Source: Hydrogenophilales bacterium
GTDB taxonomy: Bacteria; Pseudomonadota; Gammaproteobacteria; Burkholderiales; Thiobacillaceae
Direction: 5' to 3'
Assembly (NCBI GenBank): GCA_023258975.1
Contig: JAHFRD010000001.1
Span: 255,168-319,167, forward strand
Length of the DNA: 64,000 nt
Shown here: one piece after another, positions 1 to 64,000 of the stretch
How positions within the stretch are numbered: the stretch's first letter is position 1
Layout of the letters: each line of letters begins with the position of its first letter
Notes under the pieces: generated by a model
What the model was told of the DNA's origin: nothing
Seen by the model: only the letters and a program-made list of their open reading frames with translations
Databases searched by the model: none
Program-made: the position numbers and the translations under genes

Positions 1-600
1 CCGACCAGCGACGGCAGCCACACCGTGCTGGTGACCGATACCGACACCGCAGGCAACAGCAAAAACGCCTCCGTTACCTTCACCCTGGACAAGACCCTCG
101 CCCAGCCGACGGTCGCATTGAGCAACGACAGCGGCAGCAGCAACAGCGACGGCCTCACCAACGACGCCAGCCTGACCTTCAGCACGGCGGCGGCCGACGT
201 CACCCGCACCTTCACCGTGGACGGCGGCACACCGGCGGCGAGCTACACCGCCCCGACCAGCGACGGCGGCCATACCGTGCTGGTGACCGATACCGATACC
301 GCCGGCAACAGCAAGAACGCCTCGATCACCTTCACCCTGGACAAGACCCTCGCCCAACCGACGGCCGCATTGACCAGCGACAGCGGCAGCAGCGACAGCG
401 ACGGCATCACCAATGACGCCAGCCTGACCTTCAGCACGGCGGCGGCCGACGTCACCCGCACCTTCACCGTGGACGGCGGCACACCGGCGGCGAGCTACAC
501 CGCGCCAACGGCGGATGGCGGCCACACCGTGCTGGTGACCGATACCGATACCGCCGGCAACAGCAAGAACGCCTCGATCACCTTCACCCTGGACAAGACG
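1..600 (+). repeat. 252-bp tandem coding repeats in the adhesin
   Basis: The segment starting at base 1 recurs at 253 and again at 505, a period of 252 bp or 84 codons, with only scattered substitutions. The third copy diverges after about base 600. The array probably continues left of the window. Such near-identical DNA repeats normally change copy number by recombination. Confidence 0.85.
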
Positions 601-3600
601 GCTCCCGCCGCCACGGCCAGCATCACCGGCGCCGACGACAACGTGCCGGCCGATCCGGTGACCAACATCGCACAAGGCGATACCACCAACGACAACACCC
701 CGACGCTGAAAGGCACGATCACCGGCACGCTCAACGCGGGTGAAGTCGTAGCCGTCTACGATGGTGTAGCCCGCCTGGGCAACGCCACGGTCAACGGCAG
801 CGACTGGAGCTTTACCTCTCCCGGCCTGAGCAACGGCGCGCACAGCTTCACCGCCCGCGTCGAGGACGCCGCCGGCAACATGGGCACAGCCAGCGCCGCC
901 TATGCCTTCGGCATCGACGCCACCGTCCCCACCACCACGGCGACCATCACCAGCGCCATCGACGACGAGCCGTTCCACACCGGCAACGTCGCCAGTGGCA
1001 ACCTCAGCAACGACGCCATCCTGGTACTGTCCGGCGCCGTCAACGGCACGCTGGGCGACGGTGAAGTCGTGCACATCTTTGACGGCGCCTCCTTCCTCGG
1101 CATCGCCACGGTCAGCGGTAATACCTGGAGCTTCACCACCCCGGAACGGGAGGAAGGCGCGCACAGCTTCACCGCCGTGGTGGAGAACGCCGGCGGCAAT
1201 CAGGGCGCGCCCAGCGCCGCCTACACGGTGACCGTGGACACCACCGCGCCCGCCGAGCCCACCGTGACACCGGAGGACACCTCAAAAATCGCCAGTGGCG
1301 GCCATCTCTACCTCAACGATGACCAATTCAACGTCAGCGGTCTGGAAGCGGGCGCCACCTGGCAATACACCCTGAACGGCGGCACCGACTGGATAGCGGG
1401 AACCGGCGGCAGCTTTACCCTGGCGGAGGGCACCTATGGCGCTGAAGCGCAAGTGCGCCAGATTGACGCGGCCGGTAACCCTGGAACGCCGAACATCAAC
1501 GACGGCGAGCCGGTTGTGGTGGATACCCACGTCGCCGTTCCCACCCAGACCCTTGCGGTCGATACCGGCGCCAGCAACAGCGACGGCATCACCCGCAACG
1601 GCATGGTCAACGTCTCCGGCCTGGAGGCCGGCGCCGTCTGGCAGTACAGCACGAATGGCGGCAGCACCTGGATCTCTGGTACCGGCAGCAGCTTCACGCT
1701 CGGCGCCAACAGCTATGCGGCCGGCTCGGTGAGGGTGCAACAGACCGACCTGGCCGGGAACACCAGCGAACTGGGCGTCAATGCCAGCGACATCGTCGTC
1801 GACGACATGGTGCCCATCTTCGTCAGCGCCACCGTCAACGGCGCCACCCTGGCGCTGAACTACGACTCTCAGCTGGATTCAAGCAACCCACCCGTGGCGG
1901 ACGACTTCACGGTCGTTGTCAGCGGCGTGGCTCGCGGTATCGCTGCCGTCGCCGTCAGTGGCAACAGCGTCACCCTCACCCTGGCAAACCCTGTCGCCCA
2001 CGACGACACCGTTTCCATCGTCTACACCGACCCGAGCACGAACGACGACCCCGCCGCCATCCAGGACATCGCCGGCAATGACGCCGGTGGGTTGGGCAAT
2101 TTCGGCCTGGCCGGGCAAGGTGTGCAGAACAACACACCGGCCGGCCCGGACAACACCACGCCGGTACTGCAAACCGCCACGATCAACGGCGCCACCCTCA
2201 CCCTGACCTACAACGAACCCCTCGACCCGGATCATCAGCCCTCCACCAGTTATTACCAGGTCACCCTGACCGACGGCACGGGCCGTTCCGTCAACAACCT
2301 GGCGATTTCCGGCAACAGCGTGACACTCACTCTGAGCAGCCCGGTGGCGAATGGCTTGGGCGTGACCCTGAGCTACAACGACCCCAGCACAGGCGACGAC
2401 ACCTACGCCATCCAGGACCTGGCCGGCAACGACGCGGCCAGCCTGAGCAGCCATGCAGTGACCAACAACACCCCGGCCGGGGATGTGGCCGGCGCTCCCA
2501 AACTGGTGAGCGCCACCTTCACCGAGACGGCCAACGCCAGCGTAACCCTGACCTACAGCGAGGCCATGCAGGCCAGTAATCCCGGCATTGCGGCGATCTA
2601 TGTCAACGGAACCGGCAGCAACGTCCTCACCGGGGTTTCCGGCATCGTCGGCGGCGCGGTGACCTTCACCACCAACGCCACCCTTGGCGCCACCGACTAC
2701 GCGGTATTCAGCTACCACGGCGGCGACCTGCGCGACCTGGGCAACATCAACGTCGGCACGGGATCCATCGTCATCGGCGGCAGCGGCGTCAGCGACATCA
2801 ACCTCGACAATGCCGACTGGAGCAAGCTCACCACACCCATCATCATTCGCGGCAATGGTGGCGCCGACATCCTGGTGGGCACCGGCAACAACGACACCCT
2901 GATCGGCGGCGGCGGCGCCGACACCCTCAACGGTGGCTGGGGCGCGGACATCATCAACCTCAACGAAACCACCCGCGCCAGCGACACCGTGGTGGTGGGT
3001 ACCGACGGCGGCACCAGCAGCGGCAGCCAGCCCTATTTCTACGACACGGTGCATGGCTTCGACGTCTCCAACGCGGGCGGCACCAACAACGACAAGCTCG
3101 ATCTGCCTTCCAGCGCCATCGCGGGCAGCACTTCCGGCTTCGTCAACGGCGACGATACCGGCGTCATCAAGAGCCACAGCATCGGCAGCGGCGGCATCGT
3201 CACCTTCGGCGGCACGGATGCGGGCGCGCCCATCCTCATCGACGCTGGCAAACTCAACGACGCCACCGCCTATCTGGAAAAGAACTTCACCACCCCGGGC
3301 CAGGCCGTCGCGTTCAACTACGACAGCGACGGCAACGGGTACGCCGATTCCCTGTTCGTCTTCCAGGATCTGGGCGGCACGGACATTGACAACGACGTCC
3401 TGATCAAGCTCGCCGGCGTCACCGGCGTCATGCTGGGCACGACGGCGGGCCAGAACGTGGTGCAACTGGTGGACACCGCCGGGCCGGACATCAATGGCGC
3501 CAGCATCGGCACCGGCGCCAACGCCGGATTCAGCCTCACATACATCGAACCCATCCAGGTGACCGCCGACCAGGCCGCCGCCGGCTGGACCGTGCTTCAA

Positions 3601-6600
3601 AACGGGGCGGGCGCCAACGTCATCACCGGCGCGAGCGTGAGCGGCGCGAACACCCTGACTTTCCAGACCAACGCCAACCTTGCGAGCGGCGATTACCTGT
3701 ACTTCACCTACGACCCCGCCAGCGGCACCGTGCGCGATCTCACCGGCAACGCGGCGCATAGCCTCCTGCCGGGCGTGGCGTTGGGTGGCTCCGGCGATTC
3801 GATCATCGACCTGAGCAGTTTCGGCACGGCCGGCTACGGCATCTACGACCTGGGCGGCAACGACACGATCACGGGTTCCGATGGCGGTGACGACATCGGT
3901 GCAGGCGATGGAAACGACGTGATCCATGCCGGCGCGGGCAACGATTACCTCGAAGGCGGCACCGGCGCCGATACCCTGGACGGCGGCGCGGGCGCCGACG
4001 AGTTCGGCTTCACCCAGGGCGACTCCACCACCGTGGTCTACAGCAATGGCATCTACACCTTCGCCGGCAATGCCGCCGACGTCATCACCGGCGGCTTTAC
4101 GCAAGTGGCGAGCAACGGCGATTCGCAGACCGCCGACCGCATCCACCTGCGCTCCGCCATGCCCGGCAGCAGCCTGTCGCTCATGCCAAACAGCCTGGTT
4201 GTCGCCCTGTCAACCAACCCCTTTACCGACGGCCAGGCCATTGACCAAGGTTATTTCTTGACGAGAGGCGGCTACAGCGCCGGCACCTTTACGGTCGCCT
4301 CCAATGGCGCCGACACCCTGGTGGTCTACGACGGCGACAACCTCACCGGCGGCGTCAGCCAGACCGCGCTGGTGGTGCAGGGCGTGATTCCGTCACAACT
4401 CACCACGACCAATTGGGGGGACATCTATCTTTCCAGCGCCGCGCCCGCCGTCAACCACGCGCCAATCATCACCAGCAACGGCGGCGTCGACACGGCCAAT
4501 GTCAGCATTCCGGAAAACACCACGGCGGTCACCACCGTCGCCGCCAGCGACGCCGATGGCGACACGAGCGGCTACAGCATCGCCGGCGGCGCAGACGCGG
4601 CGAAATTCGGCATCAACAGCGGCACCGGCGCGCTGTATTTCCTCTCCGCCCCCGACTTCGAGAACCCCACCGACAGCGGCGCCAACAACGTCTACGACGT
4701 CATCGTCCAGGCCAGCGACGGCCACGGCGGCAGCGACACCCAGGCCATCGCGGTGACGGTGACGGATGTGGCGGAAGGCGGCGGCGCCCCCGTCGACACC
4801 ACCCCGCCGATCAACACCGGCGCCAACTTCAGTGAAAGCGCCGCCGTGGTGGGCACCTGGACACTGGGAGCCAGTTCGGACAACGCCTTCATCACCCTGG
4901 TGCTTCTCGCCGACGGCCGCTTTATGTACATGGAAGGCAGCGGTAACACGCCCAATGGCCTGGAAGCGGGCACCTACAGCTACAACGCCACTGCCGGCAC
5001 CCTCACCTTCAACGTCAGCAGCGACTTCAACGGCAACGGTGGCATCGGCCCTGGCCTGAATGGCGTGGCACTACCGGTTTCCGTGGTCAACGGTGAGCTC
5101 AGCATCACCTTTGCTCAGGGCGATGTCGGCGTATTCGACCGCCAGCCGGTGAACGCCTCGGGTATCGCGGGCACCTGGATGATGCCGGTTTCCGCAAACG
5201 AACCCTTCTCCCTGCTGGTGCTGTATGCGGATGGCCGCTTCATGTACGGCGAAGGTTCCGGCGAGGAGCCCAACGGCATGGAATCGGGCACCTACATCTA
5301 CAACCCCTCGACCGGGACACTGGGCTTCACCACGCTTTTCGACAACAACGGCGATGGCGGTATTTCCGACAACGGCACCTCCATGAGCGCCAGCGCGACG
5401 TTCCTGAACAACGGCACGGTTCAACTGGTCGGCAACAACAACGAAACCTTCAACATCACCCGCCAGTATCCGGCCACGGTCAGCGCCGTATTCAATGAAA
5501 ACGTCATGGCCAGCAACGCCAACGGCCTCAACCTCAGCCTGAACCCCTCCGATGCGAATGGCTGGCAGGGAACGGCGCTGGCCATCACCGGGGCCGCTAT
5601 CTCTGGCGCCACGGCCAATTTCTTGACTTACGGCATCCTCAATTCCACCGATGTCGTGCGCCTGCAATACAACGCCAACGCGGGCAACCTGCGCGACCTG
5701 GCCGGCAATCCGTCCCCCAGCGGCGAGGTCTGGATCGGTGGTTCCGGCAACAGCACCATCGACCTCGACTGGTACCGCCCCTGGAACGGCGGTACCGTCA
5801 TCCTGCGCGGCAATGGCGGCGCCGACCGCCTGGTGGGCACGGACGGCAACGACGTTCTGGTGGACGGCGGCGGCGCCGACAGCCTCACCGGCAGCTGGGG
5901 CGCGGACATCATCCGGTTGGTGGAGAACGGAACCAGCATCGGCTACGCCCGTGACGTGGTGAAGATTGGCGTGGGCGAGAGCCCGGCCACCGGCGCCGGC
6001 AGTGAGAACTCGGCGGGCACCGACATCGACGTCGTGCTGGGCTCCTCCACCTCGCCGGCCGGAACGGGCTTCGACATCGCTTCCGCCAACACGGCCAACC
6101 ACGACGTGCTGGGCCTGACCTCCGCCAACATCGCCGCCAATTCCGGCTTCGCGGCTGGAACGACCAACTCGGAAACCGGCGCCATCACCCAGATGAACAT
6201 CAGCGGTGGCATCGCCAGTTTCAAGAATGTGGGGGGCCAGGATGTGGCGATCGGGATGGACAACATCTACAACGCCATCCGCTACCTGATGGCCAACCTG
6301 ACTCACAATGAGACGTCGGCCTTCAAGGTGGACACGGACGGCAACGGCAGCGTCGATTCGCTGCTGGTGTTCCAGGATCACGGCCATTCCACCCTGCTGA
6401 ACATGGATCTGCCCGACACGGCGGTGGTTCTGGCCGGTCTCATCGGCATCGACAGCGCCACCCTGGGCACAACGGCTGGCGCCAACGTCGTGCAGATCCA
6501 GGACACCCAGGCGCCCAATCCGGTGGCGACCATCCTGACCAGCGACGGCTTCAGCCTCGACTTCGCCGAAAGCGTTCATGCCCCTACCGGTCTGGCGCTG

Positions 6601-7458
6601 ACCCTGCAGGTAAACGGGTCGGGCACGGTGCATACACCCGCCAGCGTCTCTGGCGATGGCACCACCAGCCTGACGGTGCATTACGCTGGCGTAACCCTGG
6701 CTGCCACCGACTGGGCGATGATGCACTACGCCGGCACGGATGCGAGCAACAGCTTCACGGATGCCGCCACCACCCCCAATGTCCTGGTCGAGGATGCCGG
6801 TGGCTTCAGCTTCGCCGAGGGCGGCAGCGGCAACAACACCATCGACCTGCACACGCTCAGCAATGGCTATGACATCAAGGGCAACGCCGGCAACGACACC
6901 CTGATCGGCTCCAGCGGCGACGACGGGATCAGGGGCGGCACCGGTGCCGACACGATGACCGGGGGCGCCGGATCGGACGACTTCAACTTCGAGCAGGGAG
7001 ATTCGCCGGTCGGGGTCGTCAATCTGAACGCGGGTGGAACCGCCGGCGTACTGGATAACGGCGATACCTTCACCTTTGCCAACGGTGTCGACCGCATCAC
7101 CGATCTTTCCAGCGCCGAGGGCATCAGCCTCGACTTCGAGCTGTCCGACCTGTTCGGCAACGCCAATGCCCCCGGCTTCATGGGCCAGTGGACCGCATTG
7201 GGTGTGGACAAGACGCCGCCCAGCAACGGCCTGGCCACCGACCAGGGCTACTTCGTGGTGCGGGGTGGCTACGCTGATGGCGGAACGACCGGCAGCAGCG
7301 GCACCTTCACCGTGGACACCACTGCGGGTGCCGACACCCTGATCGTCTGGGACGGCGACAGCAGCAACGCGGTCACCCAGACCGGCATCGTCCTCTCCGG
7401 CGTGACACCGGAGCAGCTCAACCTGTACACCGGCAGCAGTTGGATCTCGCATGTGTAA
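1..7458 (+). CDS. Giant Ig-like/RTX repeat adhesin, type I secreted (5' end outside window)
   Basis: The reading frame is open from base 1, so 2485 residues are the C-terminal part of a longer protein. In order it shows near-identical 84-residue repeats (residues 1-200), further Ig-like domains to about 600, two SwmB-like domains (about 600-830), and four calcium-binding RTX blocks with GGxGxD-type nonapeptides near residues 951-987, 1284-1337, 1936-1977 and 2290-2334. A cadherin-like domain lies at about 1484-1593, followed by two related beta repeats (about 1610-1690 and 1718-1797, each with an ADGRFMY core). The extreme C-terminus lacks charged tracts, as expected for an uncleaved type I secretion signal. 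TolC-, ABC- and HlyD-type genes follow downstream, so this is inferred to be their substrate, a LapA-like surface adhesin for biofilm attachment. The true start and any N-terminal retention module are not visible. Confidence 0.88.
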
Positions 7459-7480
7459 CCCGCTGTGCGCCGGCGCCCCC

Positions 7481-7544
7481 GCCGGCTCGTGGGGCTGATT
7501 GCTTTTTCATAGTGGTCGAATGGCAACCAGCCCCACGAGCCGGC
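7481..7544 (+). terminator. Long inverted repeat after the adhesin gene, possible terminator
   Basis: A perfect 17-bp inverted repeat (arms 7481-7497 and 7528-7544, sequence GCCGGCTCGTGGGGCTG) brackets a 30-base loop that contains a short T run. It lies 22 bases past the adhesin stop codon. It could end adhesin transcription, or it could be a repeat-family hairpin; there is no T tract after the right arm. Confidence 0.45.
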
Positions 7545-7619
7545 GAGCAGCTGGACCGGGACAAAAAGAGCCGTTTCCGGTGCTAGTATTCGCGCTCTTT
7601 GTGTCCCCCTGGAACTGTC

Positions 7620-7874
7620 ATGACCCATATCGTCCTGGCCGAAACCACCGCCAGCGTTTCCGAGTTGAAGAAGAATCCGATGGGTACCGTCGCGGCGGGT
7701 GAAGGGTTTCCGGTAGCCATCCTCAACCGCAACGAGCCGGCCTTCTACTGCATTCCGGCCAAGGCCTACGAGGCGTTGATGGACAAGCTGGAAGACATGG
7801 AACTCAACGCCATTGCCGAAGCCCGCCAGAAGGATGGCAAAGCGCCGGTCGAGGTGTCGCTGGATGACTTATAA
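7620..7874 (+). CDS. Antitoxin of a type II TA pair, Phd/YefM-RelB type
   Basis: The 84-residue protein has an N-terminal Phd/YefM-like segment (TASVSELKKNP, then PVAILNRNEPAFY) and an acidic C-terminal tail ending EVSLDDL. In this family the N-terminus binds DNA as a dimer and the tail wraps the toxin. The ATG at 7620 fits the family N-terminus; an in-frame upstream start at 7599 adds only unrelated residues. The gene overlaps the toxin gene by 11 bases, typical of a co-translated TA operon. Confidence 0.85.
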   Translation: MTHIVLAETTASVSELKKNPMGTVAAGEGFPVAILNRNEPAFYCIPAKAYEALMDKLEDMELNAIAEARQKDGKAPVEVSLDDL

Positions 7875-8148
7875 GCTGTTGTTCCATCCGGATGCACTGG
7901 AGGAATGGCACAAACTGGATGGCAACCTGCGCGCACAGCTCATCAAAAAACTGGCCGAGCGCCTGGAAAACCCGCGCGTGCCTTCCGCGCAACTCTCGGG
8001 AGCAAGAGATCGCTACAAGATCAAGTTGCGCGGCGTTGGCTACCGCCTGGTTTACGAAGTGCGTGACAACGAACTGGTGGTTCTGGTCATCGCCATCGGC
8101 AAACGGGAAAGAAATGCCGCTTATAAAACCGCCGCGCGGCGAGCATGA
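7864..8148 (+). CDS. RelE/ParE family toxin
   Basis: The 94-residue protein has the RelE fold pattern: YKLLFHPDALEEWHKLD, then a Leu-rich helix, then RDRYKIKLRGVGYRLVY and a final VVLVIAIGKRER strand. RelE toxins cleave mRNA on the ribosome; basic residues in the RYKIKLR and GKRER segments are the expected catalytic and RNA-binding ones. The start at 7864 overlaps the antitoxin end. It sits between an adhesin gene and its exporter genes, a common place for a stabilising insertion. Confidence 0.88.
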   Translation: MTYKLLFHPDALEEWHKLDGNLRAQLIKKLAERLENPRVPSAQLSGARDRYKIKLRGVGYRLVYEVRDNELVVLVIAIGKRERNAAYKTAARRA

Positions 8149-8305
8149 ATATCCGCATCAATTGATGCAATACCTGATTCAGAACCCTTGGTCGGAGCCC
8201 ACCATGCGCGCCACGGTCAATCTCGATGACGCCCTCGTCTCCCAGGCACAAGCGTTGAGCGGTGTGCGGGAACGTGGCGCGCTCCCGCGTGAGGCGCTCA
8301 ACGCA

Positions 8306-8504
8306 TTGATCCTATTTCCCGCAGTTGCAGGTGCCGTAGGAGCGGGCTTGCCCGCGATAGAACGCGGCCATTCGCGGGCAAGCCCGCTCCTACGAGTGAC
8401 GTTTCCACTCACCCTGCGGGTGAAGCGGACAATCACCGGTCATGCCTTTGCCCACGCAGCTTTCGAGCGTTTTGCGTATGACCAACCGCGGTTTCCAGGT
8501 TGAT
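8306..8504. mobile_element. MITE-like element, copy 1, with 5-bp target duplication
   Basis: The element spans 8311-8499 (189 bp) and is flanked by direct repeats TTGAT (8306-8310 and 8500-8504). It begins CCTATTTCCCGCAGTTG and ends with the complement of CCTGGAAACCGCGGTTG, giving an imperfect terminal inverted repeat (CCT, five mismatches, then CCGC-GTTG). It carries no transposase, so a helper in trans is needed. A REP palindrome forms its core. A second copy lies at 20308-20567. Confidence 0.8.
8336..8393. repeat. REP doublet (inverted pair) inside the MITE-like element
   Basis: GTAGGAGCGGGCTTGCCCG and its inverted copy flank a short spacer and can form a long hairpin. Near-identical units occur at 17524, 20333 and 20404-20461. 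Confidence 0.85.
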
Positions 8505-8606
8505 TCAGCGTGAAAGCGCGCGCCGACTGGCCAGCCTGGGCGGGAGCGAGCCGCAATTGGCCGAGATTCCGCGCCGCCAACCGGATCTACAGAACGGAAC
8601 CGACCA

Positions 8607-8648
8607 GTGATACTGGTGGGCCTGGCTTATCTGGCGGATCGGCATTGA
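8607..8648 (+). pseudogene. vapC toxin remnant
   Basis: A GTG at 8607 overlaps the vapB stop (GTGA arrangement) and encodes VILV, the start expected of a PIN-domain VapC (usually followed by DTS/DAS). The frame then continues GLAYLADRH and stops. Only 13 codons remain, so nearly all of the PIN domain is missing, most simply by an internal deletion that joined the first four codons to the 3' end. The identification rests on position and four residues and is therefore tentative. Confidence 0.5.
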
Positions 8649-8686
8649 CCGCGCCAACCATCCATTTTCCACATCGGAATTCCGAC

Positions 8687-9937
8687 ATGGCCTTGCCTCC
8701 ACGAATCCTGCCGAGGATCGGCGTCCTGGCGGGGTTGTGCCTGCTGGTCGCCCATCTTCACGCCGCTCCCCTCACCTTCGACCAGGCGCTCCAGGCGGCG
8801 CTGTCCACACACCCCCTGGTGCAGTCCAAGCGTTCCTCGCAAGTCGCCGCGCAAGCCGAGCGGGAGGGGGCGGAATGGCAGCGCTACCCCACGCCCAGCA
8901 TCGAGGCGAACACCCAGAGCGGGGGCCAGAACGGCGGCAAGAACGCCAGCCTGTTGCGGGTCGATCAGCCCTTGTGGACGGGCGGCCGCATCACCGCCGG
9001 CATCGAAGCCGCCGACAGCCGTTATGACGCTGCCGGCGCGGCCATCGACGAGGTGCGCCAGGAACTCGCGCTCAGGGTGATCGCGGCCAGCGGCGAGGCG
9101 GCGCGGCAGCAGGCGCGGCAGGTTTACGCGCGCGCCAGTGTGAACGAACACGAGCAATTGCTGGCAATGATCCGCCGCCGCGTGGAGCAGGAGGTCAGCC
9201 CGCTGGCGGATCAGCGTCTGGCGGAATCGCGCCTGTATTCCACTGTAAACGACTTGTCGAGCAGCACCCAGGCGCTGCAAAACGCGCTGGCGCAACTGGG
9301 GCAACTCAGCGGCCGGATGGTCACGGAAATCGACTCCTTGAGCTATGCCGAGGCGGCCAAACCCGAGGGGCTATCTGGCGATCTGTCGCGGGTGCTCGAA
9401 CGCGCCCTGGCGTATTCCCCCGCCCTGCGCCGCTTGAATTTCGAGGCCCAGGCCGCGAATGCCGACATCGACTCGAAGCGCTCCGCCTATATGCCGCAAC
9501 TGTCGCTGCGCCTGGAGAGCAGCCAGGGGAGCGTTTCCGACAACCGCGCCCTGCTGGTGCTGCTGGCGCAACCGGGCGCGGGGTTGTCGGCGAAATCAGG
9601 GGTCGATGCCGCCATCGCCCGGCGCGAAGCCACGCGCCTGGCGGCGGAGACCGCGCGACGCGACGTGCGTGAACGGGTCTCCCTGGACTGGAACGAGTGG
9701 ACGGCGGCGCGCTCGCGCATGGACAACGCGGAGCAGGCGCGATCCACCTCGGCCGAGGTTTCCGAGTCCTACGCCCGCCAATACACCGCCGGCCGCAAGA
9801 CCTGGCTGGACGTGCTCAACGCAGTGCGCGAAGCCACGCTGGCGGAACTGGCGCTGGTGGACGCGAAGAGCCAGATGCGGGCAGCGGTGCTGCGCCTGAA
9901 AGCGCAGACCGGGGCTTTGAATCTGGAAGCGAAATAG
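8687..9937 (+). CDS. TolC-family outer-membrane protein of the type I secretion system
   Basis: The 416-residue product starts with a signal peptide (MALPPRILPRIGVLAGLCLL, cleavage near HLHA-AP) and has two repeats of long amphipathic helices (LTFDQALQAALSTHPLV and the later ALAYSPALRRLNFEAQAAN) with the TAGRKTWLDVLNAVRE motif typical of TolC/LapE proteins. It forms the outer-membrane channel and periplasmic tunnel for the exporter encoded next. The ATG at 8687 is chosen because it places the signal peptide at the N-terminus; the frame extends upstream without family similarity. Confidence 0.9.
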   Translation: MALPPRILPRIGVLAGLCLLVAHLHAAPLTFDQALQAALSTHPLVQSKRSSQVAAQAEREGAEWQRYPTPSIEANTQSGGQNGGKNASLLRVDQPLWTGGRITAGIEAADSRYDAAGAAIDEVRQELALRVIAASGEAARQQARQVYARASVNEHEQLLAMIRRRVEQEVSPLADQRLAESRLYSTVNDLSSSTQALQNALAQLGQLSGRMVTEIDSLSYAEAAKPEGLSGDLSRVLERALAYSPALRRLNFEAQAANADIDSKRSAYMPQLSLRLESSQGSVSDNRALLVLLAQPGAGLSAKSGVDAAIARREATRLAAETARRDVRERVSLDWNEWTAARSRMDNAEQARSTSAEVSESYARQYTAGRKTWLDVLNAVREATLAELALVDAKSQMRAAVLRLKAQTGALNLEAK

Positions 9938-9965
9938 TCATGCGGTGCCGCGTGTTTCTCGAACC

Positions 9966-10061
9966 CGTGGCGCCGGCATCCTGTCCCGCCGGGACGGTAG
10001 CCTTCCGGGCCTTGCCGGCGGGGTTGGAAGACGCCGGCAAGGATGCCGGCGCCACAGAAAG
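9966..10061. repeat. Palindromic repeat of the GCGCCGGC family
   Basis: Arms GTGGCGCCGGCATCCTG and GGATGCCGGCGCCAC enclose about 60 bases in the gap between the TolC-like and ABC genes. Related units occur at 12214, 16096, 20191, 33865, 42124, 58029 and 59692. Confidence 0.8.
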
Positions 10062-10133
10062 GAAAGGTTACTTCGGCATGATCGCGCGCAAGCCGATGAC
10101 CCTTTCCCCTCGAACCAAGAACCAGGAATCCCC

Positions 10134-12212
10134 ATGCAGGAAAACCTCTCCCTCCTGATCGACCGTGCCGCGCGCCTCGCCGGCCAGCGTGTTGCCGGCG
10201 GCCGGCTCGATGATCTGGCGAACCTCCCGGAAGAACCGGACGCGGCCGCGCGGTTTATTGGCGCCTGGCGCGCGGCGGGCCTGGATGGCACGCCGGAGCG
10301 CCTGGCCGACCCCACGCCCGCCGATCTGCCATTCGTCATTTATCAATCTCCCGGCCGGACGGCGGAACAGGGCTGGTTTCTCCTGCAAGGCCGTGGGGCG
10401 GATGGCGCCTGGCGCGGCGAGACCCTGGACGGCGCGCCCGTGGCGCTATCCTCGCCGCGAGACGCCGAATGCCTGACCCTGCCGCGAAGCGAGCGCTCCA
10501 CCGCCGACGCGCCGCGCGCGTTCGGACTGGTGCGGCAAGCCTTGTTCGCACGCAAGGGGATTTTTCTGGAGGCGGTGCTGGCCACCGCCCTGGTCAACCT
10601 GCTGACCCTGGGCACCTCGCTCTACAGCATGCAGATTTTCGACCGGGTGATTCCCAATCAGGGCTTTCAGACCCTGTGGGTGCTCACCGTGGGCGTCGGC
10701 CTCGCGGTCACCCTGGAATTCATCCTGAAACAGGTGCGCGCGCACATGGTGGATCGCACCTGCAACGCCATCGACCACGAACTCTCCGAATGGTTTTTCG
10801 GCCGCATGCTGGGCATCCGCATGGAGGCCCGCCCGGCGTCGGTGGGTACCCTGGCCTCGCAGGTCAAGGGTTTCGAGATGGTGCGCGGCGTGCTCGCCTC
10901 GACCTCGCTGTTCGTGCTGGCCGACGTACCGTTCGCGCTGTTCTTCATTTTGGTGATCTTCCTGGTCGGCGGCTGGGTCGCGCTGGTGCCGCTGATCGCC
11001 CTGCCCATCGCGCTGACCGCCGGGCTGATGTTCCAGCATGTAATCCAGAAGCACACCCGCGACAACCTGTCCGGCAACAACCGCAAGGCCGGCCTGCTGG
11101 TGGAGGCGGTGGACGGCGCCGAATCGCTCAAGGCGAACAGCGCGGAATGGAAGCTGCAAGGGCGCTGGAATGGCCTGGTGGCGGAAACCAGCGAATCAGA
11201 TCAGCGGATTCGCACCTATTCCGCCCTGGCGCAAAACCTCACCGTGGCCCTGCAACAGTTCAGCTATATCGGCCTGATCGCCACCGGTGCCTGGCTGGTC
11301 ACGCAAAACCTGCTGACCATGGGCGGCCTGCTCGCCTGCTCCATCCTCAGCAACCGCGCCTTGATGCCCATCGTGCAACTGCCCGGCGTGATGGTGCAGT
11401 GGGCGCACGCAAAGGCCGCCATCGAGGGGCTGGACAAGATCATCGCCCTGCCCAGCGAGGAGGACGACGCGGAACACGCACTGGCGCCGCAGTCGCTGGA
11501 AGGCGGCATCCGTTTCGAGCGGGCGCGTTTCACCTACGGCAATGCAAAGCGCCTGGCGCTGGAAGTGGAACACCTGGAGATCAAACCGGGCGAGCGCGTC
11601 GGCCTGATCGGCCCGATCGGCTCGGGCAAGAGCACGCTGTTGAAACTCGCCTCCGGCCTTTATCGCCCTAAGCAGAACGAGGGCAAGCTGTTCCTCTCCG
11701 GCATGGACATGGCGATGCTCACCCCGCCGGCGGTGCGCGAGACGGTGGGTTATCTGCCGCAGGAAACCCGCCTGTTCAGCGGCACCCTGCGCGACAACCT
11801 CCTGCTCGGCTTGCCCGACCCCGGTGACGAAGCCATCCTGGAAGCCGCCCGCAAGAGCGGCCTGATCGAGCTGATTGCCGGCCAGCCGAAGGGACTGGGC
11901 CTGGAAATCACCGAGGGCGGGCGCGGCGTCTCCGGCGGCCAGAAACAACTCATCGCGCTCACCCGTCTGTTGCTGGCGCGGCCCAAGGTCTGGCTGCTGG
12001 ACGAGCCCACCGGTTCGATGGACGCCGACAGCGAAGCCAGGGTGGTGGCGCTGCTGAAATCGGAACTCGGCCCGATGCAAAGCGCCATCGTCGCCACCCA
12101 CAAGACCGCCCTGCTTCCCATGCTCACCCGTCTGCTGGTGGTGCGGGATGGCCGCATCGTCATGGACGGCCCGCGTGATGAGGTGATGGCGAAGCTCTCG
12201 GGCAAGGCCTGA
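10134..12212 (+). CDS. Type I secretion ABC transporter (permease/ATPase, LapB-like)
   Basis: The 692-residue protein has an N-terminal cytoplasmic region of about 130 residues without the Cys-His pair of a C39 peptidase, a six-helix membrane domain (about 150-430), and an ATPase with Walker A GPIGSGKST (493-501), signature VSGGQKQ (about 599), Walker B WLLDEPTGSMD (about 620) and the H-loop ATHKTAL. It energises export of the adhesin across the inner membrane. Lack of a peptidase fits a substrate with an uncleaved C-terminal signal. The start MQENLSLL is chosen because the upstream part of the frame is encoded by the palindromic repeat. Confidence 0.93.
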   Translation: MQENLSLLIDRAARLAGQRVAGGRLDDLANLPEEPDAAARFIGAWRAAGLDGTPERLADPTPADLPFVIYQSPGRTAEQGWFLLQGRGADGAWRGETLDGAPVALSSPRDAECLTLPRSERSTADAPRAFGLVRQALFARKGIFLEAVLATALVNLLTLGTSLYSMQIFDRVIPNQGFQTLWVLTVGVGLAVTLEFILKQVRAHMVDRTCNAIDHELSEWFFGRMLGIRMEARPASVGTLASQVKGFEMVRGVLASTSLFVLADVPFALFFILVIFLVGGWVALVPLIALPIALTAGLMFQHVIQKHTRDNLSGNNRKAGLLVEAVDGAESLKANSAEWKLQGRWNGLVAETSESDQRIRTYSALAQNLTVALQQFSYIGLIATGAWLVTQNLLTMGGLLACSILSNRALMPIVQLPGVMVQWAHAKAAIEGLDKIIALPSEEDDAEHALAPQSLEGGIRFERARFTYGNAKRLALEVEHLEIKPGERVGLIGPIGSGKSTLLKLASGLYRPKQNEGKLFLSGMDMAMLTPPAVRETVGYLPQETRLFSGTLRDNLLLGLPDPGDEAILEAARKSGLIELIAGQPKGLGLEITEGGRGVSGGQKQLIALTRLLLARPKVWLLDEPTGSMDADSEARVVALLKSELGPMQSAIVATHKTALLPMLTRLLVVRDGRIVMDGPRDEVMAKLSGKA

Positions 12213-12213
12213 C

Positions 12214-12301
12214 TGTAGCGCCGGCGTCTCGCCGGCAACGTGCAACCCGCCGGCGAGCCCTGAAGGATACCGTCCTGTAGGACATAACGCCGGCGCTACT
12301 G
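12214..12301. repeat. Palindromic repeat of the GCGCCGGC family
   Basis: It begins TGTAGCGCCGGCGTCTCG and ends ACGCCGGCGCTACT, with an internal GCCCTGAAGGATACCG segment that is also found in the copy at 20191-20280. It fills the gap between the ABC and HlyD genes and may modulate expression within the operon. Confidence 0.8.
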
Positions 12302-12310
12302 GAGAACCCA

Positions 12311-13471
12311 ATGATTCCCCACCCTGAACACGGAGTCAGCCGCGCCAGCCGTCTGCTGCTCTGGGCAAGCATCGCGACGGTCACCGGTTTCCTGCTCTGG
12401 GCCAATTGGGCGGAACTGGACAAGATCACCCGCGCCAGCGGCCAGGTCATCGTCAGTTCACGCAACCAGGTGATTCAGGCGCCGGACGGCGGCGTGCTGG
12501 AAAAAATGCTGGTGAGAGAAGGCGATACGGTGAAACGCGGCCAGGTATTGTTTCGTTTCGACCAGACCCGTGCCGGCGCCGGCGCCCAGGAGAGCCTGGC
12601 CAAGGCCGCCGCGTTGCGCGCCGCCGTGGCCCGCCTGCGGGCCGAGGTGTTCGGCGGCGAGCCGCGCTTCACCGGCCTTTCCGGCTTTCCTGAACTACGC
12701 GCCAACCAGTTGGCGCTATTCAAACGCCGCCAGTCCGCCATTCAGGATGAAATCGCCGCGCTGGAAAGTTCGCTCGCGCTGGTGAAAAGCGAACTCGACA
12801 TGAACTTGCCCCTGCTCAAGAGCGGTGACGTCAGCCGCGCCGAGGTACTCAAGTTGCAGCGCCAGGTGGCGGACGTTCAAGGCCAGATCACCAATCGACG
12901 CAACAAGTACTTCCAGGACGCGCAGACCGAACTGGCGAAGGCACAGGAAGACCTGGAATCGGTGGAACAGATTCTCGCCCAGCGCCGCGAACAACTGGCC
13001 TACACCGAAGTGCGCGCGCCGATGGACGGGGTGGTGCGCAACGTGCGCCTGACCACACAAGGCGGCGTCGCCAGGCCGGGGGATGAAATCCTGCAGATCG
13101 TGCCGCTGGAAGACGACCTCATCATCGAAGCCAAGGTACGTCCGGCAGATATCGCCTTCATCAAGCCCGGCCTGCCCGCCACCGTAAAACTCGATGCCTA
13201 CGACTATTCCATTTACGGCTCGCTGCAAGGCACGGTGAGTTATATCAGCGCGGATACCCTGAATGAAGAAACGCGCTCCGGCGACATGACCTATTACCGG
13301 GTGCAGATCAAAACCCGCGACCGCAATCTCTCCAGCCGCAATAAAGAGCGCATCGACATTCAACCCGGCATGACCGCCACCGTGGAAATCAAGACCGGCC
13401 GCCAGACCGTGCTGCGCTATCTCACCAAACCCATTACAAAAACCCTGGATGAATCGCTGGGGGAACGCTGA
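12311..13471 (+). CDS. HlyD-family membrane fusion protein (LapC-like)
   Basis: The 386-residue protein has one N-terminal membrane helix (about 15-33), a lipoyl-like half (SSRNQVIQAPDGGVLEKMLV), a long coiled-coil (about 95-225), the second lipoyl half (EVRAPMDGVVRNVRLTTQGG) and a C-terminal beta-barrel ending in the HlyD signature region (RIDIQPGMTATVEIKTG). It bridges the ABC transporter and the TolC-like channel. It is the last gene of the secretion operon here. Confidence 0.93.
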   Translation: MIPHPEHGVSRASRLLLWASIATVTGFLLWANWAELDKITRASGQVIVSSRNQVIQAPDGGVLEKMLVREGDTVKRGQVLFRFDQTRAGAGAQESLAKAAALRAAVARLRAEVFGGEPRFTGLSGFPELRANQLALFKRRQSAIQDEIAALESSLALVKSELDMNLPLLKSGDVSRAEVLKLQRQVADVQGQITNRRNKYFQDAQTELAKAQEDLESVEQILAQRREQLAYTEVRAPMDGVVRNVRLTTQGGVARPGDEILQIVPLEDDLIIEAKVRPADIAFIKPGLPATVKLDAYDYSIYGSLQGTVSYISADTLNEETRSGDMTYYRVQIKTRDRNLSSRNKERIDIQPGMTATVEIKTGRQTVLRYLTKPITKTLDESLGER

Positions 13472-13839
13472 TTATCTCATCGCCACGGTGATCGCGGGCC
13501 GCCCGCTCCCATAACTGATTGATTCCTTGGAAGCGGGCCTGCCCGCGAAGTGAATTACTCAGGGGAGATTTCCGCGAATATCACCCCGCATGTGGAGCCG
13601 ATATGCGGCAACCTGGCGCGGCAACCCCAGCCATTCACTGCCGATCATCCCTCCTCGGAAAAGAAATGGAGCACTGGTTTCATGGCAACAATGGCGCCCG
13701 GCCTGAATAATTTGCATTACCTCCGGAACTTGTTACATGGCCTGTAATTACGAATATCGGCTTTCCCTTCCCTTTATTTTCCATTACCATGCCGCCACCC
13801 CATTGACATGGGGATTTCACTCATATTCAAGGAGCCAAC
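13472..13839. other. Intergenic region before the H-NS gene
   Basis: No gene with codon support is seen. The first 80 bases contain two degenerate REP-like units (around 13495-13512 and 13530-13548). The remainder is AT-richer than the neighbours and is likely to hold the promoter of the downstream H-NS gene, but no convincing -35/-10 pair could be fixed. Confidence 0.5.
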
Positions 13840-14142
13840 ATGGCGTCTTATCAGGAATTGATGGCCCAGATCGAGGGCCTGAAGCGTCAAGCGGATGATG
13901 CTCGTAAACAGGAAATGGCTGGTGCCATTGCCGAAATCAAACGCATCATGGCCGAATACGGCGTTGATCCGAGCGACGTATTCCCCGCTCGCGGCGCGAA
14001 AATCAAGCGTACCGGAACTGGCGTCGTCAAGTATCGCGATCCGGTGACGGGCCAGGGCTGGTCCGGGCGTGGCCGCCGTCCCGGCTGGGTCGGCGCGCTG
14101 GAAGCCCAGGGCAAGAGCATCGAAGATTGTCGCGTGGCTTGA
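13840..14142 (+). CDS. H-NS family nucleoid-associated protein
   Basis: The 100-residue protein has an N-terminal coiled-coil (MASYQELMAQIEGLKRQADD and on) for oligomerisation and a C-terminal DNA-binding motif KYRDPVTGQGWSGRGRRPGW, the form found in betaproteobacterial H-NS proteins such as BpH3. It is expected to bind AT-rich DNA and silence foreign genes. It stands alone, with a clear terminator after it. Confidence 0.93.
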   Translation: MASYQELMAQIEGLKRQADDARKQEMAGAIAEIKRIMAEYGVDPSDVFPARGAKIKRTGTGVVKYRDPVTGQGWSGRGRRPGWVGALEAQGKSIEDCRVA

Positions 14143-14160
14143 TCGGGTTGCATCACCGAT

Positions 14161-14191
14161 AAAACCCTCGGGTAATACCCGGGGGTTTTTT
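14161..14191 (+). terminator. Rho-independent terminator of the H-NS gene
   Basis: A 13-bp stem (AAAACCCTCGGGT with ACCCGGGGGTTTT, one wobble) closes a three-base AAT loop and runs into a T tract, 18 bases after the stop codon. Confidence 0.92.
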
Positions 14192-14329
14192 ATTTCCCTC
14201 GGGAAAACCGAATTCGCCAATTTTACTTCCGCGCGTTTCACACGCGGTCGGGGCATACCCGCGAATATCGGCCCGCGTCGCAGTTACCCGCCGTAATTAC
14301 CTGCTCCCCACCGCGATAATCAACCCTTC

Positions 14330-15511
14330 ATGCACAAGCCGCCCTCCCATTGGGACATCTTTTGCAGTGTCATCGACAATTATGGTGACATCGGCGTCAC
14401 CTGGCGCCTGGCCCGGCAATTGGCGGCGGAATATGCCATTGCCGTGCGCCTCTGGGTGGATGACCTACACGCATTCCGCCATATTTACCCGGCGGTGGAT
14501 GATACGGCGGCAACTCAATGGATCGACGCTGTCGAGATTCGCCACTGGGCCACGCCACTTGGCAGGATGGAACCCGGTGGCGTGATTATCGAAGCCCTGG
14601 GCTGCAATTTGCCCGATTCATTCATTCTCGCAATGGCGAACCAATCGCCCACGCCGGTCTGGATCAATCTGGAATACCTGAGCGCGGAAAACTGGGTGTC
14701 GGGTGTACATGGCCTGCCATCCCCACATCCACGATTGCCGCTCACCAAATATTTTTTCATGCCGGGCTATACGCCGGAAACGGGTGGCCTTACACAAGAG
14801 AAATGGCTTTACCAGAGGCGCGATGTATTTCAACGTGACACCCAGGCGCAAACTCGTTTCTGGGCAAGCCTGGGATTGCCGGATACCGATGCGCGGCGTT
14901 TGCGCATCTCCTTATTCAGTTATGAATCCGCCTCGCTGGCCAGCCTGCTGGACACTTGCGCCAAGGGCAATACACCGATTGATCTGATGGTTCCGCTGGG
15001 CAAGGCCGTGCCGCAAATCGCGGCCTGGTTCAACGCCGCCGATGCCCAGGCTGGCGACACTTTCAGGCGCGGCAATCTCCAGGTACATGTCTTGGCGATG
15101 CTGTCGCTGGACGACTACGACCGCCTGCTCTGGGCCTGCGATTTGAACTTCGTGCGCGGCGAGGATTCCTTCGTTCGCGCCCAGTTCGCCGCCCGGCCGT
15201 TGATCTGGCAGGCCTACCGCCAGGAAGAAAGCGCGCACCTGGACAAACTCGCCGCCTTTCTCGACCTCTATTGCGCCGGCCTGCCACCCGCCGATGCCGG
15301 CCTGGTGCGTGATCTGTGGCAAGCCTGGAATAGGGAGGAAGACCCCGGGGGGGAGAAAGACATCGGCGCGCTTTGGCCCGTCTGGCTCGAAGCGATGCCG
15401 GGGTTGTCCAGGCACGCGCGCGACTGGGCCACACACCTCGCCGGACAAACCGACCTTGCCTCAAATTTGGTGAAATTTATCAACAAGTTGTTAGAATCGC
15501 GGGCTTTTTAA
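14330..15511 (+). CDS. earP: EF-P arginine rhamnosyltransferase EarP
   Basis: The 393-residue protein is full length for EarP. It carries the DNYGDIGV motif near the N-terminus (Asp16 and Asp20, the spacing of the two catalytic Asp residues described for this family) and the C-terminal nucleotide-sugar region ([13 protein letters not shown] with the conserved Glu-Asp). EarP transfers rhamnose from dTDP-rhamnose to Arg32 of EF-P. The efp gene follows 20 bases downstream and has Arg at the target site, which settles the assignment. Confidence 0.97.
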
Positions 15512-15531
15512 AGCCTCCAGGACGCACCCCC

Positions 15532-16092
15532 ATGAAAACCGCTCAAGAACTCCGCGCCGGCAACGTGATCATGGTCGGCAACGACCCGCTGGTCGTGCAG
15601 AAGGCCGAATTCCAGAAATCCGGCCGCAACTCCTCCGTGGTCAAGATGAAGTTCAAGAACCTGCTCACCGGCGCCGCCAGCGAGACGGTTTACAAGGCTG
15701 ACGAAAAATTCGACACCGTGAACCTGGAGCGCAAGGACTGCACCTACTCCTACTTCGCCGACCCCATGTACGTGTTCATGGACGCCGAGTACAACCAGTA
15801 CGAAATCGAAGCCGACAACATGTCCGACGCCCTGCCCTATCTGGAAGACGGCATGCCGCTGGAAGTGGTGTTCTACGAAGGCAAGGCGATCTCCGTGAAC
15901 CTGCCCTCTTCCGTGGTGCGCGAGGTGGAATACACCGAACCCGCCGTCAAGGGCGACACTTCCGGCAAGGTGCTCAAGCCCTGCCGCATCAAGCCCACCG
16001 GCCACACCATCCAGGTTCCCGCCTTCGTGGAAATCGGCGACAAGATCGAAATCGACTGTGCCAGCGGCGAATACCGCAACCGCGTGAAGTAA
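15532..16092 (+). CDS. efp: Translation elongation factor P (Arg32 type)
   Basis: The 186-residue protein has the three beta-barrel domains of EF-P. The domain I loop reads [10 protein letters not shown], placing Arg at residue 32, the residue that EarP rhamnosylates; lysine-type EF-P has Lys there. EF-P relieves ribosome stalling at consecutive prolines. It is probably co-transcribed with earP. Confidence 0.98.
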
Positions 16093-16131
16093 TGCTGTAG
16101 CGCCGGCGTCTCGCCGGCGTCTTGTCGTGAC

Positions 16132-16154
16132 GCCGGCTATCAGCCGGCTTTTTT
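16132..16154 (+). terminator. Terminator after efp, joined to a palindromic repeat
   Basis: GCCGGCT-ATC-AGCCGGC forms a 7-bp stem with a 3-base loop followed by six T residues. It is preceded at 16096-16121 by a TGTAGCGCCGGCGTCTCG unit of the GCGCCGGC family. The next gene is convergent, so the hairpin may serve both directions. Confidence 0.8.
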
Positions 16155-16162
16155 ACGTCCGT

Positions 16163-16654
16163 CTACAGCACGCTGGGCACGTCCGGCAGCTCGTTGGGGT
16201 TTTCGCCCGTGGCCGGAAAATGCCGGCGCAGCAGGCCATCCACCCGTTCGATGCCAAGCAGAGTGCCGGCCTCGAATTCGCCATGCCGGAAACCGGCTTC
16301 CATCTCGCGGCAAATGGCTTCCCATTCTTCGGGCAGGATCAGGCCGTTCAGGCCGCGATCCGCGACGATTTCCACTTCGCGATCCGCCAACAGCAAGTAG
16401 ATCAGCACGCCATTGTTGGCGGCCGTATCCCAGATGCGCAGAGTGGAAAACACCTCCAGGGCGCGTTCCCGCGCCGTCATGGCCGCCATCAACTGGCCGG
16501 GGTGCAGGGCGCCTTCGACGGCGAAGCGCAGTTCGGCGGTATGGCCGCGTTCCGAGGCGGTGACTGCGGCTTCGATACGCCCTAGCACACCAGCGGGAAA
16601 ACGCCGCCGGGTGAGCCAATCGGGGAAAAGCAGATGTCGAAACAGGCGGTTCAT
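16163..16654 (-). CDS. Small TPM-domain (TLP18.3/Psb32-like) protein
   Basis: The 163-residue protein lacks a signal peptide and consists of a single TPM domain (IEAAVTASERGHTAELRFAV, then TRERALEVFSTLRIWDT, then NNGVLIYLLLADREVEIVAD). The biochemical role of bacterial TPM proteins is not settled; phosphatase activity is known for the plant relative. The start at 16654 (MNRLFRHLLF) lies 10 bases after the end of the larger TPM gene, so the two are probably co-expressed. A lemA gene often accompanies such pairs but is absent here. Confidence 0.8.
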   Translation of the reverse strand: MNRLFRHLLFPDWLTRRRFPAGVLGRIEAAVTASERGHTAELRFAVEGALHPGQLMAAMTARERALEVFSTLRIWDTAANNGVLIYLLLADREVEIVADRGLNGLILPEEWEAICREMEAGFRHGEFEAGTLLGIERVDGLLRRHFPATGENPNELPDVPSVL

Positions 16655-16664
16655 GTTTGCGTCC

Positions 16665-17645
16665 TCACCAACGTCCGGAAGCGCCGCCGCCGCCAAAGCC
16701 GCCGCCGCCGCCACTGAAACCACCCCCACCACCAAAGCCACCACCAAAGCCGCCGCCACCGCCCCCAGGGCGGCCTCCCCCGGCATGGCCGCCGACCAGG
16801 ACGAACACGAAAGCCAGCAGCGCGACGACCAGACCCATCAGAAAACCGCCCAGCAACAGCCAGGCGCCCAGAAAAGCCACCGCGCCGGCCACACTCGCGC
16901 CGACCAGACGGCCAAGCGCCATGCGCAGCACACTCCCCAGGACAAAGATGAACATCATCACCACGGGGAGCGAGTCGCCCAGGCCTTTCATCGCGCCGGA
17001 ACCCATCCCCTGGCGCGGGGCCGGCAGCGCCTCGCCCTGTACCCGCTGGATCAGGGCATCCACGCCGGCATCGACGCCGCCCGCGAAATCCCCCGCCTTG
17101 AAACGCGGCACGATGATCTCGGCGATGATGCGTTTCGCCACCACGTCCGGAATCGCGCCTTCCAGGCCGTAGCCGACCTCGATGCGCAAGGCCCGTTCGT
17201 CCTTGGCGATCAGCAGCAAAGCGCCGTCGTCGATCCCCTTGCGCCCCAACTTCCAGGATTCCGCCACACGCAGCGCATATTGCTCGATGCTTTCCGGCTG
17301 CGTGGCGGCGACGATGAGCACGGCAAGCTGGGCACCCCTGGCTTGTTCCAGGGCGGCGAGCTTGCTTTCCAGCGCCCGCCGGCTGGCGGTATCCAGCGTT
17401 TGGGTCAGATCGGTGACGCGGGCGCCGAGAGGAGGAACCGGCGTCTCCGCCCAGGCCGGAAAGACGGCGAACAGCAGGAACAGGCAAAGCGTGAGCGTTG
17501 CCGTGAAACCATCTCCTCCCGCTGTAGGAGCGGGCTTGCCCGCGAATTCCACCTTCGCGCCGCGACCACCGAGGTCATCGCCGGCAAGCTGGCTCCCACG
17601 TTGTGGTTTCATAAGGCGGGGGCGGGGTTCCATCAGAAACGACAC
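16665..17645 (-). CDS. YgcG-type TPM-domain membrane protein with Gly-rich tail
   Basis: The 326-residue frame has a hydrophobic signal segment (ATLTLCLFLLFAVFPAWA at about 49-66), a TPM domain (GARVTDLTQTLDTASRRALE to about residue 200), two or three membrane helices (about 225-290) and a C-terminal tail of GGGGGFGGG repeats. The family is surface or envelope associated with unknown activity. The start is uncertain: GTG 17645, ATG 17633 and ATG 17612 are all in frame, and the stretch between them and the signal segment is partly encoded by a REP unit. No start codon lies between the REP and the signal segment. Confidence 0.78.
   Translation of the reverse strand: MSFLMEPRPRLMKPQRGSQLAGDDLGGRGAKVEFAGKPAPTAGGDGFTATLTLCLFLLFAVFPAWAETPVPPLGARVTDLTQTLDTASRRALESKLAALEQARGAQLAVLIVAATQPESIEQYALRVAESWKLGRKGIDDGALLLIAKDERALRIEVGYGLEGAIPDVVAKRIIAEIIVPRFKAGDFAGGVDAGVDALIQRVQGEALPAPRQGMGSGAMKGLGDSLPVVMMFIFVLGSVLRMALGRLVGASVAGAVAFLGAWLLLGGFLMGLVVALLAFVFVLVGGHAGGGRPGGGGGGFGGGFGGGGGFSGGGGGFGGGGASGRW
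17524..17546. repeat. REP unit within the TPM-protein leader
   Basis: GTAGGAGCGGGCTTGCCCG, the same unit as in the MITE-like element, lies in frame upstream of the signal segment and encodes the peptide EFAGKPAPTA on the minus strand. Confidence 0.85.
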
Positions 17646-17648
17646 CCC

Positions 17649-18413
17649 TCATTCCCCCGCGCACACCGCTGGCGCCCGCCCCTTGCCCCAGCCCTCGCCC
17701 AACCCCGCCAGCTTGGCCTCCGGCACCGCGTTGGCGAAAGTCACACGGGCGCCACCCGATTTCGGGCGCGGCCCCGCGCGCAACCCCTCTACGCCCAATG
17801 CCCGCAGCCTCTCCATCTGGGCATGCGCCTTGGCCAGCGTCGTGAAGGCGCCCAGCGATACGGCGTTCTCCATCGCGCCGCCACGCACCGGAGCAATATC
17901 CTTGACCCCCTTCTGGCGCGCGGCGTCGATAGCGCTCCGCATGGCGTCGGCATTGGAGAAGGGGGGCATATAGACCCACCAACCCAAACGCTTTTGCAGG
18001 TGGATGTCATAGCGCGCGGCGACAATGCCGGCGGCTTCCAGACGGGTTTCTATTTCGCCGAGCAAGCCTTCATCCAGCGCATTCCAGGCAAGACAGCGCG
18101 GATTGCGGGCGACCACCTCCGTGACTACCTCCGTGGCCACCTCAGTTGCCACCTCGGTTGCCTCCTTCGTCGTCTCCTTCGTTGCCCCCTCCGCAGCCTG
18201 GGGCGCGGCCGCACCATCGCTCACGGGTAGCGGCGCCCCCTCGGCCACCTTGGCCGGCGTGGCATCCGGACGCTCGACCCGGCCCAGCAGGCGCACCTTG
18301 TCGGCGTTGAAATCCACCCGCACACCCGGCTGTCCGCGCAAGCGTTCCATACCCAGGCCCGCCGCCAGCACCACCACGTTCAACAAGGCCAAAAGGCCAA
18401 TCAATCGTCCCAT
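17649..18413 (-). CDS. SPOR-domain membrane protein
   Basis: The 254-residue protein has one N-terminal membrane helix (GRLIGLLALLNVVVLAAGLG), a variable linker with short repeats of the type TKEATEVATEVATEVV (about 85-105), and a C-terminal SPOR-like domain (YDIHLQKRLGWWVYMPPFSN to GLRAGPRPKSGGARVTF). SPOR domains bind denuded peptidoglycan at division sites. The start MGRLIGLL overlaps the end of coaX by 13 bases, the usual birA-coaX-SPOR arrangement of betaproteobacteria. The linker repeats are encoded by a tandem 12-bp pattern. Confidence 0.82.
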   Translation of the reverse strand: MGRLIGLLALLNVVVLAAGLGMERLRGQPGVRVDFNADKVRLLGRVERPDATPAKVAEGAPLPVSDGAAAPQAAEGATKETTKEATEVATEVATEVVTEVVARNPRCLAWNALDEGLLGEIETRLEAAGIVAARYDIHLQKRLGWWVYMPPFSNADAMRSAIDAARQKGVKDIAPVRGGAMENAVSLGAFTTLAKAHAQMERLRALGVEGLRAGPRPKSGGARVTFANAVPEAKLAGLGEGWGKGRAPAVCAGE

Positions 18414-19147
18414 GCTCCATCCTTCGCGATCCACGCCAACCCTTCCAATACCAGATCATCGGCCTCCACCACGGGAGGTTCCAGCAGGTTCGCCAGAAGC
18501 CCACGCGCGCCGCCGCTCAACAGGATCGTGACCGGCTTGCCGCGATGGCGCGACAGACGCTCACGCATGCCGGCCACCACGCCCGCCTGGGCCAGCGCGA
18601 CCCCACCGCCTACCGCCGCGCCGGTATCGGTCGGAAAATCAGCCTCGATACCGGAAAACTTACCAGAAAACTCGCGCACACCCGCCGTGCCCTGGCGCAA
18701 GGCGGCCAGCATCAGATCCGGGCCGGGAGCGATGGCGCCGCCGAGAAAGCGGCCGTCCGCCGTCAGCGCGTCCGCCGTCAACGCCGTGCCCACGCTCACC
18801 ACCACGCAATCACCCAGGCCACGTCGCGCGGCCGCCACCAGGGCGGCGTAGCGATCCGCGCCCAGCGACTCGGGCGGCTGATAGCCATTGTGCATGCCAT
18901 GCGCATCCGGGGCCGCCGTCAACCAGGCCAGCTGTTCGACATGAAGCGCCAGCAGTTCGCCCAATGCCGCCCGTGTCGCCGCATCCGCCACACAACACAA
19001 CAGCGCCCGGCGCACCGGGTAGGCCGCCCATTCCTCGCGTAGCGAAGCGACAGCCAGAGTCGGGCAAGCCCCGCGCGCCAGCCATGCGCCGGCCTGGCGC
19101 ACCCCCCATTTGATCCGGGTATTGCCGGCGTCGACCAGGAGAATCAC
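18401..19147 (-). CDS. coaX: Type III pantothenate kinase
   Basis: The 248-residue protein has the acetate-kinase-like fold signatures: phosphate motif LLVDAGNTRIKWG at the N-terminus, the pantothenate-binding GADRYAALVAA, and CVVVSVGTALTADAL with the catalytic Asp. It phosphorylates pantothenate, the first step of CoA synthesis. It starts with GTG, which overlaps the birA stop by four bases (GTGA), so translation is coupled. Confidence 0.96.
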   Translation of the reverse strand: MILLVDAGNTRIKWGVRQAGAWLARGACPTLAVASLREEWAAYPVRRALLCCVADAATRAALGELLALHVEQLAWLTAAPDAHGMHNGYQPPESLGADRYAALVAAARRGLGDCVVVSVGTALTADALTADGRFLGGAIAPGPDLMLAALRQGTAGVREFSGKFSGIEADFPTDTGAAVGGGVALAQAGVVAGMRERLSRHRGKPVTILLSGGARGLLANLLEPPVVEADDLVLEGLAWIAKDGAWDD

Positions 19148-20118
19148 GCCCCACCCCGCAAACTCACCTCGCCGGAATGGAAGCGCAGCGGCCCCCGCTC
19201 GCTTGCCAGCAACAGGGCGCCGCTATCGTCCACGCCCAGCGCGCGCCCCGCGACCACTCCACCTCGCGCGTCGAACACTTGCACGATCTGGTTCTGGTGC
19301 ATGTGCAAGGCCTCCCAATCCTGGCGAAAAGGCGCGAAGCCTTCGGCATCGAAGCGCTCCAGGTACGCATTCAGGCGCAGCACCATTTCCCGCAGCAACA
19401 CATTGCGATCGAGGCCGCGCTCGCTCAGATGCTCGGAAAGATCGGTGACCGGCTGCTCCACCGCTCCCCGCAAAGACTCCGCCCCCAGCACATTGACCCC
19501 CACCCCGATGATGGCGGTGCTCGGCCCCAACATATCCCCGGCCAACTCGATCAGCACGCCGGCCAGCTTGGCCTCGCCGACCACGATGTCATTGGGCCAT
19601 TTGACGCCGGCGCGGTGCAAACCCAATTCACGTAGCACCTGCGCCAGGCCCAGCCCCACGACCAGGGAAAGGCCCGACAACTCCCCGGCGGGCCGATTAA
19701 AACGCCACAGCAAGGAAAACATCAGGCCACCGCCCAGGCCGGCCAGCCAGGCGCGGCCGCGCCGCCCGCGCCCCTTGCCCTGCCACTCCGCCGCCACCAG
19801 CAATTTATGCGGCGCGGACGACTGCGCCAACGCCATCAGGTGGGAATTGGTCGAATCGAGCACAGGCACCAGTTGAGACCGCACCCCGCACGCGGACAAC
19901 TCAGGCGAAAACAAGGCGGCATCCAGCCAGGAAACCGGCCGCGCCAGGCGATAACCGCGCCCGCGCACCGCCTGCACCCGCAAGCCCAACGCCTCGGCCT
20001 CTTGCACCGCGTTGTGTACCGAGGCGCGGGAAATCCGCAAGCGGCGCGCCACCTCTTCGCCGGAGCGGAAATCTACGTGGGAGAGTTGCCGGAGGATGTC
20101 CAACAGTTGGGGGGTCAT
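19144..20118 (-). CDS. birA: Biotin-protein ligase / biotin operon repressor
   Basis: The product (324 residues from ATG 20118; a GTG at 20130 would add four) has an N-terminal winged HTH (VARRLRISRASVHNAVQEAE), the catalytic loop GKGRGRRGR, KWPNDIVV and AGVLIEL motifs of the ligase, and a small C-terminal SH3-like domain. It biotinylates carboxylase subunits and, with its HTH, may repress biotin genes. It leads the birA-coaX-SPOR-TPM group. Confidence 0.95.
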   Translation of the reverse strand: MTPQLLDILRQLSHVDFRSGEEVARRLRISRASVHNAVQEAEALGLRVQAVRGRGYRLARPVSWLDAALFSPELSACGVRSQLVPVLDSTNSHLMALAQSSAPHKLLVAAEWQGKGRGRRGRAWLAGLGGGLMFSLLWRFNRPAGELSGLSLVVGLGLAQVLRELGLHRAGVKWPNDIVVGEAKLAGVLIELAGDMLGPSTAIIGVGVNVLGAESLRGAVEQPVTDLSEHLSERGLDRNVLLREMVLRLNAYLERFDAEGFAPFRQDWEALHMHQNQIVQVFDARGGVVAGRALGVDDSGALLLASERGPLRFHSGEVSLRGGA

Positions 20119-20138
20119 CGGCGTCGCCACGGTTGGGG

Positions 20139-20160
20139 GTAGGAGCGGGCCGCGCCCGCG
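20139..20160. repeat. Degenerate REP unit upstream of birA
   Basis: GTAGGAGCGGGCCGCGCCCG, a variant of the REP unit in the MITE-like element, 20 bases upstream of birA. Confidence 0.7.
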
Positions 20161-20190
20161 ATTGCATGAAGCACCGACGTACCCATCACG

Positions 20191-20280
20191 GTAGCGCCGG
20201 CAAGGATGCCGGCGTCTTTCAAAAAGCCGGCTGGCCCTGAAGGATACCGCCCCTTCGGGACCATAAAGCCGGCGCTACAT
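20191..20280. repeat. Palindromic repeat of the GCGCCGGC family
   Basis: It begins GTAGCGCCGGCAAGGATG, ends AAAGCCGGCGCTAC, and shares the CCCTGAAGGATACCG core with the copy at 12214-12301. Together with the neighbouring mobile element it makes up most of the 500-base gap between birA and pilE, in which no gene was recognised. Confidence 0.8.
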
Positions 20281-20302
20281 CGGCACCCCTTCAGCCTGAG
20301 GA

Positions 20303-20572
20303 TTCAACCTATTTCCCGCAGTTGCAGGTGCCGTAGGAGCGGGCTTGCCCGCGAATATCAAGATGCTCCTGCCAAAGACAGGAACAATCACGTTGCAGGT
20401 GCCGTAGGAGCGGGCTTGCCCGCGAATGGCCGCGTTCTATCGCGGGCAAGCCCGCTCCTACGGGTGACGTTTCCACTCACCCCGCAGGTGATGCGAACAA
20501 TCACCGGTCATGCCTTGGCCCACGCAGCTTTCGAGCGTTTTGCGTATGACCAACTGCGGTTTCCAGGTTCAA
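20303..20572. mobile_element. MITE-like element, copy 2, with 5-bp target duplication
   Basis: The element spans 20308-20567 (260 bp), flanked by TTCAA at 20303-20307 and 20568-20572. Its ends and right half match copy 1 closely. It is longer by about 70 bases because the segment GTTGCAGGTGCC plus REP is repeated, separated by a unique 39-base spacer. The right terminal repeat (complement CCTGGAAACCGCAGTTG) pairs with CCTATTTCCCGCAGTTG at the left over CCT and CCGCAGTTG. Confidence 0.82.
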
Positions 20573-20657
20573 TGGGCTGGTTCACATTTTTTGAGTGAGG
20601 GGCCGAACCGGCGAATCCACCCTTGGCGCAGCCGATGCCCGAGGAGAGCATAACCAA

Positions 20658-21095
20658 TCAGCGCTGCCAGCAATCGGCTACCGTGCCGGTGCCACCCTCG
20701 ATTTGCACACCCTGATGATTCAGTTCCAAGTCACCGCACTCTGCGTCAGTACCCTCTGGATGTGCTCTCAAGGTAAATGCTTGAGCGTTGAGTGTAGGGA
20801 TGCTGATGGTGTAACGCTTGGCAGAATTAGCATCTTTGGGCGCCTGCCCCAGGCCCACACCAGCCGCCGTCACGGTGGCCGCCGCATTGGTGCAGTCGTT
20901 ATCGAGTCGGTGATAACACCCATTTGCGGTGTAATTCCGCTCCATCCACCCCGCCAATTCAAGCAGCACCGCCTTCGCGTCCGCTCGCTGCGCCCGTAGC
21001 GTGTAGTCCTGATAGGAACTCACCGCCACCGCGCTCAGGATGCCAACGATCATGATCGCCACCAACAGTTCGATCAACGTGAAACCTTTGCTCAT
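20658..21095 (-). CDS. pilE: Type IV minor pilin PilE
   Basis: The 145-residue prepilin starts MSKGFTLIELLVAIMIVGIL: a four-residue leader, Gly at -1, Phe at +1 and Glu at +5, as cut and methylated by PilD. A Cys pair lies in the C-terminal half (CYHRLDNDC, then a late pair). It is the last gene of the minor-pilin operon and lies 115 bases after pilY1. Minor pilins prime pilus assembly together with PilY1. Confidence 0.93.
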   Translation of the reverse strand: MSKGFTLIELLVAIMIVGILSAVAVSSYQDYTLRAQRADAKAVLLELAGWMERNYTANGCYHRLDNDCTNAAATVTAAGVGLGQAPKDANSAKRYTISIPTLNAQAFTLRAHPEGTDAECGDLELNHQGVQIEGGTGTVADCWQR

Positions 21096-21210
21096 TTTCG
21101 TACCCTCTCGTTGCAAGACCGCGCCGACTCTACCCGCATCCGGCCATCCTGACTGTGATCCCTGTTCGCCATCGGCGCGCCTGTACACAAAGAAAATCGG
21201 CCCAGACAGG

Positions 21211-24200
21211 CTATTCCAGCAACTCGAACCAGGATACCCGTCCGCTACCCGCCGTACCGGTATTGATGACGATGTTCGTCTTGCTGCCCTCGCTACTATG
21301 AGTGCCCAGCGCGGTAGGCGCGAAAATGCCTATCCTTGTACCCCCGATCCCGCGCGCGAAGCTGGTGCCACCGATCGCGGCACCGATTTTTACGCCCGCC
21401 GCCCGCACATCACTGGAATCGACAACCCCGTCCCGGTTCACGTCGAAAACAGAGAACTGATCCTCCATGTACCCGTTCACCGCATTCAACCCCATGACCC
21501 AGCCGTCGCCACCGTACTGGCAGGGATCCAGCCGTGTCTTGGTCACGCCGCCTTCCGTATAGGTCTCGGTGGCGGGATAGAAGGTATTGAATGCGATCAC
21601 ACCATTGATAAGATTCATCTTTCCTGTCAAACGCTCCCCCGCTTCCGGCATGTCCCAATACCAGCCCAAGTGTGCGTTGGTACCGGGAGCGGGCATTGTA
21701 ACCGTGTCATTGGGACAATCCACCAGCGTTTCGGCGGTGCAATAGGTCGGTATGGTTTTGACAGATTGCTTGCGTATCTGTTGAAGAGAGGTGGTTTCAA
21801 CCGTGAATGTTTGCCCATACAAATTGCTACGCGTAATGCCGGATAAGCCACGATCCCATACTCCATAAAAAGACTGGCTATCCGTATTGGATCGATCCGT
21901 ATCCTCGATATATTTCCCAGTTCCAAACAAGACAAGCTGACCGATCCTAGTGCCAACAATATGCGGAAAGACCTCGGGAGGAGAAATGATGGGCTGGCGT
22001 ACCCCGGCGGCACTCTTTGCAACAAACACAGGCGATCCCACACTCCAGTTCACATTATTCGACGCGCTCAGATCGAATTTCCACAGGTTGCCGTTGAGAT
22101 CACCCGCATAAACAACATCGACTTTCCCATCACCATCAATATCGTAGGGAGTGGGTGTGGACAAGCCATTCGTATCGAGTCCACCGCTACTCGTGTAATT
22201 GGCATTACCGGCGCACAACTTGCGGTAATCGGTGCCTTCGACCCATGTTCCGCTATCACCTGACGGACCAGACAAATAGACGACAAAGAGACAAGCCTGC
22301 TTGTCGGAATTCGAGGGATACCCATTTCCCACGATCATGGCCCATTTTCCATTGTCGAGGGTGGCATCGTGCACGCGGACTATCTGGCGTGCCTGGCCTC
22401 GATGGTCCGCCGCTGCCATGTTGTAAGTGTAATAAAGGTCGGGATGGGTAAATTCCCACAATACCCAACCGGCATGACTGGAGTCGCTGGAAGCCGCATT
22501 GGCTTCGGTGTTATTCGCCGGATCAGTTACGTCCAACAAGTAATACCCCATTCCACCCTTGTTAACCCCTCCCGCAAGAACCGTCTTCCAATTATTGCTC
22601 GTACTTCCTATATCCACATCGGCGGAAAATGGAGAGCCATCAACGTAGAACTTGTGGCCATAAGAAGGGCTGGCGAGTTGGTACAGGTTTGCGTTCACGA
22701 AAGAAGGGACGTAAGCAAATAACTCCGTTCCATCACTCGCCTTGACGGCATGCAGCATTCCGTCGTTGGCGCCTACATAAATAACGTTGGGCCGAGATTT
22801 ACTAGCAATGCGGAACGCATTGTATCCGGGGTAATCCACATCTGAACGTCCAGCGACAGGCGGGGGGACATACCAGGGGTTGGAGTTGGCGATGTCACCC
22901 AGCACATTTCGGCCATTTGGATTGCTTGCTGAATAGGCATCGAGACGGGTGCTATCCAGATTACGGCGGCGAAAAGCATAAGGAACGCCGCTATTACAGG
23001 TAGAGCCCGCCCCCTCTTCACACTCACCGCTGCCACGCAAGTATTCAAGCAATTTTCCGCCATAGGCGTCTGCATCGGTAATGCCCGTGGGTACGCTGGT
23101 TTTAAGCAGGCTTTGTGCCGCATTTCCAATTCGATCCCAACGGAACGGAACTCCAGCCAAGCCACTATAGGTTGCTATCTTTCGCTCAGAGTGGGGCGGC
23201 GAGGAAACTTGCTCGGCCAGATCCCATCGTATGGTTCCGTAATCAACCGAAAGAATAGTTTTGTTAGCGCTATTTATGGTTCGGTTAATGTCATATGCGC
23301 GCATATGCCCCTTCCAATTGCTCTCTACCGTGGCCAGGTAAATCTCCCCCCCCTGCTCCAATGATGCGGTATTCGTCGCTGCCGCCGAGCCGGCCACGTT
23401 ACGAACAAGCACATCGGAAAATGCATTGAGAAGGTTGGCAACAGCATCGCTGACATTGTTGCTAGGGTAAAAATAACCGTGGCTATTGAGCGCCAAGTGC
23501 CAAAGGTCATCGTAGGTTGGCCTGAAATCGACCCGCGTACTGGGCGGTAAGGTTGGCCATTGATTATTCCTCGTGGCATTTCCAGCCAGGGTGGCTGCTG
23601 TAACGGGATCAATCGCCCCCTTGGGAAAAACATCCCCCCCCTCGGCATTGGGCCCGACGATGTAGCGCACCACATGCTGCCAGGTTGCGGGGTCTTGCAC
23701 GCCGGGAAGCAGCGTGTCTCTGAGATCGGTGCGCAAATCAGTCACCCAACCTTCAGCTCCAACCTGGCTCCAGGTGGACTGTTGATTGCGCCGATCCGGG
23801 TACGGCACACTTCTGGCAACTCCGGAAGTATCGGTATAAGAAACCTGGTCCGGTAACTCGACATCCGTATCACGTGGCGACATGTAGAGTCCCAGATTCG
23901 CCCATGAAAGTCCGGAATAATCGGGAGTAATAATGATTTCATAATTTCTACGGCAGCTTCTTATCGGCTGGCCCGAACCATCCTGATAGGCATCATCTCG
24001 GTTAAGCCTGTAATTGGTTCCCCGCGCCTCCCAGGATTGCGCAAAATTGGATTGACTTGAATAGATGATATTACGAATCGTAGCCAGCAGACTGGCGGAT
24101 CGCTCCGCCTTGCTGGCGCCCGTGGAGTTCGCCACCGAATAGAATCCATCCACGGAACTCCCGGCACTTCCTTCCCTGCGGCTGATGGCGAATCTGAATT

Positions 24201-25254
24201 TATCCAGAACCCCCCTGCTGTTCAAACCGTCAAACAGCTTTCCCAGCATGCCTCGCGTGGCATAATCAGCGGATCTCCAATAAGTAAACCAATGCGCAAA
24301 TTGTATTTTTTGACTGCCGTCCATTTCTTCGGTACAGCCAAATTTACGAGTTTCATCATTCAGGTTCCAACAGGTTCCCACGAAGCTGGCTTTATCAATA
24401 ACTTGTGTTCCATTTTTAACCCAGTACTGGCCCAAATAGGCTTTATGGGCAAGAGGTGTGCTGGCTGTATTTCTATTGGTACTGTAGCTCATCATCGGAT
24501 TATCAATAAATTCATCCAATGCCACCGAGCCAGCGCCGGAATAAGCCGTCATAGGGCTGTATAGCGCGTTTTTTGCGGAATCAACATTATCGTATGAGGG
24601 GAAGGCAGTTCCACCTAGTGAGGGCCATGCGCCATAGCCGCTGGCGGCAGCCAGATTAAAATACAAGAAATTGCTATCGGAGTGGAAATACCTTGATTTT
24701 GCATCGTCATATCTTATGTCACCGTAAATATCTTCAAGCCGTTGCGGGTACATTTCCTGGCCGTAATAAGGTTGGTTTTTATTTCCCGTAAGCAAGTTTT
24801 TATATCTTCCATTTGTTATCGAATAGCCAATTGCATTATTGGTCGCATTGTTACCATTGGCGGTAACATCCCCGCCCCCATATAGGGAAGTCTGGCTGCA
24901 AACATAACTGCCAACATCAGTTGCCGAAACACAACCATTAGCACTGGAAGTTGTCGATACAACCGATCTTGGCCACGGAGTCACCCTGAAGGCGAGAGGC
25001 TTGGCCGATAACGCGGAATAACTCCAGGGCGGGGATGTCAAGGTGGGCAGTTGCGCACTATCACTCCAGGGAATATCCTTGAGAAGTGATTCTCCCAGTG
25101 CCCAATAATAAACGGGAGAGATCACCACGTTCGGCAACAACACTTCGGTAACGAACATCGGCCCATCGGAAAGATTCAGGCCGGCACCGGCACGCGCGGG
25201 CAGCAAGGAAATCCCGAATACAATCACAAATTGCGCAAGACGATATGTTTTCAT
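21211..25254 (-). CDS. pilY1: PilY1/PilC type IV pilus tip adhesin
   Basis: The product is 1347 residues from ATG 25254 (a GTG at 25260 adds two). It has a signal peptide ending near LLPARAGA, a long variable N-terminal half, and the C-terminal beta-propeller typical of PilY1 (NVIYVGANDGMLHAVKASDG, then DIDGDGKVDVVYAGDLNGNL). A second EF-hand-like loop, DVNRDGVVDSSD, lies near the C-terminus. PilY1 sits at the pilus tip, mediates adhesion and controls retraction through calcium. The N-terminal half is noticeably richer in A+T than neighbouring genes, as expected for a rapidly diversifying or exchanged adhesin part. Confidence 0.94.
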   Translation of the reverse strand: MKTYRLAQFVIVFGISLLPARAGAGLNLSDGPMFVTEVLLPNVVISPVYYWALGESLLKDIPWSDSAQLPTLTSPPWSYSALSAKPLAFRVTPWPRSVVSTTSSANGCVSATDVGSYVCSQTSLYGGGDVTANGNNATNNAIGYSITNGRYKNLLTGNKNQPYYGQEMYPQRLEDIYGDIRYDDAKSRYFHSDSNFLYFNLAAASGYGAWPSLGGTAFPSYDNVDSAKNALYSPMTAYSGAGSVALDEFIDNPMMSYSTNRNTASTPLAHKAYLGQYWVKNGTQVIDKASFVGTCWNLNDETRKFGCTEEMDGSQKIQFAHWFTYWRSADYATRGMLGKLFDGLNSRGVLDKFRFAISRREGSAGSSVDGFYSVANSTGASKAERSASLLATIRNIIYSSQSNFAQSWEARGTNYRLNRDDAYQDGSGQPIRSCRRNYEIIITPDYSGLSWANLGLYMSPRDTDVELPDQVSYTDTSGVARSVPYPDRRNQQSTWSQVGAEGWVTDLRTDLRDTLLPGVQDPATWQHVVRYIVGPNAEGGDVFPKGAIDPVTAATLAGNATRNNQWPTLPPSTRVDFRPTYDDLWHLALNSHGYFYPSNNVSDAVANLLNAFSDVLVRNVAGSAAATNTASLEQGGEIYLATVESNWKGHMRAYDINRTINSANKTILSVDYGTIRWDLAEQVSSPPHSERKIATYSGLAGVPFRWDRIGNAAQSLLKTSVPTGITDADAYGGKLLEYLRGSGECEEGAGSTCNSGVPYAFRRRNLDSTRLDAYSASNPNGRNVLGDIANSNPWYVPPPVAGRSDVDYPGYNAFRIASKSRPNVIYVGANDGMLHAVKASDGTELFAYVPSFVNANLYQLASPSYGHKFYVDGSPFSADVDIGSTSNNWKTVLAGGVNKGGMGYYLLDVTDPANNTEANAASSDSSHAGWVLWEFTHPDLYYTYNMAAADHRGQARQIVRVHDATLDNGKWAMIVGNGYPSNSDKQACLFVVYLSGPSGDSGTWVEGTDYRKLCAGNANYTSSGGLDTNGLSTPTPYDIDGDGKVDVVYAGDLNGNLWKFDLSASNNVNWSVGSPVFVAKSAAGVRQPIISPPEVFPHIVGTRIGQLVLFGTGKYIEDTDRSNTDSQSFYGVWDRGLSGITRSNLYGQTFTVETTSLQQIRKQSVKTIPTYCTAETLVDCPNDTVTMPAPGTNAHLGWYWDMPEAGERLTGKMNLINGVIAFNTFYPATETYTEGGVTKTRLDPCQYGGDGWVMGLNAVNGYMEDQFSVFDVNRDGVVDSSDVRAAGVKIGAAIGGTSFARGIGGTRIGIFAPTALGTHSSEGSKTNIVINTGTAGSGRVSWFELLE

Positions 25255-25267
25255 GGCCACGACTCCA

Positions 25268-26104
25268 TCAATTAGTCGGCGTATACACTTCCTGCAGCAT
25301 TACCCGGGTTCCTCTCAGCATGCCATAGCCGCGCACGGTGATACGGTAATAATATTTGCTGTTGCCAGGTTTTAACGGGAAGGATTCAATCAGGTATTCC
25401 GGTTGCCTTGATACGAGCGGCAAAGGCGCCGCAGGCAGAACATACGCGGCATTAAAAGAAAGTTGCGCCGCACCCGCCACTCCAGCCACTCGGCCAACCG
25501 GCTTACCAACAGTTGCCTCATCACGTTGATATTGAATTGCCGTCCGCCAATTTATCTCACTATCCGGGCAATCTGGATTATCTGGATTGGTAACCCAAAC
25601 AGGGCAGTTTATCCAGTTAACGGCTGATGCCCATGTCGGGCCGTTGTAACACAAACCGAGAGAACATGCCTGCGCCGTGTAATCGGAATTGTTATCACCC
25701 GTCATTTCCACAAGAATGTTTCCCACAATCCGCCCTGAGTTACGAATGAACAGCTCGGCATCACGCAAACCAATTTCAGCGGCATGAAATGCAATATTAC
25801 GGTCACGTGTATTACCCGCCATACGGCTTTCCAATAGCGCCGTTCCCAGGGTGCTCATGCCCAGGATGGTGAGCACGGTGAGAAAGAGGAGACTGGTGAT
25901 GAGCGCGGCGCCACCTTCGTAGGAGCGCCGTTCGCGGCGCGATGCGCCGGCGGGCACAAAGGTAAAGCGTGTGGCCTGGGTGAACGTTCCATCTTTTGCC
26001 CCTGCCGGGGCGGCCGCGCCGCGAGCGGCGCTCCTACAGCACATATCGCCGTTTGGCGTGGCGACCTGGTATGGCGATCTGGCGGGGTAAATTCGAGTAT
26101 TCAT
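25268..26104 (-). CDS. pilX: Minor pilin PilX with an extended leader
   Basis: The 278-residue frame has the PilX prepilin helix GGAALITSLLFLTVLTILGM, but that helix begins only at about residue 63. The start MNTRIYPARSPYQ lies just past the pilW stop codon. Between start and helix, a 119-bp inverted-repeat element (25919-26037) encodes about 40 residues of low-complexity peptide (AARGAAAPAGAKDG and ASRRERRSYE). PilX and the other minor pilins initiate pilus assembly; a 62-residue leader is far longer than the usual 5-20. Either the long leader is tolerated, or an undetected internal start is used, or the gene is impaired. Confidence 0.85.
   Translation of the reverse strand: MNTRIYPARSPYQVATPNGDMCCRSAARGAAAPAGAKDGTFTQATRFTFVPAGASRRERRSYEGGAALITSLLFLTVLTILGMSTLGTALLESRMAGNTRDRNIAFHAAEIGLRDAELFIRNSGRIVGNILVEMTGDNNSDYTAQACSLGLCYNGPTWASAVNWINCPVWVTNPDNPDCPDSEINWRTAIQYQRDEATVGKPVGRVAGVAGAAQLSFNAAYVLPAAPLPLVSRQPEYLIESFPLKPGNSKYYYRITVRGYGMLRGTRVMLQEVYTPTN
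25919..26037. repeat. REP-like inverted-repeat element inside pilX
   Basis: Arms GTAGGAGCGCCGTTCGCGGC and the inverted GTAGGAGCGCCGCTCGCGGC bound 119 bp. The unit is related to the GTAGGAGCGGGC REP family through its first nine bases. It keeps the pilX frame open on the minus strand. Confidence 0.85.
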
Positions 26105-26111
26105 ATTGCTA

Positions 26112-26954
26112 TTACGGCAGAGTATTGACACGGTTGCGCAAGGTAAAAACCGACGTAAAAGTTCGCCGCAAGCGCGTGTCGTTTGGAACATAGAGCGCTC
26201 CCGAGCAATCTCTTATTGTTTGTGGCGCATTCGTTGCGCCATTATTTAGCGACCGCACCATGATGCATACCTGCACCGCCACCACATTAGACAGGTTTGC
26301 GGGTGTGATATTAAACGCACCAGGAGCGCCGGCCTCCGCATAACGTATTTGTAAATCCTCGACACCTTCCGCGAAGGGTTGCGCTCCACCCCCGCCATTT
26401 CCCGTACATGCCAATTCCAGATTGGCCCCGCCTATGCCAATCGTATTGGATACCGTACCGTATTGCCCGCCGCCTCCCGGTATGGCCGTCAGAGGAATGT
26501 CATCGCCCGCGTTATTGCAATCACGGGTCCTACTCACTCCCTGATCCGAGAGCTGATATTGCACGACCAGGGTATCCGTCTGCCGTGTGCCGCCATTGAT
26601 GGTTACCACGCCACCGGCATTGACGGCCGCATTACCTCCCGCCGCCACCGCTCCATGTGAGCCGGATATCGGCGTCCAACCGCCGGAAGGAATTGTTTCC
26701 GTTGTTCGTGAATCGCTGGCTAGTGGTGTGATATCGATCCGCCCCGCCGAGCGTAATTGTCTGCCTATGAATTCCAGGGCAAAACGGCCGGTATCCTGCA
26801 CTCTCGCGCTGGCATCCTGGGCAAGGTAGGTGGAACGGCTACCCATCAGGATATAGCCCAAGCTCGTGGTAATCATCAGCCCCAGGGTCACGGCGACCAT
26901 GAGTTCGATCAGGGAAAGGCCGGACTGCGAGGCAGGGTGCGAAATGTATTTCAT
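26112..26954 (-). CDS. pilW: Minor pilin PilW
   Basis: The 280-residue prepilin has the N-terminal motif SGLSLIELMVAVTLGLMITT with Glu+5, a conserved RVQDTGRFALEFIGRQLRSA segment, and a large globular domain with a Cys pair. Start MKYISHPASQ at 26954 overlaps the pilV stop by four bases (ATGA), so the two are translationally coupled. Confidence 0.92.
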   Translation of the reverse strand: MKYISHPASQSGLSLIELMVAVTLGLMITTSLGYILMGSRSTYLAQDASARVQDTGRFALEFIGRQLRSAGRIDITPLASDSRTTETIPSGGWTPISGSHGAVAAGGNAAVNAGGVVTINGGTRQTDTLVVQYQLSDQGVSRTRDCNNAGDDIPLTAIPGGGGQYGTVSNTIGIGGANLELACTGNGGGGAQPFAEGVEDLQIRYAEAGAPGAFNITPANLSNVVAVQVCIMVRSLNNGATNAPQTIRDCSGALYVPNDTRLRRTFTSVFTLRNRVNTLP

Positions 26955-27484
26955 GGCCGGTACACGGTATAGAAGCAACTGGCATTGGCGGCTGGGTTTC
27001 CACAAGCGGTAGTCGCGGGGTTGCGCGGGGTGTCCGCACCCCATCCATTTTCATCATTCAGTTGCAGATCCGTCCAGCGCATCGCGATGTATAAAGTCTT
27101 TGGATCCGCGCTTACTTCCACAATGCGCGCATTGCCATCCGGCAGGGCCGATGCAATACAGATCACACGATTGTCGAAAGTATTGGCAACACCAGCCGCG
27201 CATTGGGCATTGTTGCCAATCAAATTTCTTGGGGCTGCCTGCGTGATGGCATTGCGTGTCGCCGTATCCACATGTAACCGTTCCGCAATATCCTGTACAG
27301 CCTGGCCGGCGATCACGTTGTAATAAGCATTGCGGTTGTTCTTCAGGCCGGTCATTTGCAATCCAGCCAAGCCAAGCAGGCCGAGCGAAAGTATGACCAC
27401 GGTAATCATGATTTCCAGCAGGGTGAGGCCGGATTGGCCAGCGATGCCTTTGTTATATTTCTGTATTTTAGCGCGTGATCGCAT
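26951..27484 (-). CDS. pilV: Minor pilin PilV
   Basis: The 177-residue product carries the prepilin helix SGLTLLEIMITVVILSLGLL with Glu+5 and the NNRNAYYNVIAGQAVQDIAE segment typical of PilV. The ATG at 27484 is preferred to the GTG at 27502 because a GAGGAA ribosome site lies six bases before it; the GTG overlaps the stop codon of the upstream fimT. Confidence 0.92.
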   Translation of the reverse strand: MRSRAKIQKYNKGIAGQSGLTLLEIMITVVILSLGLLGLAGLQMTGLKNNRNAYYNVIAGQAVQDIAERLHVDTATRNAITQAAPRNLIGNNAQCAAGVANTFDNRVICIASALPDGNARIVEVSADPKTLYIAMRWTDLQLNDENGWGADTPRNPATTACGNPAANASCFYTVYRP

Positions 27485-27498
27485 GACCGTTTCCTCGC

Positions 27499-28131
27499 TC
27501 ACAGATTACAACTGTTGGCATCATCTGGAATGCCATCATTATTATTATCAGGTGAAACTCTGGCACGGCCAGTTCCAAGGATAACCACGGCTGAAGATCG
27601 GGTTTGATTCCCAGAATTGAGTGTTTCACCTTTACAGGCAACCAATGTCCCATTGTTGCCCGTGCGTCCATCGGGAGTGAAAGTAATCTGGCTCACCACT
27701 TGTCCGTTACCTCTCAATGTCCAGCCTGATGCCAGGGCGGCATGCACTCGTAACACAGTTTCATTATCCAGGGCGCCATCACCATAACGATCAGGACAAG
27801 TTGCATTGCTTATTTTCTGATCGCCATTACAGTCCTCGAACACCTTCCAGCCATCCTCCCACTTGGCATTGGCATCCGCACAGTCAGTACCCACCGCTGT
27901 CGCCGCCCCCTTGCACACCACTACCCTTTGACCCCGTGTTATCGCCTCGCTGCGCGCGTAATTGATATCCGCCAGTAAATCGTTGGCATAACTGGCGGCC
28001 GTATTGGTAGCCATCATGTCTATGAATGATGGCACCCCGATAGTCAGCAGAATCACCGCGATGCTCATGGTGACCAGCAATTCGATCAAGGTAAGGCCGC
28101 GTTGCAGGGCGTGGGCCAGGTTGTGACGCAT
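27499..28131 (-). CDS. Minor pilin FimT/FimU (GspH-like), copy 2
   Basis: The 210-residue prepilin starts MRHNLAHALQRGLTLIELLV. It has the GspH/FimT domain (NDLLADINYARSEAITRG, WEDGWKVFEDCNGDQKI, TFTPDGRTGNNGTLVACK) and a C-terminal DNNNDGIPD. It is a close paralogue of the gene at 28352-28984; both are 210 residues and align over their whole length. It belongs to the minor-pilin complex that primes pilus assembly. Confidence 0.92.
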   Translation of the reverse strand: MRHNLAHALQRGLTLIELLVTMSIAVILLTIGVPSFIDMMATNTAASYANDLLADINYARSEAITRGQRVVVCKGAATAVGTDCADANAKWEDGWKVFEDCNGDQKISNATCPDRYGDGALDNETVLRVHAALASGWTLRGNGQVVSQITFTPDGRTGNNGTLVACKGETLNSGNQTRSSAVVILGTGRARVSPDNNNDGIPDDANSCNL

Positions 28132-28219
28132 GGTGCCGGGTTCTCCCGATGGGCTGTGTACTGTGTTGGTTCCACCATCCTAGCCGCGCCGTGGCGGTGA
28201 GGCGGCAGATGGGCGACGA

Positions 28220-28234
28220 GCGGCGATTCTGCCA
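28220..28234 (-). promoter_or_regulatory. Possible sigma-54 promoter of fimT copy 2
   Basis: On the minus strand the sequence TGGCAGAATCGCCGC has the GG and GC doublets at the -24/-12 spacing. It lies about 89 bases before the start codon, the same place as the sister site at 29072-29086. The -12 half is weak (CCGC instead of TTGC). Confidence 0.4.
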
Positions 28235-28351
28235 CGATGAGCGGTGGCGCGACGTGGAGCGCGAGCACGGCGACTGACAGCAAAGAGGAATCTCTCGCCA
28301 GGGCCATACGTCCGGCCTTTGCGTCAGGGTGTATCGCGCCGCCGGCACCCA

Positions 28352-28984
28352 CTAATTGCAGCCAGCCACGCCATCCGGAATGCCGTCTCCATTACCGTCC
28401 TGGGCCACCCTGGCCCTTCCCGTCACGTTGACGACCACGGCGGAGGAACTCGTCTGGTTTCCGGTATTGAGCACACCTCCCTTGCATGCCACCAGAGTGC
28501 CATTGTTGGTGGTGCGCCCGTCGGGCTGGAAGGTGATGCGATTGGCTACCTTGCTGTTTCCCCGCAACGTCCACCCATTTGCCAGCGCGGAATGGACTCG
28601 CAACACTTCTTCGGCCGCGTTGCCGGGGCAGCGTGAGGCATTTCCCGCCGGGGTGACGAGCCGATTGTCGTTGCAATCGACAAACACCTTCCAGCCATTC
28701 TCCCACTGCCCGGTTGTGCAATTGGTCGCGGTAGGCCCCTTGCAGATGACGACGGTGGTTCCGCGTGTGATCGCCTCGCCACGCGCGAAGTTGATGTCGG
28801 CGATGAGGTCATTGGCATACCGGGTAGCCATGCTCGACGTGATGAAATCGACCAGCGAAGGCGCGCCGATCCCAAGCAGAATCACCGCGATGCTCAGGGT
28901 GGCCAGCAGTTCGATCAAGCTGTGGCCGCGTTGTGGTGTGCATTGTGGCGTGCGTTTTGGTGTGTTTACCTGGGCGAGACACAC
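28352..28984 (-). CDS. Minor pilin FimT/FimU (GspH-like), copy 1
   Basis: The 210-residue prepilin has the motif RGHSLIELLATLSIAVILLG, then NDLIADINFARGEAITRG, WENGWKVFVDCNDNRLV, TFQPDGRTTNNGTLVACK and a final DGNGDGIPD, parallel to copy 2. It starts with GTG at 28984, supported by a GGGAGGG ribosome site just upstream. The coding parts and the upstream regions are both duplicated, so the whole transcription unit appears to have been copied in tandem. Confidence 0.9.
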   Translation of the reverse strand: MCLAQVNTPKRTPQCTPQRGHSLIELLATLSIAVILLGIGAPSLVDFITSSMATRYANDLIADINFARGEAITRGTTVVICKGPTATNCTTGQWENGWKVFVDCNDNRLVTPAGNASRCPGNAAEEVLRVHSALANGWTLRGNSKVANRITFQPDGRTTNNGTLVACKGGVLNTGNQTSSSAVVVNVTGRARVAQDGNGDGIPDGVAGCN

Positions 28985-29071
28985 GGTGCCCTCCCCCCCC
29001 GATGGGCTGTACTGTCATGGCTCTGCTATCCTCGCCGCGTGTTGGCGGCGGGGTAACAGGCGAACTTATTG

Positions 29072-29086
29072 GCAGCGATTTTGCCA
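29072..29086 (-). promoter_or_regulatory. Possible sigma-54 promoter of the minor-pilin operon
   Basis: On the minus strand TGGCAAAATCGCTGC fits TGGCA-N5-NTTGC-type spacing with GG at -24 and GC at -12. It lies 88 bases before fimT copy 1 and is conserved in the duplicated upstream region of copy 2. Whether RpoN controls this operon here is inference. Confidence 0.45.
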
Positions 29087-29211
29087 CGATGAACGGCGGC
29101 GCGAACGGGCCGGCGCCCCGCCGGCCAGCGCATCGAGGGCGTGGTGGCGCCTGCGGCGCTCCTACCAGGAATTTCCATGTTGTTACACACTCCGCTTTGA
29201 CCCGACCCCCC

Positions 29212-29570
29212 ATGTCTTCCTGTCTCATTCTCGGCGGCGGCATCAACGGCCTGCTTTGCGCGCTCTTGCTGCGCCAGTCCGGGCTGGAGGTGCGCGTTCT
29301 GGAGCGGGGCGCGGTGGGGCGGGAATCTTCCTGGGCGGGGGCGGGCATTTTGTCCTTGCTGCCGCCCTGGGACTATGGGACGGAGGTCAATGCCCTGGCG
29401 CAACGCGGGCGGGCATTGTGGCCGGAATGGGCGGAACGCCTGCGGGTTGCGAGTGGAATGGGCCCGGAATATCTGGCCTGCGGCATGGTGTTGCTGGAGG
29501 TGCCTGGCGCGACGCGGCGCTGGCCTGGTGCATGAAACACAGGGAGGCCGCCCTGCCGCTTGCGGAGTTC
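29212..29570 (+). pseudogene. Truncated, frameshifted ThiO-like glycine oxidase
   Basis: MSSCLILGGGINGLLCALLL begins an FAD-binding Rossmann fold, followed by VRVLERGAVGRESSWAGAGI, the pattern of ThiO/DadA oxidoreductases used in thiazole synthesis. The frame stops at 29535. In the next frame the family sequence continues (RDAALAWCMKHREAALPLAEF), so a frameshift occurred near 29510. After that the gene ends abruptly at a palindromic repeat and the convergent ubiG; about 250 residues of the usual 350-370 are missing. Confidence 0.82.
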
Positions 29571-29610
29571 CCTCACCCCCGGCCCCTCTCCCGGTGGGGG
29601 GGAGAGAGGG
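29571..29610. repeat. Pyrimidine/purine palindromic repeat (CCTCACCCC family)
   Basis: CCTCACCCCCGGCCCCTCTC followed by its approximate inverse (GGGGGGGAGAGAGGG). It sits exactly where thiO homology ends and abuts the ubiG stop codon. A sister unit lies at 49831-49868. Confidence 0.8.
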
Positions 29611-30306
29611 TCAGGCCTTGCGGCAGGCCATCAGGTAATTGACGTCGGCATCCTGTTCCAGGCGGTAGGCCTTGGTGAACGGGTTGTAGGTCATGCCCAT
29701 GATCTGCACGGTTTCCAGACCGGCCTGGCGGGCGTGGCTGGCGAGTTCGTGCGGGCGGATGAATTTGGCCCATTCGTGCGTGCCGCGCGGCAGCATGTTG
29801 AGCACGTATTCGGCGCCGAGGATGGCGAACAGATAGCTCTTGGTATTTCTGTTCAACGTGGAAAGAAACACCCAGCCGCCGGGTTTCACCAACGCGGCGC
29901 AGGCGGCCAGGATGGAAGCGGGGTCGGGCACGTGTTCCAGCATTTCCATGCAGGTGACCACGTCGTACGATTCCGGCTGTTCGGCGGCGAAGTCCTCGGC
30001 GGAGATCAGGCGGTACTCAAGCTGCGCGCCGCTTTCCAGTTGATGCAATTTGGCGACCTTGAGCGCTTTCTCGGAAAGGTCGATGCCGGTCACCAGGGCG
30101 CCTCGCATTGCCATGCTCTCGGCCAGGATGCCGCCGCCACAACCGATATCCAACACGCGTTTTCCCTGGATGCCAGCCTGCTGGTCGATCCAGCCCAGTC
30201 GTAGCGGGTTGATGTCGTGGAGCGGTTTGAATTCGGAGTCTGGATCCCACCAGCGGTGGGCAAGTTGGCTGAATTTATCCAGTTCAGCCTGGTCGGCATT
30301 GGCCAT
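29611..30306 (-). CDS. ubiG: Ubiquinone O-methyltransferase UbiG
   Basis: The 231-residue protein matches UbiG in length and motifs: [23 protein letters not shown] site [27 protein letters not shown], and the C-terminal [20 protein letters not shown]. It performs both O-methylations in ubiquinone synthesis. The start [12 protein letters not shown] at 30306 matches the family; the frame upstream is not conserved. Confidence 0.97.
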
Positions 30307-30382
30307 GAGAACCTCTTTGAATCGCTTCGTAGAATTGCTTCGTGATTGCGGCCCGAATTGTCTTGCAGGCGAGCGCTTTGCG

Positions 30383-30730
30383 CTACCCGGCGGCTTGCTG
30401 GGTCTCGAAATGGTGGCGGAACAGGATTTCCAGTTCGTCGATGACCTCGGGCGCGGATTTGCCATGCACCAGATGCTGCGTCATCAGAGCGGAGGTTTCA
30501 TGCAGAATCCTGGCGCGATCCAGCATCGGGTAGGTTTCGCGCAGTCGTTTGATCGCCTTGACCACACTTTCCTGAGTGGGGCGGGGAATGTCGAGCGGCT
30601 CGCTGGGAACCTCCGGCGCTTCGGGTTGGGCACGGGAAAGCAGGAATTCGGCGTAGTCGAACAAACCCTCCCGACGGCTGGGCGAGAGCGCGCGGTAGAG
30701 GCGCAGCAGTCGTCGCTCGTCAGCGGTCAT
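30383..30730 (-). CDS. Conserved hypothetical protein, 115 residues
   Basis: A soluble, largely helical protein ([20 protein letters not shown] at the start, [20 protein letters not shown] in the middle, [20 protein letters not shown] near the end). I recognise it as resembling small uncharacterised betaproteobacterial proteins but know no function. Its ATG overlaps the stop of the upstream LysR gene by four bases, so it is co-expressed with that regulator, and it ends 76 bases before ubiG. Confidence 0.7.
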
Positions 30731-31650
30731 TTGGCGCCACGCGGGATGGCGTATTCCTTGACCAGTGGGCTCTTTTCCAGGAAATCCAGGAATGACTGGA
30801 GCAGTTTGCTGCGGAATTTCTCCTGCGGGTAGACCAGCGAGAGCTGCCGGCGCAAAGGCGGATCAAGCGGGATGGCGATCAGTTCACCCAGTTTCACTTC
30901 CTTGGCCACCGTGGTGCTGGAGACCACCGCCACGCCCAGGCCGGCGGCGACCGCGCCCTTGATCGCCTCGCGGCTACCCAGTTCCATGACCAGATTGACT
31001 TCATCCAGGTTGACGCCATTCAAGCGCAGGAAATCGTCGATGCACTCACGCGTTCCGGAACCCGACTCACGGGTGATATAGGGATGATCCGCCACCTGGC
31101 GGGGGCTGGCCGAGGTCACTTTGGCGAGATCGGAAAACGGCGCGCAGATCATCACCAACTCGTCTTCGCAGCACACTTCGGTGACCAGATTGGGGTGGTG
31201 CGAGGGTGACTCGATCAGGCCCAGGTCCAGCGTGTGATCCGCCACCTTGTTCTCGATGGTCTCGGAGTTGGCCACGGTGAGGCGCGCCTGGGTTTCCGGG
31301 TGGCGTTGCTTGAACTCGCCGAGCAGACGGGGAAGCATGTATTCAGCGATGGTGGTGGAAGCGCCGATCAGGAGCGGTCCGCTGATCTGGCCGGTGAGCT
31401 CGGAAATTCGCGCTTCCATTTCACCGGTGAGATTGAGGATGCGTTCGGCGAAATCCAGCGCCAGTTCACCCGCCGGAGTGAGGGAAATTCGCCCGTGTGA
31501 GCGCTCGAACAAGCGGGTATTGAAGTGCTCTTCCAATTGCTTGACCTGGAACGTCACCGCCGGCTGGGTCATGAAGAGTAATTCCGCCGCTTTGGTGAAG
31601 GAAAGCTGCTTGGCAACGGTATGAAAAACTTGCAGGCGTCTGTCGGCCAT
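30727..31650 (-). CDS. LysR-family transcriptional regulator (CbbR/CysB-like)
   Basis: The 307-residue protein has an N-terminal winged HTH (LSFTKAAELLFMTQPAVTFQ) and the periplasmic-binding-like effector domain (GPLLIGASTTIAEYMLPRLL, SGSGTRECIDDFL, AAGLGVAVVSS). The start MADRRLQVFHTVAKQ at 31650 fits the family. The domain pattern is nearest to CbbR-type regulators, but no Calvin-cycle gene is in the window, so its target is unknown. A palindromic site lies in its own upstream region. Confidence 0.9.
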   Translation of the reverse strand: MADRRLQVFHTVAKQLSFTKAAELLFMTQPAVTFQVKQLEEHFNTRLFERSHGRISLTPAGELALDFAERILNLTGEMEARISELTGQISGPLLIGASTTIAEYMLPRLLGEFKQRHPETQARLTVANSETIENKVADHTLDLGLIESPSHHPNLVTEVCCEDELVMICAPFSDLAKVTSASPRQVADHPYITRESGSGTRECIDDFLRLNGVNLDEVNLVMELGSREAIKGAVAAGLGVAVVSSTTVAKEVKLGELIAIPLDPPLRRQLSLVYPQEKFRSKLLQSFLDFLEKSPLVKEYAIPRGAK

Positions 31651-31673
31651 TCTTATAAGCGGATAAATTTTAG

Positions 31674-31692
31674 TTATGTGATTCAATCATAA
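31674..31692. promoter_or_regulatory. Candidate LysR-type operator upstream of the lysR gene
   Basis: TTATGTGATTCAATCATAA contains the interrupted inverted repeat TTATG-N9-CATAA and a nested TGATT-C-AATCA, in an AT-rich stretch 24 bases upstream of the lysR start and divergent from lplT. LysR regulators bind T-N11-A type sites and usually repress themselves. Confidence 0.45.
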
Positions 31693-31858
31693 TTTTCTTA
31701 TCCAGCCCAGAAGTAATAGTGCCGGGCATCAAGAAAGCCGCCCGCGATTGGCTGGAAAACGGCGTACTGGCGCGGTTTCCGGATAGCGGGCGCCCAAGTG
31801 CCGTGATATAAGTTCGCCTCCCGATGGCATACCGATACCCCTCCACCACTCCGGCCTG

Positions 31859-33076
31859 ATGAATCGCGGCTTTTACATCATTCTGGCGGCGCAATTCCTT
31901 TCCGCGCTTGCCGACAACGCCCTCCTGTTCGCCGCCATCGCCCTGCTCATGGAGATTTCCGCGCCGGATTGGCATGTCCCGCTCCTGCAGCAGTTCTTCA
32001 TTCTTTCCTACATCCTGCTCGCCCCCTTCGTCGGCCCCTATGCCGACTCCATGCCCAAGGGGCGGGTCATGTTCGTCACCAATTTCATCAAATTGGGCGG
32101 CTGTCTGGCGATGCTGGCGGGCATGCCGCCGTTGTATGCCTATGCCATCGTCGGCCTGGGCGCGGCGGCCTATTCGCCGGCCAAATACGGCATCCTCACC
32201 GAGTACCTGCCACCCAGCCAATTAGTGAAGGCGAACAGCTGGATGGAAGGTGCGACCGTCGCGGCCATCGTGCTGGGCGCGGTGGTCGGTGGCCTGATGA
32301 TCAGCCCGAAGATCGCCGGTTCCGCGCTGCATCAATGGGGCCTGGATGCCTGGCTGGGCGTGCCCCAGTTCGCCATCGTCATCATCGCGTTCCTCTATCT
32401 GGGCGCGGCCTGGTTCAACCTGCACATCCCGGTCGTCGCCATTGACCACCGCCCGCATCGCAGGAACCCCGTTTTCTTGCTGCATGACTTCTGGCACTCG
32501 TTCAAGCTGCTCTGGAAAGACCCGCTTGGCCAGGTTTCTCTGGCGGTCACCACCTTGTTCTGGGGCGTGGGTGCGACCCTGCGTCTGGTGGTACTGGCCT
32601 GGGCCGCGTTCAACCTGAAATTCGACCTCACCCACGCCACCCAGCTCACCGCCACTTCCGCCGTGGGCATCGCCGTGGGCGCGGCCATCGCCGGCAAATG
32701 GGTGAAGCTGGAAGATTCGGTGAAGGTGCTGCCGGCCGGCATCATCCTGGGCCTGACGGTCATCACCATGATTTTCGTTACGGACTGGCGCATCGCCGCC
32801 GTGCTGCTGTTCTTCATCGGTGTGCTCTCCGGCTTCTTCGTGGTGCCCCTCAACGCCTTGCTGCAACACCGTGGCCACCTGCTGATGGGTGCCGGCCACT
32901 CCATCGCCATTCAAAACTTCAATGAAAACCTCGGCATCCTCATCCTGCTCGGCGCCTACACCTTCATGGTCGGCCACGGCGTGCACATCCACTGGGTCAT
33001 CGTCAGTTTCGGGCTGTTCATCAGTCTGGCCATGGCCGTGATCTGGCGCCGCCATCGCGACGACCAGGTGCATTGA
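31859..33076 (+). CDS. lplT: Lysophospholipid transporter LplT (MFS)
   Basis: The 405-residue membrane protein has about 12 helices and opens with MNRGFYIILAAQFLSALADN. LplT flips lysophospholipids across the inner membrane for re-acylation. The AAYSPAKYGILTEYLPPSQLVKANS region follows the family pattern. In many bacteria it works with the acyltransferase Aas, which is not fused or adjacent here. Confidence 0.9.
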   Translation: MNRGFYIILAAQFLSALADNALLFAAIALLMEISAPDWHVPLLQQFFILSYILLAPFVGPYADSMPKGRVMFVTNFIKLGGCLAMLAGMPPLYAYAIVGLGAAAYSPAKYGILTEYLPPSQLVKANSWMEGATVAAIVLGAVVGGLMISPKIAGSALHQWGLDAWLGVPQFAIVIIAFLYLGAAWFNLHIPVVAIDHRPHRRNPVFLLHDFWHSFKLLWKDPLGQVSLAVTTLFWGVGATLRLVVLAWAAFNLKFDLTHATQLTATSAVGIAVGAAIAGKWVKLEDSVKVLPAGIILGLTVITMIFVTDWRIAAVLLFFIGVLSGFFVVPLNALLQHRGHLLMGAGHSIAIQNFNENLGILILLGAYTFMVGHGVHIHWVIVSFGLFISLAMAVIWRRHRDDQVH

Positions 33077-33110
33077 AGCCCCACCTGGCCCAGCCAGGAA
33101 GCTGCGGCCG

Positions 33111-33470
33111 TCAGTCCTGAGACGCGGTGCTATCCGCCAGATACAGCGCGAAGCCCCCGCGAGAGTCGGCCCACTGAGAGTCAGCCCACTGTTTCGCGGC
33201 CCCCAGAAAAATATCGGCCAGATTTTCCCGCAGCGCGTCCGGAAGGGTGTCCGCGTGCGTGATCAGCAGATGGAGCGCCCCTTCGTGCCAGGACAGGTCA
33301 GCCAGGCATTCCTCCAGCGCATCCCAATTGCCGCCGTAGTAGTCGGGAAAATGCAGCGCATGGCCCAGCGCGGCGAGCAGGCCCGCCTTGTCGCCGAGCA
33401 GGCGGCCATCCAGTGTGGGCATGGGCTCCGTGGGTAAGCGAATCACCCGAAAGACGCCGTCTCCTGTCAT
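33111..33470 (-). CDS. Barstar-family ribonuclease inhibitor
   Basis: The 119-residue protein has the barstar core: LDGRLLGDKAGLLAALGHAL, then FPDYYGGNWDALEECLADL, where the conserved Asp/Trp helix blocks the RNase active site, and LLITHAD. The start MTGDGVFRVIRL overlaps the stop of the upstream RNase gene by four bases (ATGA), the expected coupling of toxin and immunity. It acts in the cytoplasm to neutralise enzyme before export. Confidence 0.9.
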   Translation of the reverse strand: MTGDGVFRVIRLPTEPMPTLDGRLLGDKAGLLAALGHALHFPDYYGGNWDALEECLADLSWHEGALHLLITHADTLPDALRENLADIFLGAAKQWADSQWADSRGGFALYLADSTASQD

Positions 33471-33829
33471 TCCTTGATCCGCTTGAATGATCGGTAGTGA
33501 TCCGCGCTGTACCAATACTCCCCTCCCCCGCCACCGGACACGATGCGGCGAGCGCCACGGTCGCGCGAGTCCGGCGTCGGCACGGTGAACTCATGGTAAT
33601 AACCTCGAGCCTGCCTGGGCAGCAGGCCCTCGCGGTTGCCGAAAACGATGCCGTCCCGTGAATAAGGAAACGGTCCGCCCCGCTTGATCGACGCCAGGGT
33701 GGCGCGGCCTTCGGGCGGGAGTTGAGCGGCCGTAATTTCCGTGCCGGGAAGCGGTTTGCCACCGGACCAGAACGCCTGCGCGGCCAAAGGCAGCAGCGCG
33801 AGCAGCAGTAAGAGTCGAAGGTGTCGCAT
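33467..33829 (-). CDS. Secreted barnase-like guanyl-specific ribonuclease
   Basis: The 120-residue product has a signal peptide (MRHLRLLLLLALLPLAAQA) and a microbial RNase N1/T1-type domain: a SIKRGGPFPYSRDGIVFGNR region, YYHEFTVPTPDSRDRGARRI with the general-base Glu and a following Arg, and YWYSADHYRSFKRI with the catalytic His. The start MRHL at 33829 is chosen because it begins the signal peptide. Together with barstar it forms a small secreted nuclease/immunity pair. Confidence 0.9.
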   Translation of the reverse strand: MRHLRLLLLLALLPLAAQAFWSGGKPLPGTEITAAQLPPEGRATLASIKRGGPFPYSRDGIVFGNREGLLPRQARGYYHEFTVPTPDSRDRGARRIVSGGGGGEYWYSADHYRSFKRIKE

Positions 33830-33864
33830 GGTGTCGCGCCCGTGTTTCTCCGGCACTCGAAAAT

Positions 33865-33888
33865 CGCCGGCGGGACGCCGGCGCTACA
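33865..33888. repeat. Single unit of the GCGCCGGC palindromic family
   Basis: CGCCGGCGGGACGCCGGCGC followed by TACA lies directly at the thrC stop codon, between thrC and the RNase gene start. Confidence 0.7.
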
Positions 33889-35322
33889 TTAGTCGCCGGC
33901 GTGATGCGCCACGAATGCCCGCACCGCCGCCACCTCGGCATCCATGAGATCGACCCGTCGCGGCAAGTTTTCGATGTTTTCCAGGCCGGCCGGACGTTCC
34001 GGCTTGCGGCCCAGGGCTTCGACGATGGTGTCCTCGAACTTGGCCGGCAGCGCGGTTTCCAGACACACCAGCGGCACGCCGATCTCGCGGTGTTCGAGGC
34101 CCACTTTCAGGCCGTCGGCGGTGTGCGTGTCGATCACTGTCGCGTACTTCTCCCAGGCCATGCGTATGGTCGCCAGACGGTCGGCGTGGCTGCTGGAGCC
34201 GGAGACAAAGCCGAAATCGGCCACTTTGGCGAACAGGCCGGCGGCGTTGAGGTCGAAGCTCTCGCCGGCCTCCACCGCGCGCCACAGTTCCGCCACCTTG
34301 GCGCCGTCGCGGCCGACCAGGTCATAGATGAAGCGTTCGAAGTTGGAGGCCTTGGAGATGTCCATCGACGGGCTGGAGGTGTGCAGCGTTTCCGCCGACT
34401 TGCGCGGGCGGTAGACGCCGGTGCGGAAAAATTCATCGAGCACGTCGTTTTCGTTGGTGGCGACGATCAGCTCGCGGATCGGCAGGCCCATCATGCGGGC
34501 AATGTGGCCGGCGCAGACGTTGCCGAAATTGCCGGAGGGCACCGAGAAGTCCACCGGCTGCCCCGCTTCCGTGGTCACGGCAAAGTAAGCCTTGAAGTAG
34601 TAGATGACCTGCGCCGCGACCCGCGCCCAGTTGATTGAGTTCACCGCGCCGATGCGGTATTTCGCCTTGAATTCGAGGTCATTGGACACCGCCTTGACCA
34701 TGTCCTGGCACTCGTCGAACACGCCGCGCACGGCGATGTTGAAGATGTTGGCATCCTGCAACGAATACATCTGCGCCTGCTGGAAGCGAGTCATGCCGTG
34801 TTCCGGAGAGAGCATGAACACGCGCACATTGTGCTTGCCGCGCATCGCGTACTCGGCCGCCGAACCGGTGTCGCCGGAGGTCGCGCCGAGGATGTTGATG
34901 TCCTGCCCGGCCTGATCCAGCGCGTACTCGAACAGGTTGCCGAGCAACTGCATGGCCATGTCCTTGAACGCCAGGGTCGGGCCGTTGGACAGTTCCAGGA
35001 TGAACACGCCATCTTCAAGTTTGCGTAGCGGCGTGATCTGGCTGAAATCCGAGTCGGGACGACCGTGGGAATAGGCATCGGTCGTGTAAGTCTTGTCGCA
35101 CAGCGCCTTCAGGTCGTCCGGCTCGATGTCGTCGGCCAACCGGGACAGGATGGTGAACGCCAGTTGCCGGTAATCCATGTCACGCATGAACGCCAGTTCG
35201 GCGGCGGAGAAATGCGGATAGGTTTCCGGCAGGTACAGCCCGCCATCCGGCGCCAGGCCGCCGAGGAGGATTTGCAGGAAGGATTGTTTGGGCGCTTGGC
35301 CGCGAGTGGAGAGGTAGTTCAT
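33889..35322 (-). CDS. thrC: Threonine synthase
   Basis: The 477-residue PLP enzyme converts O-phosphohomoserine to threonine. It shows the N-terminal MNYLSTRGQAPKQSFLQILL, the PLP-lysine region ELSNGPTLAFKDMAMQLLGN, the glycine-rich GATSGDTGSAAEYAMRG and the FSVPSGNFGNVCAGHIARMM motif. The length matches the gamma/betaproteobacterial class. It follows hom by three bases on the same strand. Confidence 0.97.
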   Translation of the reverse strand: MNYLSTRGQAPKQSFLQILLGGLAPDGGLYLPETYPHFSAAELAFMRDMDYRQLAFTILSRLADDIEPDDLKALCDKTYTTDAYSHGRPDSDFSQITPLRKLEDGVFILELSNGPTLAFKDMAMQLLGNLFEYALDQAGQDINILGATSGDTGSAAEYAMRGKHNVRVFMLSPEHGMTRFQQAQMYSLQDANIFNIAVRGVFDECQDMVKAVSNDLEFKAKYRIGAVNSINWARVAAQVIYYFKAYFAVTTEAGQPVDFSVPSGNFGNVCAGHIARMMGLPIRELIVATNENDVLDEFFRTGVYRPRKSAETLHTSSPSMDISKASNFERFIYDLVGRDGAKVAELWRAVEAGESFDLNAAGLFAKVADFGFVSGSSSHADRLATIRMAWEKYATVIDTHTADGLKVGLEHREIGVPLVCLETALPAKFEDTIVEALGRKPERPAGLENIENLPRRVDLMDAEVAAVRAFVAHHAGD

Positions 35323-35325
35323 CTC

Positions 35326-36639
35326 TTAACCGTTTAGCGCTTCCATGCGAATCCGCGTCACCTTGCCGTGGATGGACTCCAGCGCCTCGATCTTGTGGAT
35401 GGCGGCGTTGATGTCTTTCTCGCGGGCGACGTGGGTGAGCAGGACGACATCGGCCTGGTCTTCACCTTCGGCCGGTTCCTTCTGGATCATGGCGTCGATG
35501 GAAATGTTCAGGTCGGCCAGGATGCGGGTGACGTCGGCCAGGACACCGGGCTTGTCCAGGGCGCGCATGCGCAAATAGGCGGCGGTTTCCACTTCGGACA
35601 TGGGCAGAACCGGCAGGTCGGAGAGTTGGTCCGGCTGGAACGCGAGGTGCGGCACGCGGTTTTTCGGGTCGGCGGTGGCCAGACGGGTGACATCGACCAG
35701 ATCGGCGATCACCGCGCTGGCGGTGGGTTCGGCGCCGGCGCCCTTGCCGTAGTAGAGGGTGGCTCCGACGGCATCACCCCAGACCAGGACGGCGTTCATG
35801 GCGCCTTCGACGTTGGCGATCAGGCGCTTGCTCGGCACCAGGGTCGGGTGTACACGCAGCTCCACGCCATTGGCCTGGCGCTTGGCGATACCCAGCAACT
35901 TGATGCGGTAACCGAGTTGTTCGGCGTAACCGATGTCGATGGCGTCCAGTTTGTTGATGCCTTCGACGTGCGCCTTGTCGAACTGCACCGGGATACCGAA
36001 CGCGATGGAGGCCATCAGGGTGGCCTTGTGGGCGGCGTCGATGCCTTCGATGTCGAAGGTCGGATCGGCCTCGGCGTAGCCCAGACGTTGCGCCTCATGC
36101 AGCACGGAAGTGAAGCTGAGGCCCTTGTCGCGCATTTCGGACAGGATGAAGTTGGTGGTGCCGTTGATGATGCCGGCCAGCCACTGGATGCGGTTGGCGG
36201 AAAGTCCCTCGCGCAGCGCCTTGATGATGGGGATGCCACCGGCCACGGCGGCCTCGAAGGCGACCATGACGCCCTTCTTCTGGGCGGCGGCGAAGATTTC
36301 GTTGCCGTGCACGGCGAGCAGCGCCTTGTTGGCGGTGACCACATGCTTGCCGTTGTCGATGGCCCGCAGCACCAGATCCAGCGCGGTGGTATAGCCGCCG
36401 ATGAGTTCGACGATGATGTCGATGTTCGGGTCATCCACCAGACTGAAGGCGTCGTCGGTGACCTTGACATCGGCTCCCACCAACTCGCGCGCGCGTTCGA
36501 CATGGCGATCCGCCACCGCGACGATATGGATGGGACGACCGGCGCGCCGGGTGATTTCTTCCTGGTTGCGGGTCAGGACGGCATGGGTGCCGCCGCCGAC
36601 GGTACCGATACCGAGCAGGCCTACGTTGATTGGTTTCAT
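35326..36639 (-). CDS. hom: Homoserine dehydrogenase
   Basis: The 437-residue monofunctional enzyme reduces aspartate semialdehyde to homoserine. It has NAD(P) site [17 protein letters not shown], catalytic region [14 protein letters not shown] and [20 protein letters not shown], and a C-terminal ACT domain ([20 protein letters not shown]) for threonine feedback. The start [10 protein letters not shown] at 36639 overlaps the alaC stop by four bases. Confidence 0.97.
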
Positions 36640-37823
36640 TTCAGCAATCCATCTTTCTTGAACATGTCGCGCAGGCCGCGAATGGCCTGGCGGGTACGCA
36701 TTTCGTTTTCGATCAACGCGAAGCGCACGTGATCGTCGCCATAATCGCCGAAGCCGACTCCGGGGCTGACCGCCACCTTGGCGTCGGCCAGGACTTTTTT
36801 CGAGAACTCCAGCGACTTCATGTGCGCATAGGGTTCGGGAATGGGCGTCCACAGGAACATCGTGGCCTTGGGCGCCTTCACGTGCCAGCCCACGTCGTTC
36901 AGCCCCTTGACCAGGGCGTCGCGCCGTTTCTGGTACATCAGGCGAATGTCCTCGACGCAATCCTGCGGGCCTTCCAGCGCGGTGATGGCCGCAACCTGGA
37001 TCGGCGTGAAGGTGCCGTAGTCGTGGTAGCTCTTGATCCGCGCCAGGGCGGCGCAAAGGCGGGCATTGCCAACCATGAAGCCAACCCGCCAGCCGGGCAT
37101 GTTGTAGCTCTTCGACAGGGTGAAGAACTCCACCGCCACTTCCTTGGCGCCCGGCACCTGCATGATCGAGGGCGCCTTGTAGCCGTCGAAGACGATGTCG
37201 GCGTAGGCGATGTCATGTACCACCAGGATGCCGTATTCCTTCGCCATCGCCACCACCTTCTCGAAGAATTCGAGTTCCACGCATTGCGTGGTGGGGTTGC
37301 TGGGGAAGTTGAGGATGAGCATCTTGGGTTTCGGCCAGAAATCCTTGATGGCCTTTTCCATTTCCTCGAAGAAGTTCACCCCCGGCGTCATCGGCAAGTG
37401 GCGGATGTCGGCGCCGGCGATCACCGGGCCGTAGATGTGGATCGGGTAACTGGGGTTCGGCACCAGCACGATGTCGCCGCGATCCAGTGTCGCCAGGGCC
37501 AGATGGGCGATGCCCTCCTTGGAACCGATGGTGGCGATGGCCTCCTTTTCCGGGTCGAAATCCACGTCATAACGGGTCTTGTACCAGTTGCAGATGGCCT
37601 TGCGCAGGCGCGGAATACCTTTCGACACCGAATAGCGGTGGGTATCGCCACGGCGCGCGGTCTCGATCATCTTTTCGACGATGTGCGGCGGGGTGGGCTG
37701 ATCGGGATTGCCCATGCCGAAGTCGATGATGTCTTCGCCGCGTCGCCGGGCGGCCATCTTGAGCTCGCCGGTGATATTGAAGACATAGGGCGGCAGGCGC
37801 GTGATTCTGGGAAATTCGTCCAT
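36636..37823 (-). CDS. alaC: Alanine-synthesising aminotransferase AlaC-type
   Basis: The 395-residue fold-type I PLP enzyme has [20 protein letters not shown] at the N-terminus and the PLP-lysine motif [20 protein letters not shown]. It interconverts pyruvate and alanine with glutamate/2-oxoglutarate. It heads the alaC-hom-thrC operon, the common gene order in beta- and gammaproteobacteria. Confidence 0.93.
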
Positions 37824-37984
37824 CGGAGGGGTTGCCGCAGGAGGCCGTAAAAGCGCGTAATCTTACGGGAGTCGAGCGCCCAGCGTCGAGCATCCGTGGC
37901 GACGCGGTTTCAATCCCGCGCGGGCGAAAAGCTTATTCGCGGCAACTTTCGCGTTCGATGCTTCAACCACTGATTTCCACACCC

Positions 37985-38350
37985 ATGAAACTGCATCTTT
38001 CCCGAAGCGCCGATTCCAATCAGATCACCGGCTATGGCCCGGATCATGTCCTGGTGAACAGGATACGGCATGCGGCCAGCCTGATCGTGCTACCCGATGA
38101 GGTGATCGACGTCTGGGTCGGCCGTTTCGAGGACTTGTCGGTACAGGATTTCGATGTCGTGTTGATGCGCGCGCCGGAAATCGTGCTGCTCGGCAGCGGC
38201 GCCCGCCTGCGCTTCCCCGCCCCCGCCCTCTATGCCGGGTTGCTCAAGGCGCGCATCGGAGTGGAGGTGATGGACACCGCCGCCGCCTGCCGCACCTACA
38301 ACATCCTGGCCGCCGAGGGGCGGCGCGTGGCGGCGGCGCTGATTTTGTAA
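37985..38350 (+). CDS. Mth938-like domain protein (DUF498 type)
   Basis: The 121-residue protein matches the small Mth938/NDUFAF3-like fold (GYGPDHVLVNRIRHAASLIV, PEIVLLGSGARLRFPAP, GVEVMDTAAACRTYNILAAE). Bacterial members have no fixed role; the eukaryotic relative helps assemble complex I. The ATG at 37985 fits the family start. It is divergent from alaC and convergent with the Crp/Fnr gene. Confidence 0.85.
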   Translation: MKLHLSRSADSNQITGYGPDHVLVNRIRHAASLIVLPDEVIDVWVGRFEDLSVQDFDVVLMRAPEIVLLGSGARLRFPAPALYAGLLKARIGVEVMDTAAACRTYNILAAEGRRVAAALIL

Positions 38351-38353
38351 AAC

Positions 38354-39049
38354 TCAGGGCTCGATCCGGATCTGGCGCAACTCATCCGGATCGCACATGT
38401 ACAGGGTCTGCCCTTGAATCTCGATACAGCCCTGGTCGGAAAGTTTGTGCAACAGGCGGGACAAGGTTTCCGGTTTGACGCCGATGCGGGACGCGATGAT
38501 CTGCTTGGGGGCTTCGAGTTCGACTTTATGGCGCCCGGTTTCATCCGGATCGGAATGGTCGAGCAGGTATTGCAGCAGGCGGTCGGCGCCTTTCATGAGG
38601 GTGAGACGGTCGATTTCATTGACCAGCTTGTGCATGCGCGCGCTCATGCCGGCCATCAGACGGAAGCAGCGGCTGGCATCCCGCGCCAGCCAGGCCTTGA
38701 ATTCGCGGCCATTGATGGCCACCAGGCGCGTCGGCGTCTGTGCCGCCGCGTTGACCGGGTAATGCCCGCCCATGAACAGCACGGCCTCGGCGAACAGCCG
38801 GTTGGCGCCCACCAGTTCGATCACCTTCTCATCCCCCTGCGGCGACGCGCGGAACAGCCGAATGACGCCTTCCGCCACCCAATAAAAGGCGTCCACGTTA
38901 TCGCCCTGGCTGAACAGCAACTGTCCCGGCGCCAGATGAACCGTCGCGGCATGGCCGATGGCTTCCAGATACTCGTCGTCCTGCAACCCGGAGAAAAGAT
39001 AGGAGCGGCGCAGAGATTCGAAATCGGTTTTTTGCAAGGCGGCATTCAT
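38354..39049 (-). CDS. Crp/Fnr-family regulator, no Fe-S cysteines
   Basis: The 231-residue protein has a cyclic-nucleotide-binding-like beta barrel (APGQLLFSQGDNVDAFYWVA) and a C-terminal winged HTH (KQIIASRIGVKPETLSRLLH). The N-terminal cysteine cluster of FNR is missing, so it is nearer to Dnr/NarR or CRP-like proteins that sense NO, heme or small ligands. The recognition helix reads VKPETLSRLLHKL with the Glu-Ser/Arg pattern that contacts TTGAT half-sites. It overlaps the downstream end of the nucleotidase gene by four bases. Confidence 0.88.
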   Translation of the reverse strand: MNAALQKTDFESLRRSYLFSGLQDDEYLEAIGHAATVHLAPGQLLFSQGDNVDAFYWVAEGVIRLFRASPQGDEKVIELVGANRLFAEAVLFMGGHYPVNAAAQTPTRLVAINGREFKAWLARDASRCFRLMAGMSARMHKLVNEIDRLTLMKGADRLLQYLLDHSDPDETGRHKVELEAPKQIIASRIGVKPETLSRLLHKLSDQGCIEIQGQTLYMCDPDELRQIRIEP

Positions 39050-39729
39050 GATCTACTCATCTCGACAGGTAGCGGCAGGATGTCACCAAAACGACGGATG
39101 GCGGCGAAATCCGCCACATCCTTGTCCGGGAGACAGGTATCCGGTTGCAGCACCGCCAACAGATGCGCGATGCCGTAATCACGCGCGGAGCGGAGCACCG
39201 GAAGACTATCGTCCACCAGGAGCGTGCGTGCCGGGTCGAATGGCTCCATCTCGCGCAGCATGGCCCAGAATACCGGGTCTTCCTTGGCCAGGCCGAAGGC
39301 ATGCGAGGTATGCATGGCGTCGAAATGCACCGCCAGGCCGGTGCGATCCATCTTCAGATTGAGGCTCTTGTGGTGGGCATTGGTGACCAGCACCACTCGC
39401 TTGCCGGCCCGCCGGGCTTCTGTCAGGAACTCGGTCACGTCGGGATGCACCTTGATGAGATGGGCCAGTTCTTCCTTGAGCCGCACGATGTCCAGTTCGA
39501 GTTGCTCACTCCAGTAATCGACGCAATACCAGTCCAGGGTGCCCGCGCGGGCGTCATAGCGGCGGAAACACTCGGCATGCGCCGCCGCCGGCTCGATGCC
39601 GTGCTTCTCGGCGAATTTTTCCGGCACATAGACCTGCCAGAAATGATTGTCGTAGTGCAGATCGAGCAGGGTTCCATCCATATCGAGCAGGATGGTGTCG
39701 ATCTCGGGCCAGGGTGGAACTCGGCGCAT
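39046..39729 (-). CDS. HAD-family GMP/IMP nucleotidase (YrfG-like)
   Basis: The 227-residue HAD hydrolase shows motif I ILLDMDGTLLDLHYDNHFWQ, the YrfG-like VPEKFAEKHG insert and YCVDYWSEQLELDI, motif II VVLVTNAHH, and motifs III/IV KEDPVFWAML and LLVDDSLPVL. In E. coli YrfG removes phosphate from purine monophosphates. Start MRRVPPWPEID at 39729; the Crp/Fnr gene follows with a four-base overlap. Confidence 0.9.
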   Translation of the reverse strand: MRRVPPWPEIDTILLDMDGTLLDLHYDNHFWQVYVPEKFAEKHGIEPAAAHAECFRRYDARAGTLDWYCVDYWSEQLELDIVRLKEELAHLIKVHPDVTEFLTEARRAGKRVVLVTNAHHKSLNLKMDRTGLAVHFDAMHTSHAFGLAKEDPVFWAMLREMEPFDPARTLLVDDSLPVLRSARDYGIAHLLAVLQPDTCLPDKDVADFAAIRRFGDILPLPVEMSRS

Positions 39730-39918
39730 TGAATCAGCCTCCGTGGCAAAAAAGAATCGTAGTGTCTTAGAAAATGCACAACGCTTCCACGCCAATGCAC
39801 TACTTTCGTATTAGAACTTTTGATGTTTTGTCGCGACTCACCCACTGTTTGCCGGGATTTCCCACAGCGCTTCCGAGTTCATGACCTTGCCTCACTCTCC
39901 ACGGCCCCCGATTCGCAC

Positions 39919-40205
39919 AGCAGCGCCGTGTTCATCACCAACGCGAAGGGGCAAATCGAGCGGGCCGGCCAGGCATTCACGCGCATGACGGGCTATCCGA
40001 TGGAATAAGTGATCGGACGCAATCCCCGTTTTCTCAAATCCGAAATCCAGTCCGATGCCTTCTATCGACAGCCATGAGTGGCCATTTCCGCCGGCGTGAC
40101 CTGGTGCGCGGAAGACAGCGAAATGCCGATGCGGCCATGTACCGGGCGAAACGGGAGGGGCGCGGCACCTGGCGCATGTGCCAGGCGGATGAGGATCAAC
40201 CGTAG
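39919..40205 (+). pseudogene. Decayed PAS-GGDEF (diguanylate cyclase) remnant
   Basis: Frame 1 encodes a PAS domain start, SSAVFITNAKGQIERAGQAF followed by TRMTGYPME, then a TAA at 40006 where families have Glu, then VIGRNPRFLKSEIQSDAFYR, a TGA at 40075, and VAISAGVTWCAE. From 40122, in another frame, NADAAMYRAKREGRG is the C-terminal signature of a GGDEF domain, running to a TAG at 40203. The centre of the gene is therefore deleted and two in-frame stops and a frameshift are present. The remnant lies between the nucleotidase gene start and the trpS end, filling the gap of about 470 bases. Confidence 0.82.
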
Positions 40206-41398
40206 TTGAGGCCCATCGCCTCGCGCACGTCGCGCATGGTCTCGCGCGCCAGATCACGGGCCTTCTCGCAGCCGTCGGCGATGATGTTCTTCACCACATC
40301 CGGCTCTTCCGTGTAGGCGCGGGCGCGTTCCTGGATTGGCGCAAGTTCTTTCAGCATGGCTTCGATCACCGGCTGTTTGCATTCCAGGCAACCGATGCCG
40401 GCGCTGGTGCAACCCTGGCGCACCCAGGCGCGCAGGTCGTCACCACTGTAGACCTCATGCAATTGCCACACCGGGCACTTGTCCGGATCGCCCGGATCGG
40501 TGCGGCGGCCGCGCGCGGGGTCTGTGGGCATGGTGCGGATCTTCTTGCCGACCTGATCCGGGTCTTCGCGCAGGGAAATGGTGTTGTGGTAGGACTTGGA
40601 CATCTTCTGGCCGTCCAGGCCGGGCATCCTGGAGGCCACCGTGAGCAGGGCATCCGGCTCGGTCAGGATCATCTTGCCGCCGCCTTCCAGATAGCCGTAC
40701 AGGCGCTCCTTGTCGCCCAGGCTCAAGTTCTGGGTCTCGCCCAGCAAGGCGCGCGCGGAATCCAGCGCGGCGTCGTCGCCGGCCTGCTGGTAGCGGGTGC
40801 GCAGTTCCTGGTAAAGCTTGGATTTCTTGCCACCCAGTTTCTTCACCGCCGCCTCGGCCCGTTCCTCATAACCCGGCTCCTTGCCGTAGAGGTGGTTGAA
40901 GCGACGCGCGATCTCGCGGGAGAACTCGATGTGCGGCACCTGATCCTCGCCCACCGGCACCTGATTGGCGCGGTAGATCAGGATGTCGGCCGACTGCAGC
41001 AGCGGGTAGCCGAGAAAACCGTAGGTGGAGAGGTCCTTCTCGGTCAGTTTTTCCTGTTGATCCTTGTAGGTCGGCACCCGCTCCAGCCAGCCCAGCGGCG
41101 TCATCATGGACAGCAGCAAGTGCAGTTCGGCGTGTTCGATCACCTGTGACTGGATGAACAGGGTGGCTTTCGACGGATCGACCCCGGCGGCGAGCCAGTC
41201 GATCACCATCTGCCAGGTGGCCTCCTCGATGCCGCGCGGGTTGTCGTACTGGGTGGTCAGCGCGTGCCAGTCGGCGACGAAGAACAGGCACTCGTATTCG
41301 TGCTGGAGCTTGATCCAGTTTTTCAGGACGCCGTGATAATGGCCGAGGTGCAGGCTGCCCGTGGGGCGCATGCCGGAAAGAACGCGGTCTGCGTACAT
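40196..41398 (-). CDS. trpS: Tryptophanyl-tRNA synthetase
   Basis: The 400-residue class I synthetase has the HIGH-like GSLHLGHYHG and KMSKS (GQKMSKSYHNTISLRED). It is about 65 residues longer than the E. coli enzyme because of an insertion between the Rossmann halves (VKKLGGKKSKLYQELRTRYQ and on), a form common in betaproteobacteria. It charges tRNA-Trp. Confidence 0.97.
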   Translation of the reverse strand: MYADRVLSGMRPTGSLHLGHYHGVLKNWIKLQHEYECLFFVADWHALTTQYDNPRGIEEATWQMVIDWLAAGVDPSKATLFIQSQVIEHAELHLLLSMMTPLGWLERVPTYKDQQEKLTEKDLSTYGFLGYPLLQSADILIYRANQVPVGEDQVPHIEFSREIARRFNHLYGKEPGYEERAEAAVKKLGGKKSKLYQELRTRYQQAGDDAALDSARALLGETQNLSLGDKERLYGYLEGGGKMILTEPDALLTVASRMPGLDGQKMSKSYHNTISLREDPDQVGKKIRTMPTDPARGRRTDPGDPDKCPVWQLHEVYSGDDLRAWVRQGCTSAGIGCLECKQPVIEAMLKELAPIQERARAYTEEPDVVKNIIADGCEKARDLARETMRDVREAMGLNYG

Positions 41399-41405
41399 GG
41401 TTTCT

Positions 41406-42110
41406 CTAGTTGAGGACGATTTGAATGAGAGCCAGGAGTTTGATCGGTTCCAGGCCGAACAAAAAAGCGGCGAGCGTGATGATGGACTGGATCAGCGGCC
41501 ACATCAGGATGCCGAGCACGCCCAGGTACATCAGGCCGATCAGGATGAACAGGCCATAGGGCTCGATGCGCGCCAGACCGTAGGCCAACCGCTGCGGCAG
41601 CAGGCTGACCGCGATACGGCCGCCGTCCAGGGGTGGCAGCGGAATCAGGTTCAGCGCCATCAGCACGGCATTGATGAAGATGCCGGCCGCGCCCATCAAG
41701 GCCAGCGGCATGGTGATCGCCGATCCGGGCATGGCCAGCGCCACCTTGATCATGCCCGCCCAGATCAAGGCCATGAGCAGGTTCGCCCCCGGCCCGGCGG
41801 CGGCCACCCAGAGCATGTCCTGCTTGGGTCGGCGCAGATGATTGAAATTGACCGGCACCGGCTTGGCCCAGCCGAACAGGATGCCGGCGCCACCCGAGAG
41901 CTTGGACAGCAGCAGGATGGCGATCGGCACGATGATGGTGCCGACCAGATCGATGTGGCGTAGCGGATTCAGGCTGATGCGGCCGAGCAGTTGCGCGGTG
42001 CGGTCGCCGAATTTCAATGCCGCGTAGCCATGCGCCGCTTCGTGCAGGGTAATGGCGAACAGCACCGGCAGGGCAAACACGGTGATTTTCTGGATGAGGT
42101 TCAGTTCCAA
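41406..42110 (-). CDS. Site-2 protease family (M50) membrane metalloprotease
   Basis: The 234-residue membrane protein has the zinc motif HEAAH in FAITLHEAAHGYAALKFGD, a GAGILFGWAKPVPVNFNHLR loop, and NLIPLPPLDGGR, the second metal-ligand motif of S2P enzymes. The TTG at 42110 is chosen as start (MELNLIQKI) because the frame upstream runs into a palindromic repeat. It is next to trpS and yciO, as in many proteobacteria; its substrate is unknown. Confidence 0.88.
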   Translation of the reverse strand: MELNLIQKITVFALPVLFAITLHEAAHGYAALKFGDRTAQLLGRISLNPLRHIDLVGTIIVPIAILLLSKLSGGAGILFGWAKPVPVNFNHLRRPKQDMLWVAAAGPGANLLMALIWAGMIKVALAMPGSAITMPLALMGAAGIFINAVLMALNLIPLPPLDGGRIAVSLLPQRLAYGLARIEPYGLFILIGLMYLGVLGILMWPLIQSIITLAAFLFGLEPIKLLALIQIVLN

Positions 42111-42123
42111 GGCGTACTCGCGA

Positions 42124-42180
42124 TGTAGCGCCGGCGTCCTCGCCGGCGTCGAGGCTGGCCGGCGGGGACGCCGGCGCCAC
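42124..42180. repeat. Palindromic repeat pair of the GCGCCGGC family
   Basis: GTAGCGCCGGCGTCCTCGCC and the inverted GTGGCGCCGGCGTCCCCGCC form a hairpin that fills the gap between yciO and the M50 protease gene, ending 14 bases before the protease start codon. Confidence 0.85.
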
Positions 42181-42189
42181 ATGCCTCCT

Positions 42190-42834
42190 TCATTGCAATC
42201 CCAGGCGCGCGGCGTCGCCGGTACCCTGGCGGATCAACTCCGGCACCGGGCCGCTCAGGTCGATCACCGTGGTGGGTTCGATGCCGCAGTAACCACAGGT
42301 CAGGATCACATCCACGCGATTGTCGAGGCAGTCGATGATGTCATCCGGGTCATTGAGCGGATAGTCGTGTCCCGGCAGTTGCAGGGTCATGGAGAGAATG
42401 GGTTCATTCAACTCTTCCAGCAAAGCGGCGATGACCTTGTGATCGGGCACGCGCAGGCCGATGGTGCTGCGCTTCGGGTGCAGGAGACGGCGCGGTACTT
42501 CGCGGGTGGCTTCGAGGATGAAGGTATAACCGCCCGGCGTGGCGGCTTTGAGGAAGCGGTACTGGCGGTTGTCCACCCGCGCGTAGCGTGCGATTTCGGA
42601 GAGATCGCGGCAAATCAGGGTGAAATGGTGTTTGTCGTCGACCTCGCGAATCTGGCGTATCGAAGCCATGCCGTCCTTGTTGCCGATCATGCAGCCGATG
42701 GCGTAGCAGGAATCGGTTGGGTAGACCATCACGCCGCCCTGGCGCAGCAGCTTCACCGCCTCGGCCAAGTGGCGCGGCTGCGGGTTATCGGGGTGAACAT
42801 CGAATATGCGCGCCACGCCTACCACCCTTCCCAT
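42190..42834 (-). CDS. YciO-type Sua5/YrdC family protein
   Basis: The 214-residue protein has the YrdC fold motifs (GGVMVYPTDSCYAIGCMIGN, IRQIREVDDKHHFTLICRDL, RSTIGLRVPDHKV). YciO relatives of TsaC bind ATP and tRNA; whether they make threonylcarbamoyl-AMP efficiently is debated. The N-terminal FDVHPDNPQPRHL matches YciO rather than TsaC. The ATG at 42834 overlaps the upstream PHP gene by 16 bases; an ATG at 42846 is possible. Confidence 0.87.
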   Translation of the reverse strand: MGRVVGVARIFDVHPDNPQPRHLAEAVKLLRQGGVMVYPTDSCYAIGCMIGNKDGMASIRQIREVDDKHHFTLICRDLSEIARYARVDNRQYRFLKAATPGGYTFILEATREVPRRLLHPKRSTIGLRVPDHKVIAALLEELNEPILSMTLQLPGHDYPLNDPDDIIDCLDNRVDVILTCGYCGIEPTTVIDLSGPVPELIRQGTGDAARLGLQ

Positions 42835-43649
42835 ACAGGCCGGCAACGCAGCGGCAACGGCATCAGGCGGCCCAACTCGCGACCACCTTCACCCGGCGCG
42901 TGGAAGTCGGAACCCACCGAGGCCTGGAAATCGAATTCCAGCGCCAGATCGGCATAGACCGGGACTTGGTCGGCGGTGTGGCTGCCGGTGACCACTTCAA
43001 TGGCATCGCCACCCAACTCCTTGAAATCTTTCAGGAGATCACGCATCCGTTCCCGCCCGAAGTGATAACGCCCGGGGTGCGCCAGGACGGACTGGCCTCC
43101 CGCCGCGCGGATCCAGGAGAGGGCGTCGGCCAGACTGGCCCACTCGTGGTGAACATAGCCGGGCTTGCCCTTGACCAGATATTTCTTGAAAACGGTTTTC
43201 ACATCCTTCACCACCCCGCGCTCCACCAGAAAACGGGCAAAGTGGGTACGGCCGATCAGCTCCTTGTTGCCGGCAAAGGCATAGGCGCCCTCCAGCGCGC
43301 CGACGATCCCGAGGCGCGCCAGATCTTCCGCCATGAGTTCGGCCCGCATGGCGCGGCCAAGACGGTTCCGCTGGAGGCCGAGAACCAGGCTTTCATCGAC
43401 GGGATCGACGCGCAAGCCGACGATATGCACAGTGGACTTGCGCCAGGTGATCGACACTTCCACTCCCGCCACCAACTCGATACCGTGTTCCTCCGCCGTG
43501 GCGCGCGCCTCGGCCAGGCCACGCAGTTCGTCGTGATCGGTCAACGCCAGGAAGTTGACGCCCTGGGCGGCGGCGCGTTGCACCAGTTCACGAGGTGAGA
43601 GCACGCCGTCGGAAGCGGTGGAATGGCAGTGAAGATCGTAGACCGGCAT
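42819..43649 (-). CDS. PHP-domain phosphoesterase (RNase AM/YciV type)
   Basis: The 276-residue protein has all PHP metal motifs: [34 protein letters not shown], the [10 protein letters not shown] Glu, the VLAHPGRY His and the [12 protein letters not shown] tail. RNase AM (E. coli YciV/TrpH) trims 5' ends of rRNAs and degrades 3',5'-bisphosphates. The start at 43649 fits the family. It is co-oriented and overlapping with yciO, the same order as in E. coli. Confidence 0.92.
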
Positions 43650-43743
43650 ACTGAGTTGTGACGCTCTGGCTTGTGACGCGGCCGACAATCATAGCAAAAT
43701 GCCCGCCGCCCTCCCCCTCTCACCTTCCACCCCCGCGCGCCCC

Positions 43744-44349
43744 GTGAAGATTCTCTTCGACCTGTTCCCCATCATCCTGTTTTTCGCCGCCTATCAGGTG
43801 GGCGAGAAAAACCCCGAAAGCGCCACCGCTTGGCTGGCCGCGCTGGGCGTCGCCCTGGATAGCGGCACCAAACCCGGCGTATTCCTGGCCACACTGGTCG
43901 CCATCATCGCCAGTTTTGGCCAGATCGCCTGGGTGTGGCTGCGCCACCGCAAGGTGGAAACCATGCTCTGGATATCGCTGGTGCTGATCGTGGTATTCGG
44001 CGGCGCCACTCTGTTTCTGCACGACGAGACTTTCATCAAGTGGAAGCCGACCGTGCTCTATTGGCTGTTCGCGCTCTCGCTGGGACTGGCTCCGATCCTG
44101 TTCGAACGCAATCTGATACGCGCGATGATGGAAAAAAACGTATCGCTGCCCGACGCGGTCTGGAGCCGGCTCAACCTCGGTTGGACCGCCTTCTTCACGA
44201 TGATGGGCATCGCCAATCTGTGGGTGGCGATGCACTACTCCACCGATGCCTGGGTGAACTTCAAGATGTTCGGCTCGCTGGGCCTGATGTTGCTGTTCAT
44301 CATCGGCCAGACCATCTACCTGTCTCGGCATATCAAGGAAGAGGAATGA
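43744..44349 (+). CDS. yciB: Septation/envelope membrane protein YciB (IspZ)
   Basis: The 201-residue protein has five or six membrane helices and the family start [16 protein letters not shown], with GTG at 43744 as initiator; an ATG at 43699 would prepend 15 unconserved Pro/Ser-rich residues. [17 protein letters not shown] and [20 protein letters not shown] are typical. YciB affects cell-envelope synthesis and septation. It leads a yciB-yciI-bolA-ppiC run. Confidence 0.92.
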
Positions 44350-44651
44350 ACCTGTTTTATGCCATCGTCGGCGAGGACGTTCCCGATAGCCTGGGAAAAC
44401 GCCTGGCCGCCCGTCCGGATCATCTCGCGCGATTGAATCTGCTCAAGGAAGAAGGCCGCCTGCTGCTGGCCGGCCCATTCCCGGCCATCGACAGCCCCGA
44501 CCCCGGCCCCGCCGGCTTCAGCGGCAGCCTGATCGTCGCCGCCTTCGACAGTCTGGAGGCCGCGCGGATCTGGGCGGATGCCGACCCTTACGTGGCCGCA
44601 GGCGTCTATGCCCGGGTCAGCGTCAAACCGTTCAAAAAGGTGTTGCCATGA
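44346..44651 (+). CDS. yciI: YciI family protein
   Basis: The 101-residue ferredoxin-like protein has the YciI motifs [20 protein letters not shown] (His-Asp dyad region) and [20 protein letters not shown]. The catalytic role is unclear. Overlaps yciB and bolA by four bases each, indicating one coupled operon. Confidence 0.92.
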
Positions 44652-44914
44652 CCGATGCCATCCATGAGATGAAACAGCGCCTGGCCGCGCTGGCGCCCGA
44701 GCACATCGAGATCGTCGATGAATCGGCGCTGCACGCCGGCCATGCCGGAGCCAGGTCGGGTGGCGGCCATTACCAGCTCACCCTGATCGCCGCCGCCTTC
44801 GCCGGCCAGAATATCGTCGCCCGCCACCGCGCCATCTATCAGGCATTGGGTGACTTGATGAACACCCGCATCCACGCCCTTTCCATTACCGCCCTGGCAC
44901 CCGGCGAACTTTGA
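44648..44914 (+). CDS. BolA family protein
   Basis: The 88-residue protein has the BolA fold ([20 protein letters not shown], then [20 protein letters not shown] and [10 protein letters not shown]). BolA proteins bind glutaredoxin Fe-S clusters and some act as transcription factors in stress and biofilm growth. In this position it matches the yciB-yciI-bolA order of other betaproteobacteria. Confidence 0.94.
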
Positions 44915-44976
44915 TCGAGCGGAACTCCTCCGTGTCGACCCACTCACAAACGACCACACCAACCCTTGGGGAACCC

Positions 44977-45774
44977 ATGAAATACGCTCGATTGTTATCT
45001 CTGTTGATCGCCTGTTGCACCCTGCCGGCGCAGGCGGCCGATGCGCCCACCGCAAGCAAGCCGTTGGCCGTGGTCAATGGTGAAGCCATTCCCGGCATGT
45101 ATGCCAATTTCATTCGGCAAAATCGGATCAAGCGCAACATGCCCCCCGAGTCGCTGACCGATGACGCGATCAAGGACGGGGCCGTGACCGCCACATTGCT
45201 CGCGCAGGAAGCGGTGAAGAAGGGCCTGGACAAGGAGCCTTCCGTGGCCGCCGCGCTTGAGTTTCAGAAAATGGAACTGCTCGGTCGCGCCGCGCTGGAA
45301 AACTATCTGCGCGCCCATCCGCTCAAGGAAGAGACGATCAAGGCGGAATACGATAACGCCAAGGCCAAGGCGGGCGATGAGGAGTACCGCGCGCGCCACA
45401 TCCTGGTGAACAGTGAAAAAGAAGCCAGGGACCTCATCGCCAAGCTCACCGCCCGCAAGAAAGCCAATTTCGAGGAATTGGCCAAGAAACACTCCAAGGA
45501 CACCTCGGCCGGCAATGGTGGTGATCTGGGCTGGGTGCTTCCCGCCAATCTGGTGCCGGAATTCGCGCAGGCGATGGTTGGCCTCAAGAAAGGTGAAGTC
45601 ACCAAGAATCCGGTGCAAACCCGCTTCGGATGGCATGTCATCCGTCTGGAGGAAACCCGCAAGCTGGACTTCCCCGACTACGACAAGATCAAGGACCGCA
45701 TCGCCAGTCAGCTCCAGCAACAGGAAATCGGCAAACTGGTTAAAGAGCTGGCTTCCACCGCCAAGGTGGAATAA
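44977..45774 (+). CDS. Periplasmic PpiC-type (parvulin) peptidyl-prolyl isomerase
   Basis: The 265-residue protein has a signal peptide (MKYARLLSLLIACCTLPAQA), a SurA-N-like helical region and a parvulin domain (YRARHILVNSEKEARDLIAK, GGDLGWVLPANLVPEFAQAM, VQTRFGWHVIRLEETR). It assists folding of exported proteins. The start at 44977 is the one that begins the signal peptide. Confidence 0.93.
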   Translation: MKYARLLSLLIACCTLPAQAADAPTASKPLAVVNGEAIPGMYANFIRQNRIKRNMPPESLTDDAIKDGAVTATLLAQEAVKKGLDKEPSVAAALEFQKMELLGRAALENYLRAHPLKEETIKAEYDNAKAKAGDEEYRARHILVNSEKEARDLIAKLTARKKANFEELAKKHSKDTSAGNGGDLGWVLPANLVPEFAQAMVGLKKGEVTKNPVQTRFGWHVIRLEETRKLDFPDYDKIKDRIASQLQQQEIGKLVKELASTAKVE

Positions 45775-45825
45775 GCACCTGAATTGCGCGGGGTGGGCAT
45801 CGCGAGATCGCTCCCACCCCGTCAT

Positions 45826-46731
45826 TCAATCCTTCGGATAATCCGGTCTCGGGTCGAACTCCGAGAGCTTGGCGAGTTGTTCATAAAGCGCCCGTTCCGC
45901 ATCGCTCAACGTGCCGGACAGCACGATCTGCAACTGCACATAGAAATCCCCCGCCCCGCCTGTGGCCGGCATACCGCGCCCGGACAGGCGCAATTTCTGG
46001 CCACTACGCGACCCCGCAGGCACTTTCACCCGCACGTTCCCGTTCAGCGTCGGGGCAGTGATGGCCGTACCGAGTGCCGCCTCCCAAGGCGTGATCGGCA
46101 TGTCCAGATAGATATCCCTGCCTTCCAGCCGGTAACGCGCATGCGGGCTCAACTGAATCACCAGATAGAGATCGCCCGCCGGCCCGCCATAGGGCGACCG
46201 CTGTCCCTTTCCAGGTACACGTAGACGCTTGCCCGACAGGGCACCAGCCGGCACCCGCAGCTTCACATCACGCGTGCCATCCCGCGCGGACAGGCTCAAA
46301 TGTTTCTCCACTCCGTGAAAGGCTTCTTCCAGAGTCAGGGTAAGTCCTGCCTCGACGTCCTGACCAGGCACCGCGCCGCCGTGGAAGCCATGCCGACGGC
46401 TGCCTCCCGCCTGCTTGCGTCCTCCGAACATTTGCGAGAATAGATCGGAGAAGTCATTGCCGGAAAAATCGCCGTCGCCCCAGCCTGGTGGCGGTCGAAA
46501 ATCCTGTCCGGGGCGATAGGAGCTGCCAAGCTGATCGTACGCGGCACGCTTCTCCGCATCGCTCAATACCTCGTTGGCCTCGTTGATCTCCTTGAACTTC
46601 TCCTCGGCGGCGACTTCCTTGGACACGTCCGGGTGATACTTGCGCGCCAGACGGCGGTAGGCTTTCTTGATGTCCTCTTTGCCGGCATCGCGCGCCACGC
46701 CGAGTATTTGATAGTAATCCTTGTATTTCAT
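45826..46731 (-). CDS. cbpA: DnaJ-class co-chaperone CbpA
   Basis: The 301-residue protein has a J domain ([23 protein letters not shown] in [11 protein letters not shown]), a Gly/Phe linker (about 70-115) and two C-terminal substrate-binding domains without the zinc fingers of DnaJ, which identifies CbpA. It stimulates DnaK and, in E. coli, binds curved DNA. It is divergent from hfq. No cbpM follows. Confidence 0.93.
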
Positions 46732-46819
46732 GGGGTTGGCAATGAGATTTTGCTGGCACGTGGATGGGGGAAGTCTTGCGGCCGTTGCATGCCGGCACAA
46801 AGCGCTATCGCGCGTACAT

Positions 46820-46828
46820 GCTATGATG
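46820..46828 (+). promoter_or_regulatory. Possible extended -10 promoter of hfq
   Basis: TGCTATGAT is a TGN-extended -10 box 32 bases upstream of the hfq start. No good -35 is seen at the usual distance, which is acceptable for extended -10 promoters. Confidence 0.4.
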
Positions 46829-46859
46829 CGACGTCAAAATCAACCGATGCGAAATTAAC

Positions 46860-47111
46860 ATGAGCGAGCGCCAGAATCTTCAAGACGTTTTCCTCAACAC
46901 CCTGCGCAAAGAACACGTGCACTGCTCGGTGTTTCTGGTCAACGGCATCAAACTGGTCGGCAAGATCGAATCATTCGATCAGTACATGGTCTTGCTGCGC
47001 GGCAACGACCAGGCGGTGCAAGCAATTTTCAAACATGCGATTTCAACCGTCTCACCTGCCAAGCAGATTGATCTGCCTAACGCCCGTAGCGAAAAACCGG
47101 TAGACGAATAA
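46860..47111 (+). CDS. hfq: Divergent Hfq RNA chaperone
   Basis: The 83-residue Sm-like protein has Sm1 ([20 protein letters not shown]) and Sm2 ([11 protein letters not shown]) with Lys58-His59 intact. It differs from canonical Hfq at several normally fixed points: LQDVFLN for LQDPFLN, RKEH for the rim RRER/RKER, HCSVF for VSIYL, and two extra residues with altered sequence ([11 protein letters not shown]) in place of KNTVSQMVY. It stands alone; hflX does not follow. It may be the only Hfq or a second copy. Confidence 0.92.
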
Positions 47112-47145
47112 TCAGGGCGGTCAGCGACTGGCCTCCCCTTTCCAT

Positions 47146-47487
47146 TCAGATTTCAAGCATTTTCACCAGGTCGGCGGCTTCGGCCTTGACCAGCGCGTTC
47201 ACGCATGCTTCCAGCCCGCGGTAGCGCTCAAGCAACACGACACCCTGCGCGGTCAGCCTGGCACCCCCACCCTTTACACCACCGGTTGCGGTTTCAACCA
47301 GTTGCAGTGGGCAATTTCGGTTGAGTGAATCCAGCATATCCCAGGCGCGGCGATAGGAAATATGCAACTGTCGCGCGGCCCCGGATAGCGAGCCCGTGCC
47401 ATGAATGGCTTCCAGCAGACGTATTTTTCCCGGCCCGAGATTAAGCGGCGCGGGGAAAAGGATGCGTACGATCGGTTCCTGGGACAT
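47146..47487 (-). CDS. ModE-like stand-alone HTH regulator
   Basis: The 113-residue protein matches the N-terminal DNA-binding half of ModE (RLLEAIHGTGSLSGAARQLH, then SYRRAWDMLDSLNRN, GGGARLTAQGVVLLERYRGL). It lacks the C-terminal molybdate-binding domains, so it cannot sense molybdate by itself in the classical way. It is directly downstream of napB on the same strand. ATG 47562 would add 25 residues and overlap napB; 47487 is used because the conserved region begins there. Confidence 0.85.
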   Translation of the reverse strand: MSQEPIVRILFPAPLNLGPGKIRLLEAIHGTGSLSGAARQLHISYRRAWDMLDSLNRNCPLQLVETATGGVKGGGARLTAQGVVLLERYRGLEACVNALVKAEAADLVKMLEI

Positions 47488-47570
47488 GAAATGACCAGCC
47501 TTGGCGAGGCCGGCCATTTTACCCGCAGACACCACGCCACCCGCGAAAGGGTGGTCGTGCATGAGAGTGT

Positions 47571-48032
47571 TTACTTCGCTTTCTTGAAGGTACTGGTCAC
47601 CAGCACATCCACCTTGGCCTGCGGACGATGGCATTGGGTGCAATTCCACCGTCCCATGTAGAGCTCGCCCTTCTTCACATTGGCGTAATGGCTGGCGGGT
47701 GCCGGAATCGGCATGCCCTTGACGATTTTCTGGCCGAGAAGGTCGGGCTGCACATGGCAATCCTTGCACAGGTTGGAGTCGCGCGTAATGGGCAGCATAT
47801 CCTGTGTGCTATGCGTGATCATGGGCGGGGCGCTGTTATAGGAACGGAGCGCGCGTTTGTTGGTACCTGGATCGCCCCCCCCATAACTGAAGACGTCCGG
47901 GTTTCGAACGTCATAGACGCTGGAGTTGTATAACCCGAGAGAATCTTCGGGGATGGCCTGGTCCTGTACCGCGAAAGCGGGCAGGGACAAGAGAGAGGCC
48001 AGGACAGCACTCAATAGCAAGGTCTTCCTCAT
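47571..48032 (-). CDS. napB: Periplasmic nitrate reductase diheme subunit NapB
   Basis: The 153-residue cytochrome has a signal peptide (MRKTLLLSAVLASLLSLPAF) and two heme motifs, CKDCH (89-93) and CTQCH (131-135), with likely distal His ligands at 74 and 116. It passes electrons to NapA. The start overlaps the napH stop by four bases. Confidence 0.96.
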   Translation of the reverse strand: MRKTLLLSAVLASLLSLPAFAVQDQAIPEDSLGLYNSSVYDVRNPDVFSYGGGDPGTNKRALRSYNSAPPMITHSTQDMLPITRDSNLCKDCHVQPDLLGQKIVKGMPIPAPASHYANVKKGELYMGRWNCTQCHRPQAKVDVLVTSTFKKAK

Positions 48033-48970
48033 TTCGTCCTCCTTTGAACGGCAATGGCGTCCGCCTGCACATTGTGGCTGCGGATCAGGGGTTTGAAATC
48101 GAACTTCAGACTTCCTTCGGGGCAAATCGGCGAGCAGCGACCGCAGTTGCTGCATTCACCGGAAAACACATATCCACGTTCATCCAGCTTCTTCAGGTTG
48201 AGTACCTGCGGCTCAGGGCAGACGCTGGCGCATTCCCCGCAACGGGTACAGGTATTCTTGTCGAAACGCACCCGGAGCAGCGCGCTCTTGCCGACCAGGC
48301 TATAGAAAGCGCCGAGCGGGCACAGATGGCCGCACCAGCCATTTTTCAGGATCAGCAGATCAAACAGGAATATCGCCAGCAACGCGGTAAAACCCATCCC
48401 CAAACCGAAAATGATCTCGCGATGCGCCATACCGATCGGGCTCACCCACTCGAAAGCGGCGAGGCCACTGACGGCCGAGATCAGCAAGGTGGCCGCCAGG
48501 ACGAAATATCTCAGGGCGCGCGGCAGATGGATGACGGCCCGAATGCCCAGTTTGTCGCGCAACCAGCCGGAGGCATCGGTCACCACATTTACCGGGCAGA
48601 CCCATGCACAGAACACACGCCCACCGATCAACAAATAGAACCCCAGCACGATAGCGGCGCCGATCAGGCTTTCCTGCCGCAGGACATGGCCGGTCAGGAA
48701 TATCTGCAAGGTGGCGAAGGGATCGGTCAAGGGAATCAGGCCGATAAACATCGATGCGGAGAGATTGCCCCTGAGCAAAGGAACATTCTTCGCCACCTGC
48801 CAACCCCAGTGCGCCGATCCAAAGAACAGCAGGAGAAAACCGAACTGAGTGAGCCGCCGCAGAACGATGTAACGCCAGGACCAAGCGTTGGCGCCAAGGG
48901 AACGGCTATGGAGCTTTTCCACGGAGGCCAGGGCGTCGGCTTTGCCGAAGGAGGGTGGCGCGCTGCTCAT
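48029..48970 (-). CDS. napH: Quinol dehydrogenase membrane component NapH
   Basis: The 313-residue protein has four or five membrane helices, the paired CAWVCPVNVV and CGHLCPLGAF motifs, and two C-terminal cytoplasmic 4Fe-4S motifs, CTRCGECASVCPEP and CSNCGRCSPICPEG. With NapG it oxidises quinol and feeds NapB/NapA. No napC is present, so NapGH is the likely sole electron route. Confidence 0.96.
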   Translation of the reverse strand: MSSAPPSFGKADALASVEKLHSRSLGANAWSWRYIVLRRLTQFGFLLLFFGSAHWGWQVAKNVPLLRGNLSASMFIGLIPLTDPFATLQIFLTGHVLRQESLIGAAIVLGFYLLIGGRVFCAWVCPVNVVTDASGWLRDKLGIRAVIHLPRALRYFVLAATLLISAVSGLAAFEWVSPIGMAHREIIFGLGMGFTALLAIFLFDLLILKNGWCGHLCPLGAFYSLVGKSALLRVRFDKNTCTRCGECASVCPEPQVLNLKKLDERGYVFSGECSNCGRCSPICPEGSLKFDFKPLIRSHNVQADAIAVQRRTK

Positions 48971-49761
48971 AACCCACCCGAGTTCAGATAATCCATGCCC
49001 GGAGCGGTCTTGGGCACGGGGGCATCAGGCGCGGACGAGGGTGGCGCCGCAGCCGGTTTGAAGTCCTGAGTCACCTCGGTATCGAATGTCCAGCCCAGGC
49101 GGTAGTGCTCGCCGATTTTCCCTTGTACGAGCTTGTGCGGCAGGATGCGGATGGCGGCAATCTCGGTGGGGCAAGCCTTCTCGCAGATGCCACATCCTGT
49201 GCAGGCATCGGAATGGACCAAAGGAATGAACATGGCATGCCTGGACGTCTGCCTTGGATGAGTTTCCAGGGTGATGGCCTTGCCCTTGATCGGGCATTCG
49301 CGGTGGCAGATTTCGCAACGCAATCCCTTGTACGACAGGCAGTTCTCGATATCGATCACAGCCAGTCCCATGCGCGCATCTTCGATGCGCTTCAGCTTGG
49401 GTGACAGCGCGCCGGTGGGGCAAGCATTCATGCAGGGAATGTCCGGGCACATGATGCAAGCGCCGGTACGCGGTGTGTAGAACGGCATGCCGATGGGTAG
49501 ATTGCCGCCAGCCGGTTGCAATTTGAGAATGTGTGGCGGGCAGTCGACCACGCATTGACCACACTTGATGCAGGCGGCGTTGAAATCGTTTTCCGCGAGG
49601 GCGCCGGGCGGCCGCAGGGCATAGGGCGCAGCGCGCGCCTCGTTACGCAGGATGTAGTCCCACAAGAGGGCGCCGGTACCGGCGATCGCGGCGCCTTGCG
49701 CCAGCTTCACCAGAAAATCGCGGCGGGTTGGATGCAGGCCACTCGGGCCTTGTTCGGACAT
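48967..49761 (-). CDS. napG: Ferredoxin-type protein NapG
   Basis: The 264-residue protein has a Tat signal (TRRDFLVKLAQGAAIAGTGA) and four 4Fe-4S motifs (CIKCGQCVVDCP, CIMCPDIPCMNACP, CEICHRECP, CTGCGICEKACP). It resides in the periplasm and takes electrons from NapH. It overlaps napH by four bases. Confidence 0.96.
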   Translation of the reverse strand: MSEQGPSGLHPTRRDFLVKLAQGAAIAGTGALLWDYILRNEARAAPYALRPPGALAENDFNAACIKCGQCVVDCPPHILKLQPAGGNLPIGMPFYTPRTGACIMCPDIPCMNACPTGALSPKLKRIEDARMGLAVIDIENCLSYKGLRCEICHRECPIKGKAITLETHPRQTSRHAMFIPLVHSDACTGCGICEKACPTEIAAIRILPHKLVQGKIGEHYRLGWTFDTEVTQDFKPAAAPPSSAPDAPVPKTAPGMDYLNSGGL

Positions 49762-49830
49762 TTCTGATACCTATCGAAAAGGGCATTGATCAGGCCGGGG
49801 TGAGGAAGCGGGAGGGTCTGGCAGACCGCG

Positions 49831-49868
49831 CTCCCTCACCCCGGCCCTCTCCCGAGGAGGGAGAGGGA
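49831..49868. repeat. Palindromic repeat (CCTCACCCC family) between napA and napG
   Basis: CTCCCTCACCCCGGCCCTCT followed by an inverted GAGGAGGGAGAGGGA. It is related to the unit at 29571-29610. It interrupts an otherwise tightly packed nap operon and could attenuate or stabilise the transcript. Confidence 0.75.
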
Positions 49869-49883
49869 AGAAGGTTGCTTACA

Positions 49884-52646
49884 TCAAGCCTTGTAGATCT
49901 TCACCGAACACTTCTTGTAGTCGGTTTCTTTTGAAAGCGGGCAAGTCGCGTCGAGGGTGACCTTGTTGATCAACACGCCCTCGTCGAACCAGGGCACATA
50001 AACCAAGCCGCGCGGCACACGGTTGCGACCGCCTGTTTCCAGTCGCACCTTGACCTTGCCGCGACGCGACTCGACCCAGACCAGGTCATTGCGCTTGAGG
50101 CCCTTGGCGTCGGCGTCCTTCTGGTTGATCCAGCACACGGCGGCCGGCACCGCGCGGTGTAGTTCCGGTACCCGCCGGGTCATGGTGCCGGAGTGCCAGT
50201 GCTCCAGCACGCGACCGGTACACAGCCAGAGATCGTAGTTGGCATCAGGCTTCTCGACCGGCGAGGCATAGGGGCGGAAGTAGATCTTGGCCTTGCCGGA
50301 GATGTCCACCTTGTTGGCGGGATCGCCGGGCTTGTCCAGATCACCCATGACCATCTTGGCGCCGTTGTTTCCATAGAAGTCGAAGCCCGATCCCGGTTTG
50401 ACATAGGGGTCGTACTTCTCGTTGTTGCGCCAGCCCGTTTCCACCCACTTGCCGTCTTTCTCCACTACCGGCCATTTCAGGCCGCGCACGCTGTCGCCGT
50501 GATAGACATCGAACGGAGCCAGGTCGTGGCCATGGCCGACACCAAATTGGCGATATTCCTCGAACAACGCCTTTTCGGGAAACCAGCCGTCATTGAGAAG
50601 ATCGGCGATATGGTTGCCGTGCCCCTTGGCCACGGGATCGGGCCATTTGACCTTCTTGTTCTCCGGCGTGGCGAACAGCACATCGTAGAGCGTGGACTCG
50701 GGGGTGTACCCCATCTTCACCGCCTCATCGAGCACACTGGGCAGTTTGCCGTCCTCAAATCCCTCGGACTTCAGGCCAGGAATCTTCTGCTCGCCCCAGA
50801 CGTCCTTGAGTTTGAAGCGTTTGGACAATTCCAGAGTCATCCACAGGTCACCGCGCGCCTGGCCGGGAGGCAGTATCTGCTGGCGCCAGACCTGGGTGCG
50901 GCGCTCGGCGTTGCCGTACGCGCCCCATTTCTCGTTGATCATCGCGGCGGGCAGGATCAGGTCGGCCACCTTGGCGGAAACGCCGGGGTAAGCATCGGCG
51001 ACGACGATGAAGTTATTCATCTCGCGCGCGCCCTTGATCCAGTGATTGACGTTGGCGGTGTTCTGCCAGGGGTTGTTCACCTGGGTCCAGGAAAACAAAA
51101 CATTGCCGTCTTCCAGATCGCGCATGATCTTGACGAAGTGGCTGCCCATCTGCGGATTGATGGTCTTGGCGGGCAATTTCCATACTTTCTCGGTGATGGC
51201 GCGGTGTTTCGGGTTCATCACCACCATGTCGGAGGGCAGGCGGTGGGCAAAGGTACCCACCTCGCGCGCCGTGCCGCAGGCGGACGGCTGGCCGGTCAGA
51301 GAGAAAGCCCCGTTGCCGGGCTGGCACTGGCGGCCGGTGAGCAGGTGGTTCGTGTAGCACTGCTCGTTGACCCAGGAACCACGCTGGTGCTGGTTGAAGC
51401 CCATGGTCCAGTAGGACACGATCTTGCGGCCCTTCTCGCAATAAAGGTCGGCCAGCGCCTGAAGCTTGGCCTTGAACGCGTCCATCGACTCGTCCGGATC
51501 ACCCTTGGCGACCGCAGCAGTGAACTCCAGCGTGTACGGCTCCACGGCGGTCTTGAAGTCGTCGAAACTGATCGCCCAGTCCTTCATGGCTGTGGCGGCG
51601 TTCTTCTGCTCCACCACCTCGCCTTCCTTCTTGCGCTGGGCGATGGCTTCCCACTTGTCGATGACGTGGGACTGCTCGTTCTTGACGATTTCCATCTCGG
51701 CGGCCGAGGCGAACTTGTCGGCATTCTTCGGGCGGAAACCGTAGCCAATGTCGTAGGGGCCGGTGGCGAACTGGGTATGCTTCTTGACAAATTCATGGTC
51801 CACGGCATCGCGCTTGACGATTTCGCGGGCGATGTAGTTCTGGATCGCCAGGTCACCACTGGGGGCGAAAATGATTTCCAGGTCGGCGATGTCCGAAGAC
51901 ATGTTGCCGTAGGTGGACAGATTCACCACTTTCATCTTGCTGTGGGTCAGGCGGCGGTCGGTGATGCGCGACCAGAGGATGGGGTGCATCTCGGCCATGT
52001 TGGCACCCCAGAGGATGGCGGTGTCGGTGTGTTCGATGTCGTCGTAGTTGCCCTGCGGCTCGTCGATGCCGAAAGTCTGCATGAAGGCGACCACGGCGGA
52101 GGCCATGCAGTGGCGGGCGTTGGGGTCGATATTGTTGGAGCGGAAGCCGGCCTTCATCAATTTGGCGGCGGCATAACCCTCATGAATGGTGTACTGGCCG
52201 GAGCCGAAGATGGAAATGCCGTGCGGGCCTTTTTCCTTCATGGCCCAGCGCATTTTCTCTTCCATGATGTCGATGGCCTGTTCCCAGGAGATGGGAACAA
52301 ACTTGCCCTTCTTGTCGAACTTGCCGTCGGTCATGCGCAGCAAGGGCTGAGTCAGGCGATCCTTGCCGTAATTGATCTTGCCGTTGAAGTAACCCTTGAT
52401 GCAGTTCAGCCCCTTGTTCACGGGCGCGTCCGGATCACCCTTGGTGGCGACGATACGGCCACCCTGGGTGGCGACCATGATGCCGCAGCCGGTGCCGCAG
52501 AAACGACAAACACCTTTGTCCCACTGCCACCCGGCTTCCCCACCCTTGACGGCGGCCTCGGCCTGCTCGGACAGCGGCATTCCCACCGTGGCGGCGGTGG
52601 CACCGGCAATACTGGTCTTCAGAAAATCACGACGCGAAAGTCCCAT
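49884..52646 (-). CDS. napA: Periplasmic nitrate reductase catalytic subunit NapA
   Basis: The 920-residue molybdoenzyme has a Tat signal ([20 protein letters not shown]), a 4Fe-4S site with Cys47, Cys50, Cys54 and Cys82 (CRFCGTGCG), and the Mo-ligand Cys180 in [18 protein letters not shown]. It reduces nitrate to nitrite with a bis-MGD cofactor. The length is slightly above the E. coli enzyme (828) owing to several insertions (for example about 300-380), as in many denitrifiers. Confidence 0.97.
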
Positions 52647-52666
52647 CTCAGCCTCCTAGAGCTTGA

Positions 52667-52990
52667 TCAACTGTTCAAATATGCCGGTACGGCACAGGTT
52701 TCGAATCCATCCTGCTGTTCTTCCAACTCCGGCGGCATGGCTTCGTAAATGCGTTCATCCTCGGCGAGATAGTGGTAGACCATCTCCGCCATGATGACGT
52801 GCGGCAGCGCCTTGATGCGCTTGACGCCTTCGATCTCGGCATGAATATCTTCCGCCTCCTGCACCGCGACGATGCGGCCAGTTGCTTCATCCACCTGATG
52901 TACTTCCACGCCTTCCAGCGCGTTCAGGGCAGAAACCACCATGCCCTGACTCCCCGGTTGGGCTACCACCAAAATGCCTGACAGATTCAC
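52667..52990 (-). CDS. napD: NapA maturation chaperone NapD
   Basis: The 107-residue protein is a ferredoxin-like NapD (SGILVVAQPGSQGMVVSALN, VYHYLAEDERIYEAMPPELE) that binds the NapA Tat signal until cofactor is loaded. It starts with GTG at 52990, preceded by an AGGAG site. It is the first gene of napDAGHB and lies 61 bases from the FNR-type box. Confidence 0.93.
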   Translation of the reverse strand: MNLSGILVVAQPGSQGMVVSALNALEGVEVHQVDEATGRIVAVQEAEDIHAEIEGVKRIKALPHVIMAEMVYHYLAEDERIYEAMPPELEEQQDGFETCAVPAYLNS

Positions 52991-53050
52991 GGCCTTACTC
53001 CTTTGGGGTTAGATGCGGGGCAATCCTGACGACGCAGTCCTTTATTTACT

Positions 53051-53064
53051 TTGATAAAGATCAA
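53051..53064. promoter_or_regulatory. Perfect FNR/Dnr box between napD and the Crp/Fnr gene
   Basis: TTGATAAAGATCAA matches the TTGAT-N4-ATCAA consensus in both halves. It is in the 129-base divergent gap, about 67 bases from the napD start and 62 from the regulator start, so one dimer could serve both genes. Confidence 0.9.
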
Positions 53065-53107
53065 GTTTAGTGCAGGCTTTAAATGTCTTAATCGTCCACC
53101 CTAGAAC

Positions 53108-53112
53108 AGGAG
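53108..53112 (+). promoter_or_regulatory. Ribosome site fixing a TTG start
   Basis: AGGAG lies seven bases before the TTG at 53120, supporting this as the initiator of the Crp/Fnr gene although it is a rare codon for starts. Confidence 0.75.
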
Positions 53113-53119
53113 CACTCAT

Positions 53120-53809
53120 TTGATCCAGGAAACCCGTCACTCAGTCGCTGAAATCCTGTCCCGCCAACCCATGTTTCGAGGCCTGAGTCTGGAAGAGTTG
53201 CAGCTGATCGCTTCGGGTTGCCGGGAGTTTCGCGTCAGAAAGAACGAAGTATTGTTCCAGAAGGGTGACGAAGCCCTGGGCCTGCATGTATTGGTGATGG
53301 GACAGGTCAAGCTGGCCATCCCCTCGGTGAATGGCGTGGAAAAAGTCGTGCATATGTGCGGCCCCGGCAGCACCTTCGGAGAGGCGGTGCTATTTCTGGA
53401 TCGGCCCTATCCGGTGACCGCGCAGTCCACCGTGGACAGCATCATTCTGCTGATAACCAAGCGCACCCTGCTGGACGCGACGGACGCCAGCCCCATGCTC
53501 TCGCGCAAGATGCTGGCCAGCCTGTCGGTACGCCTGCACGAACTGCTCGAAGACATGGAAACCTGCACGCTGCGCACCAGCGCGCAGCGAGTGGTGTGTT
53601 TCCTTACCCAGTCCGTGCCATCGTTGGATGAAACCCGTTGCGACATCCATCTCCCGGCCAGCAAGCAGACCATCGCCTCGCAGCTCAATCTGGCCCCGGA
53701 AACCCTCTCGCGCGTCCTCGGCCATCTCTCCGAAGCGGGCCTGATCAAGGTCAAGGGCCGCACCATCACCATCCTGGATTGCCAGAAACTGCGCACGTTC
53801 ACGGCGTAG
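53120..53809 (+). CDS. Crp/Fnr-family regulator (Dnr-like), divergent from nap
   Basis: The 229-residue protein has the sensor barrel (NEVLFQKGDEALGLHVLVMG) and HTH (KQTIASQLNLAPETLSRVLG) with the APETLSR recognition pattern that reads TTGAT half-sites. It lacks the N-terminal Cys cluster of FNR, pointing to a Dnr/NarR-type heme or NO sensor. The perfect box upstream suggests autoregulation and control of napDAGHB. Confidence 0.9.
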   Translation: MIQETRHSVAEILSRQPMFRGLSLEELQLIASGCREFRVRKNEVLFQKGDEALGLHVLVMGQVKLAIPSVNGVEKVVHMCGPGSTFGEAVLFLDRPYPVTAQSTVDSIILLITKRTLLDATDASPMLSRKMLASLSVRLHELLEDMETCTLRTSAQRVVCFLTQSVPSLDETRCDIHLPASKQTIASQLNLAPETLSRVLGHLSEAGLIKVKGRTITILDCQKLRTFTA

Positions 53810-53817
53810 ACACACCG

Positions 53818-54462
53818 TCACCCGACCTCGATTGGTAACGGAGAATTCAGAACAGGGTGAAGCGGGCTGCCTGACCTGGCAACCAGGGCCGCGAGGTAGC
53901 CTTCACTTGGCTGGAAGTGCGTGTACTGTAGATATCCATCTCGTGCCCAAGGCTGCCTGGAACATTCAGGAGGTTGCATCTCGCGCCCGAAAAACTTGAA
54001 TGTCGCTTCCTTGAGAGTCCACATCCGGTAGAAACGAGCGCTTCGTTCGGATACAGGAAATGACAGAAAGCAACGCAATTCGGCGGGGCTGCAAACCTGT
54101 TCCGTGAGAGCTTCGAAATCGCGCTCACGGCAAAATTCCACATCCAGCCCAATTTCCACCCTGGCTATGGCGCAGGCAACCAACTCCCTGGAGTGGGACA
54201 AGCTGATTTCGGGCACATCAGCGCCGACCAGGCGCGGCTTGCCGGAAGCCGCATCAAGCCGCCATTCCGCCGCGACGGCGCCATATTTCCGCCGCAATGC
54301 CTGGCGGAGCAGGAAACGCCCCAGAATGAACTGCGCGCGGCGGCGAGGATGGGTGATACGAACCAGACGCTCCACGCTGTTCCGATCCAACCGCCCGGCC
54401 ATCTCCTCGCAATCCTGGTGCCGTATATCGGCGAGAAATACATCCACTTCCGTGGTTTTCAT
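53818..54462 (-). CDS. 4'-phosphopantetheinyl transferase (Sfp type)
   Basis: The 214-residue protein has the Sfp motifs ISLSHSRELVACAI, IGLDVEFCRERDFEAL with the Mg-binding Asp, and FYRMWTLKEATFKFFGREMQ. It loads phosphopantetheine on the serine of ACPs. It is divergent from the aryl-polyene genes, whose two ACPs are its likely clients. ATG at 54462 is used; a TTG six bases earlier is possible. Confidence 0.9.
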   Translation of the reverse strand: MKTTEVDVFLADIRHQDCEEMAGRLDRNSVERLVRITHPRRRAQFILGRFLLRQALRRKYGAVAAEWRLDAASGKPRLVGADVPEISLSHSRELVACAIARVEIGLDVEFCRERDFEALTEQVCSPAELRCFLSFPVSERSARFYRMWTLKEATFKFFGREMQPPECSRQPWARDGYLQYTHFQPSEGYLAALVARSGSPLHPVLNSPLPIEVG

Positions 54463-54581
54463 GGTCAATTCCCACTAAAGGCATTTCGGATAGAATCGCC
54501 CGGTTTGTTTACAACAAAATTTGATATTCAAGGGAAATAAGGGGGCGCCGACAGCATGGCAGGGTGGGGCTCCGCAACATC

Positions 54582-55304
54582 ATGCATATGAAACTATCCG
54601 CGTGCGCCGCCTGGGCTCCCGGCCTTTGCGACATCTCCGCATGGCGATCCTGGCGCGGCGCCCCCCCCGCCGACGATGGCTCCGCGCCGGAAGTCCGTTT
54701 CGTCGATGCCATGATGCGTCGCCGTCTGGGGCGTTTATCGCGCATGGCGCTGCATGTTGCGAACGAAGTGGCCGCTGGCCTGACCTCCCTCACCACCAAA
54801 GTTTCCACAGTATTCGCCTCGCGCCACGGCGAACTCTCGCGAACGGTGGACATTCTGCATGCCCTGGCCGCCGACGAGGCGCCCTCCCCCACCGCGTTCA
54901 GCCTTTCAGTACACAATTCAGCCGCCGGAATCTTCTCCATCATCCGTGCCAACCATGCGCCCTCAACGGCTCTGGCCGCCGACGATGAAACCCTGCTCTG
55001 GGCCTTGCAGGACGCGGCCATCCGGCTGGCCACCGACCCCGATTTGGTGATCCTGCTGATCTATGCCGACGAACCCCTGCCTGGGGAATACCGACAGTTC
55101 TCCTCCGTCAAGGAATCGGCCCATGCGCTCGCCTTCCTATTGCAGGCTGGCGAAGGCATGAACCTGGAATGGGCCGAGAACCGGGGTCTGCCGCCTTCGC
55201 GCGAGCCATTGTCCCTGGCCATAATGGCGAACCTCCTGGGACATCGGGATCGCCTCGTATGGCATGGTGAACGACTCTCCGTTCAAGGTCGCCACCATGC
55301 TTGA
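54582..55304 (+). CDS. Beta-ketoacyl synthase-like chain-length factor of an aryl-polyene cluster
   Basis: The 240-residue protein matches the short beta-ketoacyl-synthase N-terminal family found in aryl-polyene loci (AACAAW-type start, then VRFVDAMMRRRLGRLSRMAL, HGELSRTVDILHALAADEAP, FSLSVHNSAAGIFSI). The active-site Cys of true ketosynthases is replaced by a SVHNS stretch, so it should act as a chain-length partner of a KS encoded elsewhere, presumably past the right edge. No good ribosome site is seen; starts 54564 (GTG), 54582 and 54588 are all possible. Confidence 0.85.
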   Translation: MHMKLSACAAWAPGLCDISAWRSWRGAPPADDGSAPEVRFVDAMMRRRLGRLSRMALHVANEVAAGLTSLTTKVSTVFASRHGELSRTVDILHALAADEAPSPTAFSLSVHNSAAGIFSIIRANHAPSTALAADDETLLWALQDAAIRLATDPDLVILLIYADEPLPGEYRQFSSVKESAHALAFLLQAGEGMNLEWAENRGLPPSREPLSLAIMANLLGHRDRLVWHGERLSVQGRHHA

Positions 55305-56082
55305 AAACGTAAATTACCTCTGGCGGTTAAGTGTGACTGGCGTCTGCTTCGCGCTATTCAGTATCGGCGGCTCCCTGCTCACGGCTCTGGTGTTTCCGCC
55401 CCTGCGCCTGCTTCCAGGTGGCGAAGCCGAACGCAACCGGCGTACCCAGGCTCTGATTCAACGTTTTTTCGCGGTGCTGATCGGTCTCCTGCGCGCGCTC
55501 GGCGTCATGCGTCTGGAATTGCACAACGCCGAGATGCTACGCCGATGCGGCGGCATGCTGGTATTTGCCAACCATCCCAGCTACCTGGATGTTGTGGTGA
55601 TGCTGTCGCTGATGCCTCGCTCATCCTGCGTGGTCAACAGCCGCCTCTGGCGTAGTCCTTTCTGGGGCGGCGTGGTGCGCTCCGCCGGCTACATCCGCAA
55701 CGATGCTCCGGAAACCCTGGTGGACGATTGTGTCGCGGCGCTGGAAGGCGGCGAACCACTGATCATCTTTCCCGAAGGCACCCGCAGCGTGCCGGGGCAA
55801 CCTCCACGCATGCCACGCGGCGCCGCCCACATCGCGCTGAAAAGTGGGCGCGACATTTTGCCGGTGATCCTCACCTGCGACCCGCCGACGCTGACCAAAG
55901 CCATGCCCTGGTATCGCATCCCGCGGCACGCGTTCACATTCCGGCTGGAAGTCCGGCCACCGCTCAAGGTGGCCGACTGTGTCGGCATCTCGGAGCCGGC
56001 CAGCCTGGCCGCGCGCAAATTGACCACCTATCTGGAAAGCTATTTCACAAGGGAATTGAATCACCATGAACGTTGCAACTGA
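55297..56082 (+). CDS. PlsC-like 1-acyl-glycerol-phosphate acyltransferase
   Basis: The 261-residue protein has an N-terminal membrane segment and the acyltransferase motifs NHPSYLD (His-X4-Asp), then EGTRSVPG and a final lipid-binding region. The ATG at 55297 overlaps the previous stop by eight bases; ATG 55264 would give a longer overlap. In aryl-polyene clusters an enzyme of this kind is thought to help attach the polyene to a lipid or glycan carrier. Confidence 0.87.
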   Translation: MLENVNYLWRLSVTGVCFALFSIGGSLLTALVFPPLRLLPGGEAERNRRTQALIQRFFAVLIGLLRALGVMRLELHNAEMLRRCGGMLVFANHPSYLDVVVMLSLMPRSSCVVNSRLWRSPFWGGVVRSAGYIRNDAPETLVDDCVAALEGGEPLIIFPEGTRSVPGQPPRMPRGAAHIALKSGRDILPVILTCDPPTLTKAMPWYRIPRHAFTFRLEVRPPLKVADCVGISEPASLAARKLTTYLESYFTRELNHHERCN

Positions 56083-56338
56083 CGAGCTTGAATCTGCCAT
56101 CAAGGCGCTGATTGTCGATGCCCTGCAACTGGAAGACATCCGGCCCGAGGACATTGATGCCGACGCGCCCCTGTTCGGAGAGGGACTGGGGCTGGATTCC
56201 ATCGACGCACTGGAACTGGGCGTCGCGCTGAAAAAACATTTTGGCCTCACCCTGGCCACGAACGACCCCGCCATCAAGGACCATTTCCGTAGTGTGAGCA
56301 GCCTTGCCCGCCTCATCACCAGCCAACAGAAAGCCTGA
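56066..56338 (+). CDS. Acyl carrier protein 1 (aryl-polyene cluster)
   Basis: The 90-residue ACP has the phosphopantetheine site GLGLDSIDALELGVALKKHF with Ser in DSI. It overlaps the end of the acyltransferase gene and is followed two bases later by a second ACP. One of the two probably carries the starter, the other the extending polyene. Confidence 0.93.
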   Translation: MNVATDELESAIKALIVDALQLEDIRPEDIDADAPLFGEGLGLDSIDALELGVALKKHFGLTLATNDPAIKDHFRSVSSLARLITSQQKA

Positions 56339-56340
56339 TC

Positions 56341-56592
56341 ATGCCGATGACCGACGACGACATCCTCAACCGCCTGCGTGGCATCCTGGTCGAGAACTTC
56401 GAGATCACCCCGGAAGCCGTGACCCTGGAAGCCCATCTCTACGAAGAACTGGGGCTGGACAGCATCGACGCGGTCGATCTGGCCATCAAGGTGCAACAAC
56501 TCACCGGCAAGCGCATCAAACCGGAAGATTTCAAGCATGTGCGCACCGTGGGCGACGTGGTGGCCACCGCCCGGCAACTTCTTGCCGCCTGA
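56341..56592 (+). CDS. Acyl carrier protein 2 (aryl-polyene cluster)
   Basis: The 83-residue ACP has the modification site ELGLDSIDAVDLAIKVQQLT. Sequence around the site differs from ACP 1, in keeping with different partner enzymes. Confidence 0.93.
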   Translation: MPMTDDDILNRLRGILVENFEITPEAVTLEAHLYEELGLDSIDAVDLAIKVQQLTGKRIKPEDFKHVRTVGDVVATARQLLAA

Positions 56593-56601
56593 ACACGCAT
56601 C

Positions 56602-57171
56602 TTGAAGCTGCTCCACATTCTGCCGCGCGGACTGTTGTTCGCCGCCCTGCCGTTTCTCGTCTACTTCGCGCTGCAACATTTACAGCCGCGAGAAGTGGCC
56701 CTGCCGCTGCTTGCCCTGTTGCTACTGCGCACACCCGGCAAGGTGCTCGCCTATGCGCGCGGGCGGGGGATGCGCGCCCTTCTGGCGGCGGGAGCGGCGC
56801 TGGCGGTGGTGGCGTTGCTCTGGCAAAGCAACGACCCGGTCTGGGTATTGAGCTACCCGATCTTCATGAACGCGCTGATGCTCGGCGTATTCGCCGCCTC
56901 CCTGCTGCATCCGCCCAGCGTCATCGAACGCCTGGCACGCCTGCGCCATCCCGACATGCCGCCCGAGGGTGTGGCTTACACCCGCCGCATCACCCAAATC
57001 TGGTGCGGTTTCTTCGTCGCCAATGGCGGCATCGCCGCCTGGACCGCATTCGCCGCCTCGCGAGAAATCTGGGTGCTCTACAACGGCCTGATTTCCTATC
57101 TGTTGATGGGCATGATGTTCGCCGGCGAATGGCTGTTCCGGCGCTGGCGTTTCGGTTCGGAAGCGACGTGA
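56602..57171 (+). CDS. Conserved membrane protein of aryl-polyene clusters
   Basis: The 189-residue protein has five or six predicted helices (ILPRGLLFAALPFLVYFAL near the start, GLISYLLMGMMFAGEWLF near the end) and the ARLRHPDMPPEGVAYTRRIT loop seen in the COG4648 family. It starts with TTG at 56602. Its function is not known; its fixed place between ACP and AMP-ligase genes suggests a role in assembly or transport of the pigment. Confidence 0.8.
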   Translation: MKLLHILPRGLLFAALPFLVYFALQHLQPREVALPLLALLLLRTPGKVLAYARGRGMRALLAAGAALAVVALLWQSNDPVWVLSYPIFMNALMLGVFAASLLHPPSVIERLARLRHPDMPPEGVAYTRRITQIWCGFFVANGGIAAWTAFAASREIWVLYNGLISYLLMGMMFAGEWLFRRWRFGSEAT

Positions 57172-58568
57172 TGAAGTTGGCTCTGGCTGAACTTGTCGCC
57201 ATCGGTCGCCCACCTGAACACCCGGTGGCCTGGGTGGACGAACGCCTGATCGACTGGGCCGAATTCCGTGCCCGCGTCGTGAATCTGAGCCGCGCCCTCG
57301 CCTCTCGACCGGAACATGACTGGCTGCTGGCCTGTGCCGAACCTTTCGACTTCGCCGTCGCCCTGTTCGCGGTTTGGCATGCCGGGCGCCGCGCCTTGCT
57401 GCCACCCTCGCTACGCGAGGGAGCGATAGCCGAACTCAGGGATCAGGCCGACGGCATCCTGGATCACCCAGCCACCTGGCCCGCCGCTTCGATGGAGGGC
57501 CTTGAACCGAAACCGCTCGACCCCGCCCGCGCCAGCCTCGACCTGTTCACCTCCGGCAGCGGCGGACAGCCCAAGCGGATCACCAAGAGCCTGGCCCAAC
57601 TCGATACTGAAGTCGCCATTCTGGAACAACGGTGGGGCGATCAAGACGGCGGCCCGGTGTTGGCGACGGTGCCACACCACCATATTTACGGCTTGCTGTT
57701 CCGCCTGCTTTGGCCACTCGCCGCCGGGCGTCCATTCGACAACCAAACCTGTACCGCGCCGGAGTTTCTCCTCGCCCGCCTTGAAGAGCTGGGGCCGGGT
57801 CGGGTGATTTCCAGCCCATCGCAACTGGCGCGCATGCACGAACTGATTTCCCTGCAAAGCCTGGCCGGCCGCGCCACCCGTATCTTCTCCTCCGGTGGCC
57901 CATTGCACGCCGCCACCGCGCGCCGCTTCCAGACTGCGCTGGGTGAAGCGCCGCTGGAAATCTTCGGCAGCACCGAAACCGGCGGTATCGCCTGGCGTAT
58001 ACAGGACGGGGAAACCAATGACGCAGACAAGGATGCCGGCGCTACAGGAGCACAACCGATATGCGCCAGCCATGCCTGGACCCCTTTCCCGGAGGTGGCG
58101 GTTTCCGTTTCCGAAACCGGCGCACTGACCTTGATCTCGCCATTCCTCCCGGACACCACCCCGCTCGTCACGGAGGACGCCGCCGAGCTGCTCGCGGATG
58201 GCCGCTTTCGTCTGCTCGGCCGCCTTGATCGCATCGTCAAGATCGAGGAAAAGCGTCTTTCCCTGGCTGACATGGAAGCCCGCCTCGCCGGCCATCCCTG
58301 GGTGCGCGAAGCCGCCCTGGTGGTACTTGTCGGGCGCAGACAGACTCTGGGCGCGTTGCTGGTGCTCAGTGAGGATGGCCGGAAAATTCTGGACGCCAAG
58401 GGCCGCGCCGCCTGTGCCCAAGCCCTGCGCCGCCATCTTTCGCGCTGGTTCGACGCCGTCCTGTTGCCGCGCCAGTGGCGCTATCACGATGCGCTGCCCT
58501 ACAACGAGCGCGGCAAACTGGCCATCGTCGATCTGATCCGACAATTCGACACCTCACGCAATGACTGA
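57171..58568 (+). CDS. Acyl/aryl-AMP ligase of the aryl-polyene cluster
   Basis: The 465-residue ANL-family enzyme has the P-loop LDLFTSGSGGQPKRITKSLA, IFGSTETGGIAWR and a C-terminal RFRLLGRLDRIVKIEEKRLS hinge with the catalytic Lys near YNERGKL. It should activate the aryl acid (hydroxycinnamate or benzoate type) for loading on ACP. The ATG overlaps the preceding stop (TGATG). Between the two lobes a 20-base palindrome half-unit has been incorporated in frame (peptide DKDAGATGAQ, about residues 286-295). Confidence 0.88.
   Translation: MKLALAELVAIGRPPEHPVAWVDERLIDWAEFRARVVNLSRALASRPEHDWLLACAEPFDFAVALFAVWHAGRRALLPPSLREGAIAELRDQADGILDHPATWPAASMEGLEPKPLDPARASLDLFTSGSGGQPKRITKSLAQLDTEVAILEQRWGDQDGGPVLATVPHHHIYGLLFRLLWPLAAGRPFDNQTCTAPEFLLARLEELGPGRVISSPSQLARMHELISLQSLAGRATRIFSSGGPLHAATARRFQTALGEAPLEIFGSTETGGIAWRIQDGETNDADKDAGATGAQPICASHAWTPFPEVAVSVSETGALTLISPFLPDTTPLVTEDAAELLADGRFRLLGRLDRIVKIEEKRLSLADMEARLAGHPWVREAALVVLVGRRQTLGALLVLSEDGRKILDAKGRAACAQALRRHLSRWFDAVLLPRQWRYHDALPYNERGKLAIVDLIRQFDTSRND
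58029..58048. repeat. GCGCCGGC-family half-unit inside the AMP-ligase gene
   Basis: AAGGATGCCGGCGCTACAGG matches one arm of the units at 9966 and 20191 and is read in frame. Confidence 0.75.
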
Positions 58569-58956
58569 ATTCCTGCCCCTCATCCGCAGTGAGGAAATCT
58601 CTCATGAAGGTGGCGTCACTTTGCATCTGTTCGTGCCAGCCGAATTGAGCCTGTTCGCCGGGCATTTCCCCGGCCTGCCCCTGCTGCCCGGCGTCGCCCA
58701 GATACATTGGGCCGCTTTGCTGGGAACGGAGCGACTCCGGATCGAAACCCGATTCACCCGCCTGCTCAACATCAAGTTCCAGAAGCCGGTGCTACCCGAC
58801 ACGGAACTCGACCTCACCCTCAACTGGGACGCCACACGCCGGCAACTGGCCTTTACGTACACTTCGGAGGCCGGATGCCATGCCTCCGGCAAGATCGAGT
58901 TCGGTGGCAAGTTCGGTGGCAAGTTCGGCGGCAAACTCGGTGGCAACGACGCATGA
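58561..58956 (+). CDS. Hotdog-fold dehydratase (FabZ/ApeI-like)
   Basis: The 131-residue protein has the hotdog signature FAGHFPGLPLLPGVAQIHWA with the catalytic His, and FQKPVLPDTELDLTL. It should dehydrate 3-hydroxyacyl-ACP during polyene growth. The C-terminus ends in three repeats of FGGK/LGGK type, encoded by a 12-bp tandem repeat (about 58901-58945) that is not part of the fold. It overlaps the ligase gene by eight bases. Confidence 0.88.
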   Translation: MTEFLPLIRSEEISHEGGVTLHLFVPAELSLFAGHFPGLPLLPGVAQIHWAALLGTERLRIETRFTRLLNIKFQKPVLPDTELDLTLNWDATRRQLAFTYTSEAGCHASGKIEFGGKFGGKFGGKLGGNDA

Positions 58957-59699
58957 GTTTTGCCCCTTGTTTCATCGTCCCGGTCTACAACCACGGCGCC
59001 ACGGCCGGCGCCACAGTGGCGGCCTTGGCCAGGCTTGGCCCGCCCATCTATCTGGTCGACGACGGCAGCGATGCCATCACCGCCACGGTGCTGGATCGAC
59101 TGGTCGCAAACATCCCTCAGGTATGCCTGGTGCGGCGAATGGCCAACGGCGGCAAGGGCGCGGCGGTAATGAGCGGAATACGGGCGGCGTTTGCCGATGG
59201 CCTCACTCATGCCTTGCAGGTCGATGCCGACGGCCAGCACGCCCTGGCCGACATCCCGGCTTTTCTCGCTGCGGCCCGCGCGGAACCACAAGCCCTGATC
59301 TGCGGCGTGCCGAAGTACGACGCCAGTGTGCCCAAGGGACGTCTTTATGGCCGCTACGCCACCCATATCTGGGTATGGGTCGAAACCCTGTCGTTCGGCA
59401 TCCAGGATTCCATGTGCGGTTTCCGCGTCTATCCGCTTGCCCCCGCGCATCGCCTGATCGACGAGGTTCATCTGGGCACCCGCATGGATTTCGATATCGA
59501 AGTGCTGGTGCGTCTGTTCTGGCGCGGTGTGCGCATCGTCAACCGGCCGACCCGGGTGACCTATCCGGAAGGCGGCATCTCGCATTTCCGCCCCTGGCGG
59601 GACAACCTGCGTATTTCCTGGCTGCACACCCGTCTGGTATTCGGCATGTTCTTGCGATTGCCGGTGCTGCTGGCGAGGAGGCTGGCTCGACATGGCTGA
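58953..59699 (+). CDS. Family 2 glycosyltransferase of the aryl-polyene cluster
   Basis: The 248-residue enzyme has the GT2 motifs FIVPVYNHGATAGATVAALA, YLVDDGSDA, ALQVDADGQHALADIPAFLA (DXD-type) and RMDFDIEVLVRLFWRGVRIV. It lacks the C-terminal membrane region of dolichol-type GT2. In some aryl-polyene loci it is fused with the acyltransferase encoded next; here they overlap by eight bases (ATGGCTGA). Confidence 0.88.
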   Translation: MSFAPCFIVPVYNHGATAGATVAALARLGPPIYLVDDGSDAITATVLDRLVANIPQVCLVRRMANGGKGAAVMSGIRAAFADGLTHALQVDADGQHALADIPAFLAAARAEPQALICGVPKYDASVPKGRLYGRYATHIWVWVETLSFGIQDSMCGFRVYPLAPAHRLIDEVHLGTRMDFDIEVLVRLFWRGVRIVNRPTRVTYPEGGISHFRPWRDNLRISWLHTRLVFGMFLRLPVLLARRLARHG

Positions 59700-59753
59700 A
59701 CCTGTAGCGCCGGCGTCTCGCCGGCGAGACGCCGGCGCTACAGGTTCAGCCAT
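59692..59753. repeat. 62-bp perfect palindrome at the acyltransferase start
   Basis: Both 31-base arms are identical on opposite strands with no spacer; the first arm starts ATGGCTGAACCTGTAGCG and the second ends CGCTACAGGTTCAGCCAT. The centre (from TGTAGCGCC onward) is a head-to-head pair of the GCGCCGGC repeat family, while the outer nine bases ATGGCTGAA are gene sequence. It covers the glycosyltransferase stop and the acyltransferase start. Confidence 0.95.
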
Positions 59754-60678
59754 ACCGCACTGGTCGAAGCTGGCCGAAGTCGGTACCGGCTGGGGGCTCA
59801 ACCTGACCTTCGCGCTCTATCGCCTCCTCGGCGAGCGCGCGGCCCGACTGTTATTGCACCCCATCGTGTTCTGGTTCTTCTTGTTCGCACCGCGCGCGCG
59901 CCATGCCTCCCGCGATTATCTGAGCCGCCTGCATGGCGTGGGGGGTTACGACCACGCCCCCACCTGGCGCGACGACTACCGCCACCTCTACGCCTTCGCC
60001 GGCGCCGCGCTCGACAAAGTGGCCGCCTGGATGGGCCGGGTCGATCTCGATCGCCTCGTCTTCGAGAAGCAGGCCGACCTCTACGCCCTGCGCGACTCCG
60101 GGCGCGGCGCGGTGGTGATCGGCTCCCATCTCGGCAGCCTGGAAACCGCGCGCGCCCTGGCCGCGCATCTGGGCCAGCAGCGCAAGATCAACGCCATCGT
60201 CTACGGCGACCACGCCATCCGCTTCAACGCCCTCCTCGCCCGCGCCAACCCCGGCTTTGCCGTGAACCTGATCCAGGTCTCCCAACTCGGCCCGGACACC
60301 GCCATCGAACTCGCGGAAAAAATCGCAAACGGCGAACTCTTGTTCATCGTCGGCGACCGCACCCCAGCCGCTGAAAACGGCCGCACAAGCCAGGCCGAAT
60401 TCCTCGGAGCGCCCGCCCCCTTCGCACAAGGCCCGTTCATCCTGGCCAGCCTGCTCAAGTGCCCGGTCTACCTGTTCTTCTGCCTGAGCGAGGAGGATGG
60501 CAAACGACAGCGTTTCCACATCCACTTCGAGCATTTCGCCGAACGCATCGAGCTACCGCGTCACGCCCGTGGCGCGGCCCTGCAAGCGCTGACGCGACGC
60601 TATGCGGATCGTCTGGCGCACTACTGCCGCACGGCCCCCCTGCAATGGTTCAATTTCTACGATTTCTGGCATCCATGA
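59692..60678 (+). CDS. Lysophospholipid acyltransferase (LpxL-like) family protein
   Basis: The 328-residue protein belongs to the LpxL/HtrB-type superfamily: AVVIGSHLGSLETARALAAH (His-X4-Glu variant), INAIVYGDHAIRFNALLARA, LFIVGDRTPAAENGRTS and FLGAPAPFAQGPFILASLLK. It is expected to acylate the lipid anchor of the aryl polyene. Residues 2-20 (AEPVAPASRRRDAGATGSA) are encoded by the 62-bp palindrome, so the native N-terminus is altered. Confidence 0.86.
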   Translation: MAEPVAPASRRRDAGATGSAIPHWSKLAEVGTGWGLNLTFALYRLLGERAARLLLHPIVFWFFLFAPRARHASRDYLSRLHGVGGYDHAPTWRDDYRHLYAFAGAALDKVAAWMGRVDLDRLVFEKQADLYALRDSGRGAVVIGSHLGSLETARALAAHLGQQRKINAIVYGDHAIRFNALLARANPGFAVNLIQVSQLGPDTAIELAEKIANGELLFIVGDRTPAAENGRTSQAEFLGAPAPFAQGPFILASLLKCPVYLFFCLSEEDGKRQRFHIHFEHFAERIELPRHARGAALQALTRRYADRLAHYCRTAPLQWFNFYDFWHP

Positions 60679-62210
60679 ACCCCACTGAAAAAACAAACCC
60701 GGTACTGGGAAGCCGTCCTCTAAGCATCGAAGAAGTGGTCGCCATCGCCACCGGCGCCGGCGTGCGCCTGCACGACGACCCCGCCTGGCGCGAACGCATC
60801 GAACGCGGCGCTGCCTTCGTTGATCGACTCCTGGCCGAGGAAGGCGAGATCTACGGTATCACCACCGGCTACGGCGACTCCTGCTGTGTCGGCGTCCCGC
60901 TCGAACTGGCGCGGCAGTTGCCGGTACATCTGATGCGCTACCACGGCTGCGGACTTGGTGAACATTTCAGCCCCGGAGAGACCCGCGCCGTACTGACCGC
61001 CCGCCTCGCCTCGCTGGCACGGGGTTACTCCGGGGTGCGCTGGGTATTGCTGGAACGCATCGCCGCGCTGATCAACCACGACCTGCCGCCACTGATGCCC
61101 TCGGAAGGTTCGGTCGGCGCCAGCGGCGACCTCACGCCCCTGTCCTACCTCGCCGCAGTTCTGATGGGCGAGCGCGAGGTCTGGCGCGACGGCCAGCCGG
61201 TCGAGGCCGCCGCCGCGCTGGCGGCGGCGGGCATCGAACCGATCCTGCTGGCGCCCAAGGAAGCCCTCGCCATCATGAACGGCACCGCCGTGATGACCGG
61301 CCTCGCCTGCCTGGCCTGGGCGCGCGCCGACTACCTGTCGCGCCTGGCCACGCGCATCACCGCGCTGGCCTCCATCGCCACGCGCGGCAACCCGGAGCAC
61401 TTCGACCCGGCCCTGTTCGCCGTCAAGCCGCATGCCGGGCAGAACGAAGTCGCCGCCTGGATCTGGAACGACCTCGGCCAACTTCACGATGGCCCGCCGA
61501 TGCGCCTGCAAGACCGCTACTCGATCCGCTGCGCGCCACACGTCATCGGCGTCCTGCGCGACGCCCTGCCCTGGATGCGGCGCGACATCGAGAACGAACT
61601 CAACAGCGCCAACGACAACCCCATCATCGACCCGGACAACGAGCGCGTCCTGCACGGCGGCCATTTCTACGGCGGCCACATCGCCTTCGTCATGGACGCC
61701 ATGAAGACCGCCGTCGCCAGCATCGCCGACCTGCTCGACCGCCAACTCGCCCTGCTGGTGGACACCCGCTACAACCACGGACTGCCGCAGAACCTGTCCG
61801 GCGCGGAAGGCGCGCGCGCCGCCATCAACCACGGTTTCAAGGCGGTGCAGATCGGCGCCTCCGCATGGACGGCGGAAGCCCTCAAGCTGACCATGCCGGC
61901 GACCAGCTTCTCCCGCTCCACCGAATGCCACAACCAGGACAAGGTCAGCATGGGCACCATCGCCGCGCGCGACTGCCTGCGCGTGCTCGAACTCGCCGAA
62001 CAGGTCGCCGCCGCGCTGACCCTGGCCGTCACCCAGGGCATCGCCCTGCGCGCGCGCCAGGGCGATCTGCCGGAACAGCGCCTGACGGAAACGCTACGCC
62101 AGTTCCGCGACCAGGTCGGCTTCCCCTTCCTGGAGGAAGACCGCCCGCTGGAAGCCGAACTGCGCGCCACCCTGGAACGCATCCGCGCGCAAGACTGGGA
62201 GTTGTATTGA
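60675..62210 (+). CDS. HAL/PAL/TAL-family aromatic ammonia-lyase
   Basis: The 511-residue enzyme has Tyr60 in EIYGITTGYG, the MIO-forming Ala149-Ser150-Gly151 in GSVGASGDLTPLSY, and the NGTAVMTGLACLAW and NSANDNPIIDP regions. Members of this family remove ammonia from His, Phe or Tyr. At the substrate-selector pair it has Tyr89-His90 (MRYHGCGLG). In this cluster it likely supplies the aryl starter acid. It overlaps the acyltransferase by four bases. Confidence 0.9.
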   Translation: MNPTEKTNPVLGSRPLSIEEVVAIATGAGVRLHDDPAWRERIERGAAFVDRLLAEEGEIYGITTGYGDSCCVGVPLELARQLPVHLMRYHGCGLGEHFSPGETRAVLTARLASLARGYSGVRWVLLERIAALINHDLPPLMPSEGSVGASGDLTPLSYLAAVLMGEREVWRDGQPVEAAAALAAAGIEPILLAPKEALAIMNGTAVMTGLACLAWARADYLSRLATRITALASIATRGNPEHFDPALFAVKPHAGQNEVAAWIWNDLGQLHDGPPMRLQDRYSIRCAPHVIGVLRDALPWMRRDIENELNSANDNPIIDPDNERVLHGGHFYGGHIAFVMDAMKTAVASIADLLDRQLALLVDTRYNHGLPQNLSGAEGARAAINHGFKAVQIGASAWTAEALKLTMPATSFSRSTECHNQDKVSMGTIAARDCLRVLELAEQVAAALTLAVTQGIALRARQGDLPEQRLTETLRQFRDQVGFPFLEEDRPLEAELRATLERIRAQDWELY

Positions 62211-62641
62211 TGCCGGCGCCGATCACCGAATGGAAGGCCGAAGTCGTCCTGGAAGTCCCCTTCCACGACGTCGATGTCATGGGTGTGGCCTGGCACGGCC
62301 ACTATGTGAAGTACTTCGAGGCCGCGCGCGGCGCCCTCCTGCGCGCCCTCGACTACGACTACCCGCAGATGCGCGACTCCGGCTATCTCTGGCCGGTGGT
62401 GGAATGCCAGTTGAAATACGTCCGCCCCGCGAAATACGGCCAGAAACTGCGCGTCACCGCCCTCCTGGTCGAATACGAAAACCGGCTGAAGATCGCCTAC
62501 GAAATCTTCGACGCCGCCGGCGGCGAGCGCCTCACTCGCGGGCACACCGTCCAGGTCGCGGTGGATGCCTTCAGCGAGGAATTGCTGTTCGTGTCGCCGG
62601 GTGCGTTGTTGAAGCAAGTGGAAAAGCCGCTTGATATATAG
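62210..62641 (+). CDS. 4HBT-type acyl-CoA/ACP thioesterase
   Basis: The 143-residue hotdog protein has the motif FHDVDVMGVAWHGHYVKYFE with the catalytic Asp, and YVRPAKYGQKLRVTALLVEY. It probably releases or edits acyl chains in polyene synthesis. Its ATG overlaps the lyase stop by one base. Confidence 0.9.
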   Translation: MPAPITEWKAEVVLEVPFHDVDVMGVAWHGHYVKYFEAARGALLRALDYDYPQMRDSGYLWPVVECQLKYVRPAKYGQKLRVTALLVEYENRLKIAYEIFDAAGGERLTRGHTVQVAVDAFSEELLFVSPGALLKQVEKPLDI

Positions 62642-62665
62642 AAACCATTTCCATATGGTGAAGTC

Positions 62666-62896
62666 GTGACGACGAAACATCGCTTCCGCAACAAGTACCG
62701 GCTGCAAATACGCGAAAAGGATCACTTGCCCATGCATGTGCATCTGGTCGGCGGAGAAATCAACGTCAGGATTGATCTGATAACCGTAACGGTCAGCGAG
62801 GGCGATTGCCCCGCCGGCCTGGCGCTGGAAGTGTTGGCTTGGGTCACGGAACACCGTGATGAACTGATAGAGGAATGGAAAAAATGGCATCCATGA
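62666..62896 (+). CDS. DUF4160 family protein
   Basis: The 76-residue protein has the DUF4160 pattern (KYRLQIREKDHLPMHVHLVG with the HLPMHVH motif, and a C-terminal helix ELIEEWKKWH). It starts with GTG. These small proteins are usually encoded next to a DUF2442 protein, as here, in a toxin-antitoxin-like arrangement; their activity is not established. Confidence 0.82.
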   Translation: MTTKHRFRNKYRLQIREKDHLPMHVHLVGGEINVRIDLITVTVSEGDCPAGLALEVLAWVTEHRDELIEEWKKWHP

Positions 62897-63339
62897 AACG
62901 CCCCCGACTCAAAGCGGTAACCGCGATGCCGCAACAACGGCTTAACCTGATGTTCACCGACGACAGCCGCTACACGGTTGACCTCTCACAGGACATAGAA
63001 CGCCTGCCGGGACTACATCCACTGCAAGATGCCACCGCCTTTGCACAAGTCATGGTCGCGGATGAGGGCTGGACGGTGGAGTGGCCCGGATACGACATTC
63101 AGATCGGCGCGGATACCTTATGGCTGGATGCCATCGAGCAAAACAGCCACGATGAAGCCCAACGTGAATTCCTGCGCTGGCGCGTCCGCCACACCCTTTC
63201 CCTATCCGCCGCCGGCCAGGCGCTCGGAATTACGCCCAGAACGGTAAGCGCCTATGGAACTGGCGCGCGTCCGGTCCCCAAAATGGTGCGGCTGGCCATC
63301 AAGGGCTGGGAATGCGAACACGACGCGAAGGGATCATGA
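62893..63339 (+). CDS. DUF2442 protein with C-terminal HTH
   Basis: The 148-residue product joins a DUF2442 domain (RLNLMFTDDSRYTVDLSQDI, EWPGYDIQIGADTLWLDAI) to a Cro/C1-like HTH (SLSAAGQALGITPRTVSAYG). The ATG at 62893 overlaps the DUF4160 stop by four bases, although frames open from 62875. The HTH suggests it represses its own operon. The pair separates the thioesterase from the LolA-like gene. Confidence 0.82.
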   Translation: MKRPRLKAVTAMPQQRLNLMFTDDSRYTVDLSQDIERLPGLHPLQDATAFAQVMVADEGWTVEWPGYDIQIGADTLWLDAIEQNSHDEAQREFLRWRVRHTLSLSAAGQALGITPRTVSAYGTGARPVPKMVRLAIKGWECEHDAKGS

Positions 63340-63986
63340 CCGTGACAATCCTTGCCGCCTCGATCAATCAACGGGTAATGCTCGGGATCATCTGCCTTGC
63401 GCTTCTGATCGGCGTAGCAGCCATCCCACCAGCACAAGCCGCGCCCGTTTTGTCCCGACTCACCGCCCGCCTCGACCAGGCCGGAGTGATCCATGCCGAT
63501 TTCACCCAGACCAAGACCCTGCAAGCCCTGAAACGTCCCCTGCGCACCAGTGGGCGACTGGTGTTCGCGCGCGGCCAGGGGGTGTTGTGGCTGATCGAAA
63601 AACCGTACCAGGCCAGCTATGCCTTGAGCGCGGAGCGCGTGACCGAGATCGGGCCGGACGGCGCCCGCCGGGTGCGGGCGGCACGGGAAGTGCCGGCGCT
63701 GGCGCAGGTCGGGCGGGTGTTTCAGGCCATTTTCCAGGGTGACATCAAGGGCCTGGAGGAGCATTTCGAGGTCACGGTGAGTGGTGATGCCGAACGCTGG
63801 CGAGTCGAACTGGCGCCGAAGCCGGCCCTGGCGCGTTTTCTGAATGGCATCAACGCGCGCGGCGGGCGGTTTCTCGACCTCATCGAGATCGAGGAGGCGC
63901 AGGGTGACCGCACCCGCATCGAATTCCGTGATTCGCGCCTGGATGTACCGTTGTCGGAAGCTGAAGCGCGATTGTTGAGGAATTGA
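63336..63986 (+). CDS. LolA-like outer-membrane lipoprotein carrier of the aryl-polyene cluster
   Basis: The 216-residue protein has a hydrophobic N-terminus (VMLGIICLALLIGVAAIPPA) and a LolA-type domain (GVIHADFTQTKTLQALKRPL, GQGVLWLIEKPYQASYAL). It is expected to carry the hydrophobic product through the periplasm. The ATG overlaps the DUF2442 stop by four bases; the frame upstream is not conserved. Confidence 0.87.
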   Translation: MTVTILAASINQRVMLGIICLALLIGVAAIPPAQAAPVLSRLTARLDQAGVIHADFTQTKTLQALKRPLRTSGRLVFARGQGVLWLIEKPYQASYALSAERVTEIGPDGARRVRAAREVPALAQVGRVFQAIFQGDIKGLEEHFEVTVSGDAERWRVELAPKPALARFLNGINARGGRFLDLIEIEEAQGDRTRIEFRDSRLDVPLSEAEARLLRN

Positions 63987-64000
63987 TGCGCCTGCGTGCC
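63986..64000 (+). CDS. Start of the next gene, truncated by the window edge
   Basis: ATG at 63986 overlaps the preceding stop (TGATG) and opens a frame beginning MRLRA. By cluster order an MMPL-type exporter is expected, but five codons cannot show this. Confidence 0.4.

Follow-up and report, generated by a model that had tools for sequence, protein, structure and literature searches.

The window is a stretch of 64,000 nucleotides from a Hydrogenophilales bacterium whose genome (G000) is a draft assembly of 3.63 Mb in 37 contigs. It includes a vapB gene divided by an insert that stands between two direct repeats of TTGAT, at 8306-8310 and 8500-8504. The enclosed element (8311-8499) has 189 bp, as the first-pass annotation had described; these amount to 63 codons at most, below the size needed for a transposase, so that the element has no room for one, also as described there. 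The first part of vapB (8204-8310, forward strand) includes the left TTGAT, matches PF09957 with an E-value of 3e-7, and is 64-81% identical to its homologues in six of the seven loci given. The second part (8500-8610, forward strand) follows the vapB frame to the stop codon in alignments with homologues. In intact VapB homologues, which come from the same genus as the host, the two parts map to adjacent positions (1501-1608 and 1609-1683 in L261). Together with the PF09957 match, this upholds the earlier proposal that taking out the insert restores VapB. In the interrupted gene, the vapB reading frame is open through the element, and a stop falls inside the right TTGAT.

Beyond vapB are a vapC remnant of 13 codons and a stop (8607-8648, forward strand), recognized from homologous loci, and a gene for a TolC-like outer membrane protein (8687-9937, forward strand). 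In genomes G018 and G005, a homologous vapB is unbroken; after it come a vapC frame of 123 codons and the same TolC-like gene as in the window. The TolC-like gene is the syntenic anchor of the empty site; it is 73% identical to the gene beyond vapC in G018 (L255) and 64% identical to that in G005 (L261). Judged by sequence and gene order, these two loci are orthologous unoccupied sites, the empty vapBC sites that the first-pass annotation had suggested looking for. Of five homologous loci that we read, four have a frame of 123-124 codons after vapB. Because vapC in the window is cut down to 13 codons, its vapBC locus is dead as a whole; from the workings of type II systems, the likely order is that the toxin was lost before the insertion or together with it. 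Directly upstream of the broken vapB, ORF reading finds a small gene pair (7599-8148) similar to Phd/YefM-RelE toxin-antitoxin pairs. ORF reading also finds a 2477-codon open frame with repeated blocks (25-7458), as in a large adhesin-like protein.

The element starts with a left end of 24 nt (8311-8334, forward strand), followed by a large hairpin (8335-8394). A small second hairpin, CACCC-TGC-GGGTG, is at 8410-8422; a similar motif occurs at that place in 10 of 11 aligned elements and is absent from L075. A backbone block found by alignment with relatives (8443-8462, forward strand) starts 57 nt from the right end, which is at 8483-8499 on the reverse strand and reads CCTGGAAACCGCGGTTG from the outside in. 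The arms of the large hairpin (8335-8357 and 8372-8394) are 23 nt long and 100% complementary, and enclose a 14-nt loop (8358-8371) in the orientation that we name A. The arm GTAGGAGCGGGCTTGCCCGC is found 141 times in G000 with at most one mismatch, including the copies within MITEs. A RAYT gene is present on contig C32 of G000 (NF047646, 154.5 bits for a cut-off of 80), with matching REPs beside it and at its start. The large hairpin is a REPIN, that is, two inverted GTAG-headed REPs around a loop, with a REP that is multicopy in G000 and adjoins a RAYT.

For the 189-bp element, 26 long-match rows in G000 correspond to 25 copies, as L014 and L026 are a single copy split by a contig break. Both ends are kept in 23 copies; this set omits L014, L026 and L020, in which an end is missing, and takes the flanks of L024 from L057. 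What the first-pass annotation had named as evidence against itself is the same element in other flanks lacking 5-bp repeats. Instead, 19 of the 23 copies are bounded by a perfect 5-bp duplication; in three copies the repeats differ at a single base, and in L011 at three. All 19 perfect duplications are of the form NTNAN, which fits 23/23 left flanks and 22/23 right flanks, and which only 3.4% of the window positions take. A reading in which the 5-bp repeats are part of the element or match by chance, with no transposition, could point to the target preference, which makes some flanks alike; TTGAA appears five times. As a control, we compared the left flank of each copy with the right flanks of the other copies, and found identity in 31 of 506 pairs, a rate due to the preferred target. 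Relative to that cross-copy rate, the binomial tail for the perfect duplications is 6e-20, and in the window at large, two 5-mers set equally far apart coincide at 0.18% of positions. The exact duplications comprise twelve different 5-mers, and the orthologous vapB is unbroken in two species. The TTGAT repeats are not chance, and we regard that reading as already refuted, with next to no probability left to it. The copy number, the duplications and the IS-like ends all bear out the first-pass description of the element as a non-autonomous transposon whose cargo is a REP hairpin.

Some copies have a more complex history. The second copy in the window (20303-20572, forward strand, target-site duplication TTCAA) is 71 bp longer than the 189-bp element, and its hairpin contains filler and part of the element a second time, as though template switching had copied it. 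In the copy L014/L026, the contig break is inside the element, and the left end is replaced by a stretch similar to the copy's own right flank. The 189-bp element has no matches in the phage or plasmid collections, and Rfam gives no hits at the gathering threshold for the window and five loci.

Since G000 has a RAYT with matching REPs, it is conceivable that the RAYT moves the element through its REP hairpin, and that the outer ends are passive baggage. In favor of this, G000 has 14 further loci with the hairpin only, all of which we read, and whose loops vary. Yet at none of the 14 is there a MITE end within one mismatch of the end motif (the best, L242, has two), the unit that moves is the whole 189-bp element with 5-bp duplications at IS-like ends, and MITEs that have the same kind of ends without a REP show the same duplications. 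We consider movement by the RAYT very improbable. Four of the hairpin-only loci (L232, L235, L239 and L241) have flanks that look similar by eye, with TTCATGGCT or GATGA on one side and a CACGTCA-like sequence on the other; perhaps they represent another REPIN-carrying element. A second Y1 transposase gene in G000 (L037, C14:51298-51534) lies amid TAGCGCCGGC/GCCGGCGCTA repeats, and is perhaps part of a second RAYT-REP pair.

The 14-nt loop is found in both orientations. Counting L014/L026 as one copy and L024, by eye, as B, there are 12 copies in orientation A and 13 in the inverted orientation B, scattered on a tree built from the remainder of the element, with L020 and L026 dropped. This tree has 7 label changes (6-8 under bootstrap), close to the number for scattered labels: shuffled labels average 8.1-8.2 changes, and 141-145 of 500 shuffles are as low. 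A tree with a single clade (one origin) is rejected with p 0.018, for a label that was picked post hoc and a tree in which only one of 21 inner branches is starred. We also tried the loop orientation as a marker of two subfamilies, and dropped it given the seven changes and the p of 0.018 for one clade; the data are weak. Such flips would result if templates switch, or recombination takes place, at a perfect inverted repeat, and gene conversion between copies would look alike.

The two ends of the element, CCTATTTCCCGCAGTTG on the left and CCTGGAAACCGCGGTTG on the right in reverse complement, are alike at 11 of 17 positions; the right-end consensus in G000 is CCTGGAAACCGCAGTTG. G000 has ten more two-ended elements with CCTRGAAACNGCAGTTGA-type ends, of 134, 233-234, 306 and 586 bp plus one of 54 bp. 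The duplications are perfect in 9/9 of the larger ones, and the 54-bp element has a mismatch. Unpaired single ends of the MITE type are present in G000 as well, some of them near contig edges. A scan of named genomes for the CCTRGAAACNGCAGTTGA-type end finds at least 119 stretches, and the 80 titles listed for them are mostly from Beta- and Gammaproteobacteria. Among the 119 stretches listed, 50 include a total of 51 elements in which both ends are present and the flanking 5 bp are duplicated. The duplication is of the form NTNAN in 51/51; 32 of the 51 measure 228-240 bp, and in 18 of those 32 the best hairpin goes from position 19-24 to position 131-139. The orientation is uncertain for elements with five or more backbone mismatches, so we searched for the REP head on both strands; GTAGGAGC is found in none of the 51 on either strand. 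These elements outline an approximately 234-bp MITE family (L098-L216) with CCTRGAAACNGCAGTTGA-type ends and 5-bp NTNAN duplications in many Beta- and Gammaproteobacteria, and the two loci L044 and L154 have no match in Rfam.

The tails of the two size classes can be compared. A 234-bp element of G000 and a 189-bp element of G002 are alike at 29 of 40 tail positions, and none of 20,000 shuffles is as good. The tail of the window element is weakly similar to both, with 15/40 for the 234-bp tail (1077 of 20,000 shuffles as good) and 17/40 for the 189-bp tail of G002 (175 of 20,000). G000 joins the family by way of L061 and L075, whose last 60 bases agree with those of the window element at 42 and 46 positions, respectively. 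In L075, the left end is unrecognizable and the flanks differ at one base.

Complete insertion sequences with similar ends are found in other genomes. In G005, a decayed IS1380 transposase (L085) terminates in the MITE-like end CCTAAATCCGGCAGTTGCC. Using a piece of this transposase as a query, we find matches in 9 of 399 genomes of the order, G128 among them. G128 has a multicopy IS of 1639 bp, with left end CCTATTTCCGGCAGTTG and right end CCTAAATCCGGCAGTTA, and with identical 5-bp flanks at 9 of 13 loci, all NTNAN. For its 513-aa transposase, NF033539 (IS1380) is by far the best NCBIfam family, at 150 bits, which is below the cut-off of 180; the transposase is above the cut-off for PF13701 and PF01609. 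Plasmid CP087967.1 of Polaromonas sp. P1-6 carries a 1630-bp IS; its transposase and that of the G128 IS share 88% identity. The left and right ends of this Polaromonas IS are CCTATTTTCGGCAGTTA and CCTAGAAACGGCAGTTA, and its target-site duplication is TTAAA. At 357 bp from it there is a 234-bp element with MITE ends and an imperfect duplication (TTCAT/TTAAT). The left end of the window element agrees in its first 17 nt with the left ends of these ISs at 16 (G128) and 14 (Polaromonas) positions. Its right end agrees with that of the Polaromonas IS at 13/17 (14 for the G000 consensus), and with that of the G128 IS at only 10/17 (11 for the consensus). The two ends of the Polaromonas IS are themselves alike at 13/17. 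The first-pass annotation was correct in that the terminal inverted repeats are imperfect, with one amendment: the unequal ends of the element appear to mirror the unequal ends of its probable parent, and need not be decay. We propose that an IS1380-family IS is the likely parent of the element.

The first-pass annotation had also suggested searching for an IS with matching ends that makes 5-bp duplications. One exists in G128 and in Polaromonas, but we find no intact one in G000: in this draft assembly the search for a transposase of the lineage yields just a decayed 3' piece, which matches the G128 transposase with 39% identity across 79 aa and terminates in CCTAGAAACCGCAGTTGCC. A 134-bp MITE with target-site duplication TTGAT is inserted in this decayed 3' piece of an IS1380-lineage transposase, presumed to be of the parent type (L046, G000:C28:82900-84000). 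G000 has IS1380-like genes as well, but without MITE ends. We examined the IS1380 transposases of the host and the genus as candidate parents and dropped them, as none of the IS1380 loci of the genus has the exact end pair of the MITE; L085 has one such end, and the pair of L082 is loosely similar. Viral contigs searched with the L082 transposase give no confirmed relative, and a scan of viral contigs for the end pattern finds 7 stretches.

In this genus, the REPIN has a fixed place in the MITE. We searched 23 genomes of the genus with a gapped pattern consisting of a REP arm, 0-30 nt, and a MITE end, using the reversed pattern as a control. The pattern identifies 60 REP-to-end junctions in 9 of the 23 genomes, 21 of them in G000, and the control identifies none. 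Of the 60 gaps, 55 measure exactly 8 nt, which places the start of the REPIN 24 nt inside the MITE end; as gaps of 0-30 were allowed, the 24-nt offset is not a selection effect of BLAST. Reading the elements of other species, we find matching 5-bp target-site duplications in 11 of 23: seven of 188-189 bp, one of 246 bp, and three of 118-119 bp. For this reading we submitted 25 loci, of which L226 and L061, whose REP does not read GCTCCTAC, gave no row; L061 was measured separately by alignment. TSD-like ends with poor end motifs in L302 and L305 are left out of the count. G009 has a further 189-bp copy, with duplication TTGAA. Two of the three 118-119-bp elements, L297 (G002) and L308 (G004), agree fully in their flanks and represent a single insertion. 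The nine genomes with junctions are not all independent, because the G004 junction and one G002 junction are this same insertion.

The 188-189-bp elements of several species have different REP cores in the same place. As determined from a subset of the junctions (outside G000, 20 regions plus a few more), the slot holds type I, GTAGGAGCGGGC..., in G000, G011, G009 and G006, and in decayed form in G015; in G002, G019, G014 and G004 it holds type II, which reads GTAGGAGCGTCCGCTTGCGG or differs from that at one base. A third REP type stands in L075, one of the copies in G002. Types I and II both start with GTAGGAGCG. Counting resident REPs, copies within MITEs included, there are 141, 283, 85, 33 and 11 of type I and 9, 2, 0, 0 and 0 of type II in G000, G011, G009, G006 and G015. 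In G002, G019, G014 and G004, there are 54, 14, 10 and 3 of type II, and none of type I. The slot type is the resident REP type in 9/9 genomes with junctions. This association is not universal, as G017, with 71 and 73 REPs of types I and II and 25 MITE-type ends, has no junction.

The simplest reading of these observations would be that a REPIN replaced an older hairpin of the MITE in this genus, and has been exchanged since. More broadly, two unrelated selfish systems may be nested and exchange parts, such that the slot 24 nt inside the end of an IS1380-driven MITE is repeatedly refilled with whichever REPIN the RAYT of the host is spreading at the time; we put this forward tentatively, as an idea that falls somewhat short of an even chance. 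A serious rival, possible but likewise short of probable, is that the slot has not been refilled, and that REP type and MITE backbone co-diverged from one REPIN-bearing ancestor in the genus. The common offset of the 55 junctions is as expected from one ancestral event, the shared GTAGGAGCG start of the two REP types agrees with it, and the match between slot and resident type could stem from common descent if the MITEs seeded the free REPINs, or the reverse. Against co-descent, L075 has a third REP type despite sharing 46 of its last 60 bases with the window element, and other G002 elements have type II; also, all four genomes with type II slots have zero resident type I REPs. The species-wise REP type offers a natural test of REPIN replacement.

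We conclude that the insert is, very probably, a MITE of an IS1380-family transposon with a REPIN as passenger, whose partner IS has presumably been lost from G000 since. It has the ends, the duplications and the copy number, its orthologous site is empty in relatives, and other genomes have complete IS1380-like elements that resemble it in their ends and duplications; from these, transposition in trans and the later loss of the partner are what we infer. An IS1380-type DDE transposase acting in trans would recognize the unequal ends CCTATTTCCCGCAGTTG and CCTGGAAACCGCAGTTG and move the element, duplicating a 5-bp NTNAN target. From left to right, the element comprises an end of 24 nt, the large and then the small hairpin, a tail, and the second end. 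The large hairpin is non-REP in the widespread relative of about 234 bp, and in this genus is a REPIN of the host's resident REP type. REPINs are the mobile units of the RAYT system, so a repeat dispersed by RAYT would also spread as the passenger of a MITE moved by a DDE transposase. Less certainly, RAYT activity or recombination between hairpins might renew the REPIN in each lineage. The spread and persistence of REPINs are usually framed around RAYTs; here a REPIN occupies a fixed place in a MITE that belongs with quite another class of transposase, and the REP type varies among species of one genus. If the slot is indeed refilled, REPINs would have a second way to disperse, driven by a DDE transposase, and the MITEs would acquire a hairpin that is tolerated locally. 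A probable IS1380-like parent is also indicated for a MITE family present in many Beta- and Gammaproteobacteria records. In the titles and abstract openings of the best-matching open-licence literature, the approximately 234-bp/189-bp MITE family, its parent and the difference in REP type are undescribed.

We compare the element with known systems as they are presented in parts of the cited papers. In a study of ISEc9/ISEcp1 of the IS1380 family, the direct repeats are 4-5 bp long and the ISEcp1 end reads CCTAG from the outside in (PMC12116815). The present elements share with that family the duplications of such length, the CCT-type ends, and, in the G128 relative, a DDE transposase (PF13701, NF033539). 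They differ in that the window element has no transposase, that the G128 relative is under the NCBIfam cut-off, and that the IS ends are CCTATTT/CCTAAAT in G128 and CCTATTT/CCTAGAA in Polaromonas, compared to CCTAG in ISEcp1. Similar to REPINs and their RAYTs (PMC3116915, PMC3733652), the hairpin consists of two inverted GTAG-headed REPs with a short loop, and a RAYT adjoins the same REP; unlike in the parts of those papers considered, the REPIN here is built into another transposon, at a fixed internal position. Some REP dimers in other species are within larger palindromes, and an IS1380-type MITE is not mentioned in the portion of that source available to us (PMC3733652). TIMEs, which are derived from Tn3, are also non-autonomous and have duplications of 5-6 bp at AT-rich sites, but their ends are the 38-bp ends of the Tn3 family, of an unrelated transposase type (PMC4133298). 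A published case of a REP in a MITE is QMITE2 of Coxiella burnetii, which is 150-190 bp long, has TIRs and contains a GTAG REP; its smaller copies are REP-like (PMC5896051). Going by its description, QMITE2 resembles the window element in having a REP inside a MITE of about 190 bp; it differs in its duplications, 7-11 nt there and 5 bp here, and the available part of that paper names neither a parent IS nor a species-wise difference in REP type. The first-pass annotation had seen the element as a link between two repeat classes usually considered separately; there is indeed a REPIN inside a MITE, but given the QMITE2 precedent the link is not wholly new. The pairing of REP and MITE is not new as such; what is new is the probable parent, the fixed position, and the difference in REPIN from species to species.
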